From positions 1-38,967 of the forward strand of contig PKTJ01000053.1 of the NCBI GenBank assembly GCA_002869205.1: a stretch of DNA of 38,967 nucleotides, written 5' to 3'. The position numbers were made by a program, and so were the translations under genes. The notes below the pieces were generated by a model. The model saw only the letters and a list, made by a program, of their open reading frames with translations, did no database searches and was not told the DNA's origin. Shown in pieces: positions 1 through 38,967 of the stretch (within the stretch, counting starts at the first letter, position 1; each line of letters starts with the position of its first letter). The DNA is from Candidatus Parcubacteria bacterium. GTDB taxonomy: Bacteria; Patescibacteriota; Patescibacteriia; Magasanikbacterales; UBA922.

Positions 1-648
1 CTCCTGAGCATGTTCTTCAATACTATCTTTTACATTTTGTAAATGCTCACGAACAGGTTCTGGAATATTTTCATTATTAATTGCATGTAGCAACCGTGAC
101 CCTTGTTCCAATCCTTTTTGACGAAGTTCTTGGATTCGTTCCTGTTTGTCTTCAGGAATACGATCTTCTATTTTATCCATGATCTCTTCACGTCTCAGTT
201 GAAAATCAGCAAGATGTTCACGTAGACGGTTTACCTTATCATCTGATTTGTCTGTCCACTTCTCTCTCTTTTCTTCTACCTGTGACATAAATCTCTGCGC
301 CTTTTCAATCATGTTTGCTGCGCGCTCCTGTACATTCTCATTCTCACTTTCTGACATAAGCTCTGCAATACGCATACGTTCTTTGGCATGTTGCAGTTGT
401 TTTTCAGCTTTTTGTATTGGATCAAAGGTGAGGCCTACTGTAATACGTTCTTTTACTTCACGCCACCACAACCCAAATGTTGTCGGCACTTCGTCAATTT
501 CTTCTACCGCGTCTTCTGAAATAACTTCTTCGGTGGTGGTTGAGGTATCGCCACTATCAGATTCATCCGTCTGAGCCATGGCAGCAGTGCCAAGCCCAAG
601 GCACATGACAAAGATAAGTCCAATGTATAAAAAATGTCTGTACTTCAT
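1..648 (-). CDS. Secreted helical/coiled-coil hypothetical protein (DUF5667-like), 3' end outside window
   Basis: Reverse strand from ATG at 648 reads MKYRHFLYIGLIFVMCLGLGTAAMAQTDESDSGDTSTT... open to the window edge; signal peptide then charged helices. Confidence 0.6.
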   Translation of the reverse strand, partial: MKYRHFLYIGLIFVMCLGLGTAAMAQTDESDSGDTSTTTEEVISEDAVEEIDEVPTTFGLWWREVKERITVGLTFDPIQKAEKQLQHAKERMRIAELMSESENENVQERAANMIEKAQRFMSQVEEKREKWTDKSDDKVNRLREHLADFQLRREEIMDKIEDRIPEDKQERIQELRQKGLEQGSRLLHAINNENIPEPVREHLQNVKDSIEEHAQE

Positions 649-736
649 AAAATCTACGTTAAAAATAAAACCTATACTCACATATAGTAGTATAGGCCTT
701 GAAAATAAAAATTACCAATAAATTAATAACATATAA

Positions 737-865
737 CTATCCGATTGAAACGCGAGGAACGAATAAAAAAACAGCTACCGCAATTGCAATACCTGATATT
801 AAGTAGAAGTAAACTAAAGAGAAGTCAGATTGTGGGGCATTGAGCCCTGACGTTTTATGTTGCAT
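737..865 (-). CDS. Small single-TM protein, 42 aa (putative)
   Basis: Reverse strand ORF MQHKTSGLNAPQSDFSLVYFYLISGIAIAVAVFLFVPRVSIG*; hydrophobic segment; fills the gap between flanking genes. Confidence 0.35.
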   Translation of the reverse strand: MQHKTSGLNAPQSDFSLVYFYLISGIAIAVAVFLFVPRVSIG

Positions 866-1007
866 ATGTTTGTGTTTGTTTTTGTTGCAGAAATTATTTT
901 TCTTTCTGCTTTTTGTATGTTTGTAATTACATTATAGCAGAAAAATACGTGTTTGTCAACCTTGAATTTTTTACAGAAGTGTCGTACAATAATAACATCT
1001 TAAACGT

Positions 1008-1988
1008 ATGGCTACAAAAAATCTAAAAACCTATCTCAAAGAATTTCTCGAACACCTCGAGATTGAAAAAAATCGTAGTGAAAAAACAATTCAAAACTAT
1101 GATTTTTATTTACAAAGATTTCTCGAATGGCTTGGTGACAAAAAAGGACCATCGGCCATAACGGGAGAAAAAGTACGTAAATATCGACTCTGGCTCAATC
1201 GCCTCGTAGATGTGCATGGCGAACCTTTGAAAAAAAACACACAAAACTACCACCTTATAGCTTTGCGGTCATTCCTCAAGTACATGGCAAAACGTGATGT
1301 AGACACACTAGCTCCTGAAAAAATTGAGCTCATGAAAATGCCAGACCGAGAAGTAAGCTTTCTTGAAGGCAGTGACCTGAATCGCATATTAGAATCCCCT
1401 TTCAAAAATATCAGTAGCAAACAACTCGAAAAACAAAGTGCCAAAGGTAAAACCCCTCCGACACTACTCATTGCACATAGAGACAAATCAATGTTGGAAC
1501 TCTTCTTCTCAACAGGTTTACGTGTGTCAGAACTGGTGAAGTTAAAGATTGAACATATAAATCTCAAACGAGATGAATTTAGTATCACGGGAAAAGGTGG
1601 AAAGACACGTGTCGTATTTTTGTCTGAACAGGCAAAATATTGGATAAAAAAATATCTCGACCTACGTGGTGATATGAATCCGTTTCTCTTTATTTCTCAT
1701 GACAAACGGACAGGCGGTAATGATGATGACACCCCTCTAACACCACGCTCTGTACAACGTATTGTACAAAAACACGCACGCGAAGCAGGTATCACCAAAT
1801 CAGTCACTCCACATACCATGCGTCACTCATATGCTACAGATTTATTGCAAAACGGAGCTGACATCAGAAGTGTGCAAGCCATGCTCGGCCACTCTTCTAT
1901 CACAACGACTCAAATCTACACACACATTACAGACAAAGAGTTAAGAAATATACATAAGAAATTTCACGATAAAGATCGTAATAAATAA
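1008..1988 (+). CDS. Tyrosine recombinase (XerC/XerD-like)
   Basis: N-terminal SAM-like core-binding domain; catalytic motifs TGLRVSEL, HTMRHSYATDLLQNGADIRSVQAMLGHSSITTTQIYTHI. Confidence 0.9.
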   Translation: MATKNLKTYLKEFLEHLEIEKNRSEKTIQNYDFYLQRFLEWLGDKKGPSAITGEKVRKYRLWLNRLVDVHGEPLKKNTQNYHLIALRSFLKYMAKRDVDTLAPEKIELMKMPDREVSFLEGSDLNRILESPFKNISSKQLEKQSAKGKTPPTLLIAHRDKSMLELFFSTGLRVSELVKLKIEHINLKRDEFSITGKGGKTRVVFLSEQAKYWIKKYLDLRGDMNPFLFISHDKRTGGNDDDTPLTPRSVQRIVQKHAREAGITKSVTPHTMRHSYATDLLQNGADIRSVQAMLGHSSITTTQIYTHITDKELRNIHKKFHDKDRNK

Positions 1989-1991
1989 TAT

Positions 1992-2252
1992 ATGTTTTTA
2001 CCATTTTTCATCGTTGTTGTTATTTTTTTCTTGATTAGTTTACGACAAGTTGACCCAGACCAAATAGGCATTGTCTTTCGATTCGGCAAATTCTCAAGAA
2101 TAGTAAACCCGGGTTGGAGAATAGTAATACTATATCTAGAATCGTGCGTCAAAATTAAAAATACAGAAATACTTACAGAAAAACAACTTATGGAATTTAC
2201 TCGGGTAGGGGTTCCACATGAGATTATTGACAAATTAAGAAAAAAAAGCTAA
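1992..2252 (+). CDS. Truncated SPFH/prohibitin-like protein (N-terminal part only)
   Basis: RQVDPDQIGIVFRFGKFSRIVNPGWRIV resembles RQVNEYQRGVKFQLGKFTKIVNPGWRII of the gene at 2421; C-terminus replaced by an unrelated short tail. Confidence 0.6.
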   Translation: MFLPFFIVVVIFFLISLRQVDPDQIGIVFRFGKFSRIVNPGWRIVILYLESCVKIKNTEILTEKQLMEFTRVGVPHEIIDKLRKKS

Positions 2253-2269
2253 ACTAAGCGACGCTACAA

Positions 2270-2344
2270 GGGCCTGTAGTTCAACGGATAGAATAAGAGC
2301 CTTCTAAGCTCCAGATCAAGGTTCGATTCCTTGCAGGCCTACCA
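2270..2344 (+). tRNA. tRNA-Arg(TCT), CCA encoded
   Basis: Acceptor GGGCCTG/CAGGCCT, anticodon loop CTTCTAA, T arm CAAGGTTCGATTCCTTG, terminal ACCA. Confidence 0.92.
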
Positions 2345-2420
2345 ACTTGCGATAAGCAAGTCTACTTGCTATAATAAAGTCACCTTACAAGAGGTGATTT
2401 TATCATTAACATAGTCAAAT

Positions 2421-3170
2421 ATGGCAGCACTCATCCCAATTCTCGTGGTCATAGGTATCATCCTATTGATCAGCATCCGTCAGGTCAATGAATACCAACG
2501 CGGTGTAAAATTCCAACTCGGTAAATTTACAAAAATAGTAAATCCAGGCTGGAGAATCATACTCCCTATCGTCCAAAGCATGGTAAAAGTAGACATGCGT
2601 GTAAAAGCGGTAGATGTACCATTCCAAGAAGCAATCACCAAAGATAATATCCCTGCAAAAATCAATGCAGTAATCTACTACAAAGTAGCTGATGCAGCAA
2701 AAGCAGTGCTTGAAGTAGAAAACTTCTGGTTTGCCGTAAGTCAACTTGCACAAACAACCATGCGTAATGTCGTGGGTGAAATGGAATTAGATGAACTTCT
2801 CGCAAAGAGATTAGAGGCAGCAGAAAAAATTAAAAACATCGTAGACTCAGCTACTGACCCATGGGGAATCAAAGTAGAAAGTGTAGAACTCAAAGATGTT
2901 ATCCTACCAGACAACATGCAAAGAACCATTGCGAAACAAGCTGAAGCTGAACGTGAAAGACGTGCGGTGATTATTAAATCAGAAGGTGAAAAAGCTGCAG
3001 CACAAAACCTTTCTGATGCTGCGGAAATGCTCTCCCAACAAACAGGAGCTCTGCATCTACGTACACTCAACAGTCTCAATGACTTGAGTAGTGACCAATC
3101 AAATACCGTTATCTTTGCGGTACCACTTGAAATATTGCGTGCATTTGAAAAGATTGGTAGTAAACAATAA
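2421..3170 (+). CDS. SPFH/Band 7 (slipin/stomatin-like) membrane protein
   Basis: N-terminal TM, VNPGWRIILPIVQSMVKVDMRVKAVDVPFQEAITKDNIPAKINAVIYYKV, EAERERRAVIIKSEGEKAAA. Confidence 0.9.
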   Translation: MAALIPILVVIGIILLISIRQVNEYQRGVKFQLGKFTKIVNPGWRIILPIVQSMVKVDMRVKAVDVPFQEAITKDNIPAKINAVIYYKVADAAKAVLEVENFWFAVSQLAQTTMRNVVGEMELDELLAKRLEAAEKIKNIVDSATDPWGIKVESVELKDVILPDNMQRTIAKQAEAERERRAVIIKSEGEKAAAQNLSDAAEMLSQQTGALHLRTLNSLNDLSSDQSNTVIFAVPLEILRAFEKIGSKQ

Positions 3171-3190
3171 GTAGTTCCAAACAAAACAAA

Positions 3191-3215
3191 AACCTCCTTA
3201 CTAGGAGGTTTTTTA
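3191..3215 (+). terminator. Intrinsic terminator after the SPFH gene
   Basis: AACCTCC-TTACTA-GGAGGTT followed by TTTT. Confidence 0.75.
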
Positions 3216-3232
3216 ATATTCAAGTCCGCACT

Positions 3233-3277
3233 GGGGTGGCTAACGGGAATTCCTGCCTGCCGGCAGGCAGGGAACCC
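3233..3277 (-). repeat. Broken tRNA-His copy, 3' (T-arm/acceptor) portion interrupted by a 20-bp palindrome
   Basis: GGGGTGGCTAACGGGAATT...GAACCC matches 3304-3328, with CCTGCCTGCCGGCAGGCAGG inserted. Confidence 0.8.
3252..3271. repeat. 20-bp perfect palindrome CCTGCCTGCCGGCAGGCAGG
   Basis: Self-complementary sequence, inserted relative to the intact tRNA-His copy. Confidence 0.9.
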
Positions 3278-3304
3278 TTTCGTAAATAAAGCAAATCAAA
3301 ATAG

Positions 3305-3379
3305 GGGTGGCTAACGGGAATTGAACCCGTATTGCCGGTACCACAAACCAGAGTAATAACCATTATACCATAGCCACCC
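3305..3379 (-). tRNA. tRNA-His(GTG)
   Basis: Reverse strand GGGTGGCTATGGTATAATGGTTATTACTCTGGTTTGTGGTACCGGCAATACGGGTTCAATTCCCGTTAGCCACCC; anticodon loop TTGTGGT; G-1:C73 pair; CCA not encoded. Confidence 0.85.
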
Positions 3380-3425
3380 CTATTTTGACTTTAAAAAACA
3401 ATATCTCTTGAGTCCAAACATAAAT

Positions 3426-3463
3426 ACAAACCAGAGTAATAACCATTATACCATAGCCACCCC
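3426..3463 (-). repeat. Broken tRNA-His copy, 5' half (acceptor strand to anticodon loop)
   Basis: 38-bp identical match ACAAACCAGAGTAATAACCATTATACCATAGCCACCCC to the intact tRNA-His. Confidence 0.85.
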
Positions 3464-3527
3464 GCTACGGACTTACATTTAGACGAAACAAGTATATACG
3501 AAAATACGCTCTACGTCAAGGAGCCCC

Positions 3528-4694
3528 CTACTCACAGGCAAACATGGTAACATATGCCCCCACCCACGACATACCCACATGCGTAATATTTGGCTTGAGC
3601 ATTGCTGCATTGTGATCTGGAGAATCTTTCCAACCTACCCACACCACATCATAAGCATTGGGATAATTCCATGCCAAATTTTCAGTACAATATATACGAC
3701 TTCCTTCGGTATTAGCACGATCAAATCGATCTTCAAAACCCACATGAGCAAAATCATCTGTATCAAACATATACTCACTATGATTGTAGGCTATATCAAA
3801 TAACAAGTCATCATGCACCACCGGAGACAAACCATATGTCTCTCTGTATGCATTAAGCTCATCAATAGTTTGTTGTTCCAGCACGCTTGTCTCATATACA
3901 GATACAGGTTCATTAACTGGTTCCACCACCACTACCTCTGGACTATCTGGTACTGTTTCTGGAACATCTGTTATAACTTCCACTGTGTCTGGGACAACAG
4001 TGGTATCCACGATATTGAACAACAACTCGTCAGCAATCTCTGCTTGAGTGACAACTACGCCTAATTCATACAGTGAATTAAATACCGCGTCACTGACCGT
4101 GCGCACATCCTGATTCCACAAATGAAGAGATCCACTAAGTTTGGACAGGCCGTCTGAACCAACATAATACACAGTGTCACGAGATGCTGTTTTTATAAGT
4201 TGTCCTGCATGTGGAATTGCCTGAGTTAAGTTTGGTCCTTTTTTATAATTTGGCCAATTGTACGAAGGAACATCTCTGACAAGCACCCCCCAAGAAGATC
4301 CGTATAGTTCTGTAAGAATAGAAGGACTCTGTACTTTGGATCGAATACCATCGGCGGATACAACATAGATAGAAGGAGATTCAAGGCGCTTGATAAGACG
4401 AGATCCTGGTCGATATGTCATGCCTGCAGGAGCGGCAAGTGGATATAGATCCAGACACGCACCGTCTATCGCGCGAACAATATCCCAACTCTCATGCCAG
4501 GTAAAGAAAATCTCATCATTGGCATAATATTTTGTTTCCAAGTCTTCAGTCACAAAATAAACCGCAGAACCATTATGAGCTTTGACCACCTCGCCAGACA
4601 TGAGTTCTGGGCACGAAGCACTGTACGTTGTATCTGTATACAAAACAGAAAAAACAAAGATAAGTGCTGTTACAAAAAATATTTTCTTTATCAT
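3528..4694 (-). CDS. Secreted CAP (SCP/PR1)-domain protein with N-terminal repeat region
   Basis: Signal peptide; C-terminal LNAYRETYGLSPVVHDDLLFDIAYNHSEYM...HVGFEDRF...TENLAWN...VVWVGWKDSPDHNAAMLKPNITHVG is typical of CAP domains. Confidence 0.85.
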   Translation of the reverse strand: MIKKIFFVTALIFVFSVLYTDTTYSASCPELMSGEVVKAHNGSAVYFVTEDLETKYYANDEIFFTWHESWDIVRAIDGACLDLYPLAAPAGMTYRPGSRLIKRLESPSIYVVSADGIRSKVQSPSILTELYGSSWGVLVRDVPSYNWPNYKKGPNLTQAIPHAGQLIKTASRDTVYYVGSDGLSKLSGSLHLWNQDVRTVSDAVFNSLYELGVVVTQAEIADELLFNIVDTTVVPDTVEVITDVPETVPDSPEVVVVEPVNEPVSVYETSVLEQQTIDELNAYRETYGLSPVVHDDLLFDIAYNHSEYMFDTDDFAHVGFEDRFDRANTEGSRIYCTENLAWNYPNAYDVVWVGWKDSPDHNAAMLKPNITHVGMSWVGAYVTMFACE

Positions 4695-4745
4695 ACGTAA
4701 TCTGAGTTATAAAATTATCCACTTGATTATCAATTTTGCATCATA

Positions 4746-4788
4746 CCCCACCCATTCCCTCCCCTAATAGGGGAGGGTTAGGGAGGGG
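4746..4788. repeat. Intergenic C/G-tract palindromic repeat, copy A
   Basis: CCCCACCCATTCCCTCCCCTAATAGGGGAGGGTTAGGGAGGGG; related to 5637, 9217, 9272 and 24924. Confidence 0.8.
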
Positions 4789-4838
4789 TAATCTTGTTAT
4801 AAAATAAATATATATTGTAATTAAAAGTATGTATTTTA

Positions 4839-5564
4839 TTAAATATCTTTGCTATGTGGTAACACATTTTTACATGGTTTACCTACAATAGACATTTTTA
4901 CAAAATTTAAAAAATAATCCCACAGACGTTTATTGAACTTAAATCGACGGACAGACGTATGGCACTTGAGACGCATATCCAGACGGATCTTTCCAAATGC
5001 ACTGAGCCTACGACACAAGTCCATATCTTCACCATATTTCAATTGTGCGTCAAAACCATCTGTCCTATCATACACATCTTTTTTGAACGTCATATTATTA
5101 CCCATAGGTCCAATTTTCCCAAAAGAAACAACAACGGCAAACAACCACAACGCCCAGTGATTAAAAAAACGTAACACACGTTTCCATGCTGGCGCATCAT
5201 AAAATAAAAATTGACCACCAACACATACGAGCTTTTCATCGTGTGTAAATTTGTCATACACGCGCTCCAAATATCCTTGTGGTAATCGTGTATCAGCATC
5301 CACGTGTACGATAAATGAACCTTGTGCGATCTCAGTACCTGCACGACGTGCAGCACCCACACCCTGCGTCTTTTCCTGTAGGAAAATAACATCGAGTGTA
5401 CGCGTAATTTCAGCCGTCTTGTCAGTAGAATTATTATCAACTACAATTATTTCTATATCAAAATCATTCTGTATTTTTTTCAAATCAGATACACATGCCG
5501 TAATGAATTCTTCTTCATTATAGGCAGGGACAACGATAGAAAATAACGGTTGTTTTTCATTCAT
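4839..5564 (-). CDS. Glycosyltransferase family 2
   Basis: FSIVVPAYNEEEFITACVSDLK, IIVVDNNSTDKTAEI, FIVHVDADTRLP; TM segments. ORF extends upstream but the MNEKQPLFSIVVPAYN start is more plausible. Confidence 0.88.
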   Translation of the reverse strand: MNEKQPLFSIVVPAYNEEEFITACVSDLKKIQNDFDIEIIVVDNNSTDKTAEITRTLDVIFLQEKTQGVGAARRAGTEIAQGSFIVHVDADTRLPQGYLERVYDKFTHDEKLVCVGGQFLFYDAPAWKRVLRFFNHWALWLFAVVVSFGKIGPMGNNMTFKKDVYDRTDGFDAQLKYGEDMDLCRRLSAFGKIRLDMRLKCHTSVRRFKFNKRLWDYFLNFVKMSIVGKPCKNVLPHSKDI

Positions 5565-5636
5565 AATGAATATATTGTACCAAATTAACACATTTAAAAC
5601 AAAATACAATCGCAACTTTAAATCAGTAAACAAATA

Positions 5637-5668
5637 CTCCCCCTTATAGGGGGAGTTAGAGGGGGTTC
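5637..5668. repeat. Intergenic C/G-tract palindromic repeat, copy B
   Basis: ACTCCCCCTTATAGGGGGAGTTAGAGGGGGTT. Confidence 0.7.
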
Positions 5669-5716
5669 TTGTAAAGATTACAAAACTAAATTTTTCAAAT
5701 CTATACTAACTACATC

Positions 5717-6262
5717 CTAATCGTGTAAAATATTTTGTAATTGGAAATTATCTGGCACTGTTGATTGTTCGAGAGGATCAGTATTGTAAAACTGACTAGT
5801 ATCATCTTGGACACTAACACCCCAATCAAAGTACCCTCCATATGGATTACCTGCCGTGCCTTTGTAGGCGATAAAGTATGCAAAGTACGCAAAACTATAT
5901 GACATCAAAATCACCATACTACCAAGTGCGCCATAAAGAATAATCTTACGTGCACGAGAGATACGCTCTTCTGCTCCACCAGATGTCATATACAAATAAC
6001 CCCCGTACATCGTATATGCCACTGCGAGTGTACCTACAATAGATAAAAATATCTTGATAATACGCGCAACTACCACACGTATGTCAGCTGGCTGACCATA
6101 TTCAGCCCCATCTTCACCTGCAAATGCCTCCATCTGTCTTTGTATATCCATACCCCCTGCTTCGTTTTTAATCTTTTTGCTGGCCGATGCATATGTATAA
6201 CCAGCACCAAAAAAGACAGAAAACACTGCAAAAAAAATGGCTAACAAAATGGTTTTTTTCAT
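5717..6262 (-). CDS. TrbC/VirB2-like (T4SS pilin-type) two-TM protein, paralog 1
   Basis: Signal peptide; YGGYLYMTSGGAEERISRARKIILYGALGSMVILMSYSFAYF. Confidence 0.7.
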   Translation of the reverse strand: MKKTILLAIFFAVFSVFFGAGYTYASASKKIKNEAGGMDIQRQMEAFAGEDGAEYGQPADIRVVVARIIKIFLSIVGTLAVAYTMYGGYLYMTSGGAEERISRARKIILYGALGSMVILMSYSFAYFAYFIAYKGTAGNPYGGYFDWGVSVQDDTSQFYNTDPLEQSTVPDNFQLQNILHD

Positions 6263-6687
6263 ATAATAAATTGATCGGTATAAGAAAGATCAGAAGTCAT
6301 GTTCGTAACTTCAGTAACTCTACGCCCTACAAAATAACTAATGCTAAATGCCATCAAAGTAAGTATCAATCCAATCACTGCGCCTTGCATAGTTTTACGC
6401 GCCTTGGTAATCTTCTCTTCTTCACCATGCGATGTAATCATATGATATCCAGAATAGACAAATAGATACGTAAAAGCAGCGCCCATCAAACCCAAAAACA
6501 TTCTAATGGCACGAGATGCGATCACACGTGGATCAGCAGGATCATCACTAAAGCCTGCATACTCAGCACCTGTTTGGAGTTGAGACATAGCCTGCTGCTC
6601 AGTCTTACCTTGTGAATTGGAGCCAGAAGAAAAGTCAAAACCAGAAAAAAGTATGACCAAACAACATAGTATAATAATTCGTTTCAT
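6259..6687 (-). CDS. TrbC/VirB2-like two-TM protein, paralog 2
   Basis: YSGYHMITSHGEEEKITKARKTMQGAVIGLILTLMAFSISYFV. Confidence 0.7.
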   Translation of the reverse strand: MKRIIILCCLVILFSGFDFSSGSNSQGKTEQQAMSQLQTGAEYAGFSDDPADPRVIASRAIRMFLGLMGAAFTYLFVYSGYHMITSHGEEEKITKARKTMQGAVIGLILTLMAFSISYFVGRRVTEVTNMTSDLSYTDQFII

Positions 6688-6695
6688 AATATATA

Positions 6696-7085
6696 TTATG
6701 CAGTAGATGCAGCAAGCATACGTGGCACAATAAATGCACTAATGCTGTACGCACCAAGAGTAATAATAATACCAATAATTGCTGCGATAATAACCGACTT
6801 TGCTTTTTCAATTTGCTCATCTTTACCGCGTGCAGTCATCCACAAGTAACCTCCATACACCATAAGTACAGTGAAGAGAACACCGGTGATCGATAGAATA
6901 ATATTTACCACACGACCAATGTTTTCTGAAAGTGAAAATTCATCCGTACCGGGGTCATACCCAGCTTCCGCGCCAGCTTGTCTCACCATGTCTCCTCCGA
7001 GATCTATACCAAGACTTGGTGTAGGTGCAAACAAGAAAGAAAAAGCAAAGGCTGCAACGAGTAATGTAAGAGTATATTTAATCAT
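6696..7085 (-). CDS. TrbC/VirB2-like two-TM protein, paralog 3
   Basis: YGGYLWMTARGKDEQIEKAKSVIIAAIIGIIITLGAYSISAFI. Confidence 0.72.
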   Translation of the reverse strand: MIKYTLTLLVAAFAFSFLFAPTPSLGIDLGGDMVRQAGAEAGYDPGTDEFSLSENIGRVVNIILSITGVLFTVLMVYGGYLWMTARGKDEQIEKAKSVIIAAIIGIIITLGAYSISAFIVPRMLAASTA

Positions 7086-7095
7086 ATAAATAAGT

Positions 7096-7452
7096 TTAAA
7101 ATCGTGCGGTTACAAATATAGTAATCGCATATGCACTCACAATGATAAACAACCCAATGAGAGACGCAATGATAATTTTTTTTGATTTCTCAACTTGTTC
7201 ATCTTTACCCTGTGCAGTCATCCACAAAATCCCTGCGTACACCATAAGCACCAAAAACATGATACCTACAAGACTCAAAACTGCATTTATAAAACCACCA
7301 ACAATATTACCAACCTCACCCTCTGTCACACCTGACTTACCCGCTACCGTCTTCAGCGGACCTCCTGAATCTTTGATACCCTGGGCCAAAGCAATCGCTG
7401 CGTTACCAAAGGTAAGTTTAATAAAAATTGCTGCACTAATAATTTTTTTCAT
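7096..7452 (-). CDS. TrbC/VirB2-like two-TM protein, paralog 4
   Basis: YAGILWMTAQGKDEQVEKSKKIIIASLIGLFIIVSAYAITIFV. Confidence 0.72.
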   Translation of the reverse strand: MKKIISAAIFIKLTFGNAAIALAQGIKDSGGPLKTVAGKSGVTEGEVGNIVGGFINAVLSLVGIMFLVLMVYAGILWMTAQGKDEQVEKSKKIIIASLIGLFIIVSAYAITIFVTARF

Positions 7453-7495
7453 ATAACATTATATATTCACTTCAAGTAAATTTATGTAAAAAATA

Positions 7496-8122
7496 TTATA
7501 ATCCATCGCTACATTGCGCCGCGTCCCAACCTTCATTAAATTCCCATTTATCAACAATCAAGTCTCCATTTACACTTTGTGTTCCAATTTGCTCACAGGC
7601 GGTCTCTGTAATAATACCTCTGTCTACTTTTATGCCTCCAGTAAATGCACCAGCCTGTGTTGCCGCAACCCAATCATAACAACATCCTAAAGGTGTGTCG
7701 CCCACGACATCTGCCGGAGCAGGAGGAGGACTCTGTTGATCACCTACCAAACGATTTTGCACAAAACTAGTAAATGCATATGAAGCGATCACAATAACTA
7801 ATCCAATCGTTGCTGCTATAAGTGTTTTTTGTGCTTTTTGCACTTGTTCATCTTTGCCTTGTGCAGTCATCCAGGTAAATCCAGCGTAAACCATGAGGAT
7901 GAAAAACAAAATACCCGTAATGGCGATTCCTGTCTTCACCACATCTCCAAACACTACAGGAATTTCGCCTTCTGTAATACCTGACCCACTACTCACTTTT
8001 TTAAGTGCACCAGTTGCATCACCAAGGGTTTTTTTGGCGTACACGTCATGAGTAAACCCAAAAATGCTTACGCCTAATAATATAACTATGGCAAAAACTT
8101 TGTAAGAAAAACGTAAATGCAT
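7496..8122 (-). CDS. TrbC/VirB2-like two-TM protein with C-terminal Cys-containing extension, paralog 5
   Basis: YAGFTWMTAQGKDEQVQKAQKTLIAATIGLVIVIASYAFTSFV plus a tail with CCYDW. Confidence 0.72.
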   Translation of the reverse strand: MHLRFSYKVFAIVILLGVSIFGFTHDVYAKKTLGDATGALKKVSSGSGITEGEIPVVFGDVVKTGIAITGILFFILMVYAGFTWMTAQGKDEQVQKAQKTLIAATIGLVIVIASYAFTSFVQNRLVGDQQSPPPAPADVVGDTPLGCCYDWVAATQAGAFTGGIKVDRGIITETACEQIGTQSVNGDLIVDKWEFNEGWDAAQCSDGL

Positions 8123-8139
8123 AGATTATAAAAAGGATA

Positions 8140-9165
8140 TTAAGGGTTAGGGTTGGCACAAATATTAGCTATACACTCTAAACCATCATCACAATCTCCA
8201 CACGGAGACCCTGCAGCTCCAAGCGATTGACATGTCTGTGTATTTTGTATATCGCAAAACATTGTTGCGGTATGACACTGACCTACAAAACTACATGAAA
8301 CCCCTGTTGTTTGTATAAGATCATTTTTACACTCACTTGTGGTTGTGTCACAATATTCACCATTATCACAATCGTCATATGATTCACACCCTAAAAGATC
8401 TTCTAGTGTTTCACACACACCTGCTGTACAAACACCATCACCTTCACAATCATCATCACTTGTACACGCAGGAGGGTCTTCACCACCCTGATCAGCACAC
8501 GCAGCCAGGTCAGCATTTAAATAACTACTACTTACCCACCCTTCCTGTCCACCAAAACTCACCTTTTTGTAATTTCCATCAGTCTCGCCTAAAAATTGTA
8601 CGCACTCACCATCGGGGATATTTTGTACACACCCCTCAGTATCTTTGTCTGGTGCATGCATACACAATACGCCATCACACACACCATCAGTACACCCTGA
8701 AGCAGCCGTGGTCTTGATCACCTGAAACATCGTTGAGGAGCCTCCATCTGTATTTGTCACCGCAGGACTTCCACTTCCGGCACCAACATTCCCTACACTA
8801 CTAAACACAAAGTTCGTAATCGCATACGCGGCCAAGACAATAATAATACCAATAATAGCTCCTATGATAGTATCAAGTGCTTTTTTAGCTTGCTCATCCT
8901 TACCACGTGCGAGCATCCAGAGTATTCCTCCGTAAATCATGAGGATAAAAAACAATACTGAAATAAGAGATAATGCTGAACCAATAATATTACCAACCAA
9001 TGTTGGCACGTCTCCCGTATTTAATCCCGCTGCACCAGCCGTGATATCCAAACCATATTTTGTAGATTTTGGATCAGCTGCTGAAGCTATAGACACGATA
9101 GACACCACCCCCACAAGAGCGATGATGATGCCGAGTAAAAAAGAAATATTTTTTTTGTGATTCAT
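8140..9165 (-). CDS. TrbC/VirB2-like two-TM protein fused to SH3-like and Cys-rich ectodomains, paralog 6
   Basis: YGGILWMLARGKDEQAKKALDTIIGAIIGIIIVLAAYAITNFV, then VQFLGETDGNYKKVSFGGQEGWVSSSYL and repeated Cys motifs such as CESYDDCDNGEYCDTTTSEC. Confidence 0.72.
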   Translation of the reverse strand: MNHKKNISFLLGIIIALVGVVSIVSIASAADPKSTKYGLDITAGAAGLNTGDVPTLVGNIIGSALSLISVLFFILMIYGGILWMLARGKDEQAKKALDTIIGAIIGIIIVLAAYAITNFVFSSVGNVGAGSGSPAVTNTDGGSSTMFQVIKTTAASGCTDGVCDGVLCMHAPDKDTEGCVQNIPDGECVQFLGETDGNYKKVSFGGQEGWVSSSYLNADLAACADQGGEDPPACTSDDDCEGDGVCTAGVCETLEDLLGCESYDDCDNGEYCDTTTSECKNDLIQTTGVSCSFVGQCHTATMFCDIQNTQTCQSLGAAGSPCGDCDDGLECIANICANPNP

Positions 9166-9216
9166 ATAAGGTTATGGGTATTTAGATAATTTGAAGGCTA
9201 TTTAGATTTTACAATA

Positions 9217-9249
9217 AACCCCTCCCGACCTCCCCTATAAGGGGAGGAG
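9217..9249. repeat. Intergenic C/G-tract palindromic repeat, copy C
   Basis: AAACCCCTCCCGACCTCCCCTATAAGGGGAGGA. Confidence 0.7.
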
Positions 9250-9271
9250 CTAATGTATCCAGCCACACTTT

Positions 9272-9307
9272 TACCCCTCCCCCTTGTAGGGGGAGCTGGA
9301 GGGGGTC
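9272..9307. repeat. Intergenic C/G-tract palindromic repeat, copy D
   Basis: ACCCCTCCCCCTTGTAGGGGGAGCTGGAGGGGGTCC. Confidence 0.7.
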
Positions 9308-9346
9308 CATTTTAAAAAACCAAATTTCAATTCCAATAACAAACAA

Positions 9347-9781
9347 CTATCTAAGAATATCATTACCATACGGCACACCTTTTGTTGCCTTATAGAGATT
9401 TGTTAACACATAGTTTGATATTGCGTATGCAGACAATATAATCACCAATCCTACTACTGCTGCAAATAATGTTTTCTTTGCTGTATCTACACTCTCTTGA
9501 TTACCACCAGATGTCATCCAACGAAAACCAGCATAGAGAATAAGTACTGTCGCAATAATTCGAAGCAGCCCAAGAGTTACATTAATAATACTTGTGATAA
9601 TAATACGTGGATCTCTGTCGCTAAGCCCGCTTTCCTGTACACATTCAAGTCCCAACGGATCATCAGAGTCATCACAAAATGTTGCGAGTGTCCCGCCAGT
9701 ACTTGCAGAAAGTGCTGCAGGAATTAAAGCCATACAAAAAATACCCACCAAAAATAGTGAATAAAAACGTGTGTTTTTCAT
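9347..9781 (-). CDS. TrbC/VirB2-like two-TM protein, paralog 7
   Basis: Start MKNTRFYSLFLVG; YAGFRWMTSGGNQESVDTAKKTLFAAVVGLVIILSAYAISNYV. Confidence 0.75.
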   Translation of the reverse strand: MKNTRFYSLFLVGIFCMALIPAALSASTGGTLATFCDDSDDPLGLECVQESGLSDRDPRIIITSIINVTLGLLRIIATVLILYAGFRWMTSGGNQESVDTAKKTLFAAVVGLVIILSAYAISNYVLTNLYKATKGVPYGNDILR

Positions 9782-9791
9782 AGAGAGAAGA

Positions 9792-9857
9792 AAAAAGAAT
9801 AAGAGATGGTATGACAATTATTGTCACACCATCTCTTACTCCAAAAGGAGTAAGAGA
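9792..9857 (-). promoter_or_regulatory. Double hairpin with mutually exclusive pairings between pilin paralogs 8 and 7 (terminator/attenuator candidate)
   Basis: Minus strand CTCTTACTCC-TTTT-GGAGTAAGAG overlaps TAAGAGATGGTGTGACAATAATTGTCATACCATCTCTTA followed by TTCTTTTTTC. Confidence 0.65.
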
Positions 9858-9904
9858 TAAAGATAAAAACAATATTGATTCTATCAAAACACTTAGATAA
9901 GAGT

Positions 9905-10330
9905 TCATTGATTTGCGTCTGTAGCTGTAACCAATTTCTCCAAAACAAATCGAGAAATAGCCCAAGCTGACAAGATGATTGCTAAACCAATGATACCAGA
10001 GAAAATCCATTTTCTAGCTTCACCGACTTTTTCATCATTACCACCAGCAGTCATCCAACGGAAACCACCGATAAGGATGATGACAACAGAAACGATACCA
10101 AGAAGACTAAGAGCAACATTAATAATGCTTGCTGCAGTCGTTCTCAAATCTTGACTACCGAGTATAATAGCCTCACTTCCATCTTCTCCTGTCTCGATAA
10201 TTCTGACACCAAATGGATCATCTCCACTTGCTGCTCCTACTAGTGTAGGTGATAGCATCAAACCCATAACGAGCACAAATGCAATTGCGAGTGCTTTTTT
10301 ATATTGTGCTAATTTATACATCAAATACAT
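9905..10330 (-). CDS. TrbC/VirB2-like two-TM protein, paralog 8 (candidate major pilin)
   Basis: IGGFRWMTAGGNDEKVGEARKWIFSGIIGLAIILSAWAISRFV; extended Shine-Dalgarno GGGAGGTGAT four nt before ATG; TGA stop. Confidence 0.78.
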   Translation of the reverse strand: MYLMYKLAQYKKALAIAFVLVMGLMLSPTLVGAASGDDPFGVRIIETGEDGSEAIILGSQDLRTTAASIINVALSLLGIVSVVIILIGGFRWMTAGGNDEKVGEARKWIFSGIIGLAIILSAWAISRFVLEKLVTATDANQ

Positions 10331-10394
10331 GCGTATCACCTCCCTTCCATAATGAGATTATATTCATACTAAATTAGTTACGAATTTATTACTT

Positions 10395-10913
10395 TTATAA
10401 AGCCCCCATCCCTTCTATAACTAGGGTAATTATAGCATAGCTGCTGAAAACCACAACAATACCAATAGCTGCCCATATCATAGCTTGCTGACCCTTCTTT
10501 ATACGCTCTTGATTACCTCCTGATAGAATCCACATCACACCACCATAAATAAAGACAAGTAAGGCTGCTGACCCCATCAGACCGGTCACTACTTTTATCA
10601 CGTTACCAAATATCACCGGAATTGCGTTCACATCCCCTAGAGGATTCTTGAGTGGTGTGCAATCAGGTGGCTTACATTCATATTTTTTTGCTTCTTCTGT
10701 TGCTGTAGCAGTTCCTTCAGCTGCCGGCTTAACAGCCGCCTCACACTCTTCTTTGGTAGTATATGCAGCACCAGGACACGGGCCTTCTCCAATACTATCA
10801 CATTTATTTTCAGTCAGACACCATGTATCTACAGTATACACATCACCCACAAAAAATCCGACAGATAAAAACACCATGATAAATACAAGAGAAAATATTG
10901 ATGTTTTTTTCAT
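10395..10913 (-). CDS. TrbC/VirB2-like two-TM protein with N-terminal Cys-rich region, paralog 9
   Basis: YGGVMWILSGGNQERIKKGQQAMIWAAIGIVVVFSSYAIITLV. Confidence 0.72.
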   Translation of the reverse strand: MKKTSIFSLVFIMVFLSVGFFVGDVYTVDTWCLTENKCDSIGEGPCPGAAYTTKEECEAAVKPAAEGTATATEEAKKYECKPPDCTPLKNPLGDVNAIPVIFGNVIKVVTGLMGSAALLVFIYGGVMWILSGGNQERIKKGQQAMIWAAIGIVVVFSSYAIITLVIEGMGAL

Positions 10914-10949
10914 AAAAAAGATATTAAATATACCATCTACTATTAAGAT

Positions 10950-11939
10950 CTACCCAACCCCTCGGAATGTAGAATCTACTCCAAGTGCATCGAGTAAGAA
11001 ATCCACCATAATATACGCACTAAAGACGATAACCAGTCCAACAACCGCCGCGATAAGTACCTGCTGTCCTTTCTTCACTCGCTCTGCATTGCCAAATGAA
11101 AATATCATGAGGAATCCGCCGTAGACAAAGAACGCAAACGCAAATCCTGCAATAATAGCAAAGATGCCTTCACCATAATTGATAAACAACTGTAACAAAT
11201 CATTAATATTGCGACATTCTCCAGAAAAGGCACAGTCAGGCAAAGGGCCTTGGTATCCTGGTGGCACGCCGTATTTATCTTTTAAATAATTACTTACAGC
11301 TTCAGATTCTACTGATACGGCATCTTTAGTAGAACACTCTTTTTTATCAATATCCCACCTACAACCTTCTGACATTTTACATTCACTTTCTTTTTCTAAA
11401 TCCTTACAAACTAATGTTTCAAACCTACTAACACATTTTAACTTAGTAGACCAAAAACACCTATTACTCATGGCCCCATCACAAGTTGTTACATTAAAAT
11501 CCCCACAAGATTGTAATGAACTATCAGTTAATTTTAACTCTACATCTTGTACATCACACTGAGTTAAGCGTAAAACATTACAAGCTTTAAATTTAAAATT
11601 GATAGAACTCGTATATGTTGTCTGTGGATTCTTTTTTATATATTCAGGCGAATCAAATGTAAACTCTAACCTACCCACAGTAGTTACCGTCTTATCTTTT
11701 AAAAAAGCACTAGAAGGGGAAGGCTCTTCTATAACAACAGAGATGTTATTATTCGAACCACCACGTGTAACCTCTACTACAAAACTTTGTGATTCTGTAA
11801 TTTCAATTACAGAATTTTGTGGAGTGATTGTCCACTCCCAAACATCATCAGAATAAACAAAATTAAATACAAAAAAAATATTTGCGAAAACTAACAGGCT
11901 GTATAAAAAAAATTTATTTATAATATATTTTTTTACCAT
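10950..11939 (-). CDS. Large secreted ectodomain (Ig-like plus Cys-rich) fused to C-terminal VirB2-like TM pair, paralog 10
   Basis: YGGFLMIFSFGNAERVKKGQQVLIAAVVGLVIVFSAYIMVDFL; CDGAMSNRCFWSTKLKC / CKMSEGCRWDIDKKEC. Confidence 0.7.
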   Translation of the reverse strand: MVKKYIINKFFLYSLLVFANIFFVFNFVYSDDVWEWTITPQNSVIEITESQSFVVEVTRGGSNNNISVVIEEPSPSSAFLKDKTVTTVGRLEFTFDSPEYIKKNPQTTYTSSINFKFKACNVLRLTQCDVQDVELKLTDSSLQSCGDFNVTTCDGAMSNRCFWSTKLKCVSRFETLVCKDLEKESECKMSEGCRWDIDKKECSTKDAVSVESEAVSNYLKDKYGVPPGYQGPLPDCAFSGECRNINDLLQLFINYGEGIFAIIAGFAFAFFVYGGFLMIFSFGNAERVKKGQQVLIAAVVGLVIVFSAYIMVDFLLDALGVDSTFRGVG

Positions 11940-11941
11940 AT

Positions 11942-13321
11942 CTACATAGTTTGCTGTACACGTGCAGCAGTGTTAATGATAATTTGTTTATCACGTTTGA
12001 GTGCATCTTGCTCTCCATAAGGTTTCAATAAATCAGAAACCATATTTTGAAATGCGTTCCGCGCAATATCTACGTCTCTACCACGATACCAATTTTCTGC
12101 AAACAATGCCTGTGTTGCGAATGGTTCCATATTTTCATCGAGCTGCTGTTCAGCAATCTGACTTCGCAGAGGGCTTGGTCTAAATGTTGCAGCAGTATAT
12201 TTCTTTACATTTTCAGGAGATGTCATAAACCGCACAAAATCCCACGCCTCATTTGGATGAGTAGATTTCTTCACAACCGACTCTACCCAATAATTTGCCA
12301 CATTGCTTGGGTTGTCAGGATTGAGCTGGAACATTGGAATGGTTTCGAGATTCATCTGAGGAGCCCGAGCTTTAATCGTTGGAAAATTATATGCATAGCC
12401 AAAATAAAATGCCATCTTGCCGCGTACAAATTCATCCAGAGCATTTGGCTTTTGTCCATTCCAACTATACACTTCTTTTGTTTGGCGAGCAAAATCAGTG
12501 TAAAAATCAAGTGCACGAAATGTTGGATGACTACGGTCAGAATCTTTAAGACCATCTGAAAAACGTATCGCGCCACTCTGTGCAATATTGGTTCCACTCT
12601 GACCCATGAAGAGTGAGATGATATCAAACGCAGCATCAATATTAAATCCTGTACCAAGAGCTGTTCCCGATTGTACAATTGTTCCTTGGCTACTAAACTT
12701 GGTTGTCTTTTGTACCGCTTCCACAAACTGACTCCAATTTGTCGGTGCTTCTGGCACACCGGCACGATCGAGTATATCTCTGTTATAAAAAATTCCAAGA
12801 GCATCTACCGAAAGAGGCAATCCATAAATTTGATTATTAATCACCACATCGCTATTTACCGTATTTACATAACTTGATTTCAAATCACGTACTGATGGTA
12901 AAGGAATAGTGTCTATTACCACTTCACGTTCGTCACTCCATTCATTCTTCTTGAAAATACGTGCCATCTTTACTGCGGACGGTGCAGCGAGTAATCTGTT
13001 TTGATTTTTTCGAAGCCAGTGCACATGCATAGAAACAATATCTGGCGCCACATCATCAGCCAATGCGTTGGTAAACAATCTATCAAACTCATCATAACGA
13101 ACTTGGCGAATATTGACTGTTACATATGGTCTCAATGCCTTATACTGCGCAGCAAAACTTTCAAGCTGTGAAATATCATTGAATACTGTCCAATAGTTCA
13201 AAACAACTGGACGAATAGCTGCTTGCTGCTCTTGATCAAGTCCCTTACAACCAAAACCTGCTGTCAATAAAAAAACAAATATAATAGTAAGTATTGATAA
13301 TTTTTTTACAATAGATAACAT
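11942..13321 (-). CDS. Extracellular solute-binding lipoprotein (family 1, sugar ABC type)
   Basis: Lipobox LTAGFGC; LNYWTVFNDISQLESFAAQYKALRPYVTVNIRQVRYDEFDRLFTNALADDVAPDIVSMH; YGLPLSVDALGIFYNRDIL; WDFVRFMTSPENVKKY. Confidence 0.9.
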   Translation of the reverse strand: MLSIVKKLSILTIIFVFLLTAGFGCKGLDQEQQAAIRPVVLNYWTVFNDISQLESFAAQYKALRPYVTVNIRQVRYDEFDRLFTNALADDVAPDIVSMHVHWLRKNQNRLLAAPSAVKMARIFKKNEWSDEREVVIDTIPLPSVRDLKSSYVNTVNSDVVINNQIYGLPLSVDALGIFYNRDILDRAGVPEAPTNWSQFVEAVQKTTKFSSQGTIVQSGTALGTGFNIDAAFDIISLFMGQSGTNIAQSGAIRFSDGLKDSDRSHPTFRALDFYTDFARQTKEVYSWNGQKPNALDEFVRGKMAFYFGYAYNFPTIKARAPQMNLETIPMFQLNPDNPSNVANYWVESVVKKSTHPNEAWDFVRFMTSPENVKKYTAATFRPSPLRSQIAEQQLDENMEPFATQALFAENWYRGRDVDIARNAFQNMVSDLLKPYGEQDALKRDKQIIINTAARVQQTM

Positions 13322-13330
13322 GCTGAATAA

Positions 13331-14698
13331 TTAAAAATCACTAAAGGTATCAAATATAAGATCAAGTATTGCGTAACTCGCAAAAATAACCACAACACCA
13401 AGACCTGCCCATATGAGAGTTTGCAATCCTTTACTTTCTCGTTCTGCATTCCCTGCAGCAGTCATCCATAGTGCACCTCCATATATAATCATGAGAACTG
13501 CAAGCGACCCAAGAATTCCTAAGCCTGCTCGTATCATATTTGCAAACACAATATTCACGTCATCAGTACCAAGCTTATTGAGCTTCTTGATATCACCGCG
13601 AAGAGCCGCGATAGGATCAATTGGCTCATCTGACAAACCAGACTTATTACGATCTTTTTGCAGTATAAGCGTACTACACTCCAACCCATTCTCAACCTCG
13701 ACACACTCCATATCACTTTCACCTTTTATAAAATCTTCGCAGTCTTTCAAAAAAACATACCCTTCACCGTTCTTACAACTACTTTTATCTTTTTTGCACG
13801 AGCAAAATGCCACAGGCTGTCGAGCACCACACCAAGAAGAAAGTTGAAAGCCAACCCCTGTCGCTTCTGAAGCGTATTCTGGCGGAGGTTCCACCAACGC
13901 CGGACTGTCACATGCTATTGGATACCATAACCACTTATCTTTAAAAGCTGCATACGAGCCGGAAGCAGGAAAACTTGCTGTATGATCTGCCAAAAAAGCA
14001 GCACTATTAGATCCCGTAAAATCAGACTCATTGTACGTATAGTCAGTATCGCATGTTAAAAAATGAAATTCATTAAATAATCTTTTTTCTGCATCTGTAG
14101 TGGATAATAATCGGGGAAATGTACTATCTGTTATATATGACACAAGATCTTCCACGCCCCTGTGTATTACCGCAGGCTGGTGACAAAGACCACCGCCCTT
14201 AACCTTAGGGACACAGCACAGTCCTTTTTGTCTATCTTCAAGTTGAGATCTTACATTGGAAGTTACTTCTGACCAAAATAAATCCTCAAAACCATTTGTT
14301 TCCATTATTTTCGATGCAACTTGACAAGAAAGAGCACTCTCAGACACTTGTTCCACAACATGACCGTCGACAGACAATCCACAACTCCCTGACTGCACAT
14401 GTGAACCTTTTATGTTTTTGGGCATGAGAGCAAAAGATTCATCATCGCCCGGAATTGATTCGATCATATCAGTAGTCAAAACAGTTTCACATGGATAGTC
14501 TGTTGAACTATGTTCTGCCACCTCAACAAGATTATTTTTTGCAGAAGTTGAATATCTCAAATAATAAGGTCGACAAACCTCTTCTCTATTTACACCTTCA
14601 TAATAAACACAACAACCTTCTGCATACGTTGCAGACGGGTATAAAAACATACCTAACCCCACTATCAGAAAAAATTGTACTACATGTTTCAACCTCAT
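13331..14698 (-). CDS. Large Cys-rich secreted domain fused to C-terminal VirB2-like TM pair, paralog 11
   Basis: YGGALWMTAAGNAERESKGLQTLIWAGLGVVVIFASYAILDLIF; N-terminal signal peptide and many Cys. Confidence 0.7.
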   Translation of the reverse strand: MRLKHVVQFFLIVGLGMFLYPSATYAEGCCVYYEGVNREEVCRPYYLRYSTSAKNNLVEVAEHSSTDYPCETVLTTDMIESIPGDDESFALMPKNIKGSHVQSGSCGLSVDGHVVEQVSESALSCQVASKIMETNGFEDLFWSEVTSNVRSQLEDRQKGLCCVPKVKGGGLCHQPAVIHRGVEDLVSYITDSTFPRLLSTTDAEKRLFNEFHFLTCDTDYTYNESDFTGSNSAAFLADHTASFPASGSYAAFKDKWLWYPIACDSPALVEPPPEYASEATGVGFQLSSWCGARQPVAFCSCKKDKSSCKNGEGYVFLKDCEDFIKGESDMECVEVENGLECSTLILQKDRNKSGLSDEPIDPIAALRGDIKKLNKLGTDDVNIVFANMIRAGLGILGSLAVLMIIYGGALWMTAAGNAERESKGLQTLIWAGLGVVVIFASYAILDLIFDTFSDF

Positions 14699-15567
14699 AA
14701 ATCCCTAAATAATTCTTTAATTTCTCCACCCAAATCTTCATCCTTCATTGCAAAATGAAGTGCAGTCTTGAGTAGTGAAAGTTTGTTGCCAGTATCAAAA
14801 TAAGTTCCTTCATATTCATACGCATAAAACGGTTTGCGCTGAGCCATAGCATTGACCGCATCTGCCACCCACACTTCACCACCACGACCCTTTCGTTGTT
14901 TTTCGAGATAGTTCCAAATATCTTTGGTAAAGACATATCTCATACCACCAATAATAAGACCATGTTCAGAAACTTTTTTCAAAGATGGTTTTTCGACAAT
15001 TTGAGTAGCCTTGTACAGTTTATTTTCTTTTGTTTCGTTGGCATATACGTTGCCATATTTCATCATCGCCTTCTTATCTTCAATTCTTTGTACACCTACC
15101 ACAGAAGATTTGTTTTTGTTGAATACTTTTATAAGTTGTTTGAGCACCGGAGTCTTTGCATCAATAATACTATCACCATCTGAGAAAACAAACGGCTCGT
15201 CACCAAAAAATTCACGCGCACAAAGGAGTGCGTGTCCATTTCCCAATGGCTGGCTTTGTCGTGTATAAAAAAACTTCACCTTTTTTGACAAATCAATAAG
15301 ATCTTGAATGCGATGAAGCTTGTCATCTTCTTTGAGTTGGCGCTCCAAATCAAAATTTCGATCAAAATGATCTTCTATAGCGCGCTTCTGGGAACTCGTA
15401 ACAAAAATAATTTCTTCCACTCCACTTGCAACCATTTCTTCGACAATGTATTGAACAACTGGTTTATCAAGTACAGGCAACATTTCTTTTGGCATTGCCT
15501 TTGTGGCAGGCAAAAATCGGGTGCCAAGACCTGCAACCGTTATAACTCCCTTACGAACTTTTTGCAT
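14695..15567 (-). CDS. galU: UTP--glucose-1-phosphate uridylyltransferase
   Basis: VITVAGLGTRFLPATKAMPKEMLPVLDKPVVQYIVEEMVASGVEEIIFVTSSQKRAIEDHFDRNFDLE; GNGHALLCAREFFGDEPFVFSDGDSII. Confidence 0.95.
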   Translation of the reverse strand: MQKVRKGVITVAGLGTRFLPATKAMPKEMLPVLDKPVVQYIVEEMVASGVEEIIFVTSSQKRAIEDHFDRNFDLERQLKEDDKLHRIQDLIDLSKKVKFFYTRQSQPLGNGHALLCAREFFGDEPFVFSDGDSIIDAKTPVLKQLIKVFNKNKSSVVGVQRIEDKKAMMKYGNVYANETKENKLYKATQIVEKPSLKKVSEHGLIIGGMRYVFTKDIWNYLEKQRKGRGGEVWVADAVNAMAQRKPFYAYEYEGTYFDTGNKLSLLKTALHFAMKDEDLGGEIKELFRDL

Positions 15568-15631
15568 AATTTCGTGCGGTTAATATGTGCGCTTATTATA
15601 ACAAAATTCTTTTTGTTTTACCACCATTTTA

Positions 15632-17050
15632 TTATGATTCCACCTCTTCCCATGAAATCAATTCATACGTACTCCCTACGGGAAATCCAGGAGGTGGATA
15701 ATATTTCAAATTCCCATCATAAATATGATTGGTGTATTCAAAACCCGAAACAACATTTCCCCATCCATTCACATATTTCCAACCACCACCTGCATATGAG
15801 ATCTGTGATCCAAAAAAGGTCAGAGAATCTTTGAGACCGTTTGGATTTTCACTTGGATTGTAATAAGGGGTATAAATACTACCAAACTGGGATAATGCAG
15901 CAGCATTTATTTCCATATCCACAGGAACTTCGTATGGAATAACGATATCGCCCTGAGAAATAATACCTATCACATCGTCACTGGACTTTTCATGATATAA
16001 CAAATTCCCATTAATAAATGCTGTTTTGTAATTTCCCTGCACCGGAAAACGACCAACACCAATACTCACGCGCCCATCCACGGTACCGTCAATCCACACA
16101 TCATCCTCTACAAAAATCGCACCGTTTGCTGGTATGTTGTATGTATCTATGAATGTCTGTGAACCTATATCATAACAATATACATCCCCACTCCAATACC
16201 ACTGGTGCCAACGCCTTCTCCACCTACCATCACCATAGTAACAGTCTTTGGAATTGACCTTATACAAATTAAACTGCGTTCCACTAAATACCATATGCCA
16301 CCCTTCATCCCCCGAAGAGGTGAGATGAATACCTCCGTCATCTGCAATATCACGAATAGCAGCTAGGTCAGCACTAACAGAAAAGAAATCAATTGCGGGG
16401 ACAGGGTATTGCCAAAAAGATTTTGGGCCACCACCACCCCAAACACCATCATGCCATTGATTGAGATATTGATATCTGTCCTTTGCACTCCTCACCCACG
16501 AATCTGACGTACCATCAAAACGTATACCGCCATTCGAATGAACCGTACCATGCACTTCGGTCGTAAAACTAAAATTCATACTAGAATTTTCCAAAAATAC
16601 ATAATCGGTAAGTGCCGGAAAACCAAGACGAACTTGTAGTGTGCGTTTCGAATCAGGTTGCTCCAGAGTCCAACCAGTGGAGCGCACCATTACTACAGAA
16701 CTTCCCACAAGAGGCTCATCGATTTCCAGAGAATAATACCCTACAAGATCTCCATCCTTATCATAATATTCATGAACATATGGACCGTCGAGCAAAGTAC
16801 CGTCCTTGTAATCTGTCGGATTGTGAGCAAGGTGCCATCTATAATAATTAACCCCCGCTTCTGCAATATGAAAAGCAGAATCACCGCGATACACACGCGT
16901 AGAAGCCCTGTGTTCAAAAAGTGCATATCCAGACACCCCAAGGACAATAATCGTAAATGATATTGCCCCAAACACCATGACAAAGACGATCATAGATCCT
17001 CTGTGTGATAGGTGTAATTTTCTATATATATTTTTCAACCAACAAAACAT
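15632..17050 (-). CDS. PilX-like pilus-assembly/secreted protein
   Basis: N-terminal RGSMIVFVMVFGAISFTIIVLGVSGYALFEHRAS...AFHIAEAGVNYYRWHLA pattern; located with prepilin genes. Confidence 0.6.
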   Translation of the reverse strand: MFCWLKNIYRKLHLSHRGSMIVFVMVFGAISFTIIVLGVSGYALFEHRASTRVYRGDSAFHIAEAGVNYYRWHLAHNPTDYKDGTLLDGPYVHEYYDKDGDLVGYYSLEIDEPLVGSSVVMVRSTGWTLEQPDSKRTLQVRLGFPALTDYVFLENSSMNFSFTTEVHGTVHSNGGIRFDGTSDSWVRSAKDRYQYLNQWHDGVWGGGGPKSFWQYPVPAIDFFSVSADLAAIRDIADDGGIHLTSSGDEGWHMVFSGTQFNLYKVNSKDCYYGDGRWRRRWHQWYWSGDVYCYDIGSQTFIDTYNIPANGAIFVEDDVWIDGTVDGRVSIGVGRFPVQGNYKTAFINGNLLYHEKSSDDVIGIISQGDIVIPYEVPVDMEINAAALSQFGSIYTPYYNPSENPNGLKDSLTFFGSQISYAGGGWKYVNGWGNVVSGFEYTNHIYDGNLKYYPPPGFPVGSTYELISWEEVES

Positions 17051-17053
17051 AGG

Positions 17054-17671
17054 TTAATTTGTTTTCAAATTTCTAATATTTAAAAGGCTTTCTACGTGCA
17101 AAGGTACCGGTGTCTTCGTCGGGTCCTTTTCTAATTCAAGCTGTACACGTATAACATGAATATCTGTAAGGCTTATGGGAGATGTAAGTGCACTTTGTGT
17201 TCCCGTGTATGCTTCATCATAATAAACAAACACCGGAACACCTTGCTCTATATTTTTTACTTCATGTGCAATTTCTACAACATGTTCTGTTTGTGTATAT
17301 GACAATGGATTCCCAGATGGCTTTATAATACCACGCTTGAGTGTCGTGCCATCTAACCAAAAACGTATTCTTTCGCGAAACGAATCACTGTCTACATTTG
17401 CATATACCGCAAGTTCGTTGTCACTGGCAATAGCAATAGGAAAAGAACCCACACTTGATTCCTCAGCCTTACGCACTTCATTGACGACCTGCTTTAATAC
17501 TTTTCGTCCTTCACTTTGTGTGGTGAGTTGTTCCCAAATGACGGTATTGGAGCGCAAAGAATTTACAATAAGCCAGTTGGCTCCAAACGTAATAATAGAA
17601 AAAATACCAATCGAGATAATAACCTCCACCAAGGTAACGCCTGTTTTATTTTTGTAAATAATACGATTCAT
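17054..17671 (-). CDS. Prepilin-type N-terminal cleavage/methylation domain protein
   Basis: KTGVTLVEVIISIGIFSIITFGANWLIVNSL: G-1 and E+5 class III signal. Confidence 0.85.
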   Translation of the reverse strand: MNRIIYKNKTGVTLVEVIISIGIFSIITFGANWLIVNSLRSNTVIWEQLTTQSEGRKVLKQVVNEVRKAEESSVGSFPIAIASDNELAVYANVDSDSFRERIRFWLDGTTLKRGIIKPSGNPLSYTQTEHVVEIAHEVKNIEQGVPVFVYYDEAYTGTQSALTSPISLTDIHVIRVQLELEKDPTKTPVPLHVESLLNIRNLKTN

Positions 17672-17673
17672 AA

Positions 17674-19449
17674 TTACAAAGAAGTAAGCTCGGCGACCAA
17701 CACCATATCATCGCTCACAGATACCGTAGTTTGATATGTCTGATATCCACTTGCCTGAATTTCTACTGAATGATCTTCTTCAGAAAGACCACCAAAGTAT
17801 GCTTGCCCTGGTGGTGTACAACTATTTGTATATGTCAAAGAAACATCTGACAGTGTTGGACTGACACTCACATCATCAGTATGAAAATAAGCCTTGTATC
17901 TCACAAACTGATCATCATCATGAATCTCATGCAACACCTGTGAGTCAGCTGCATAGTAAGTTGCAGATGTTCAATCAGGACCCAAATATTCCCAAGATGC
18001 CGGACTACTCGAGACACTCGATGCAATCTGAAAACGCAACGCGTCCGGGCCTGCCTCTACTGGCTGTGCAAGTGATTCCCATTCAAGTGACACATATTGT
18101 GCCTGGGTACCAACGTCTATAATTGATGACTCAAGTGTACCATTGGCAACATACGATCCTGCAACATCTATCAACGTGACATCTCCTGGAGAGGACAGCA
18201 CATCTACGCCACTACCAGTCCAATACTGCGTAGTATCCGTAAACAAATCCTGACCAGAGCCACCTGACCAATCTGTCTGGCGCACACTCCCTACACCACT
18301 CAAAATATTTTCATCAAAACTGGTAGACGTCACATGTACTTGTGCGTTAGCAATAGGTTGACCACTGTCTGACACCATTACGAGCAGAGAATGAGCAGTG
18401 TCTGGACCCACAACTAATTGTATTGGCTGGGTAACACCTGGATTTAAGGCGAATGGAACATCAGGAATAGTACCGATAAGATCATATGAAGAAACCGCAA
18501 AACCATAATCATCCCACTCAAGAGAACTAAATGTATATGCACCACTACCGTCGGTTGCATACACATCGTCCACTTTATATACATCTGGATCGGTACTCAA
18601 TATTTTTGTACCACGTGCAGAAAACGAAACATTAGGTACCACAGAACATAGACTATTTATAGTTTCAATGGAAATACTTGAAGTAAGATCAATAGAAAAA
18701 CTGACTTCTGTAACATCCTGTGCCATTACCGATACAGGTGGTTTTGTTGGATTGGGAGTCGTGTCACTAATCGTCAAAGTGCTGTCAGTGGTATATCCTG
18801 TTTTTGAAACCGTAACATGATACGTACCAAGTCCTTCTGCCATATCAACGAGCCGCAGCATACCATCATTATCTGTCGTGTCAGTAAAGTCATATGTAGG
18901 ATCTGTGCTGGTAGAAAGTATGTGGACGGTAGCTCCTTGGACCGGCTGTACATTTGCATCAAACACTTCTATAAACAACGCACCATGCGCAGGGTCACCT
19001 TCTAAAAATTTCGGGGCAACGTATGTTTGCATAGACAACGGTTCACGCTGGTCACAGCTTACACATATCACACTCACGTCTACCAATTTATAATCTGCAG
19101 GAGCTAGATCTTGTGGATCGCCCCCAACCGTACCGTCATACGCATCATCTATATTACGCACAGTACGTGTAACCAAAAAATCGACATTATTTCTCGTCGT
19201 TGTCGTATTTCTATTGAGTAAGCCTGAAGGACTTCCATTAATAACACCCACATCATGAAAAGAAAGATTTCGTATCAATTCAATTTCTTCATTCAAAATT
19301 CCCGTTTCAAGAATTCTAATACGCGAACTGTATACTATCTTGAAGACAAGCTGCGTACCACCATAAATACCAAGTGCAAACAACAAAAATACAGCGATTG
19401 CTACCACCGCCTCTACGAGTGAAAAAGCTTTTTTGTTGACAGGCAACAT
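17674..19449 (-). pseudogene. Prepilin-like N-terminal protein with carboxypeptidase-regulatory-like repeats, interrupted by a single in-frame TGA (17962-17964 region)
   Basis: ORFs 17971-19449 and 17674-17937 are in one frame: ...ASWEYLGPD-TGA-TSATYYAADSQVLHEIHDDDQFVRYKAYF...; N-term FSLVEAVVAIAVFLLFALGIYGG. Confidence 0.75.
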
Positions 19450-19529
19450 AGAGTGAAAAGTTTATAAAGTTAAAAAGTTGAAAAGTCCACAACGAACTTA
19501 ATATGAAACTTTTTAACTTTGTAAACTTT

Positions 19530-20003
19530 TTAACTTTCTACTTCACTCATAATCTGATTCACGAGACCTTCTGCTTGTTCTTGAAGTTGTTGATCGCTAA
19601 GTGTTGAACCCTCTCCTTGTTTGATTTGTTCGACTTGAGCTCGGATGAGTTCATCTTTCATTTTTACAATCTCATCTTTATGCTCTGTTATTTTTTCCTT
19701 GAGCTTCTGTACTTGTTTCTCATCTTGCTCCACTGAACTAGTTTCGTCGTCCGTTTGGATTTGCAATTGTTTGCGTAGCGCCGCAATAGTCTGCAACACC
19801 TGTTGCATGTGCACTACAATATTTTGTATTTGTTGCTTACCAGACTTAACCTCTTTCACCAGATAATCAGCACGCTCCATAGTTGCCGCTGCCTTTGCTT
19901 CGGGATCTATCTCATTTTCCTTGGCCTCGCGTATTTCTGCAGACCGTTCTGCAGCAGACTCACGCGATCTTCTCAATTGTTCTTCTGCACTTTCAATTGA
20001 CAT
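19530..20003 (-). CDS. Coiled-coil hypothetical protein
   Basis: Uninterrupted 157-aa charged helical ORF; Glu/Gln/Lys-rich. Confidence 0.6.
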   Translation of the reverse strand: MSIESAEEQLRRSRESAAERSAEIREAKENEIDPEAKAAATMERADYLVKEVKSGKQQIQNIVVHMQQVLQTIAALRKQLQIQTDDETSSVEQDEKQVQKLKEKITEHKDEIVKMKDELIRAQVEQIKQGEGSTLSDQQLQEQAEGLVNQIMSEVES

Positions 20004-20072
20004 AGTAGTATTATAAAAATATGTAACGGCTATTACATATTTATTATATCATTTATTGAAAATCAAAACTAC

Positions 20073-20870
20073 CTATGAACTTTTTTCCTTATTCGAATTT
20101 TTCCACGCCATTTCAAAAACAAGTTTCAAAAAATCAGCAAATGTCTGACTCTGGATTTCAAATGTAATACTTTCTTCTGGTTTTGACAACACACCAATAA
20201 CCTTATCATCAAAAATATTTACCTCTCCCGCTGTATTATATCGATCATCCCACGGCAGCCAATTGTACGTCGTATTTTCTTTGCGTGCTTTGTCTTGTTT
20301 TAAATATGTTTTATCATGCCACCACCGTGCCACATCACTATCAATTGCCAAGACTTTTTCTTTTATACCCTTACGAAATCTTTCTTCAGACTGAACCGTA
20401 CCCATCTCATCAAATGCCTCTGCATACCCTTTTAAATTCAAAATTGAATACACAGTACTTTTTGATTCAGTCACATTCATATACAGCTGCTGCATTGCTT
20501 CTTTTCCCTCTGCGATTTTGATAATTGGTTTCAGGTCAGTCTCGTACAAAGTCTGAAGTTCTGGCAATAAACCCTTCAAATCCACCAAACGTCGCTCTGC
20601 CTGACGTTTTTTGTTTTCGAGAAACTGTCGCAGACGATGAGGAGGCTCAGGAATATAAAAACGCTTCTTTTTTTCTGAAATAGACAAGTTCACCAAGCCC
20701 TGCAACCCGAGACGCTCGAGAATATCATAGCCAGTCGTACGATTTAAACCCGCACGCTTACTGATCTGTGTAACAGTCCCCTTACCCAACTCCAATAAGG
20801 ACATATATATCCGTGCTTCATTCTCTGACAAGCCCAGACTTTGTAATTCTTCTAAAATTTGGTGATTCAT
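20073..20870 (-). CDS. TrmB-family HTH transcriptional regulator
   Basis: LGLSENEARIYMSLLELGKGTVTQISKRAGLNRTTGYDILERLGLQGLVNLS winged HTH; C-terminal effector region. Confidence 0.85.
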   Translation of the reverse strand: MNHQILEELQSLGLSENEARIYMSLLELGKGTVTQISKRAGLNRTTGYDILERLGLQGLVNLSISEKKKRFYIPEPPHRLRQFLENKKRQAERRLVDLKGLLPELQTLYETDLKPIIKIAEGKEAMQQLYMNVTESKSTVYSILNLKGYAEAFDEMGTVQSEERFRKGIKEKVLAIDSDVARWWHDKTYLKQDKARKENTTYNWLPWDDRYNTAGEVNIFDDKVIGVLSKPEESITFEIQSQTFADFLKLVFEMAWKNSNKEKSS

Positions 20871-20878
20871 ATGGGCTA

Positions 20879-20907
20879 AGTATAACAAAATAACTACTTT
20901 ATGTCAA
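20879..20907 (-). promoter_or_regulatory. Sigma70-type promoter for the TrmB-like gene
   Basis: Minus strand TTGACA-17 nt-TATACT. Confidence 0.75.
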
Positions 20908-20940
20908 TCTCTTTCGACAAAATAGGTTATCAACAGTATT

Positions 20941-20960
20941 TTTAGCTTATTTTGGCTAAA
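20941..20960. promoter_or_regulatory. Inverted-repeat operator candidate
   Basis: TTTAGC-N8-GCTAAA between divergent promoters. Confidence 0.5.
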
Positions 20961-20988
20961 TTCTTCAAACATGCTATAGCGGATAACA

Positions 20989-21017
20989 TTGACAGTATTA
21001 TAAAATACGCATATGAT
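20989..21017 (+). promoter_or_regulatory. Sigma70-type promoter for the 21052-23399 operon
   Basis: TTGACA-17 nt-TATGAT. Confidence 0.75.
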
Positions 21018-21051
21018 GTGCTGTTTTAATACATTAAGCACATATATTACT

Positions 21052-21543
21052 ATGTACAAAGAAAAAATTAAGATATACCTAAGCGCACGAATCTCCAAGG
21101 ATGCACAGACCTATAACAAAAAAGTGTGTTCACAACTAGAAAGCCCCATAGAAGTCTTCCTCCCACAAGAACACAATCCATGGAATATCAACCACAAAAA
21201 AATGCCAAAAAAGATTGTGGATATGGATATTCAAGCCATGAAAGAATCTGACATGTGTTTACTCCTACCTGATTATGGGCGTGACTGTGCATATGAAATA
21301 GGTTGGTATAGCAATTCACAAAAGCCAATTGTGGTTTTTATAGAGGCTCAGACAGAGTGGTTGCGTGATTGGATGGTAAAAGGAGGCGTAAACTATATTA
21401 TTACAAATAACAAAGAAACATATTGGATACTCAAGGAAGATCCTATTCTTTCTCACAAAAAAATACTACACATACAAAACATACAGGACCTTAACACCAT
21501 CATAAAAAAAATATATGTCCAAAATAAAAAATTATTTTCTTAA
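21052..21543 (+). CDS. Nucleoside 2-deoxyribosyltransferase-like protein
   Basis: KIYLSARISKDAQTYNKKV...DIQAMKESDMCLLLPDYGRDCAYEIGWYSNSQKPIVVFIE. Confidence 0.6.
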   Translation: MYKEKIKIYLSARISKDAQTYNKKVCSQLESPIEVFLPQEHNPWNINHKKMPKKIVDMDIQAMKESDMCLLLPDYGRDCAYEIGWYSNSQKPIVVFIEAQTEWLRDWMVKGGVNYIITNNKETYWILKEDPILSHKKILHIQNIQDLNTIIKKIYVQNKKLFS

Positions 21544-22384
21544 TACGAGACCATACTCGTGGGCAGATTTATTGTCTGCTGGGTTATTGGCGAAATATTC
21601 TGACACAACAAATTTTGCTCTAACAAAAACTGATATATATATTTCCATAGGACTTCTTTCTCTTTGGATATTCTACAATCTCATTCTTGAACATAAACAT
21701 GCGTACACATATAGAGGAAAGACATCGATACTACTTACATACTTTTTTCTCATATTACCAATAGCATTAAGTATATATTTAAAATCGTATTGGTCTCTTG
21801 TATTTATTTTTATTTCTTCAGTACTTGTCTATATATATCTACAAAAAAATAAAAATAAACTTCTGGGAATTCTAAGCTGCACTGTTCGCGGACTCATTCA
21901 GGTAAATTATTTTCTATACATACTATTTTTACTTCAGATATCTTTAAAAAAAGAACATGTCATTTTGTCTCTCATTATCTTTTGTCTCTACGTAAGCAGG
22001 GCAGTGGTTGGAGACATACGTGATATCAAACACAATGCCAAAAAAAATAAAAAAACCATTCCCGTACTGTATGGAAAAAGTTTTTCACGATATACAGTAT
22101 CATTCATGATGTTATTTTCTTCTTTTTTAATAATTACCACTTTCAATACACTTACCATCACATTACCTTTAATAATGTTTGCTCTCACATTACTAACATA
22201 CAAAAATGGATATATTCTTCATCAATTATTAATAAATACAACCATGTTTTTCTCATTCATGTTTGTAGGTTTATCCACCAACCAAAATATTTTATACATA
22301 TTATTAATATACATAGGAATATATTTAAACACTATTTTTTATCCATTATTAAAACGAGAATCAAATCCTACATTCACAAACTAA
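21515..22384 (+). CDS. UbiA prenyltransferase-like integral membrane protein
   Basis: Multi-TM; VVGDIRDIKHNAKKNKKTIPVLYGKSFSRY resembles the second UbiA motif; overlaps the upstream gene. Confidence 0.55.
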   Translation: MSKIKNYFLNTRPYSWADLLSAGLLAKYSDTTNFALTKTDIYISIGLLSLWIFYNLILEHKHAYTYRGKTSILLTYFFLILPIALSIYLKSYWSLVFIFISSVLVYIYLQKNKNKLLGILSCTVRGLIQVNYFLYILFLLQISLKKEHVILSLIIFCLYVSRAVVGDIRDIKHNAKKNKKTIPVLYGKSFSRYTVSFMMLFSSFLIITTFNTLTITLPLIMFALTLLTYKNGYILHQLLINTTMFFSFMFVGLSTNQNILYILLIYIGIYLNTIFYPLLKRESNPTFTN

Positions 22385-22388
22385 ACTT

Positions 22389-23399
22389 ATGGGTGAATAT
22401 CCGAAAATACCACATGAACAAGAACCTCACCCAAATGAAAAGGTTGATCTTAATTTTGGCGGCGAATACGGACGCCTTGCTTTAAAGTACGAGCTTGAAC
22501 AAACATTTGCAAAAAACCTAGAAGTGAATCCAGATCATGTACAACTCACAAATGGATCCAACGGCTCTCTCAATATTATTCTTCCAATTCTAGCCCTTAG
22601 ATTTACCAGAATGCATAACGGACAATCCCCGTGTGCAGTATTAGACACCCCAAACTATTTCGACACGATAAAATTTCTAACCGCAGGAGGATACAACATA
22701 AATGAAGTGTCTCGCACTCAAACTTTTGAACTCAACACAGACCTCCTCATAAAAGAAATCAAAGAAAAGTATCCTCATCTAGTAATACTAACCACACCAA
22801 ACAATCCAACTGGAATACCTATACATGACGGACAGATAGACCAAATTATACATGCCACCCCAGATGACTCAATTGTCTTGATAGATAGAACATGTCTAAA
22901 TGTAGGAGAAGAAATTAGCACAAAAGAACTTTTAAAAAAATATGCACATAAAAAATTAATCATCCTGCATTCATTTTCAAAAACACACAATATGTCAGCT
23001 GAACGTGTTGGTTTTTTTGTGACAAATAATGACGATCTAGCGTCTTACCTGCAAACTCATGAAGATGATGGGCGCGTAAATGCCGACGCAATGCAACAAT
23101 GCAAAGAACTCATAAATAAAAAAGATTTGGTAGAAAAAAATAAAACAGAAATCAAAAGAAGCCTCGCAATCCTCGAAAACTACGCACAAGAAGATACCGA
23201 TTTTTTATACACACAAAGTCGTTCTAATTTTGCACTTGTCCGGTTGGATCCAAAAAAAGCAGACAAGCTAAAACAAAAATTTTTATTTCCAGATGCAACA
23301 AAGTTTGGGATAGATGACCCCTGCATTTTCAGACTAAACTTATCAGATTCCCAAAAAATAAAAATGTTTATTGGTGAATACAAAAATGTAGAAAATTAA
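22389..23399 (+). CDS. PLP-dependent class I/II aminotransferase (HisC-like)
   Basis: LTTPNNPTGIPI, VLIDRTCLNVGEE, ILHSFSKTHNMSAERVGFFV (PLP Lys). Confidence 0.8.
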   Translation: MGEYPKIPHEQEPHPNEKVDLNFGGEYGRLALKYELEQTFAKNLEVNPDHVQLTNGSNGSLNIILPILALRFTRMHNGQSPCAVLDTPNYFDTIKFLTAGGYNINEVSRTQTFELNTDLLIKEIKEKYPHLVILTTPNNPTGIPIHDGQIDQIIHATPDDSIVLIDRTCLNVGEEISTKELLKKYAHKKLIILHSFSKTHNMSAERVGFFVTNNDDLASYLQTHEDDGRVNADAMQQCKELINKKDLVEKNKTEIKRSLAILENYAQEDTDFLYTQSRSNFALVRLDPKKADKLKQKFLFPDATKFGIDDPCIFRLNLSDSQKIKMFIGEYKNVEN

Positions 23400-23410
23400 T
23401 TATATAAACA

Positions 23411-23441
23411 AAACACCGCTCATATATAAGCGGTGTTTTTT
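23411..23441. terminator. Bidirectional intrinsic terminator between convergent genes
   Basis: ACACCGCT-CATATATA-AGCGGTGT-TTTTT; A-rich on the opposite side. Confidence 0.85.
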
Positions 23442-23453
23442 ATTGTACTATGT

Positions 23454-23678
23454 TTATTTTGGCACGAATGCAAGAAGTCCTGCGATACGAGCCTGCTTGA
23501 TTGCACGAGAAACTTTTCTCTGGTGCAATGCACACAATCCACTTCTGCGTCGTGGTTGGATCTTCATGTATGAAGATGTAAATCGACGAAGCGTTTCATT
23601 ATCTTTGTAATCAATTTGCTTGTCTTTGTTAACACAGAAATAACATTGTTTCATTTTTTTTCCCACTTGTTTTTTCAT
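23454..23678 (-). CDS. rpsR: 30S ribosomal protein bS18
   Basis: CYFCVNKDKQIDYKDNETLRRFTSSYMKIQPRRRSGLCALHQRKVSRAIKQARIAGLLAFV. Confidence 0.95.
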   Translation of the reverse strand: MKKQVGKKMKQCYFCVNKDKQIDYKDNETLRRFTSSYMKIQPRRRSGLCALHQRKVSRAIKQARIAGLLAFVPK

Positions 23679-23694
23679 AACGGTTCTAAAGTTT

Positions 23695-24132
23695 TTAGAA
23701 TGGAATATCCTCAACCTTAATCTCGTCTTCGCCAGCAGGTCCTGCTGGTGGCTCTTGTGGTACCGGAGGCGCATCGTCTCCAGAAGCTGGAGCACTTGAT
23801 CCTTTTGGTCCATCAAGCATGATAAGATTACTTGCCACAATTTCTGTACGATATCGTTTTACCCCATCTTGTCCTGTCCAATCTCGTGTTTCAATACGTC
23901 CTTCGATATATACACGGCGTCCTTTGCCGAGATATTGTCCTGCAATATCAGCAAGCTTGCCCCACAATACGATGTTGTGATACTCCACCTTCTCTTGTCG
24001 AGAACCTGAATTATCTGTCCACACACGATTGGTTGCAACACCGAGGTTAGCAACACTTTGTCCAGATGGCGTAGTCTTTACTTCCGGGTCACGGGTGAGG
24101 CGGCCCAAGACAGTAGCGCGATTGAGATCCAT
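23695..24132 (-). CDS. ssb: Single-stranded DNA-binding protein
   Basis: MDLNRATVLGRLTRDPEVKTTPSGQSVANLGVATNRVW...; acidic C-terminal tip EDIPF. Confidence 0.96.
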   Translation of the reverse strand: MDLNRATVLGRLTRDPEVKTTPSGQSVANLGVATNRVWTDNSGSRQEKVEYHNIVLWGKLADIAGQYLGKGRRVYIEGRIETRDWTGQDGVKRYRTEIVASNLIMLDGPKGSSAPASGDDAPPVPQEPPAGPAGEDEIKVEDIPF

Positions 24133-24208
24133 ATGCGTTTATATTAATGAATAAATCTCATATCCTTCTATCACATACCCCACCCTATGATATCTGGATA
24201 CAATATTA

Positions 24209-24874
24209 TTATACATTGTCGATGTCCTTTTGCAAGATTTCGTCAAGCTTTTGATCAATATCGTCGATACTGATTTTTGGCTTTTTTTCTGTTGTTTTTT
24301 CTTCTTTTTTCTCTGCAACAGGTTTTTCTTCAGAAACTTCAGGAGTAACAACCTCTTCTTTTGGTGTTTCTACCTTTGTCTCTTCTTTTTTTGGTTCTTC
24401 TTTTACTTCCTCTTTTTCTTCTACAGCTTTAGCAGGAGTAGATTCTTTTTTCTCTGCAACAGGTTTTTCTTCAGAAGGACCTTTCTTTTCAAAAGGTTTT
24501 CTTTCGTTTCTCTTTTCTTCTCTATCAGCCTTTGGAGGGGCACTAAGAGCTGTTGGATCCTGAGCAAGAGTATAAGCGGTTGCTTTGCTTGGGTCAGAAA
24601 TTTTGACCACAACGCGAAGCAAGTTATCAAGTAGACGCACACTCTTCTCAAGTTTAGCCAATTGCTCAGCCTCAAGTTCGAAGCGAAATAATTGAAAATA
24701 TCCATAACGGATATGCTTGATAGGGTACGCAAGTCGACTTTTTCCCATGTCTTCTCGTGTTACACTGGCTGCATCGTGGCTTCCAAGTGTTTGAGCGACA
24801 TTGTCAACAACTGCTGCCACCTCGTCCTCGCCAAGAGTACCAGGAAGCACACAGAACATTTCGTAATGTTTCAT
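24209..24874 (-). CDS. rpsF: 30S ribosomal protein bS6 with long Lys/Glu/Pro-rich C-terminal extension
   Basis: MKHYEMFCVLPGTLGEDEVAAVVDNVAQTL...RLAYPIKHIRYGYFQLFRFELEAEQLAKLEKSVRLLDNLLRVVV; position rpsF-ssb-rpsR. Confidence 0.93.
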   Translation of the reverse strand: MKHYEMFCVLPGTLGEDEVAAVVDNVAQTLGSHDAASVTREDMGKSRLAYPIKHIRYGYFQLFRFELEAEQLAKLEKSVRLLDNLLRVVVKISDPSKATAYTLAQDPTALSAPPKADREEKRNERKPFEKKGPSEEKPVAEKKESTPAKAVEEKEEVKEEPKKEETKVETPKEEVVTPEVSEEKPVAEKKEEKTTEKKPKISIDDIDQKLDEILQKDIDNV

Positions 24875-24923
24875 AAATTATATAATATAATTAGTTTTTA
24901 CCTCGCGCATTATTTTTTGCAAT

Positions 24924-24971
24924 AAACCCCTTCCTAACCCTCCCCTAATAGGGGAGGGAATGGGTGGGGTT
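24924..24971. repeat. Intergenic C/G-tract palindromic repeat, copy E
   Basis: AACCCCTTCCTAACCCTCCCCTAATAGGGGAGGGAATGGGTGGGGTT; near reverse complement of copy A. Confidence 0.8.
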
Positions 24972-25295
24972 CATTACCAAAACTCATGAATATTGAGTTT
25001 AATGACTACAAGGTATGTAAATTCGCAGGAGACACAAATACCCGTAAAATCTCACGCTGTCCCAGAGGAACGACGACCACGTAAGCGAGTCAGGTCTAGG
25101 CAAATATCAATGAATAATTGTCTCTTTTAAGCCAAAAGACAAAAATCAAAGGTGAAAACACTATATCAGCAAAAAGAACGAATGTCAAGAGGGGTGACCA
25201 ACCTTACACAACTCTCCACATACCACCAAATTGTTCTACTTAAGATACTTTTATGTTATAATACAAACGCAATTTCTCATGTGTAATATTTTTTT

Positions 25296-27026
25296 ATGTT
25301 GCCAATCTCAACACTCGAGGTGATCCTCAAAAAAAGCTTCAAATTATCAGCCGGAGCAATCAAGACATACAAGGCTGAGGCAAAAAAGAAGCGTAAAGGA
25401 CTAGAGGAGTATTTGGTTGACCAAGATATTATTGATGAAGAAAAATTATACGGAAGTGCTGCAAAAAAAATGAAGGTCTCCTACATGAGTCTCAAGGGTA
25501 AAGAAATAAAAAAAGAAATTCTCAATCTCGTGCCAGCGCAGTTCGCTGCAGCACATGGCGTCGTCGCCTTTCACAAGACAACAGACGAGCTCGCTATTGC
25601 CATACTTGATCCCGGTGACATACAGACCATCGAATTTTTGCATAGAAAGACTGGTCTCACACCAAAGGTATACATGACTTCCCCGAGTGACATAAAAGAA
25701 GCACTCCGCACATATCACGCTGACCTCTCTACTGACCAAACCATCGTACAGCTCAACACAGAAGGACAACAAGGAAATGCAAAAGACCTCAAAAAAGCTG
25801 CTGAAGAATTACCTATTATCAATATTGTAAATTCAGTATTAGAACACGCCGTATACGAAGGCGCTAGTGACATACATGTCGAACCAGGAGAAAAAGAAGT
25901 TGCTGTACGTTATCGAGTTGACGGTATGCTCGAACAAGTCATGACACTTCCAAAACAAGTACAAAATGGTATTGTTGCGCGTATCAAAATTTTGGCAAAA
26001 TTAAAGATTGACGAACACATGATACCGCAAGACGGTCGATTCAAAATCCAAATCCAAGATGAAAAACTTTCATTTCGTGTTTCCATTATGCCTGTGTATG
26101 ATGGAGAAAAAATTGTATTACGTCTCTTGCACGAAGGACAAAAGCCGCTCACACTCGAAGAATTAGGATTTTTACCAAATGTAAAAGCACAGGTCGAAGA
26201 AGCCATCAAAAAACCACATGGTATGGTACTCGTAACTGGTCCTACTGGTAGTGGTAAAACCACCACACTCTATTCTGTATTAGGTCTCTTGAATCAACCA
26301 GATGTAAATATTTGTACAATTGAAGATCCTATTGAATATCATGTTGGTGGTATCAACCAAAGTCAAATCAACACAAAGGCTGGATTCACATTTGCCGGAG
26401 GCTTGCGCGCATTCCTTCGTCAAGATCCTGATGTGATCATGGTTGGTGAGATCCGTGACAAAGAAACAGCTGAAATTGCGATCCACGCTGCAATGACAGG
26501 ACATCTCGTGCTCTCTACCTTACATACCAACGACGCACCGACGACACTTCCACGTCTCATTGACATGGACATTCCACCATTCTTGGTAGCGTTTACCTCA
26601 AACATTATCATTGCCCAACGTTTGGTACGAAAAATCTGTCCGCATTGTAAAAAAGAATTCAAACTTGAAAAGAAAGAGGTCAAAGAACTCGGCAAACTCA
26701 TAGAAACCAAAAAACTCATCGGTCTGTGTAAGGAACAAAATGTGAAATTGAGTTCAAAAGAAAAAAACTTTGAATCAATGACATTTTATCGCGGAGAAGG
26801 ATGCAGTCGTTGTCACAAAAGCGGATACAAAGGACGTATGGGAATCTACGAAGTCCTCTTGATTGACGATAGCGTAACCAAGCTGATCAACACACGTGCA
26901 ACTGCTCAAGATATAAAAGAACATGCAGAAAAAAATGGCATGGTAAACTTATTTCAAGATGGTCTCATAAAGGCAAAACAAGGTATCACAACGATAGAAG
27001 AAATTTTAAGAGTCACAAAAGAATAA
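25296..27026 (+). CDS. pilB: Type IV pilus assembly ATPase PilB (GspE/PulE family)
   Basis: GPTGSGKTTTLYSVL, VGEIRDKETAEIAIHAAMTGHLVLSTLHTNDAPTTLPRL, CPHC...CSRCHKSGYKGRMGIYEVL. Confidence 0.96.
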   Translation: MLPISTLEVILKKSFKLSAGAIKTYKAEAKKKRKGLEEYLVDQDIIDEEKLYGSAAKKMKVSYMSLKGKEIKKEILNLVPAQFAAAHGVVAFHKTTDELAIAILDPGDIQTIEFLHRKTGLTPKVYMTSPSDIKEALRTYHADLSTDQTIVQLNTEGQQGNAKDLKKAAEELPIINIVNSVLEHAVYEGASDIHVEPGEKEVAVRYRVDGMLEQVMTLPKQVQNGIVARIKILAKLKIDEHMIPQDGRFKIQIQDEKLSFRVSIMPVYDGEKIVLRLLHEGQKPLTLEELGFLPNVKAQVEEAIKKPHGMVLVTGPTGSGKTTTLYSVLGLLNQPDVNICTIEDPIEYHVGGINQSQINTKAGFTFAGGLRAFLRQDPDVIMVGEIRDKETAEIAIHAAMTGHLVLSTLHTNDAPTTLPRLIDMDIPPFLVAFTSNIIIAQRLVRKICPHCKKEFKLEKKEVKELGKLIETKKLIGLCKEQNVKLSSKEKNFESMTFYRGEGCSRCHKSGYKGRMGIYEVLLIDDSVTKLINTRATAQDIKEHAEKNGMVNLFQDGLIKAKQGITTIEEILRVTKE

Positions 27027-27038
27027 CGCCTGTCGGGT

Positions 27039-28154
27039 ATGGGGAAAAAGAAGCGTGAGCTTTCAAAATTTGAACAACAACTCAATGAGTGGGTTGCTGA
27101 TCATCTCACTCGTGTCAAAATAATGGACAAGATTTTTTTCTTGGATCATTTGCGTACCATGCTTCATGCCGGCCTCTCACTCGTAGAAGGTCTCAATGTA
27201 TTGAGCAAAGAAACTGAAAATCAAAAACTAAAAAAAATTATTGCTGACATCACGAGCCAAGTAGAAAAAGGGAAACAGCTCAGTGAAGTGCTTGAAAATT
27301 ATCCAAAAATCTTTCCATCAATGTATGTAAAGATGATTGCGTCAGGTGAGGTGGCAGGGAAATTGGAAGAGTCACTAGAACAAATTGTTTCACAAATGAA
27401 AAAAGGTCATGAACTCTCCTCGTCTATCAAAGGAGCCATGATTTATCCTGCAGTGATCGTATCTGCAATTGTAGTCGTAGCCATACTCATGGTAACAGTG
27501 GTATTACCAAAACTCACCTCCATGTTTGATGAATTTGAATCAGAACTACCACTCGCTACAAAAGTACTGATTGCCATTACCGACTTCATGAGTAAGCCAC
27601 TAAACGTCGTATTACTTTTTGGCGCAATTGTAGGCCTCATCGTTCTATTTGTATTTTCTCTAAAAAAATCCCCTCAATTCAAAGACGCTGTTCATGGATT
27701 TAATTTGAAATTACCTATCTTTGGTCAAGTAATAAAACAAATCAATCTTGCTCGTTTTTCTCTTACACTATCCTCACTATTGAAAAGCACACTCCCGATT
27801 GTCGAAGCAATAGATATCACAGGAGACACTTGCAGCAACATGCGATACCAAAAAACACTCCATGCTGCGACCGAGAGAGTAAAAACTGGTATACCGTTGT
27901 CAGAAATACTCATGGCAGAAGAAAAGTTATTTCCACCAATGGTGACAGAGATGATCATGGTGGGTGAAAAAACAGGAGAAATCGATCGACTCTTGAATGA
28001 ACTATCAAATTTTTATGCTGGAGAGGTAGACAAAACCATGAAAAACTTTTCTGTTATCATTGAACCTGTCATTATTATCCTTCTTGGTTTGGCAGTAGCA
28101 GGAATTGCAGTTGCGGTCATCATGCCGATGTTTAGTTTGATGCAAAATTTCTAA
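27039..28154 (+). CDS. pilC: Type IV pilus inner membrane protein PilC (GspF family)
   Basis: FFLDHLRTMLHAGLSLVEGLNVLSKETEN; MVTEMIMVGEKTGEIDRLLNELSNFYAGEVDKTMKNFSVIIEPVIIILLGLAVAGIAVAVIMPMFSL. Confidence 0.95.
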   Translation: MGKKKRELSKFEQQLNEWVADHLTRVKIMDKIFFLDHLRTMLHAGLSLVEGLNVLSKETENQKLKKIIADITSQVEKGKQLSEVLENYPKIFPSMYVKMIASGEVAGKLEESLEQIVSQMKKGHELSSSIKGAMIYPAVIVSAIVVVAILMVTVVLPKLTSMFDEFESELPLATKVLIAITDFMSKPLNVVLLFGAIVGLIVLFVFSLKKSPQFKDAVHGFNLKLPIFGQVIKQINLARFSLTLSSLLKSTLPIVEAIDITGDTCSNMRYQKTLHAATERVKTGIPLSEILMAEEKLFPPMVTEMIMVGEKTGEIDRLLNELSNFYAGEVDKTMKNFSVIIEPVIIILLGLAVAGIAVAVIMPMFSLMQNF

Positions 28155-28156
28155 AT

Positions 28157-29260
28157 ATGTTTAGCAATCCATTCCCCAATGCATTTGGTCTCGATATTGG
28201 CGACTTGTCCATCAAGCTTGTCCAACTTCGAAATGTATCTCACAGATTTAGAGGTGCTTCTTATGAACTCGTGACAGCACGATCTATCAATATTCCTCCT
28301 GGACTCGTAGTAAACGGAGAGCTCGAACAACCTGAACAAGTGCGACACTATATACAAAAACTTTTGCAAGGAAAAAAAGGAAAAGTTAAACCCATCAAAA
28401 GCCCGTGGGTAGTTGCCGGCCTCCCAGAAACACAAGGGTTTATAAAACTAATAACTATCCCAAAAAATATTGAGGAGATTATTAATGATGACATCATTAT
28501 AGAATCAAAAAAACACATTCCATTCACAGAAGAAGACAAATATTATCTCGACTGGCAAATTCTCCCTTCTTCGCCAAAAACAGATAGCACCCATGTACTC
28601 ATATCTGCAATTCCAAAGTTTATTTCTGATAGCTACACGTATTTGTTTGAAAGTCTAGGACTTGGTGTGGTATCGCTTGAAATCGAAGCACTCTCAATTG
28701 CACGCGCAATGGTAACTGCGCAAAAAGAATACAAGGGAGAGGCGCGCGCAATACTTGATATAGGGTCTACACGCTCCAGTCTCATTGTATATGATGGAAA
28801 CACAATACAATTTAGCACGTCCCTACCCTATTCTGGAGAGGTGCTTACCACAGCGATTGAACAAAAAATGAAAGTATCCCATGAAGAAGCCGAAGCCCTC
28901 AAACGCAAGTATGGTCTGGCTTATAAAAAACAAAAGAAAGTATGGGGCACCCTCATGGAACAGACAAAAACATTTGCAGACACCATACGTAAAAGCATAC
29001 ACTTTTATTACAGTCATTTCCCAGACACAAACCAGATCACACATATCACCATGTGTGGAAGCGGTAGTAATATGAAACACTTAGAGCAAATATTATCCCT
29101 AGAATTAAAGATTGAATGTCGACCAGGAAAACCTTGGAAAAATCTTCAAAGCAAAAAGGACGTAAAAATACCTTATGATGAATCTATTGGTTATGCGACT
29201 GCGATAGGACTTGCCTTGCGCGCTGCTGACAACCCGTTTTTTAGACATGACTCTATATAA
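28157..29260 (+). CDS. pilM: Type IV pilus assembly protein PilM
   Basis: FGLDIGDLSIKLVQL; AILDIGSTRSSLIVYDG; MCGSGSNMKHLEQIL (actin-like fold). Confidence 0.92.
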   Translation: MFSNPFPNAFGLDIGDLSIKLVQLRNVSHRFRGASYELVTARSINIPPGLVVNGELEQPEQVRHYIQKLLQGKKGKVKPIKSPWVVAGLPETQGFIKLITIPKNIEEIINDDIIIESKKHIPFTEEDKYYLDWQILPSSPKTDSTHVLISAIPKFISDSYTYLFESLGLGVVSLEIEALSIARAMVTAQKEYKGEARAILDIGSTRSSLIVYDGNTIQFSTSLPYSGEVLTTAIEQKMKVSHEEAEALKRKYGLAYKKQKKVWGTLMEQTKTFADTIRKSIHFYYSHFPDTNQITHITMCGSGSNMKHLEQILSLELKIECRPGKPWKNLQSKKDVKIPYDESIGYATAIGLALRAADNPFFRHDSI

Positions 29261-29262
29261 GT

Positions 29263-29790
29263 ATGTATCCGATTCGACTCAACCTACTCTCGCCGTCAAA
29301 AAAAGCACATCTGAAACGCATGTCTCATTTTCAGTTTATCAAAAGTATATTTGAAATTCTCCTCATTACCACAAGTGTGCTTGCAATGATACTACTCGGA
29401 TCACAAACAGTGTTACAAACATACTTTGCAGAATTAACAGAAAACGTAGTAGCGGTAAACAACGAACATGTAGAAGAAACCAGAGAAATTCTCCGTATCA
29501 ATAAACTACTCGAAGAAGTGCAGCAAGTACAAAAAGGATATATTGCGTGGACTCCTCTGGTTGCAGAGATCGCATCTTCCACACCACACGGCGTTACGTT
29601 GAGCAATTTCAACATCGACATGTCTAGTAAAAAAATGACACTTTCTGGATATGCTGAGACACGTGACATCTTCTTGCAATTCCAAGATGAACTCAGAGGT
29701 ATCTCATTTGTATCAAGCATCAACTCACCTCTGTCTGACCTCACCAAGCCAGAAGACATTGCTTTCAATATTACTGCCTCACTTTATTGA
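29263..29790 (+). CDS. pilN: PilN-like pilus assembly protein
   Basis: Single N-terminal TM plus coiled coil and ferredoxin-like fimbrial assembly pattern; operon position after pilM. Confidence 0.8.
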   Translation: MYPIRLNLLSPSKKAHLKRMSHFQFIKSIFEILLITTSVLAMILLGSQTVLQTYFAELTENVVAVNNEHVEETREILRINKLLEEVQQVQKGYIAWTPLVAEIASSTPHGVTLSNFNIDMSSKKMTLSGYAETRDIFLQFQDELRGISFVSSINSPLSDLTKPEDIAFNITASLY

Positions 29791-29791
29791 T

Positions 29792-30301
29792 ATGCCAAAA
29801 CGAATATCACTCAAACACAAAATTCTCTTGATTACCATTATTATATTTGGTGGCATACTTTTCATTGCTGCAGGCATCATATTACCTTCCATCAAATATA
29901 TTGACGGTATTAAGCATGAAATAGAGCAGACAGAAGCTCAACTAGAAGAACAATACCAAAAAATTAGATTGCTCAAAAAATCAATCAATGAATTGGCCGA
30001 AGTGAAACAAAAAACCCAAAAATTAAAAACGATTACAATTGCACAAGGAGATGAACTGCGGGTAATCCAAGAACTGGAGCAACTTGCCCCAAAGCATGGT
30101 GTACAACAAAGCCTCGGTGTATCATATGGAGACAGCGCATACACATTCTCTTTCCAAGTAAGCGGAGATTTTTATAAGCTCATCAAATATGTCTATGACC
30201 TAGAAACACTCCCTTACTACATAAACATTTCATCCATGAATTGGTCTGGTGGTGGTGAAAATGCATCAGTCAAATTCACCGGGAAAATACATAGTTCATA
30301 A
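29792..30301 (+). CDS. pilO: PilO-like pilus assembly protein
   Basis: N-terminal TM, coiled coil, operon position. Confidence 0.75.
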   Translation: MPKRISLKHKILLITIIIFGGILFIAAGIILPSIKYIDGIKHEIEQTEAQLEEQYQKIRLLKKSINELAEVKQKTQKLKTITIAQGDELRVIQELEQLAPKHGVQQSLGVSYGDSAYTFSFQVSGDFYKLIKYVYDLETLPYYINISSMNWSGGGENASVKFTGKIHSS

Positions 30302-30308
30302 ACACTCT

Positions 30309-30701
30309 ATGGAACTCTTCAAAAAGAAAAAATCTACATTTAATATAGTATCCCGTGAGTTTGGATACATGCCAAAAATAAAGATCTTGAATATTATTAG
30401 TATTTGTATTATCCTATGTTCAATTACCGCAACCATGTGGTTTGTATATACCAACATATATCAAACTATCGGCAAGGTACAGACACTCCTTCTCATTGAA
30501 CAAAAACCACAATTTGAACCGATCAACTTCAAACGATATAATGATGCTCTTGGCGCATGGGATACAAAATATGATACAGAGATGCCTGAACTCGTGAGAA
30601 GCCCTTTTCAAAAAATAGAAATCATTACAACAACCTCCACCACGAGCACTACAGAAGAACCTGAGGTAATCATGGAAGATGAGGTTACATCAGATTTATG
30701 A
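30309..30701 (+). CDS. Single-TM hypothetical protein in pil operon (PilP position)
   Basis: 131-aa ORF MELFKKKKSTFNIVSREFGYMPKIKILNIISICIILCSITATMWFVYTN; overlaps the next gene. Confidence 0.65.
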   Translation: MELFKKKKSTFNIVSREFGYMPKIKILNIISICIILCSITATMWFVYTNIYQTIGKVQTLLLIEQKPQFEPINFKRYNDALGAWDTKYDTEMPELVRSPFQKIEIITTTSTTSTTEEPEVIMEDEVTSDL

Positions 30702-31846
30702 AATACCTATTCGAACTAGGACGACAACCAGAAATTTCCACCGCTGAACTCAAGGCGGTTTTTTCACATAAAAATATAGAGCTAAAAAACCCGATTACAA
30801 AATCACATTTTCTAACCGCTGAAATAGATGAAGACATTGATACCAAACACATCGCAAAAAACCTTGGAGGAACAATGAAAATAGGACAGGCTATCAAAAA
30901 TGTCGGCGACCCCATAAAATCAATTGTACATTTTTTACACGAAAACAATTCCGGGAAAATTCATTTTGCGGTCTCAGGAGAAGTCACAAAGAAGACAGGG
31001 ATTGCAATCAAAAAACAGCTCAAAAGTCTTGGTAGATCGGTACGTTTTGTAGAAACCAAAAATACAGCAAGCATTTTACACAACAATCTAGTAGAAAAAA
31101 AGTCCGACTTCACTGTTCTTGAAAACGAAATATTTGTCACCGAGGCAATCCAAGATATTGAAGGGTTTACCAAACGTGACTTCGGACGACCAGGTAGTGA
31201 TGATAAGTCTGGCATGCTCCCTCCAAAACTTGCGCGCATTATGATCAACTTGTCTGAAATCAAACCAACAGACACACTCCTCGATCCTTTTTGTGGATCA
31301 GGCACTGTTCTCACCGAAGCACTTTCGCTTGGCTTCGAAAACATCTTGGGATCCGACATATCACAAAAAGCAATTGATGACACAAAACAAAATGTAGAAT
31401 GGCTAAACAAAAAATTTGACCTCACTCCAAAAACATTTGATCTCTACACATCTGATGCAGGAAAGCTCTCAACACATATCAAACCAAATACTGTGCACGC
31501 AATCGTCTCCGAACCCTACATGGGAAAACCGCTCCGTGGTAATGAAAATAAAGAAACACTCAAAAAACAAGCGAAAGAACTAGGACAACTATATATTGAA
31601 AGTTTTACAGCCTTTCACAAAATTCTAAAAAAGGATGGTGTTGCTATATTTATTATTCCAAAATTCAGACACGAAGATAAGTGGATCAGCATTGATTGTC
31701 TCGACGAAATAAAAAAAATAGGATTTGAAATCCTACCACTAGCTCCACGACCCGAAAAGAGAGAAATGAAAGGCGTCGACTCACTCACCTACTGGAGAAC
31801 AAAACAATATGTAGGTAGAGAAAGATGGAAATTTAAAAAAAGATAA
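30698..31846 (+). CDS. Trm11/TrmG10-like (THUMP/UPF0020-type) RNA methyltransferase
   Basis: SAM motif DTLLDPFCGSGTVLTEALSLGFENILGSDIS; motif IV-like VSEPYMGKPL; N-terminal THUMP-like region. Confidence 0.8.
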   Translation: MKYLFELGRQPEISTAELKAVFSHKNIELKNPITKSHFLTAEIDEDIDTKHIAKNLGGTMKIGQAIKNVGDPIKSIVHFLHENNSGKIHFAVSGEVTKKTGIAIKKQLKSLGRSVRFVETKNTASILHNNLVEKKSDFTVLENEIFVTEAIQDIEGFTKRDFGRPGSDDKSGMLPPKLARIMINLSEIKPTDTLLDPFCGSGTVLTEALSLGFENILGSDISQKAIDDTKQNVEWLNKKFDLTPKTFDLYTSDAGKLSTHIKPNTVHAIVSEPYMGKPLRGNENKETLKKQAKELGQLYIESFTAFHKILKKDGVAIFIIPKFRHEDKWISIDCLDEIKKIGFEILPLAPRPEKREMKGVDSLTYWRTKQYVGRERWKFKKR

Positions 31847-31852
31847 AATCAA

Positions 31853-31876
31853 AAACCGACTCATGTCGGTTTTTTG
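31853..31876 (+). terminator. Intrinsic terminator
   Basis: AAACCGAC-TCAT-GTCGGTTTTTT. Confidence 0.85.
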
Positions 31877-31904
31877 TTACCTATTCTATGAATTATATTC
31901 TGCA

Positions 31905-32966
31905 TTACGTCGCTACATGAAAATAAATTACATCCCCGTCTTTCACCTCATAATCTTTACCAACTAATTGCATCTTACCGGTCTCCTTAATACCACTCCA
32001 CCCATTATTTTCTGAAAAATCTTTCCACTGAGCCACGTCTGCCTTGATATATCCTTTGATAAAATCTGTATGGATCACACCAGCGGCGTCTGGGCCACAC
32101 GTACCCCTTCTCACCGTCCAAGCTCTTGTTTCCTGCTCTCCTGATGTAAAATATGTTACTAGATCAAGAAGCTGGTACCCAGCCACAATTAACTTATCAA
32201 GTCCAGTCTCTTCCATTCCCAAATCTTTCATAAACTCAATCTTGTCGCTATCTTCAAGCTCTGCGATCTCTGCCTCAATTTTTGCGCTCACCACAATATA
32301 TGGTGCATCAAGCTCACCGCTCCACTCACCACCTTCTTCTACATTTACAACATACATGATAGGTTTCATGCTAATCAAATGCAAATCACGTACAATAAGT
32401 TGTTCATCCTCGTCATATTCCAGCTCTCGCGCAGGTTTACCTGCTTGTAGCTGTGCATCAAGTTTCTCAAGCAAAGCTAATTCCTTTGCCATTTCTTTTG
32501 CTTTTACACCTTTTGCATCTTTTTTTACTCGTTCAAGTTTTTTGCTGACCGTTTGCCAGTCTGCCATGATAAGTTCCAGATTGATAATCTCACTATCGTC
32601 TCTAGGATCAACCTTGCCATGAACATGCGTAATATTTCCATCTTCAAATGCGCGCACCACCTGTATGATAGCGTCAGTCTCACGAATATGACTCAAAAAT
32701 TTATTTCCAAGCCCCTCACCTTCACTCGCACCTTTCACAAGCCCAGCAATATCTACAAATTCGATGGCAGTTGGAATAATTTTTTGTGATTTTGAAACAT
32801 CACTAAGCTTCTGCAAACGATCATCAGGCACCTCAACAACACCAACATTGGGCTCGATGGTACAAAAAGGATAATTTTGTGCGTCTGCTTGTTTACTTTT
32901 TGTAAGAGCATTAAACAGCGTAGACTTCCCTACATTTGGTAAACCGACAATTCCAAGTGATAACAT
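31905..32966 (-). CDS. ychF: Ribosome-binding ATPase/GTPase YchF
   Basis: [99 protein letters not shown]. Confidence 0.98.
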
Positions 32967-32974
32967 ATTTTTTA

Positions 32975-33520
32975 TTATTCAATTATATATTCCCATCCCG
33001 GTTGCCATGATTTGGTCTTACGCCAATCCTCATCAATAGCCTCTTCCCAGGTCTTATGTCGAAGCAAAACATCAAGTGCTAATTGTGGCGCCTGATGTGC
33101 CACAATTGCTATATGTTTCCCGTCAAAATTATTTTTCAAAAACTCAACAAAACTATTTATTCTATTTTCAACATCTCTATAAGATTCTCCATTTGGATAC
33201 ACCGTATCCACGAACTCATTCATGTTATGTTTAAAATTTTTACCAGGCGCCCCATTCCAATCGCCATAGTTACACTCGCGTAAACGTTCATCTTCTACAA
33301 TCTTGTATATGTCTCCAAAAGCAAATTGAGCTGAATCAATCGCGCGCTTCAAATCAGAACAAAAAACAATATCAAATTTCTTGTCTGAAACAAGACTAGT
33401 AAGTTGTTTTGACTGATCTTGCCCAAGCTCTGATAATTCACCTGGATTCCAACCGGTTGCCAAACCCTCTTCATTATCAGTTGTAGTTCCATGTACGAAA
33501 TAAGTAATATTCACTGACAT
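32975..33520 (-). CDS. Histidine phosphatase superfamily protein (phosphoglycerate mutase-like)
   Basis: YFVHGTTTDNEEGLATGWNPGELSELGQDQSKQL; second His in IAIVAHQAPQLAL. Confidence 0.85.
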   Translation of the reverse strand: MSVNITYFVHGTTTDNEEGLATGWNPGELSELGQDQSKQLTSLVSDKKFDIVFCSDLKRAIDSAQFAFGDIYKIVEDERLRECNYGDWNGAPGKNFKHNMNEFVDTVYPNGESYRDVENRINSFVEFLKNNFDGKHIAIVAHQAPQLALDVLLRHKTWEEAIDEDWRKTKSWQPGWEYIIE

Positions 33521-33592
33521 ATAATTCATTTATTACCCAGAGTCTAGTATAAAAACAGTATGAAGTCAATAAAATCACCCTTCTTGGATGAT

Positions 33593-34111
33593 TTATATTT
33601 TTCTACTATCGTACCCCCAGTGCAGAAGTGCTTGGCGTTGCTTGCACCGACAAGTAATATCACCCTTTTTACAATTCTTTTTTATCTGACCCGCATGACG
33701 CCGAAATGCCTTCCAACGTTTAATCTGACGTTGATCCTCTCCCAACAAACGACGCCCCATATAATATCTACAATACCACTGAAACCACCCATGAGGATCA
33801 TCTATGTAAATCCACCCCTTCTGTTGCCATACTTTCAATGGTTGACTGGCTGGTAATCCAAAATAATTTAAATCTCCTTGTTTATCACGAGTCGTGCTCA
33901 ACTTTACTCCCTTAAACCAAGACCGAGGAAGATCTGACGGTATCAAACCATCAACACCAATAAAATATGCACCACCAAATACACCTAACTTCAACATTTC
34001 TTGTGGTGTAAGCTCTGGTTTAAATTCTGGATCAAAATGCTTGCCCTTTGCCTCAGTTAATGTATATCGATATTGTGTCTGAAAATTATCAGAATATAAA
34101 ATTTTTTTCAT
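33593..34111 (-). CDS. Conserved hypothetical protein (Trp/Tyr-rich)
   Basis: 172-aa ORF with DDPHGWFQWYCRYYMGRR, CRCKQRQALLHWGYD; tight spacing with the upstream gene. Confidence 0.7.
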   Translation of the reverse strand: MKKILYSDNFQTQYRYTLTEAKGKHFDPEFKPELTPQEMLKLGVFGGAYFIGVDGLIPSDLPRSWFKGVKLSTTRDKQGDLNYFGLPASQPLKVWQQKGWIYIDDPHGWFQWYCRYYMGRRLLGEDQRQIKRWKAFRRHAGQIKKNCKKGDITCRCKQRQALLHWGYDSRKI

Positions 34112-34113
34112 AC

Positions 34114-35052
34114 TTATTCCACAATCGATTTCAATTCATATCCAAATATCTTACTTGCACGTTTCATATAATCCTCAACATTGTCTTGAAAATAAGGAGG
34201 ATATTGTGACTGGATCTTCCCAATGACGTAGTAAGCAACCGCCATGAGTGTACCATAATCAGCATTCTTAGGAAGTGGTATAGACAATCGAGCATCTTTC
34301 ACACCATAATCCTTATTTTTATAATCAAAACTTATAAAACATTCTTTGGGAGAAAGAACCACGTTTTTTGCATGCATACACTGATCCACAGTAAACACAC
34401 GTCCTGAAATTTCTGGCTGCAAAATCTCATCAAACTTTGTGAGAAACATATCTCGAATCGTATCAAACTTACTTGGCAAAATAAAATAATACGAATCATA
34501 ATCAGCAAAATTATCTGGTATAATGTTATCAATTTTTTTCTGTAAAAAATTATAAATCTTTTTTGGATCCTCCCCTGTATGACCCAAAATCATACCCATG
34601 TAGGTACTTGTGTTATATGTATATGGTTCACGATTTTTGGGAAACACAAAAAACTTATCATCATCAATATATTTTTTAGCAGAAGCATTCACATTATTTG
34701 TGAGAAGTCGTGTTTCTATTTTTTTCTTTTTAAAAAACTCTGACATCTCAATTGCATGTTTACTTCCTGATGCAGAAATAATAATCACCCCATCAATACC
34801 TGAATAATTTTCAAACTTTTGTTTGTAATCACTCTCATTTGCAAACACTGCTTCGGCATTTTCAAACAAAATTTTTCCGGTAAAAAATGCATTAACACTC
34901 CCGACTACCATGGGTTTTTTATAATTTCCCAAATCAAGCGTTGGTAAACCCTCTGACATAAATAATTCCAGCGCACCAAGTGTCACAATGTCTAAGTTTG
35001 GCAAAGAATTAATATCAAATGTTTTTAACATATCTAGGTGTGGTGTTTTCAT
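34114..35052 (-). CDS. SIS (sugar isomerase)-domain-like protein
   Basis: GVIIISASGSKHAIEMSEFFKKKKIETRLLTNN; internal start MKTPHLDM preferred over the ATG at 35064, which lies in a repeat-like sequence. Confidence 0.65.
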   Translation of the reverse strand: MKTPHLDMLKTFDINSLPNLDIVTLGALELFMSEGLPTLDLGNYKKPMVVGSVNAFFTGKILFENAEAVFANESDYKQKFENYSGIDGVIIISASGSKHAIEMSEFFKKKKIETRLLTNNVNASAKKYIDDDKFFVFPKNREPYTYNTSTYMGMILGHTGEDPKKIYNFLQKKIDNIIPDNFADYDSYYFILPSKFDTIRDMFLTKFDEILQPEISGRVFTVDQCMHAKNVVLSPKECFISFDYKNKDYGVKDARLSIPLPKNADYGTLMAVAYYVIGKIQSQYPPYFQDNVEDYMKRASKIFGYELKSIVE

Positions 35053-35057
35053 AACAG

Positions 35058-35087
35058 GTGTCATTCTGAGCGAAGCGAAGAATCTTT
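35058..35087. repeat. GTCATTCTGAGCGAAGCGAAGAATCTTTC dispersed-repeat-like element
   Basis: Imperfect palindrome ATTCT...AGAAT; resembles a sequence I recall being repeated in many metagenomic genomes (recollection, unverified). Confidence 0.45.
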
Positions 35088-35152
35088 CTTGGCAACGTTC
35101 TGGATAAATAAAGTAATAGTGTTTACAAGTATACCACTCTCAAAGCCAAATA

Positions 35153-35187
35153 AAAAATCCTCGAATATAGATCTCAAGGATTTTTTA
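35153..35187. terminator. Bidirectional terminator-like hairpin
   Basis: AAAAATCCT...AGGATTTTTT. Confidence 0.5.
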
Positions 35188-35220
35188 TAATCATCTACTT
35201 TCCTTTTTCAAGAAAACCAT

Positions 35221-36500
35221 ATGATCGACGGCCGGACGCAGAGCGTATCGCAGAAGCGAAACGTGCGCCGGCCGGAAAAGAGCGAGGCAGGGAGCCGGAT
35301 GGTGTCGCGACACGGGGTCGCGAATGCCCGAGCTCGGGTGATCGGTGCGCTACTCGCGCACGAGGGTGTTGGCGTCGATGGGGAAGGAGCCGACGATCGT
35401 CATGGGCGAGCCAGCAGAGTCCGTCCCACGCGCCTGCACCATCGTCAGCGAGGCCTGGATCGACGCCTGGGGCAGGAACTGGTCGGTGAGGTCACAGCGG
35501 ACCCAGACATTCTCCTGACCACCGGCCATGACCCAGATGGGCGTGATCCAGGAGGGGCCGACCTCGAAGCGGTAGACCCACTCGCCCTGGTTCTGGCCCG
35601 GGCTGATCATGAACGGGTACACGGTGGTCGCCCACATGTCGTACCCTACCATGATGTCACAGGCGCCGACGGCCTGCTGAGAGGCGACGCCCGTCACGCT
35701 GACACGCAGACCGAGCTTCCTGACCTCCGTATCCTCGAACTCCGCCACGAAGACCCACATCCCGAGACGGACGTCGTTCCCGATCGAAAACGTCCCGACC
35801 GGAGTGATCGTGGAGAGGACGACGTGCAGGTTGCCCTCCTGCTGGTAGAGCGGCAAACAGGAGCCTCCGTTGCACAGGAAGCCCTGCTCGCACTCCGCGT
35901 TGATGTCGCACCCGCCGATGGGCGTCCAGGCACAGATGCCACCGTAGTACCCACCCTTACTCGACGGCGGATTCGGATCGGGGACGCACTCGCCCACGAA
36001 GCCCTCTGCGGTGAGGTCAGGGCACATCAGCTCCGGGTCGTAGTCGAGAAGACCTGGCGCGCACATGTACGAGTACGCTCCACACGTACCGTCCATCAGC
36101 ATGTGATCGATGGTGCGCGGGTCTTCGTCGTCGCAGATCGGCTGACAGACGCCAGCCACACTGCCGTCCGACGGCATGTCGACGTAGAGACAGATGCCAA
36201 CCGCATCGCAGTCGGCGTCGCCGATGCAACGACCACCACATCCGAGCTCGCCGACGCAGTCGGTGTCGTCGCAGTCGGTCTGGCCGTCCAGGTCGTTATC
36301 GATGCCGTCGAAGCAGTACTCGACCACTTCATCCGGCTCGACAGGGACACAGTCCCCGCCGGTGTTGCCGAGCGCCAGAAGCGCCAGAAGCGCCGCGAGC
36401 GCGACCAGGCCCAAACGGACCTTTCGGTTTCTCATTGATTCCCTCCCAGAAAAAGAGATCGGAACAAAGCACGGACCTTCCGCACAAATAACCGACCCCT
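35221..36500. other. High-GC island of foreign composition
   Basis: Abrupt visible change from AT-rich to strongly GC-rich sequence and back; open frames on several strands, as expected of GC-rich DNA. Confidence 0.85.
35350..36435 (-). CDS. Secreted Cys-rich protein with MopE/Ca-binding-like DxDxDG motif (GC-rich, likely foreign)
   Basis: Signal-like MRNRKVRLGLVALAALLALLALGNTGGDC; EYCFDGIDNDLDGQTDCDDTDC; SD GGGAGGG upstream of ATG. Confidence 0.75.
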   Translation of the reverse strand: MRNRKVRLGLVALAALLALLALGNTGGDCVPVEPDEVVEYCFDGIDNDLDGQTDCDDTDCVGELGCGGRCIGDADCDAVGICLYVDMPSDGSVAGVCQPICDDEDPRTIDHMLMDGTCGAYSYMCAPGLLDYDPELMCPDLTAEGFVGECVPDPNPPSSKGGYYGGICAWTPIGGCDINAECEQGFLCNGGSCLPLYQQEGNLHVVLSTITPVGTFSIGNDVRLGMWVFVAEFEDTEVRKLGLRVSVTGVASQQAVGACDIMVGYDMWATTVYPFMISPGQNQGEWVYRFEVGPSWITPIWVMAGGQENVWVRCDLTDQFLPQASIQASLTMVQARGTDSAGSPMTIVGSFPIDANTLVRE

Positions 36501-36641
36501 TATCAAACCATGTATGACACCATACTTAGTATAATACACAGCTTGATAAAATATACATTCTATCTATAAAATACCACAAAACAATAGCATAACATACTAC
36601 GTATTGCCCCCACTGTCAAGACAAATAGACCAAAAATAACA

Positions 36642-36905
36642 ATTTGTATACAAAATCCTATACATTTGTGGATAAACCCGTGTATAACCATTAAAATCTG
36701 TGTAAAACTCAGTATCTACCCTTTCTATTATCCCCCTCTTTTTTTCTTTTTGATTTTTTCCACCAAGTTTTCCACCTTAATCACTCTATTTTGTATACAA
36801 AATCCTATACATTGTGGATAACTATGTGTAAAAGTACCCTCTTTTGGGGATAAAAAACATTATTTTGATAAAAAAACCTAAATGTATAAACTATATTATA
36901 CTTTT
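36642..36905. other. DnaA-box cluster / AT-rich origin-like region
   Basis: Perfect DnaA boxes (TGTGGATAA) at 36667-36675 and 36813-36821 within about 33-bp direct repeats; further box-like TTATACACG and TTTTACACA sites; AT-rich stretch follows. Confidence 0.55.
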
Positions 36906-36958
36906 ATTTTTGCTAAATAGACACTTTTTTAGCTAAAACTAGCCAATAATAGCCCCTA

Positions 36959-36987
36959 TTGACAGATTTGAAAAATAGTGGTATAAT
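36959..36987 (+). promoter_or_regulatory. Consensus sigma70-type promoter
   Basis: TTGACA-17 nt-TATAAT (both hexamers perfect). Confidence 0.85.
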
Positions 36988-36993
36988 ATATTT

Positions 36994-37345
36994 GTGATCA
37001 TTTAAAAATCACGACCGTCCACAATCATTGATTGCAAACGGTCGCTTACCCTCAACTACTGCTCATCTAAGCGAGAAATCGCTTAACAAACACCAAAATA
37101 AACAAAAATACACCGGTGACCTCACATTTCCCATAGCTGGTCGGACGTATACCGTCCTTGACTAGCACCGAGACCATCACCATTGAGCGGTACGAGGATG
37201 AATATCCCAGGTTTACCCTGGCCTTTCTCAAGTGTTCTGAGGACTCATCTGAGTTTTCAGAAAGCTTGAGAAAAACCGGACTCTGGGATAGTTAAAGGGC
37301 TCCAGCCATATAAACTACCCAGGGCTACGGATGCCCTTTTATTTT
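36994..37345 (+). ncRNA. Highly structured putative non-coding RNA of unknown class
   Basis: No ORF; consensus promoter; many strong stems (CGACCGT/ACGGTCG; TAAGCGA-GAAA-TCGCTTA; GCTGGTC/GACTAGC; TTTCTCAAG/CTTGAGAAA; TATCCCAG/CTGGGATA); terminator at the end. Confidence 0.7.
37321..37345 (+). terminator. Intrinsic terminator of the putative ncRNA
   Basis: AGGGC-TACGGAT-GCCCT-TTTATTTTT. Confidence 0.8.
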
Positions 37346-37448
37346 TGAAAAAATACCTCTCAACACAATCCCCCTACTTACTCTTGCTTTTTAAAGCATT
37401 TTTTTATATAATGCGTATATTCTATTGACTTTATTGACTGAAAATTTT

Positions 37449-37835
37449 ATGCCAAAAACAAAACTAAACCCACAATTTATCAAGACAATGAAAGAAACTT
37501 TGGAGACAGAAAAGGTTAAGCTTGAAACAGAACTCTCTAAATTCACTAAAAAAAATCCAAACGTAGACGGAGACTTCGAAGCGACGTATCCTGAGTATGG
37601 AGACAAGAGTGATGAAAATGCCCAAGAAATTACCCAATACCTCACCAACAAACCTCTTGAAATGCAACTTGAAAAGATGCTTCGTGATGTAAACAAAGCA
37701 TTGAAGAATATGGAAGACGGTTCATACGGTATGTGTAAATATTGTGACGAACCTATCGAAGAAAAGCGATTGGAAGCACGCCCAACATCGGGAGCATGTG
37801 TCAGTTGTAAAAAAACTCTCACCCAAGAAGTTTAA
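37449..37835 (+). CDS. TraR/DksA-type C4 zinc finger protein
   Basis: LEKMLRDVNKALKNMEDGSYGMCKYCDEPIEEKRLEARPTSGACVSCKK. Confidence 0.88.
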   Translation: MPKTKLNPQFIKTMKETLETEKVKLETELSKFTKKNPNVDGDFEATYPEYGDKSDENAQEITQYLTNKPLEMQLEKMLRDVNKALKNMEDGSYGMCKYCDEPIEEKRLEARPTSGACVSCKKTLTQEV

Positions 37836-37840
37836 TCTAT

Positions 37841-38305
37841 ATGAAAACCAAAACCCACATCATCACATCTGTGATATCTAGTGGGTTTTTTTTATTGTTT
37901 GACCAACTACTTAAGTACATTGCACGAACCAACCCAGATCACACATATTATCTGTGGCAACCATGGATAGGCTGGGAGTATTTTGAAAACACAGGAATTG
38001 CGTTTGGTCTTCCACTCCCCCAACCAATCATCCTATTGCTTACACCGGTCATTATTATTCTGATTGTGGGATGGTGGACACAAAAGAAAAAACCCAATGC
38101 ATTGTTTTATTGGGGAACGATACTGATAATTACTGGCGCGTTATCCAATTTCATTGATCGAATTTTATTTGCCATTACTATAGACTACGTCAGAATAATT
38201 ACATCGGTATTTAATATTGCAGACATTCTCATCGTGACAGGAGCTTTCCTGCTTTTCTTACAAGAACTACACAAAGACAAAAACATAAAACGTGATATAC
38301 TATAA
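37841..38305 (+). CDS. lspA: Lipoprotein signal peptidase (signal peptidase II)
   Basis: FDQLLKYIA, NTGIAFGL, GALSNFIDRI, FNIADILI. Confidence 0.95.
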   Translation: MKTKTHIITSVISSGFFLLFDQLLKYIARTNPDHTYYLWQPWIGWEYFENTGIAFGLPLPQPIILLLTPVIIILIVGWWTQKKKPNALFYWGTILIITGALSNFIDRILFAITIDYVRIITSVFNIADILIVTGAFLLFLQELHKDKNIKRDIL

Positions 38306-38346
38306 CAAATTAATCTGGGTATGTGTGGGGTTTATCATAAACGAAT

Positions 38347-38967
38347 ATGTTCACACACATAAACTCCGCCGCAGTCTTGGGACTCGACTGTACACTCATT
38401 ACCGTAGAAGTAGACGTAGGACCTCGTTGGCCTGGCTTCAAAATTGTAGGACTCGGAGATACCGCCATACAAGAAGCAAAAGAGCGCATTCGCACTGCAT
38501 GGAAAAATACAGAACTACACTTCCCTCACAATGCAGGAATCGTTATAAACCTCGCACCAGCAGACGTTCGTAAAGAAGGTTCTGCATATGACCTACCTAT
38601 TGCGGTAGGCATGTACGTTGCTACTGAAAATATGGAGCATCTTAATTTAAGAGATGCTCTTTTTGTTGGCGAACTCGCATTAGACGGCAGCCTCAGACAC
38701 ACCAACGGTATATTACCTCTCGCCATATTTGCATCTCAAAATGGATACAAACGAATTTTCGTGCCAGCAACCAATGCCAAAGAGGCCTCTATCATATCGG
38801 ATGTGCAGGTGTACCCCGTGAAATCATTCCACGAGCTCATAAATCATTTCAATAATATTGAAGTGATAAAACCGCTCGACCCTATTTCAATTGAAAAATT
38901 ATTTGAACATTCCACACACGAAATGGATATGTCACATATTAAGGGCCAAGAATTTGTAAAAAGCGCA
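38347..38967 (+). CDS. YifB/ComM-family Mg-chelatase-like ATPase, 5' portion (runs off window)
   Basis: VEVDVGPRWPGFKIVGLGDTAIQEAKERIRTAWKN...INLAPADVRKEGSAYDLPIAVG...FVGELALDGSLRHTNGILP; open to the end. Confidence 0.92.
   Translation, partial: MFTHINSAAVLGLDCTLITVEVDVGPRWPGFKIVGLGDTAIQEAKERIRTAWKNTELHFPHNAGIVINLAPADVRKEGSAYDLPIAVGMYVATENMEHLNLRDALFVGELALDGSLRHTNGILPLAIFASQNGYKRIFVPATNAKEASIISDVQVYPVKSFHELINHFNNIEVIKPLDPISIEKLFEHSTHEMDMSHIKGQEFVKSA

Follow-up and report, generated by a model that had tools for sequence, protein, structure and literature searches.

A tRNA-His gene nested in a broken copy of itself in a Patescibacteria genome, most likely a scar of tRNA-gene turnover

Architecture of the tRNA-His locus

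We analysed a stretch of 38,967 nt (the window) from the genome of a Candidatus Parcubacteria bacterium (GCA_002869205.1, contig PKTJ01000053.1). One site on its minus strand carries an intact tRNA-His(GTG) gene between two pieces of a second, outer tRNA-His. Read on that strand, the order is a promoter-like sequence, a leader, a 38-nt 5′ half, filler, another leader, the intact gene, its trailer, filler, the hexamer GGGTTC, a palindrome (P20), AATTCCCGTTAGCCACCCC and a trailer. The features are listed below, with their evidence in brackets.

3491..3519, minus strand: sigma-70-like promoter, TTGACG - 17 nt - TATACT, upstream of the outer copy (read from sequence)
3464..3474, minus strand: leader of the outer, ancestral tRNA-His, AAGTCCGTAGC, whose AAGTCCG pairs with 3222-3228 (sequence, sister comparison, pairing test)
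3426..3463, minus strand: 38-bp 5′ relic from the outer tRNA-His that stops within the anticodon loop; 100% identity to the intact gene (BLAST)
3393..3425, minus strand: AT-rich filler of 33 nt between the 5′ relic and the inner leader (genome match search, GIY-YIG HMM)
3381..3392, minus strand: leader of the inner tRNA-His, AAAGTCAAAATA, which pairs with 3292-3303 (pairing, folding)
3304..3380, minus strand: intact tRNA-His(GTG), presumably functional (ARAGORN, Rfam)
3292..3303, minus strand: trailer of the inner tRNA-His, TATTTTGATTTG (pairing)
3278..3291, minus strand: filler of 14 nt between the inner trailer and the 3′ relic (genome match search)
3272..3277, minus strand: 6-nt stub GGGTTC of the outer T arm (sequence)
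3252..3271, no strand: P20, CCTGCCTGCCGGCAGGCAGG, a perfect palindrome of 20 bp inserted in the outer T loop (sequence)
3233..3251, minus strand: 3′ relic of the outer tRNA-His, with the rest of the T loop and the 3′ strands of the T stem and acceptor; CCA encoded (BLAST)
3222..3232, minus strand: trailer of the outer, ancestral tRNA-His, AGTGCGGACTT (sequence, sister comparison, pairing test)

The intact minus-strand tRNA-His had been recognised in an earlier note on this DNA. ARAGORN called it at 3304-3377 and Rfam agreed (tRNA model, 58.7 bits); its start is corrected from 3305 to 3304, and the paired G-3..G-1/C73-C75 extend it to 3304-3380. It is the only intact tRNA-His in the whole genome, and presumably it is the working duplicate that supplies the cell. 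The promoter-like sequence is the only obvious promoter for the locus.

The 5′ half had been described as an identical 38-bp segment that ends in the anticodon loop, and BLAST confirmed it (38/38 positions, E about 5e-14). The acceptor/T-stem piece at 3233-3251 was identical to the intact gene at 19/19 positions (E 5.5e-5). Exact tRNA-His repeats of 38 and 19 bp are far above chance expectation. The 3′ T-arm/acceptor fragment of the earlier note has the right coordinates (3233-3277), but it is not a plain T arm, since it is composed of 3233-3251, P20 and the 6-nt stub; the palindrome in its T loop had been overlooked. At the outer T arm, the minus strand reads GGGTTC, the palindrome and AATTCCCG. 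The outer copy lacks the stretch between about canonical position 36 and the base of the T stem. Neither filler had a convincing match elsewhere in the genome. Between the repeats, the locus has only these short fillers and the tRNA with its flanks, and no gene-sized ORF.

The ancestral copy and the precursor helix

The closest relative among the genomes compared, a sister species of the same genus (G001), has one intact tRNA-His, and its two flanks match the outer flanks of the window. Because this single gene carries both outer flanks, the outer copy stands at the ancestral site, and the inner copy is the duplicate. The nested look would follow from any duplication, because the original flanks always end outermost.

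The sequences AAGTCCG (3222-3228) and CGGACTT (3468-3474) do exist and are complementary, as had been noted, but the outer extended stem that they were taken to form is not a special feature. The complementarity is kept across species, with AAGTCCG/CGGACTT in the window and AAATCCG/CGGATTT in the sister. For 29 tRNA-His genes and the outer pair of the window, leaders and trailers paired at -9.3 kcal/mol with their own partners and at -3.3 kcal/mol with mixed partners, and none of 20000 permutations was as good. The outer helix is thus a normal feature of the tRNA-His precursor in the window's family, kept by covariation. A functional role for the outer helix was considered and rejected, since tRNA-His precursors in the family generally form such a helix.

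Across the family, the leader and trailer of pre-tRNA-His (e.g. at L005, L009 and L060) form a helix that is conserved, covaries and reaches up to about 12 bp. Therefore, the encoded CCA of tRNA-His is often paired. The paired CCA and the precursor helix may matter for how RNase P cleaves at G-1.

Two readings of the site had been offered, an insertion or duplication inside a tRNA gene and an unusual split or extended tRNA-like transcript. The first agrees with the single intact gene of the sister species; the second did not hold. The 253-nt RNA (3222-3474) does have a stable fold (MFE -106.6 kcal/mol, z -7.1) in which the outer helix encloses the inner tRNA, but this stability comes mainly from the two nested precursor helices. 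The 3′ anticodon strand and most of the T stem are absent from the outer pieces, one of which has an inserted palindrome, so these pieces cannot form a cloverleaf. Neither the sequence nor the folding of 3222-3474 supports a split or permuted tRNA. Moreover, the relics vary from locus to locus, the outer helix is ordinary, and the sister manages with a single plain gene. It is therefore very improbable that the locus makes a functional tRNA-like transcript of a split, nested or regulatory kind.

Broken tRNA copies and palindromes in the source genome

The source genome (G000) was assembled from 67 contigs (1,063,116 bp) and is 97% complete. Of its 40 tRNA genes, eight are accompanied by one or more broken copies, with at least ten relics in total, as detected with BLAST cut-offs. 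They adjoin the intact genes for His (two pieces), Ile, Ser(GGA), Ser(GCT) (two), Glu(CTC), Arg(CCT), Leu(GAG) and Ala(GGC). Most of them are split in a loop by a GC-rich palindrome.

Eight exact copies of P20 were found in this genome, six within tRNA relics and two in loops of REP-like hairpins. By length, only 0.004 copies would be expected in the 520 bp of listed relics. This comparison, like the GIY-YIG counts given below, assumes independent loci, although related genomes are not fully independent; the effects are large enough to leave the conclusion unchanged. When 18 palindrome insertions were assigned to loops by eye, 17 lay in tRNA loops or arms, ten of them in the T loop (binomial p about 1e-6); a pattern scan of GTDB genomes (see below) was left out of this count because it was chosen on the T loop.

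A REP/RAYT origin of P20 was also considered. It was rejected, as no GTAG/CGTC tag flanks P20 in G000 and no Y1 transposase was found there. The RAYT/Y1 transposase family PF01797 was absent in G000, G001 and G007, and present in G006.

Another perfect palindrome, CCCCGATGTACATCGGGG, lies near the 5′ end of the RNase P RNA gene (L102 223-240; G000 C24:41422-41439). It is nearly identical to the palindrome of the tRNA-Ala relic.

Several relics differ between the source genome and its sister. Arg(CCT) and Glu(CTC) have a broken copy in G000 and a single intact gene in G001, whereas Leu(CAA) is broken in G001 instead. The Leu(GAG) relic is downstream in G000 and upstream in G001, with different hairpin splits. 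At Ser(GCT), one relic is common to both genomes and the other is unshared. The differences at Arg, Glu, Leu and Ser look like independent events that are still going on.

The same layout in other genomes

Broken tRNA-His copies recur in about ten relatives. BLAST found them beside the intact gene in G010, G016, G018, G019, G021, G036, G062 and G066, and a further one in G030 was seen by eye only. In G016, G036, G062 and G066, the 5′ relic just upstream of the intact tRNA-His has a T-loop hairpin. G016 also retains a trace of the outer 3′ end and hence is nested like the window, and in G036 the 5′ flank is repeated along with the gene. Small ORFs lie between the broken and the intact tRNA-His in G021 (L055, 134 aa) and G010 (L056, 85 aa). 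These two ORFs matched no Pfam or NCBIfam model above the cut-off and gave no GIY-YIG match; the one in G021 had a single weak PADLOC match (PDC-S35, E 4e-5).

A scan of GTDB genomes for the T-loop-plus-P20 pattern returned 11 stretches. Nine of them resemble tRNA relics, and just upstream of most of these nine lies an intact tRNA of the same kind. They span Patescibacteria of several lineages and Flavobacterium, and in Flavobacterium a GIY-YIG ORF lies nearby. Over many tRNAs and genomes, the recurrent layout is a 5′ tRNA piece (usually with a loop hairpin), a short filler, an intact tRNA and sometimes a 3′ piece.

The source genome is fragmented and probably metagenome-assembled, and repeats as short as 19-38 bp might be misassembled. 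However, the probability of such an artefact seems negligible, because equivalent but differently sequenced arrangements are present in about ten related genomes. The same layout was also found at other tRNAs of the source genome and in named GTDB records of other groups.

The relics might also be attL/attR-like scars left by tyrosine-recombinase elements that had integrated in tRNA genes and were afterwards reduced by deletion to a few dozen bases. Williams is said to have reported in 2002 that integrase sublocations in tRNA genes include the anticodon loop and the T loop, which would match the breakpoints here. A Xer-type recombinase lies 1.3 kb away, and exact direct repeats of tRNA parts (38-bp and 19-bp) do exist at the window. 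Partial tRNAs beside intact ones are a known product of integrative elements (attR; PMC9897764). However, many of the present relics are 5′ halves rather than the usual 3′ halves, the intervening DNA is only tens of bases at most loci, and no integrase was seen between the copies. The palindromes at the breaks would also be left unexplained. We consider this origin improbable.

GIY-YIG genes beside tRNA genes

Because the Flavobacterium records had small GIY-YIG ORFs at the relics, we examined free-standing GIY-YIG genes in the order to which the window genome belongs. The sample comprised 75 loci, the 35 best matches and the next 40 listed. Among these best 75 listed loci, 22 had a tRNA or tmRNA gene no more than 350 bp away. 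In 20 of these cases both genes were on the same strand, in 14 the distance was at most 10 bp, and in 13 the neighbouring tRNA was accompanied by a relic of itself. The other GIY-YIG genes of this sample, about 70%, lay away from any tRNA.

The usual order was a 5′ tRNA piece with a loop palindrome, a few more tRNA nucleotides, AT-rich filler, the ORF (about 80-90 aa), 0-9 bp and the intact tRNA. At L309, the GIY-YIG gene sits between the relic and the intact tRNA-Ser. In G000, a GIY-YIG ORF extends into the intact tRNA-Ala, and a palindrome-bearing relic comes after that gene. Several of the GIY-linked 5′ relics end near position 37-38, as does the 5′ relic of the window. The tRNA-His layout is that of the GIY-YIG loci without the ORF: an HMM search of 30 tRNA-His loci, the window and its fillers included, found no GIY-YIG ORF or remnant.

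A rival explanation is that tRNA genes were plainly duplicated in tandem and then decayed, and palindromes merely inserted where damage was tolerated. The Leu(GAG) relics lie on opposite sides in G000 and G001 with different hairpins, as if either copy can die. In addition, the 5′ flank of G036 was repeated together with the gene, and relics adjoin intact copies. Against this, the stubs past the hairpin are mostly short (about 4-10 nt) and are followed by unrelated filler, P20 is concentrated in relics, and at many loci GIY-YIG genes are exactly between the relic and the intact copy. Taken alone, tandem duplication and decay seems a rather doubtful explanation. Its probability overlaps with that of the explanation given below, because tandem duplication is a step in it.

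A possible mechanism and its relation to known systems

The window locus is most likely an ORF-less scar of tRNA-gene turnover. Duplication linked to a mobile element, together with the insertion of a palindrome, probably explains it. That a GIY-YIG nuclease was the actual driver at this locus can be suggested only tentatively. The ancestral single-copy tRNA-His gene was probably duplicated in place; one copy (3304-3380) remained intact, and the other was broken, with a 5′ half and a 3′ end left over, and took up the mobile palindrome P20 in its T loop. With a GIY-YIG driver, the nuclease would have cut the resident gene in its loops, repair would have duplicated it, and the palindrome would disable, and perhaps immunise, the broken copy. 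The window copy might have lost its GIY-YIG ORF later or never had one.

The observed parts of this model are the ancestral outer site, the duplicate inner gene, the T-loop palindrome of the broken copy, the recurrence and the architecture of tRNA, GIY-YIG gene and relic. There are counterpoints: the 5′ relic of the window has no palindrome, none of the 30 tRNA-His loci showed a GIY-YIG ORF or remnant, and a large share of the GIY-YIG genes is not near a tRNA. On a wider scale, GIY-YIG genes and short palindromes may form a mobile system that invades the tRNA genes of Patescibacteria (and Flavobacterium), of which the window would be an ORF-less footprint; this is possible, but we would not call it probable.

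The cutting and duplication steps have a direct precedent in SegB of T-even phages, a free-standing GIY-YIG homing endonuclease encoded between tRNA genes. It spreads the tRNA region: it promotes the inheritance of that region and the tandem amplification of tRNA plus segB (PMC2988022, PMC13096335). The likeness is a free-standing GIY-YIG gene beside tRNA genes; such an ORF is absent at the window locus and present at Ala in G000 and at the 22 tRNA- or tmRNA-adjoining loci among the best 75 listed. Unlike SegB, the present cases are in bacterial chromosomes, involve many tRNA species and putative nucleases, and have relics with loop palindromes. Rickettsia palindromic elements (RPE) and other REPs are also short mobile palindromes, some of them inserted inside genes, and REPs sometimes lie within other palindromes (PMC2229807, PMC3733652). 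The Rickettsia palindromes occur inside tmRNA and RNase P RNA genes (PMC2229807). P20 is likewise a short mobile palindrome, but it is 20 bp long, has no GTAG tag and lies in tRNA loops beside an intact copy. From attR fragments, the present loci differ in their frequent 5′ halves, spacers of tens of bases, palindrome at the break and lack of an integrase between the copies.

Our literature search, which had little reach into subscription journals, returned no account of palindrome-broken tRNA relics recurring beside intact copies and no description of bacterial GIY-YIG genes between a relic and an intact tRNA. Within that partial literature, there are precedents both for fragments of tRNA genes beside intact ones and for palindromes within RNA genes, and their recurrent combination with GIY-YIG genes is apparently new. 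If the model is true, free-standing GIY-YIG nucleases, a common small gene family of Patescibacteria, would be tRNA-gene parasites that drive duplication and replacement, and they would act in streamlined cells with mostly single-copy tRNA genes. The model would also account for palindromes in tRNA-like wreckage and supply empty and filled sites for comparison. Annotators would be warned that such relics are not extra tRNA genes.

Other features of the window and the source genome

A truncated SPFH/Band 7 ORF (86 aa; window 1992-2252), with 48% identity over 54 aa to the full one, lies directly upstream of tRNA-Arg(TCT) (2270-2344), and the full SPFH gene follows at 2421-3170. This is another case of partial duplication around a tRNA gene. 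At 9208-9318, the window has a large GC-rich double hairpin (CCCCTCCCGACCTCCCC...GGGGGAGCTGGAGGGGG), whose Rfam matches were all below threshold. A group I intron (Rfam RF00028) was found in a second tRNA-Asn in both species, at L081 3-339 (G000 C19) and L120 847-1183 (G001 C13), with 90 and 87 bits. The intron-bearing tRNA-Asn lies at a contig end in G000, and in G001 it adjoins a further tRNA-Asn relic with a hairpin.

Follow-up and report, generated by a model that had tools for sequence, protein, structure and literature searches.

A dispersed 20-bp palindrome splits the ancestral tRNA-His gene of a Patescibacteria genome and inserts as a unit

A broken tRNA gene beside an intact one raises the questions of which copy is the older and whether the sequence that sits in the break arrived there as a unit. 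The locus considered here lies in a stretch of 38,967 nucleotides from a Candidatus Parcubacteria bacterium (contig PKTJ01000053.1; referred to as the window, to which all positions refer unless stated otherwise), in which a 20-bp perfect palindrome without strand, CCTGCCTGCCGGCAGGCAGG (hereafter PAL), occupies positions 3252-3271. PAL splits, in the T loop, the 3' part of a dead tRNA-His gene on the minus strand (3233-3277, composed of 3233-3251 and 3272-3277), which reads GGGTTC^PAL^AATTCCCGTTAGCCACCCC from 3277 to 3233. Deleting PAL in silico joins GGGAATT to GAACCC, which is the T-arm sequence of the intact tRNA-His close by (ARAGORN 3304-3377, minus strand, anticodon GTG), where the two words are contiguous. 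The first-pass annotation of this DNA had placed the palindrome in the T loop of a broken tRNA-His and had read it as an insertion without lost bases; the coordinates and flanks match exactly, and the flanks rejoin as in the intact gene. Its picture of the broken gene holds in so far as PAL cost no base, but the gene is more damaged than had been stated, with about 14 nt missing. An intrinsic terminator is not a fitting reading of PAL either, as no T run follows it: the next bases are GAACCC or, read on the opposite strand, AATTCCC.

The history of the locus can be read against a sister species (G001), in which the same flanks surround one intact tRNA-His (G001:C16). In minus-strand order, the locus consists of the ancestral upstream flank, the adjoining 5' part of the ancestral gene (38 nt, 3426-3463), 45 nt of new sequence (3381-3425), the intact tRNA-His (a block of 77 nt, 3304-3380), 26 nt that are new relative to the sister species (3278-3303), the PAL-split 3' part and, below 3233, the ancestral 3' flank, orthologous to that of G001, and the terminator. 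AAGTCAAAATA closes the 45-nt segment and pairs with TATTTTGATTT on the opposite side, and the new sequence amounts to 148 nt, tRNA included. Over its 77 nt, the intact copy does not differ from the sister species' ancestral gene. Because the flanks in G001 enclose a single intact gene, orthology identifies the broken outer tRNA-His as the ancestral gene and the intact copy as a newcomer nested inside it.

PAL is not a chance sequence. None would be expected by chance in the window, and the 1.06-Mb genome (G000) holds eight exact copies, or 12 when up to three mismatches are allowed. It was found in 23 of 59 relatives and in 40 of 192 genomes sampled across Patescibacteria (at most 23 copies), and also in Omnitrophota, Bacteroidota, Nitrospirae, Elusimicrobia, Planctomycetes, Verrucomicrobia and other phyla, including the cultured Bacteroidota isolates Longitalea (29 copies), Salegentibacter (12) and Flavivirga (12). 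Sister species differ in their number of copies, with 23 versus one in one genus and 11, two, none and none in another. As a control, the reversed PAL was counted alongside; likewise palindromic and of equal composition, it was absent from every genome searched with its count (this genome, the relatives, the phylum sample and the isolates). A genome-wide count had been proposed at first pass, where a unique occurrence was held to refute mobility; this refutation fails because PAL is multi-copy genome-wide. Neither the 20-mer nor the peptide that it encodes (LPAGRQ, see below) was found in the literature searched, and four shorter pieces of PAL gave only unrelated matches among the matches listed.

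That PAL inserts as a unit, without loss of bases, had been put forward from the tRNA-His locus alone and is now well supported by pairs of occupied and empty sites. In all 14 local pairs that could be resolved, the occupied site differs by exactly +20 bp, with nothing lost or duplicated, in a test that left the junction free to lose or gain up to six bases. An intact copy of the joined flanks (at least 12 nt) lies within 400 bp at 21 of 153 sites, compared with 0.75% of random points. One orthologous pair, at Leu-CAA, agrees: the sister species carries GTGGTGGAA^PAL^TTGGTAGAC, the gene of this genome is uninterrupted, and the difference is again exactly +20. Direct repeats of 1-6 bp beside PAL do not clearly exceed chance, and there is thus no clear target-site duplication; the few flanking direct repeats of 7-8 bp fall in tandem words and are explained by runs of near-identical 7-9 bp words around PAL (AATTACG, TCTAAAA, GTTTAATG and AAAAATC, at L079, L069, L111, L118 and L254). 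The junctions are biased: A^T was observed 53 times against 16 expected (n=201), and A at -1 is found together with T at +1 more often than expected by chance (P = 0.003, n=272), which makes the bias two-sided. No fixed tetranucleotide was seen within 12 nt of PAL at 154-201 sites, the strongest bias being T at +1 (45%). In one genome (G022), a PAL variant is nested near the centre of another PAL at two loci. Longer dispersed repeats carry PAL at an identical internal position, namely GGCTA^CGCC and GAAGAA^TCTG in G007 (L232, L234, L236, L239, L244, L025) and G049 (L015, L213, L214, L215). This could reflect either repeated targeting or passenger spread and, since several repeat families show it, some copies may have spread as passengers.

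PAL is also found within conserved protein genes, where it reads CTG CCT GCC GGC AGG CAG and is translated as LPAGRQ. Six proteins align to solved homologues in frame on both sides of this insert: CTP synthase (L023), chorismate synthase (L096), alanyl-tRNA synthetase of a Salegentibacter isolate (L421), RecG (L113), PurM of Agriterribacter humi (L399) and a CobT-like enzyme (L254). The PurM insert measures exactly seven residues. A bare insertion of 20 bp shifts the frame, so only net changes of +18 or +21 survive in genes, and the precision of insertion cannot be demonstrated there.

The tRNA-His locus is one of many such targets. Six of the eight copies in this genome have a tRNA no more than 250 bp away (P about 2e-9) and, of the 153 sites, 15 have joined flanks with a tRNA alignment that runs across the junction, compared with 0.9% of control points (P about 1e-11). 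A later set comprised 34 tRNA matches, of which three doubtful ones (L050, L066, L074) were left out; PAL sits in the D, T or anticodon loop in 24 of the remaining 31, against 39% expected (P about 2e-5). Structured targets, and above all these three tRNA loops, are thus demonstrably over-represented among PAL sites. Outside tRNAs, targeting of hairpin loops is weak (stems of at least 6 bp at 7.9% versus 3.1%), minimum-energy folds gave no clear loop enrichment, and an Rfam scan of eight loci returned nothing except tRNA. The joined flanks form a complete tRNA at none of the 153 sites, so the PAL-bearing copies are truncated or decayed; on the same count, PAL is ruled out as a spliceable insert in tRNA. 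Two loci deserve separate mention. On a viral contig (L284, 2239-2330 of that locus), ARAGORN predicts a tRNA-Met of 92 nt in which PAL itself forms the long arm, and PAL may accordingly be mis-annotated as a variable arm. At a contig end of Agriterribacter humi (L406), two tRNA-Arg fragment copies with PAL in the D loop lie 340 bp apart, and the ORF between them resembles, by eye, a small GIY-YIG nuclease.

Truncated tRNA copies are found in this genome beside Ile-GAT, Ser-GCT (two copies), Arg-CCT, Leu-GAG, His, Glu-CTC, Arg-GCG and, less clearly, Ser-GGA; every one has PAL or another hairpin at its break, and none of the remaining tRNA types, out of 36 examined, has a truncated copy beside it. 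In the second Ser-GCT fragment the interruption is CCTTCGACTCCCTACGGTCGCTCAGGACAGG, and in the Arg-GCG fragment it is TCCACCTTCGCTTAAGCTTCGGCGGA, at tRNA position 12^13. At Leu-GAG, both the fragment in the sister species and the hairpin in its D loop differ from those found here. PAL is therefore one of several families with this habit. Truncated copies also hold other hairpin units, for example ones resembling TCAGCCAAAGGCTGATCAGCCTTTGGCTGA or TCCGCCTTCGCTAAAGCTTCGGCGGA, either at tRNA position 12^13 or within the D loop (L304, L316 and L383 in G019; L207 in G000; L334 and L329 in G001). At Ile-GAT, PAL occupies the orthologous site in two species. At Arg-CCT, the fragment broken by PAL matches the intact gene of the sister species and the intact gene here is divergent, and at Leu-CAA the roles of the two genomes are reversed. 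The divergence of the intact genes at these two loci implies that the functional gene was replaced by a tRNA with the same anticodon and not merely duplicated, unlike at the His locus, where newcomer and old gene are identical. As far as gene comparisons can establish it, tRNA genes that were hit have been replaced; the link of PAL to the replacement is inferred, and it has not been shown that PAL came first. In a genome of the same family that lacks PAL (G014), at least seven different tRNA genes (L364, L323, L315, L371, L377, L368, L305) are followed downstream by an element of about 88 nt with conserved hairpins. In several cases this element is bracketed by copies of tRNA sequence, an inverted one of the T arm of the tRNA concerned and a direct one of the 3' end of that tRNA, from the T loop on; the element shows compensatory changes in seven of 18 predicted pairs and had no Rfam match in the five loci scanned.

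In our view, PAL is likely to be a minimal non-autonomous mobile palindromic element of 20 bp, placed as a unit by an enzyme acting in trans and hitting tRNA loops. As the occupied and empty pairs show, it goes between two bases, preferably A^T, with neither loss nor target duplication, probably through a recombinase or transposase that acts on exposed or single-stranded loops, although this enzyme is inferred and has not been found. Trans-acting machinery is invoked since PAL has no gene moving along with it and Y1 transposases are missing from this genome. At the locus studied here, PAL entered the T loop of the ancestral tRNA-His, a gene that is now dead and, by orthology, holds an identical new tRNA-His inside. 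We infer, as the preferred order, that damage to the loop by the hairpin came first, that selection then favoured a second tRNA gene with the same anticodon, and that decay of the old copy followed. Within protein genes, insertions persist only when the reading frame is kept, which gives the six-residue LPAGRQ insert. More tentatively, and with the odds in our estimate against it, loops of tRNA genes that are essential and single-copy may be hit again and again in these reduced bacteria by tiny hairpins, PAL and others, which would drive turnover of the tRNA set, the crippled gene being taken over by a same-anticodon duplicate or a foreign tRNA and decaying alongside it.

The order of events could also be the opposite, a possibility that we regard as real, if not the favoured one: the new tRNA would have come first, by duplication or on foreign DNA, possibly left behind by an integrative element with its att sites in tRNA loops, with PAL entering the redundant copy later. 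Fragments beside intact tRNAs are the usual relics of integration (PMC9897764), the intact genes at Arg-CCT and Leu-CAA diverge from the ancestral ones, and no PAL-bearing tRNA copy is otherwise complete. Yet truncated copies in this genome carry hairpins and tRNAs without a nearby hairpin insert have no truncated copy, and at eight copies per Mb it is very unlikely that PAL landed by chance in so many fragments. Nor does a dead copy give any reason for the loop preference, and the insert at the His locus measures about 150 bp, not kilobases.

For the identity of the mobiliser, the first-pass annotation had suggested a REP-associated tyrosine transposase. According to this explanation, PAL is a REP-type element moved by a REP-associated Y1 transposase (TnpA-REP, also referred to as RAYT) on single-stranded hairpins of the lagging-strand template. 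PAL is indeed a short, perfect and dispersed hairpin that inserts without target duplication, and group 3 REPs may be perfect palindromes (PMC8266576). However, the suggestion found no support, as Y1 (PF01797) had no match in this genome and is absent from five relatives with 5-15 copies of PAL (G007, G013, G019, G027, G052). Y1 genes are somewhat commoner in relatives with PAL (11 of 23) than in those without (9 of 36), an association that is not significant among these 59 genomes (Fisher P = 0.09). Neither a GTAG nor a CGTC tag accompanies PAL, and a guide tetranucleotide would give a one-sided junction preference; the two-sided bias and the missing tag both argue against this route, which we consider unlikely. 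No gene linked to PAL was seen, although only Y1 was searched for systematically, and a scan for GIY-YIG motifs near PAL gave a weak signal (four sites versus 1.4 expected). Within the window, a tyrosine recombinase of the phage-integrase family is encoded 1.2 kb from PAL (1008-1988, plus strand), for which no link to PAL has been shown and for which a XerC/D-like housekeeping role is possible. Further along, a GC-richer segment (45%) at 35221-36438 has long ORFs on both strands, of which a minus-strand ORF of 361 aa has no Pfam match.

More doubtful still is that PAL is an excision scar, that is, two 10-bp terminal inverted repeats abutting after loss of a transposon interior. Its sequence does amount to inverted CCTGCCTGCC ends back to back and its junction preference is symmetric, but a scan of 35 genomes for both arms 1-30 bp apart returned only nested or slipped PAL, there is no target-site duplication, and a mechanism of its own would be needed to join the arms exactly, with no spacer, at more than 200 sites. 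An artefact of assembly or library, or an effect of composition, would suit the many matches from metagenome-assembled genomes and is already refuted by the cultured isolates, the in-frame copies in conserved genes, the Ile-GAT site common to two species and the empty control.

Among known systems, miniature inverted-repeat transposable elements (MITEs) are, like PAL, non-autonomous, dispersed and built of inverted repeats, but PAL lacks a target-site duplication, leaves no room between its repeats and has no cognate transposase that we could find. Single-stranded transposition of the IS200/IS605 type relies on a one-sided guide or target motif that PAL, with its two-sided A^T bias, does not meet. 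The double-hairpin elements and GC clusters of fungal mitochondria are likewise mobile hairpins, with reported insertions in genes for structural RNAs; they differ from PAL in sequence and in their organelle setting and serve as a lead only. Truncated tRNA relics of integrative elements are partial copies beside intact ones, with breaks in the T, anticodon and D arms (PMC9897764). PAL loci share the partial tRNA beside an intact one, but fragment and intact copy are close (mostly within about 300 bp) and the break holds a 20-bp palindrome; the roughly 150-bp His insert contains no integrase gene, the integrase-family gene at 1008-1988 being outside it. GTAG-tagged REPs, associated with RAYT/TnpA-REP, are small dispersed hairpins found mostly outside genes (PMC8266576), similar to PAL in size, dispersal and insertion without target-site duplication, whereas PAL has neither the GTAG tag nor strand asymmetry, occurs in low copy (1-29) and resides here in a genome without Y1. 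Rickettsia palindromic elements (RPEs) and the CGTC-tagged REP superfamily are short palindromes dispersed in and between genes, some of them in protein genes, for which no dedicated transposase is known (PMC3733652). PAL shares with them its dispersal and its in-frame presence in protein genes, and no transposase is known for it so far, from a search that was systematic only for Y1; it differs in being 20 bp, perfectly symmetric and free of the CGTC tag, in recurring as one identical sequence in several phyla, and in having tRNA loops as a recurrent target. The best reading is hence that of a tag-less, cross-phylum mobile palindrome of the REP/RPE kind, moved by an unidentified trans-acting enzyme whose existence is inferred. 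If this is right, the precise movement of PAL calls for an unknown mobiliser, and PAL would account naturally for broken tRNA copies beside intact ones, for tRNA gene replacement in Patescibacteria and for LPAGRQ recurring as an insert in conserved proteins. It would then rank, as a tag-less, symmetric and precisely inserting 20-mer common to distant phyla, among the smallest mobile DNA units known.

Follow-up and report, generated by a model that had tools for sequence, protein, structure and literature searches.

A GC-rich one-gene unit with conserved surroundings and an unalignable coding part in two sister genomes of Patescibacteria type

The usual view of Patescibacteria is that they live on host cells; which proteins determine this contact is, to our knowledge, largely unknown.

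Single genes have been acquired horizontally by the small genomes of these bacteria, mostly from one another, as described in a survey that required donors to be within its dataset (PMC12455944). The transferred genes of that survey resemble the gene considered here in being single, of horizontal origin and placed in small genomes. On the other hand, GC-rich one-gene units with a conserved terminator and 3'UTR and a changed coding content do not figure in the accessible part of the survey. The gene lies in a window of 38,967 nucleotides, that is, the whole stretch of DNA analysed here, which is contig C52 of a 1.06 Mb genome (G000), of Patescibacteria type to judge by its size and gene content.

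The island and its gene

Maximum-likelihood segmentation places a GC-rich segment at positions 35226–36421 of the window, with 65.4% GC inside, 36.6% outside and a log-likelihood gain of 160. The best 1-kb window has 64.9% GC, to be compared with the mean of 38.7% (sd 2.6%, maximum 44.3%) over positions 1–35000. The GC3 of the gene in this segment is 0.85, while the 40 other genes of the window have 0.315 ± 0.034, at most 0.38. An earlier note on this DNA had described an abrupt change to a foreign-type composition and a sharp contrast in codon usage with the neighbours; both descriptions are borne out, and the composition is of the foreign type expected of a recently transferred island. The island is a real feature.

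Its open reading frame and GC3 define a gene on the minus strand (35350–36435) that encodes a Cys-rich, probably exported protein of 361 aa. The GC content at the three codon positions is 0.63, 0.46 and 0.85. An ORF of 405 aa on the plus strand was rejected as an antisense shadow of this gene, since GC is highest there at codon position 1, and the minus-strand gene is the only credible gene of the island. It is preceded by a candidate promoter read from the sequence, TTGACA-N17-TATGTT (36591–36619, minus strand), and by a 5' leader (36436–36590, minus strand) that contains the SD GGAGG at 36442–36446. The protein appears to consist of a signal peptide (residues about 1–25), an acidic double-disulfide motif (38–66) and a remainder, with 21 cysteines in total. 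The SD, the CFDGIDNDLDGQTDCDDTDC motif and the length, all given in the earlier note, are confirmed, and a signal-peptide-like N-terminus is present as well. Judging by these features, the protein is probably exported; it is most likely displayed or released and contacts another cell, and the gene probably codes for a surface or host-contact protein.

The protein yielded no match in Pfam and PHROG searches. Searches of genome contigs from 84,980 species, of viral contigs, and of phages and plasmids revealed no close relative, and the test for a phage or plasmid gene gave no homolog in the phage and plasmid collections. In 380 class-level genomes the matches were limited to a short stretch around the acidic motif. 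The NF033662 profile matches the protein with one repeat (5.7e-7, 29.2 bits), under the 41-bit repeat cut-off, and the corresponding gene of the sister genome G001, considered below, matches Myxo_Cys_RPT just below the cut-off. One member of the family (G028) has a strong NF033662 repeat in a native protein of low GC, and in another (G030) the repeat is just under the cut-off. A repeat that native low-GC proteins of the family carry as well is no marker of a Myxococcota donor, and the donor that had been read from the motif was rejected: the profile is not diagnostic. The MYXO-CTERM C-terminal sorting tag (a short Cys motif, a hydrophobic stretch and a basic tail) is not seen in the C-terminus, ...SFPIDANTLVRE. 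The sequence pattern had raised the suspicion of a native C-terminal domain of Patescibacteria type; this was rejected as well, as phmmer with residues 193–361 returned only the protein itself from the fetched loci. The single-sequence structure prediction has a mean pLDDT of 35.5, and no use was made of the model.

The same site in a sister genome and other relatives

The within-genus comparison rests on two genomes, that of the window and G001, a separate genome of the same genus. In the latter, contig C63 runs from the left-flank gene via the terminator into GC-rich sequence. On the other side, contig C56 leads from the conserved region with the DnaA boxes into a GC-rich gene, of which it has the start. 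Each of the two contigs stops inside GC-rich coding sequence, the middle being absent; from position, strand and composition we infer that they carry the two ends of one gene. Both AT-to-GC junctions recur at the same site, so the site is occupied in the closest relative, where a recent transfer should have left it empty.

The surroundings of the gene are conserved between the two genomes. The left-flank gene (34114–35064, minus strand), encoding a weakly HAD-like protein of 316 aa, shows 85% DNA identity and 87% amino acid identity. An AT-rich hairpin, by its fold the Rho-independent-type terminator of the island unit (35151–35189, minus strand), lies in a region of 78% identity. The GC-rich 3'UTR (35221–35349, minus strand) is kept with 79% identity (shuffle z 13.3). 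It has the same two-hairpin fold in both genomes (folding z −3.3 and −3.5), and the inner hairpin shows one compensatory U-A/C-G change. It occurs once per genome, no second copy having been found, and no dispersed recombination site was seen. The AT-rich right flank (36647–36990), with two DnaA-box-like TTGTGGATAA sites, is 85% identical. At the position equivalent to the candidate promoter, G001 has TTGACA-N17-TATACT, and the alignment of the promoter stretch exceeds chance by little (z 2.6).

Beyond the 3'UTR, at the coding boundary, the similarity stops. The 5' leader is unalignable (z 0.7), and so, essentially, are the coding ends (300–435 bp), whose z-scores of 2.0–4.6 are at or near chance. 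GC3 of the two G001 fragments is 0.84 and 0.88, and the N-terminus is in both species a signal peptide followed by a Cys-rich part; the proteins themselves resemble each other weakly (N part, shuffle p 0.0065; C part, 0.08). The earlier note had proposed a very recent acquisition. For the site this fails, as both species have the 3'UTR and the terminator in common; the coding part could be recent in either of them. The note had also named homologs of the same synteny and composition in relatives as evidence that would speak against a recent event, and here synteny and composition agree but the gene differs.

Among the other genomes compared, G010 lacks GC-rich sequence at the site. In G022 (contig C8; L027:7600–17300) the flanks of the island are about 10 kb apart, with further GC-rich genes between them. 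The two TTGTGGATAA sites, at 36666 and 36812, lie within 150 bp in a region of 28% GC, and the pattern makes this region a candidate replication origin. It adjoins an RNA-like region with inverted repeats (36990–37340). Of 39 genomes, 30 contain a match to the stretch 36500–37840, and these represent 29 of 34 genera; the match rests in part on the RNA-like region and in part on the next gene. Neither the 3'UTR nor the RNA-like region has a match in Rfam at the gathering threshold.

A second variable site was seen at 18612 of locus L060, which carries another exported Cys-rich gene. Its homolog in G001 (L093) has about one third identity, with a protein alignment score of 97 against 29 ± 5 for shuffles, and the nearby flanks retain 81–90% DNA identity.

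Other GC-rich one-gene units

A pattern of GC3 runs has 3,635 matches per strand in the whole of G000, about 190 of them contributed by the window island. In a non-random sample (some contigs were picked for their hits), and with a permissive filter that admits a few spurious frames, 27 GC-rich ORFs were found in 373 kb of G000, 14 in 355 kb of G001 and six in 55 kb of G022. Eight of those in G000 have GC3 of at least 0.80, among them an M29 peptidase and a membrane pyrophosphatase. By these counts from sampled stretches, such one-gene inserts number dozens in these genomes. Hence the island is not single, as had been supposed, since the same genome carries many such units, and the statement that there is no other foreign gene holds for the window but not for the genome.

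Two of the units of G000 are clean gains relative to G001: one of 1,008 bp between polA- and holA-like genes (names read from the sequence), and the M29 peptidase unit, 1,466 bp where G001 has 31 bp. These islands, in L061 and L062, are absent from G001 at their sites. A transposon with target-site duplication was considered for the L061 gain and rejected: the 8-bp overlap is an ambiguous alignment of AT-rich sequence with no clear duplication. The M29 aminopeptidase gene (L062:5066–6196, contig C44 of G000) has GC3 of 0.90 and is a gain of one gene; its 3' end carries a 17-bp GC-rich hairpin followed by an AT-rich terminator. M29 was found in three of the 59 genomes searched, including its own, the other two having 27% identity, and its best database matches (51–56%) are in Firmicutes and other unrelated phyla; therefore transfer into the lineage from outside is the best reading of this unit. 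The membrane pyrophosphatase gene (L205:3786–5867, contig C46 of G000) encodes 693 aa with GC3 of 0.82 within the low-GC genome.

The inspected units share the order of their elements: an AT-rich promoter-like stretch, an SD, a GC-rich ORF, usually a GC-rich hairpin, and an AT-rich terminator. Compared with each other, the islands have no substantial sequence in common. Separately, a perfect palindrome, CCTGCCTGCCGGCAGGCAGG, was seen at 3252–3271 of the window and at 16562–16581 of L061; copies are scattered over several genomes of the family, in some cases close to tRNA genes.

In G001, 22% of the sequence within 250 bp of contig ends is GC-rich, vs 1.8% of the interior, an excess of about 12-fold, while G000 shows none (3.8% at ends, 4.2% in the interior). 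ORFs at contig ends account for at least seven of the G001 cases (L024, L025, L093, L211, L212, L222, L228), and the others could in part be rRNA. Strain variation or GC-dependent coverage could cause the enrichment. It follows that such genes may escape notice in short-read assemblies or after composition-based binning.

Explanations and comparison with known systems

The reading that we favour, with a probability of about 0.6, is that at a fixed chromosomal site with an inherited terminator and 3'UTR another gene of the same type took the place of the GC-rich body; its exported product would contact cells. The unit would be a complete one-gene transcription unit in a Patescibacteria-type genome, its terminator and structured GC-rich 3'UTR, and probably the promoter, being inherited within the genus. 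Incoming material, presumably DNA, would be taken up or transferred and would recombine at the conserved surroundings, so that in at least one of the sister species the 5' leader and ORF would be swapped for those of a different gene of the same type. The new ORF would be expressed from the local promoter, and its disulfide-rich product, as its sequence suggests, would be exported and would contact other cells. Replacement of the body is favoured because the non-coding neighbours are diverged by about 20–22% and the coding part is essentially unalignable. The second variable site, where a poorly conserved gene sits between well-conserved flanks, behaves in a similar way.

Had point mutation removed nearly all of the coding similarity, dN would have to be far above dS over the entire length of the gene. 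This weighs on the alternative of a vertically inherited ortholog, acquired once long ago and subject to extreme diversifying selection, with GC3 held by selection or biased conversion. As this alternative would have it, the two species agree in where the promoter lies, in the 3'UTR, in the signal peptide and in the Cys-rich layout, and the genes of the pair at the second variable site are clear homologs, with an identity of roughly one third. However, with neighbours changed by only about 20%, dN would have to be several times dS throughout, and GC3 of about 0.85 would be hard to keep in both species when the genes of the genome have 0.32; we consider this explanation unlikely. Two independent insertions of foreign genes at a hotspot beside the oriC-like region would agree with the other islands, which are clean intergenic gains, and with the site in G010. 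They are improbable, as the GC-rich 3'UTR immediately after the stop is 79% identical and the similarity goes no further than the coding boundary; this identity implies that at least the 3'UTR is of shared ancestry.

The proposal of the earlier note, one very recent transfer whose source was a host resembling Myxococcota, draws on the GC content of 65%, the GC3, the NF033662-type motif and the match of the G001 gene just under the Myxo_Cys_RPT cut-off. It is hardly credible given that the sister species has the site occupied, the motif occurs in native low-GC proteins and no donor relative was found in the collections searched. As for the note's other suggestion, an assembly or binning chimera, the abrupt change of composition is what it would produce, but an independent genome shows both junctions at the same place, and the sequence is conserved through the left one; this makes a chimera very unlikely, the most improbable of the explanations.

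In a broader form, which we regard as possible but put forward tentatively, replacement of the body would be a habit of an episymbiont-type lineage: dedicated chromosomal expression shells (promoter, structured 3'UTR and terminator) in which one GC-rich gene for an exported Cys-rich protein is exchanged for another time and again, giving a variable-surface system fed by a high-GC gene pool. If such a system exists, it may be largely missing from metagenome-derived genomes, since contigs end at these genes in some assemblies. A fixed site at which exported disulfide-rich proteins turn over fast would be a direct candidate for host contact.

Several known systems share part of this organization. 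Integron and isolated attC cassettes also have one short ORF, a structured 3' element and exchangeable content, but the island units seem to carry their own promoters and are without a shared dispersed 3' site. The integron reading was rejected: the integron integrase TIGR02249 with its specific insertion exceeded the cut-off in none of 39 genomes, the hits in G000 itself being split around the insertion, and no 3' site common to cassettes was found. G000 does contain a 290-aa tyrosine recombinase (C19:7653–8450) that is integron-integrase-like without the specific insertion and has similar proteins in many relatives, and contig C5 of G040 has a near-threshold integron-integrase match (235 bits) with one stop codon.

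The Cys-rich surface proteins of myxobacteria (TraA, MYXO-CTERM) are similar in the signal peptide and the short Cys-rich, acidic disulfide repeats; the island protein differs in its sub-threshold repeat matches and the lack of the MYXO-CTERM tag, and the repeat occurs in low-GC proteins of the family too. Cassette loci of antigens and other surface proteins likewise have a fixed site, a variable coding body and conserved surroundings, the difference being that silent copies or a recombinase are not demonstrated for the island. In the literature collection that was searched, turnover of GC-rich content in a conserved regulatory shell is not reported. Transfer of single genes into Patescibacteria is already known; a conserved regulatory shell with turnover of its GC-rich content appears to be new.
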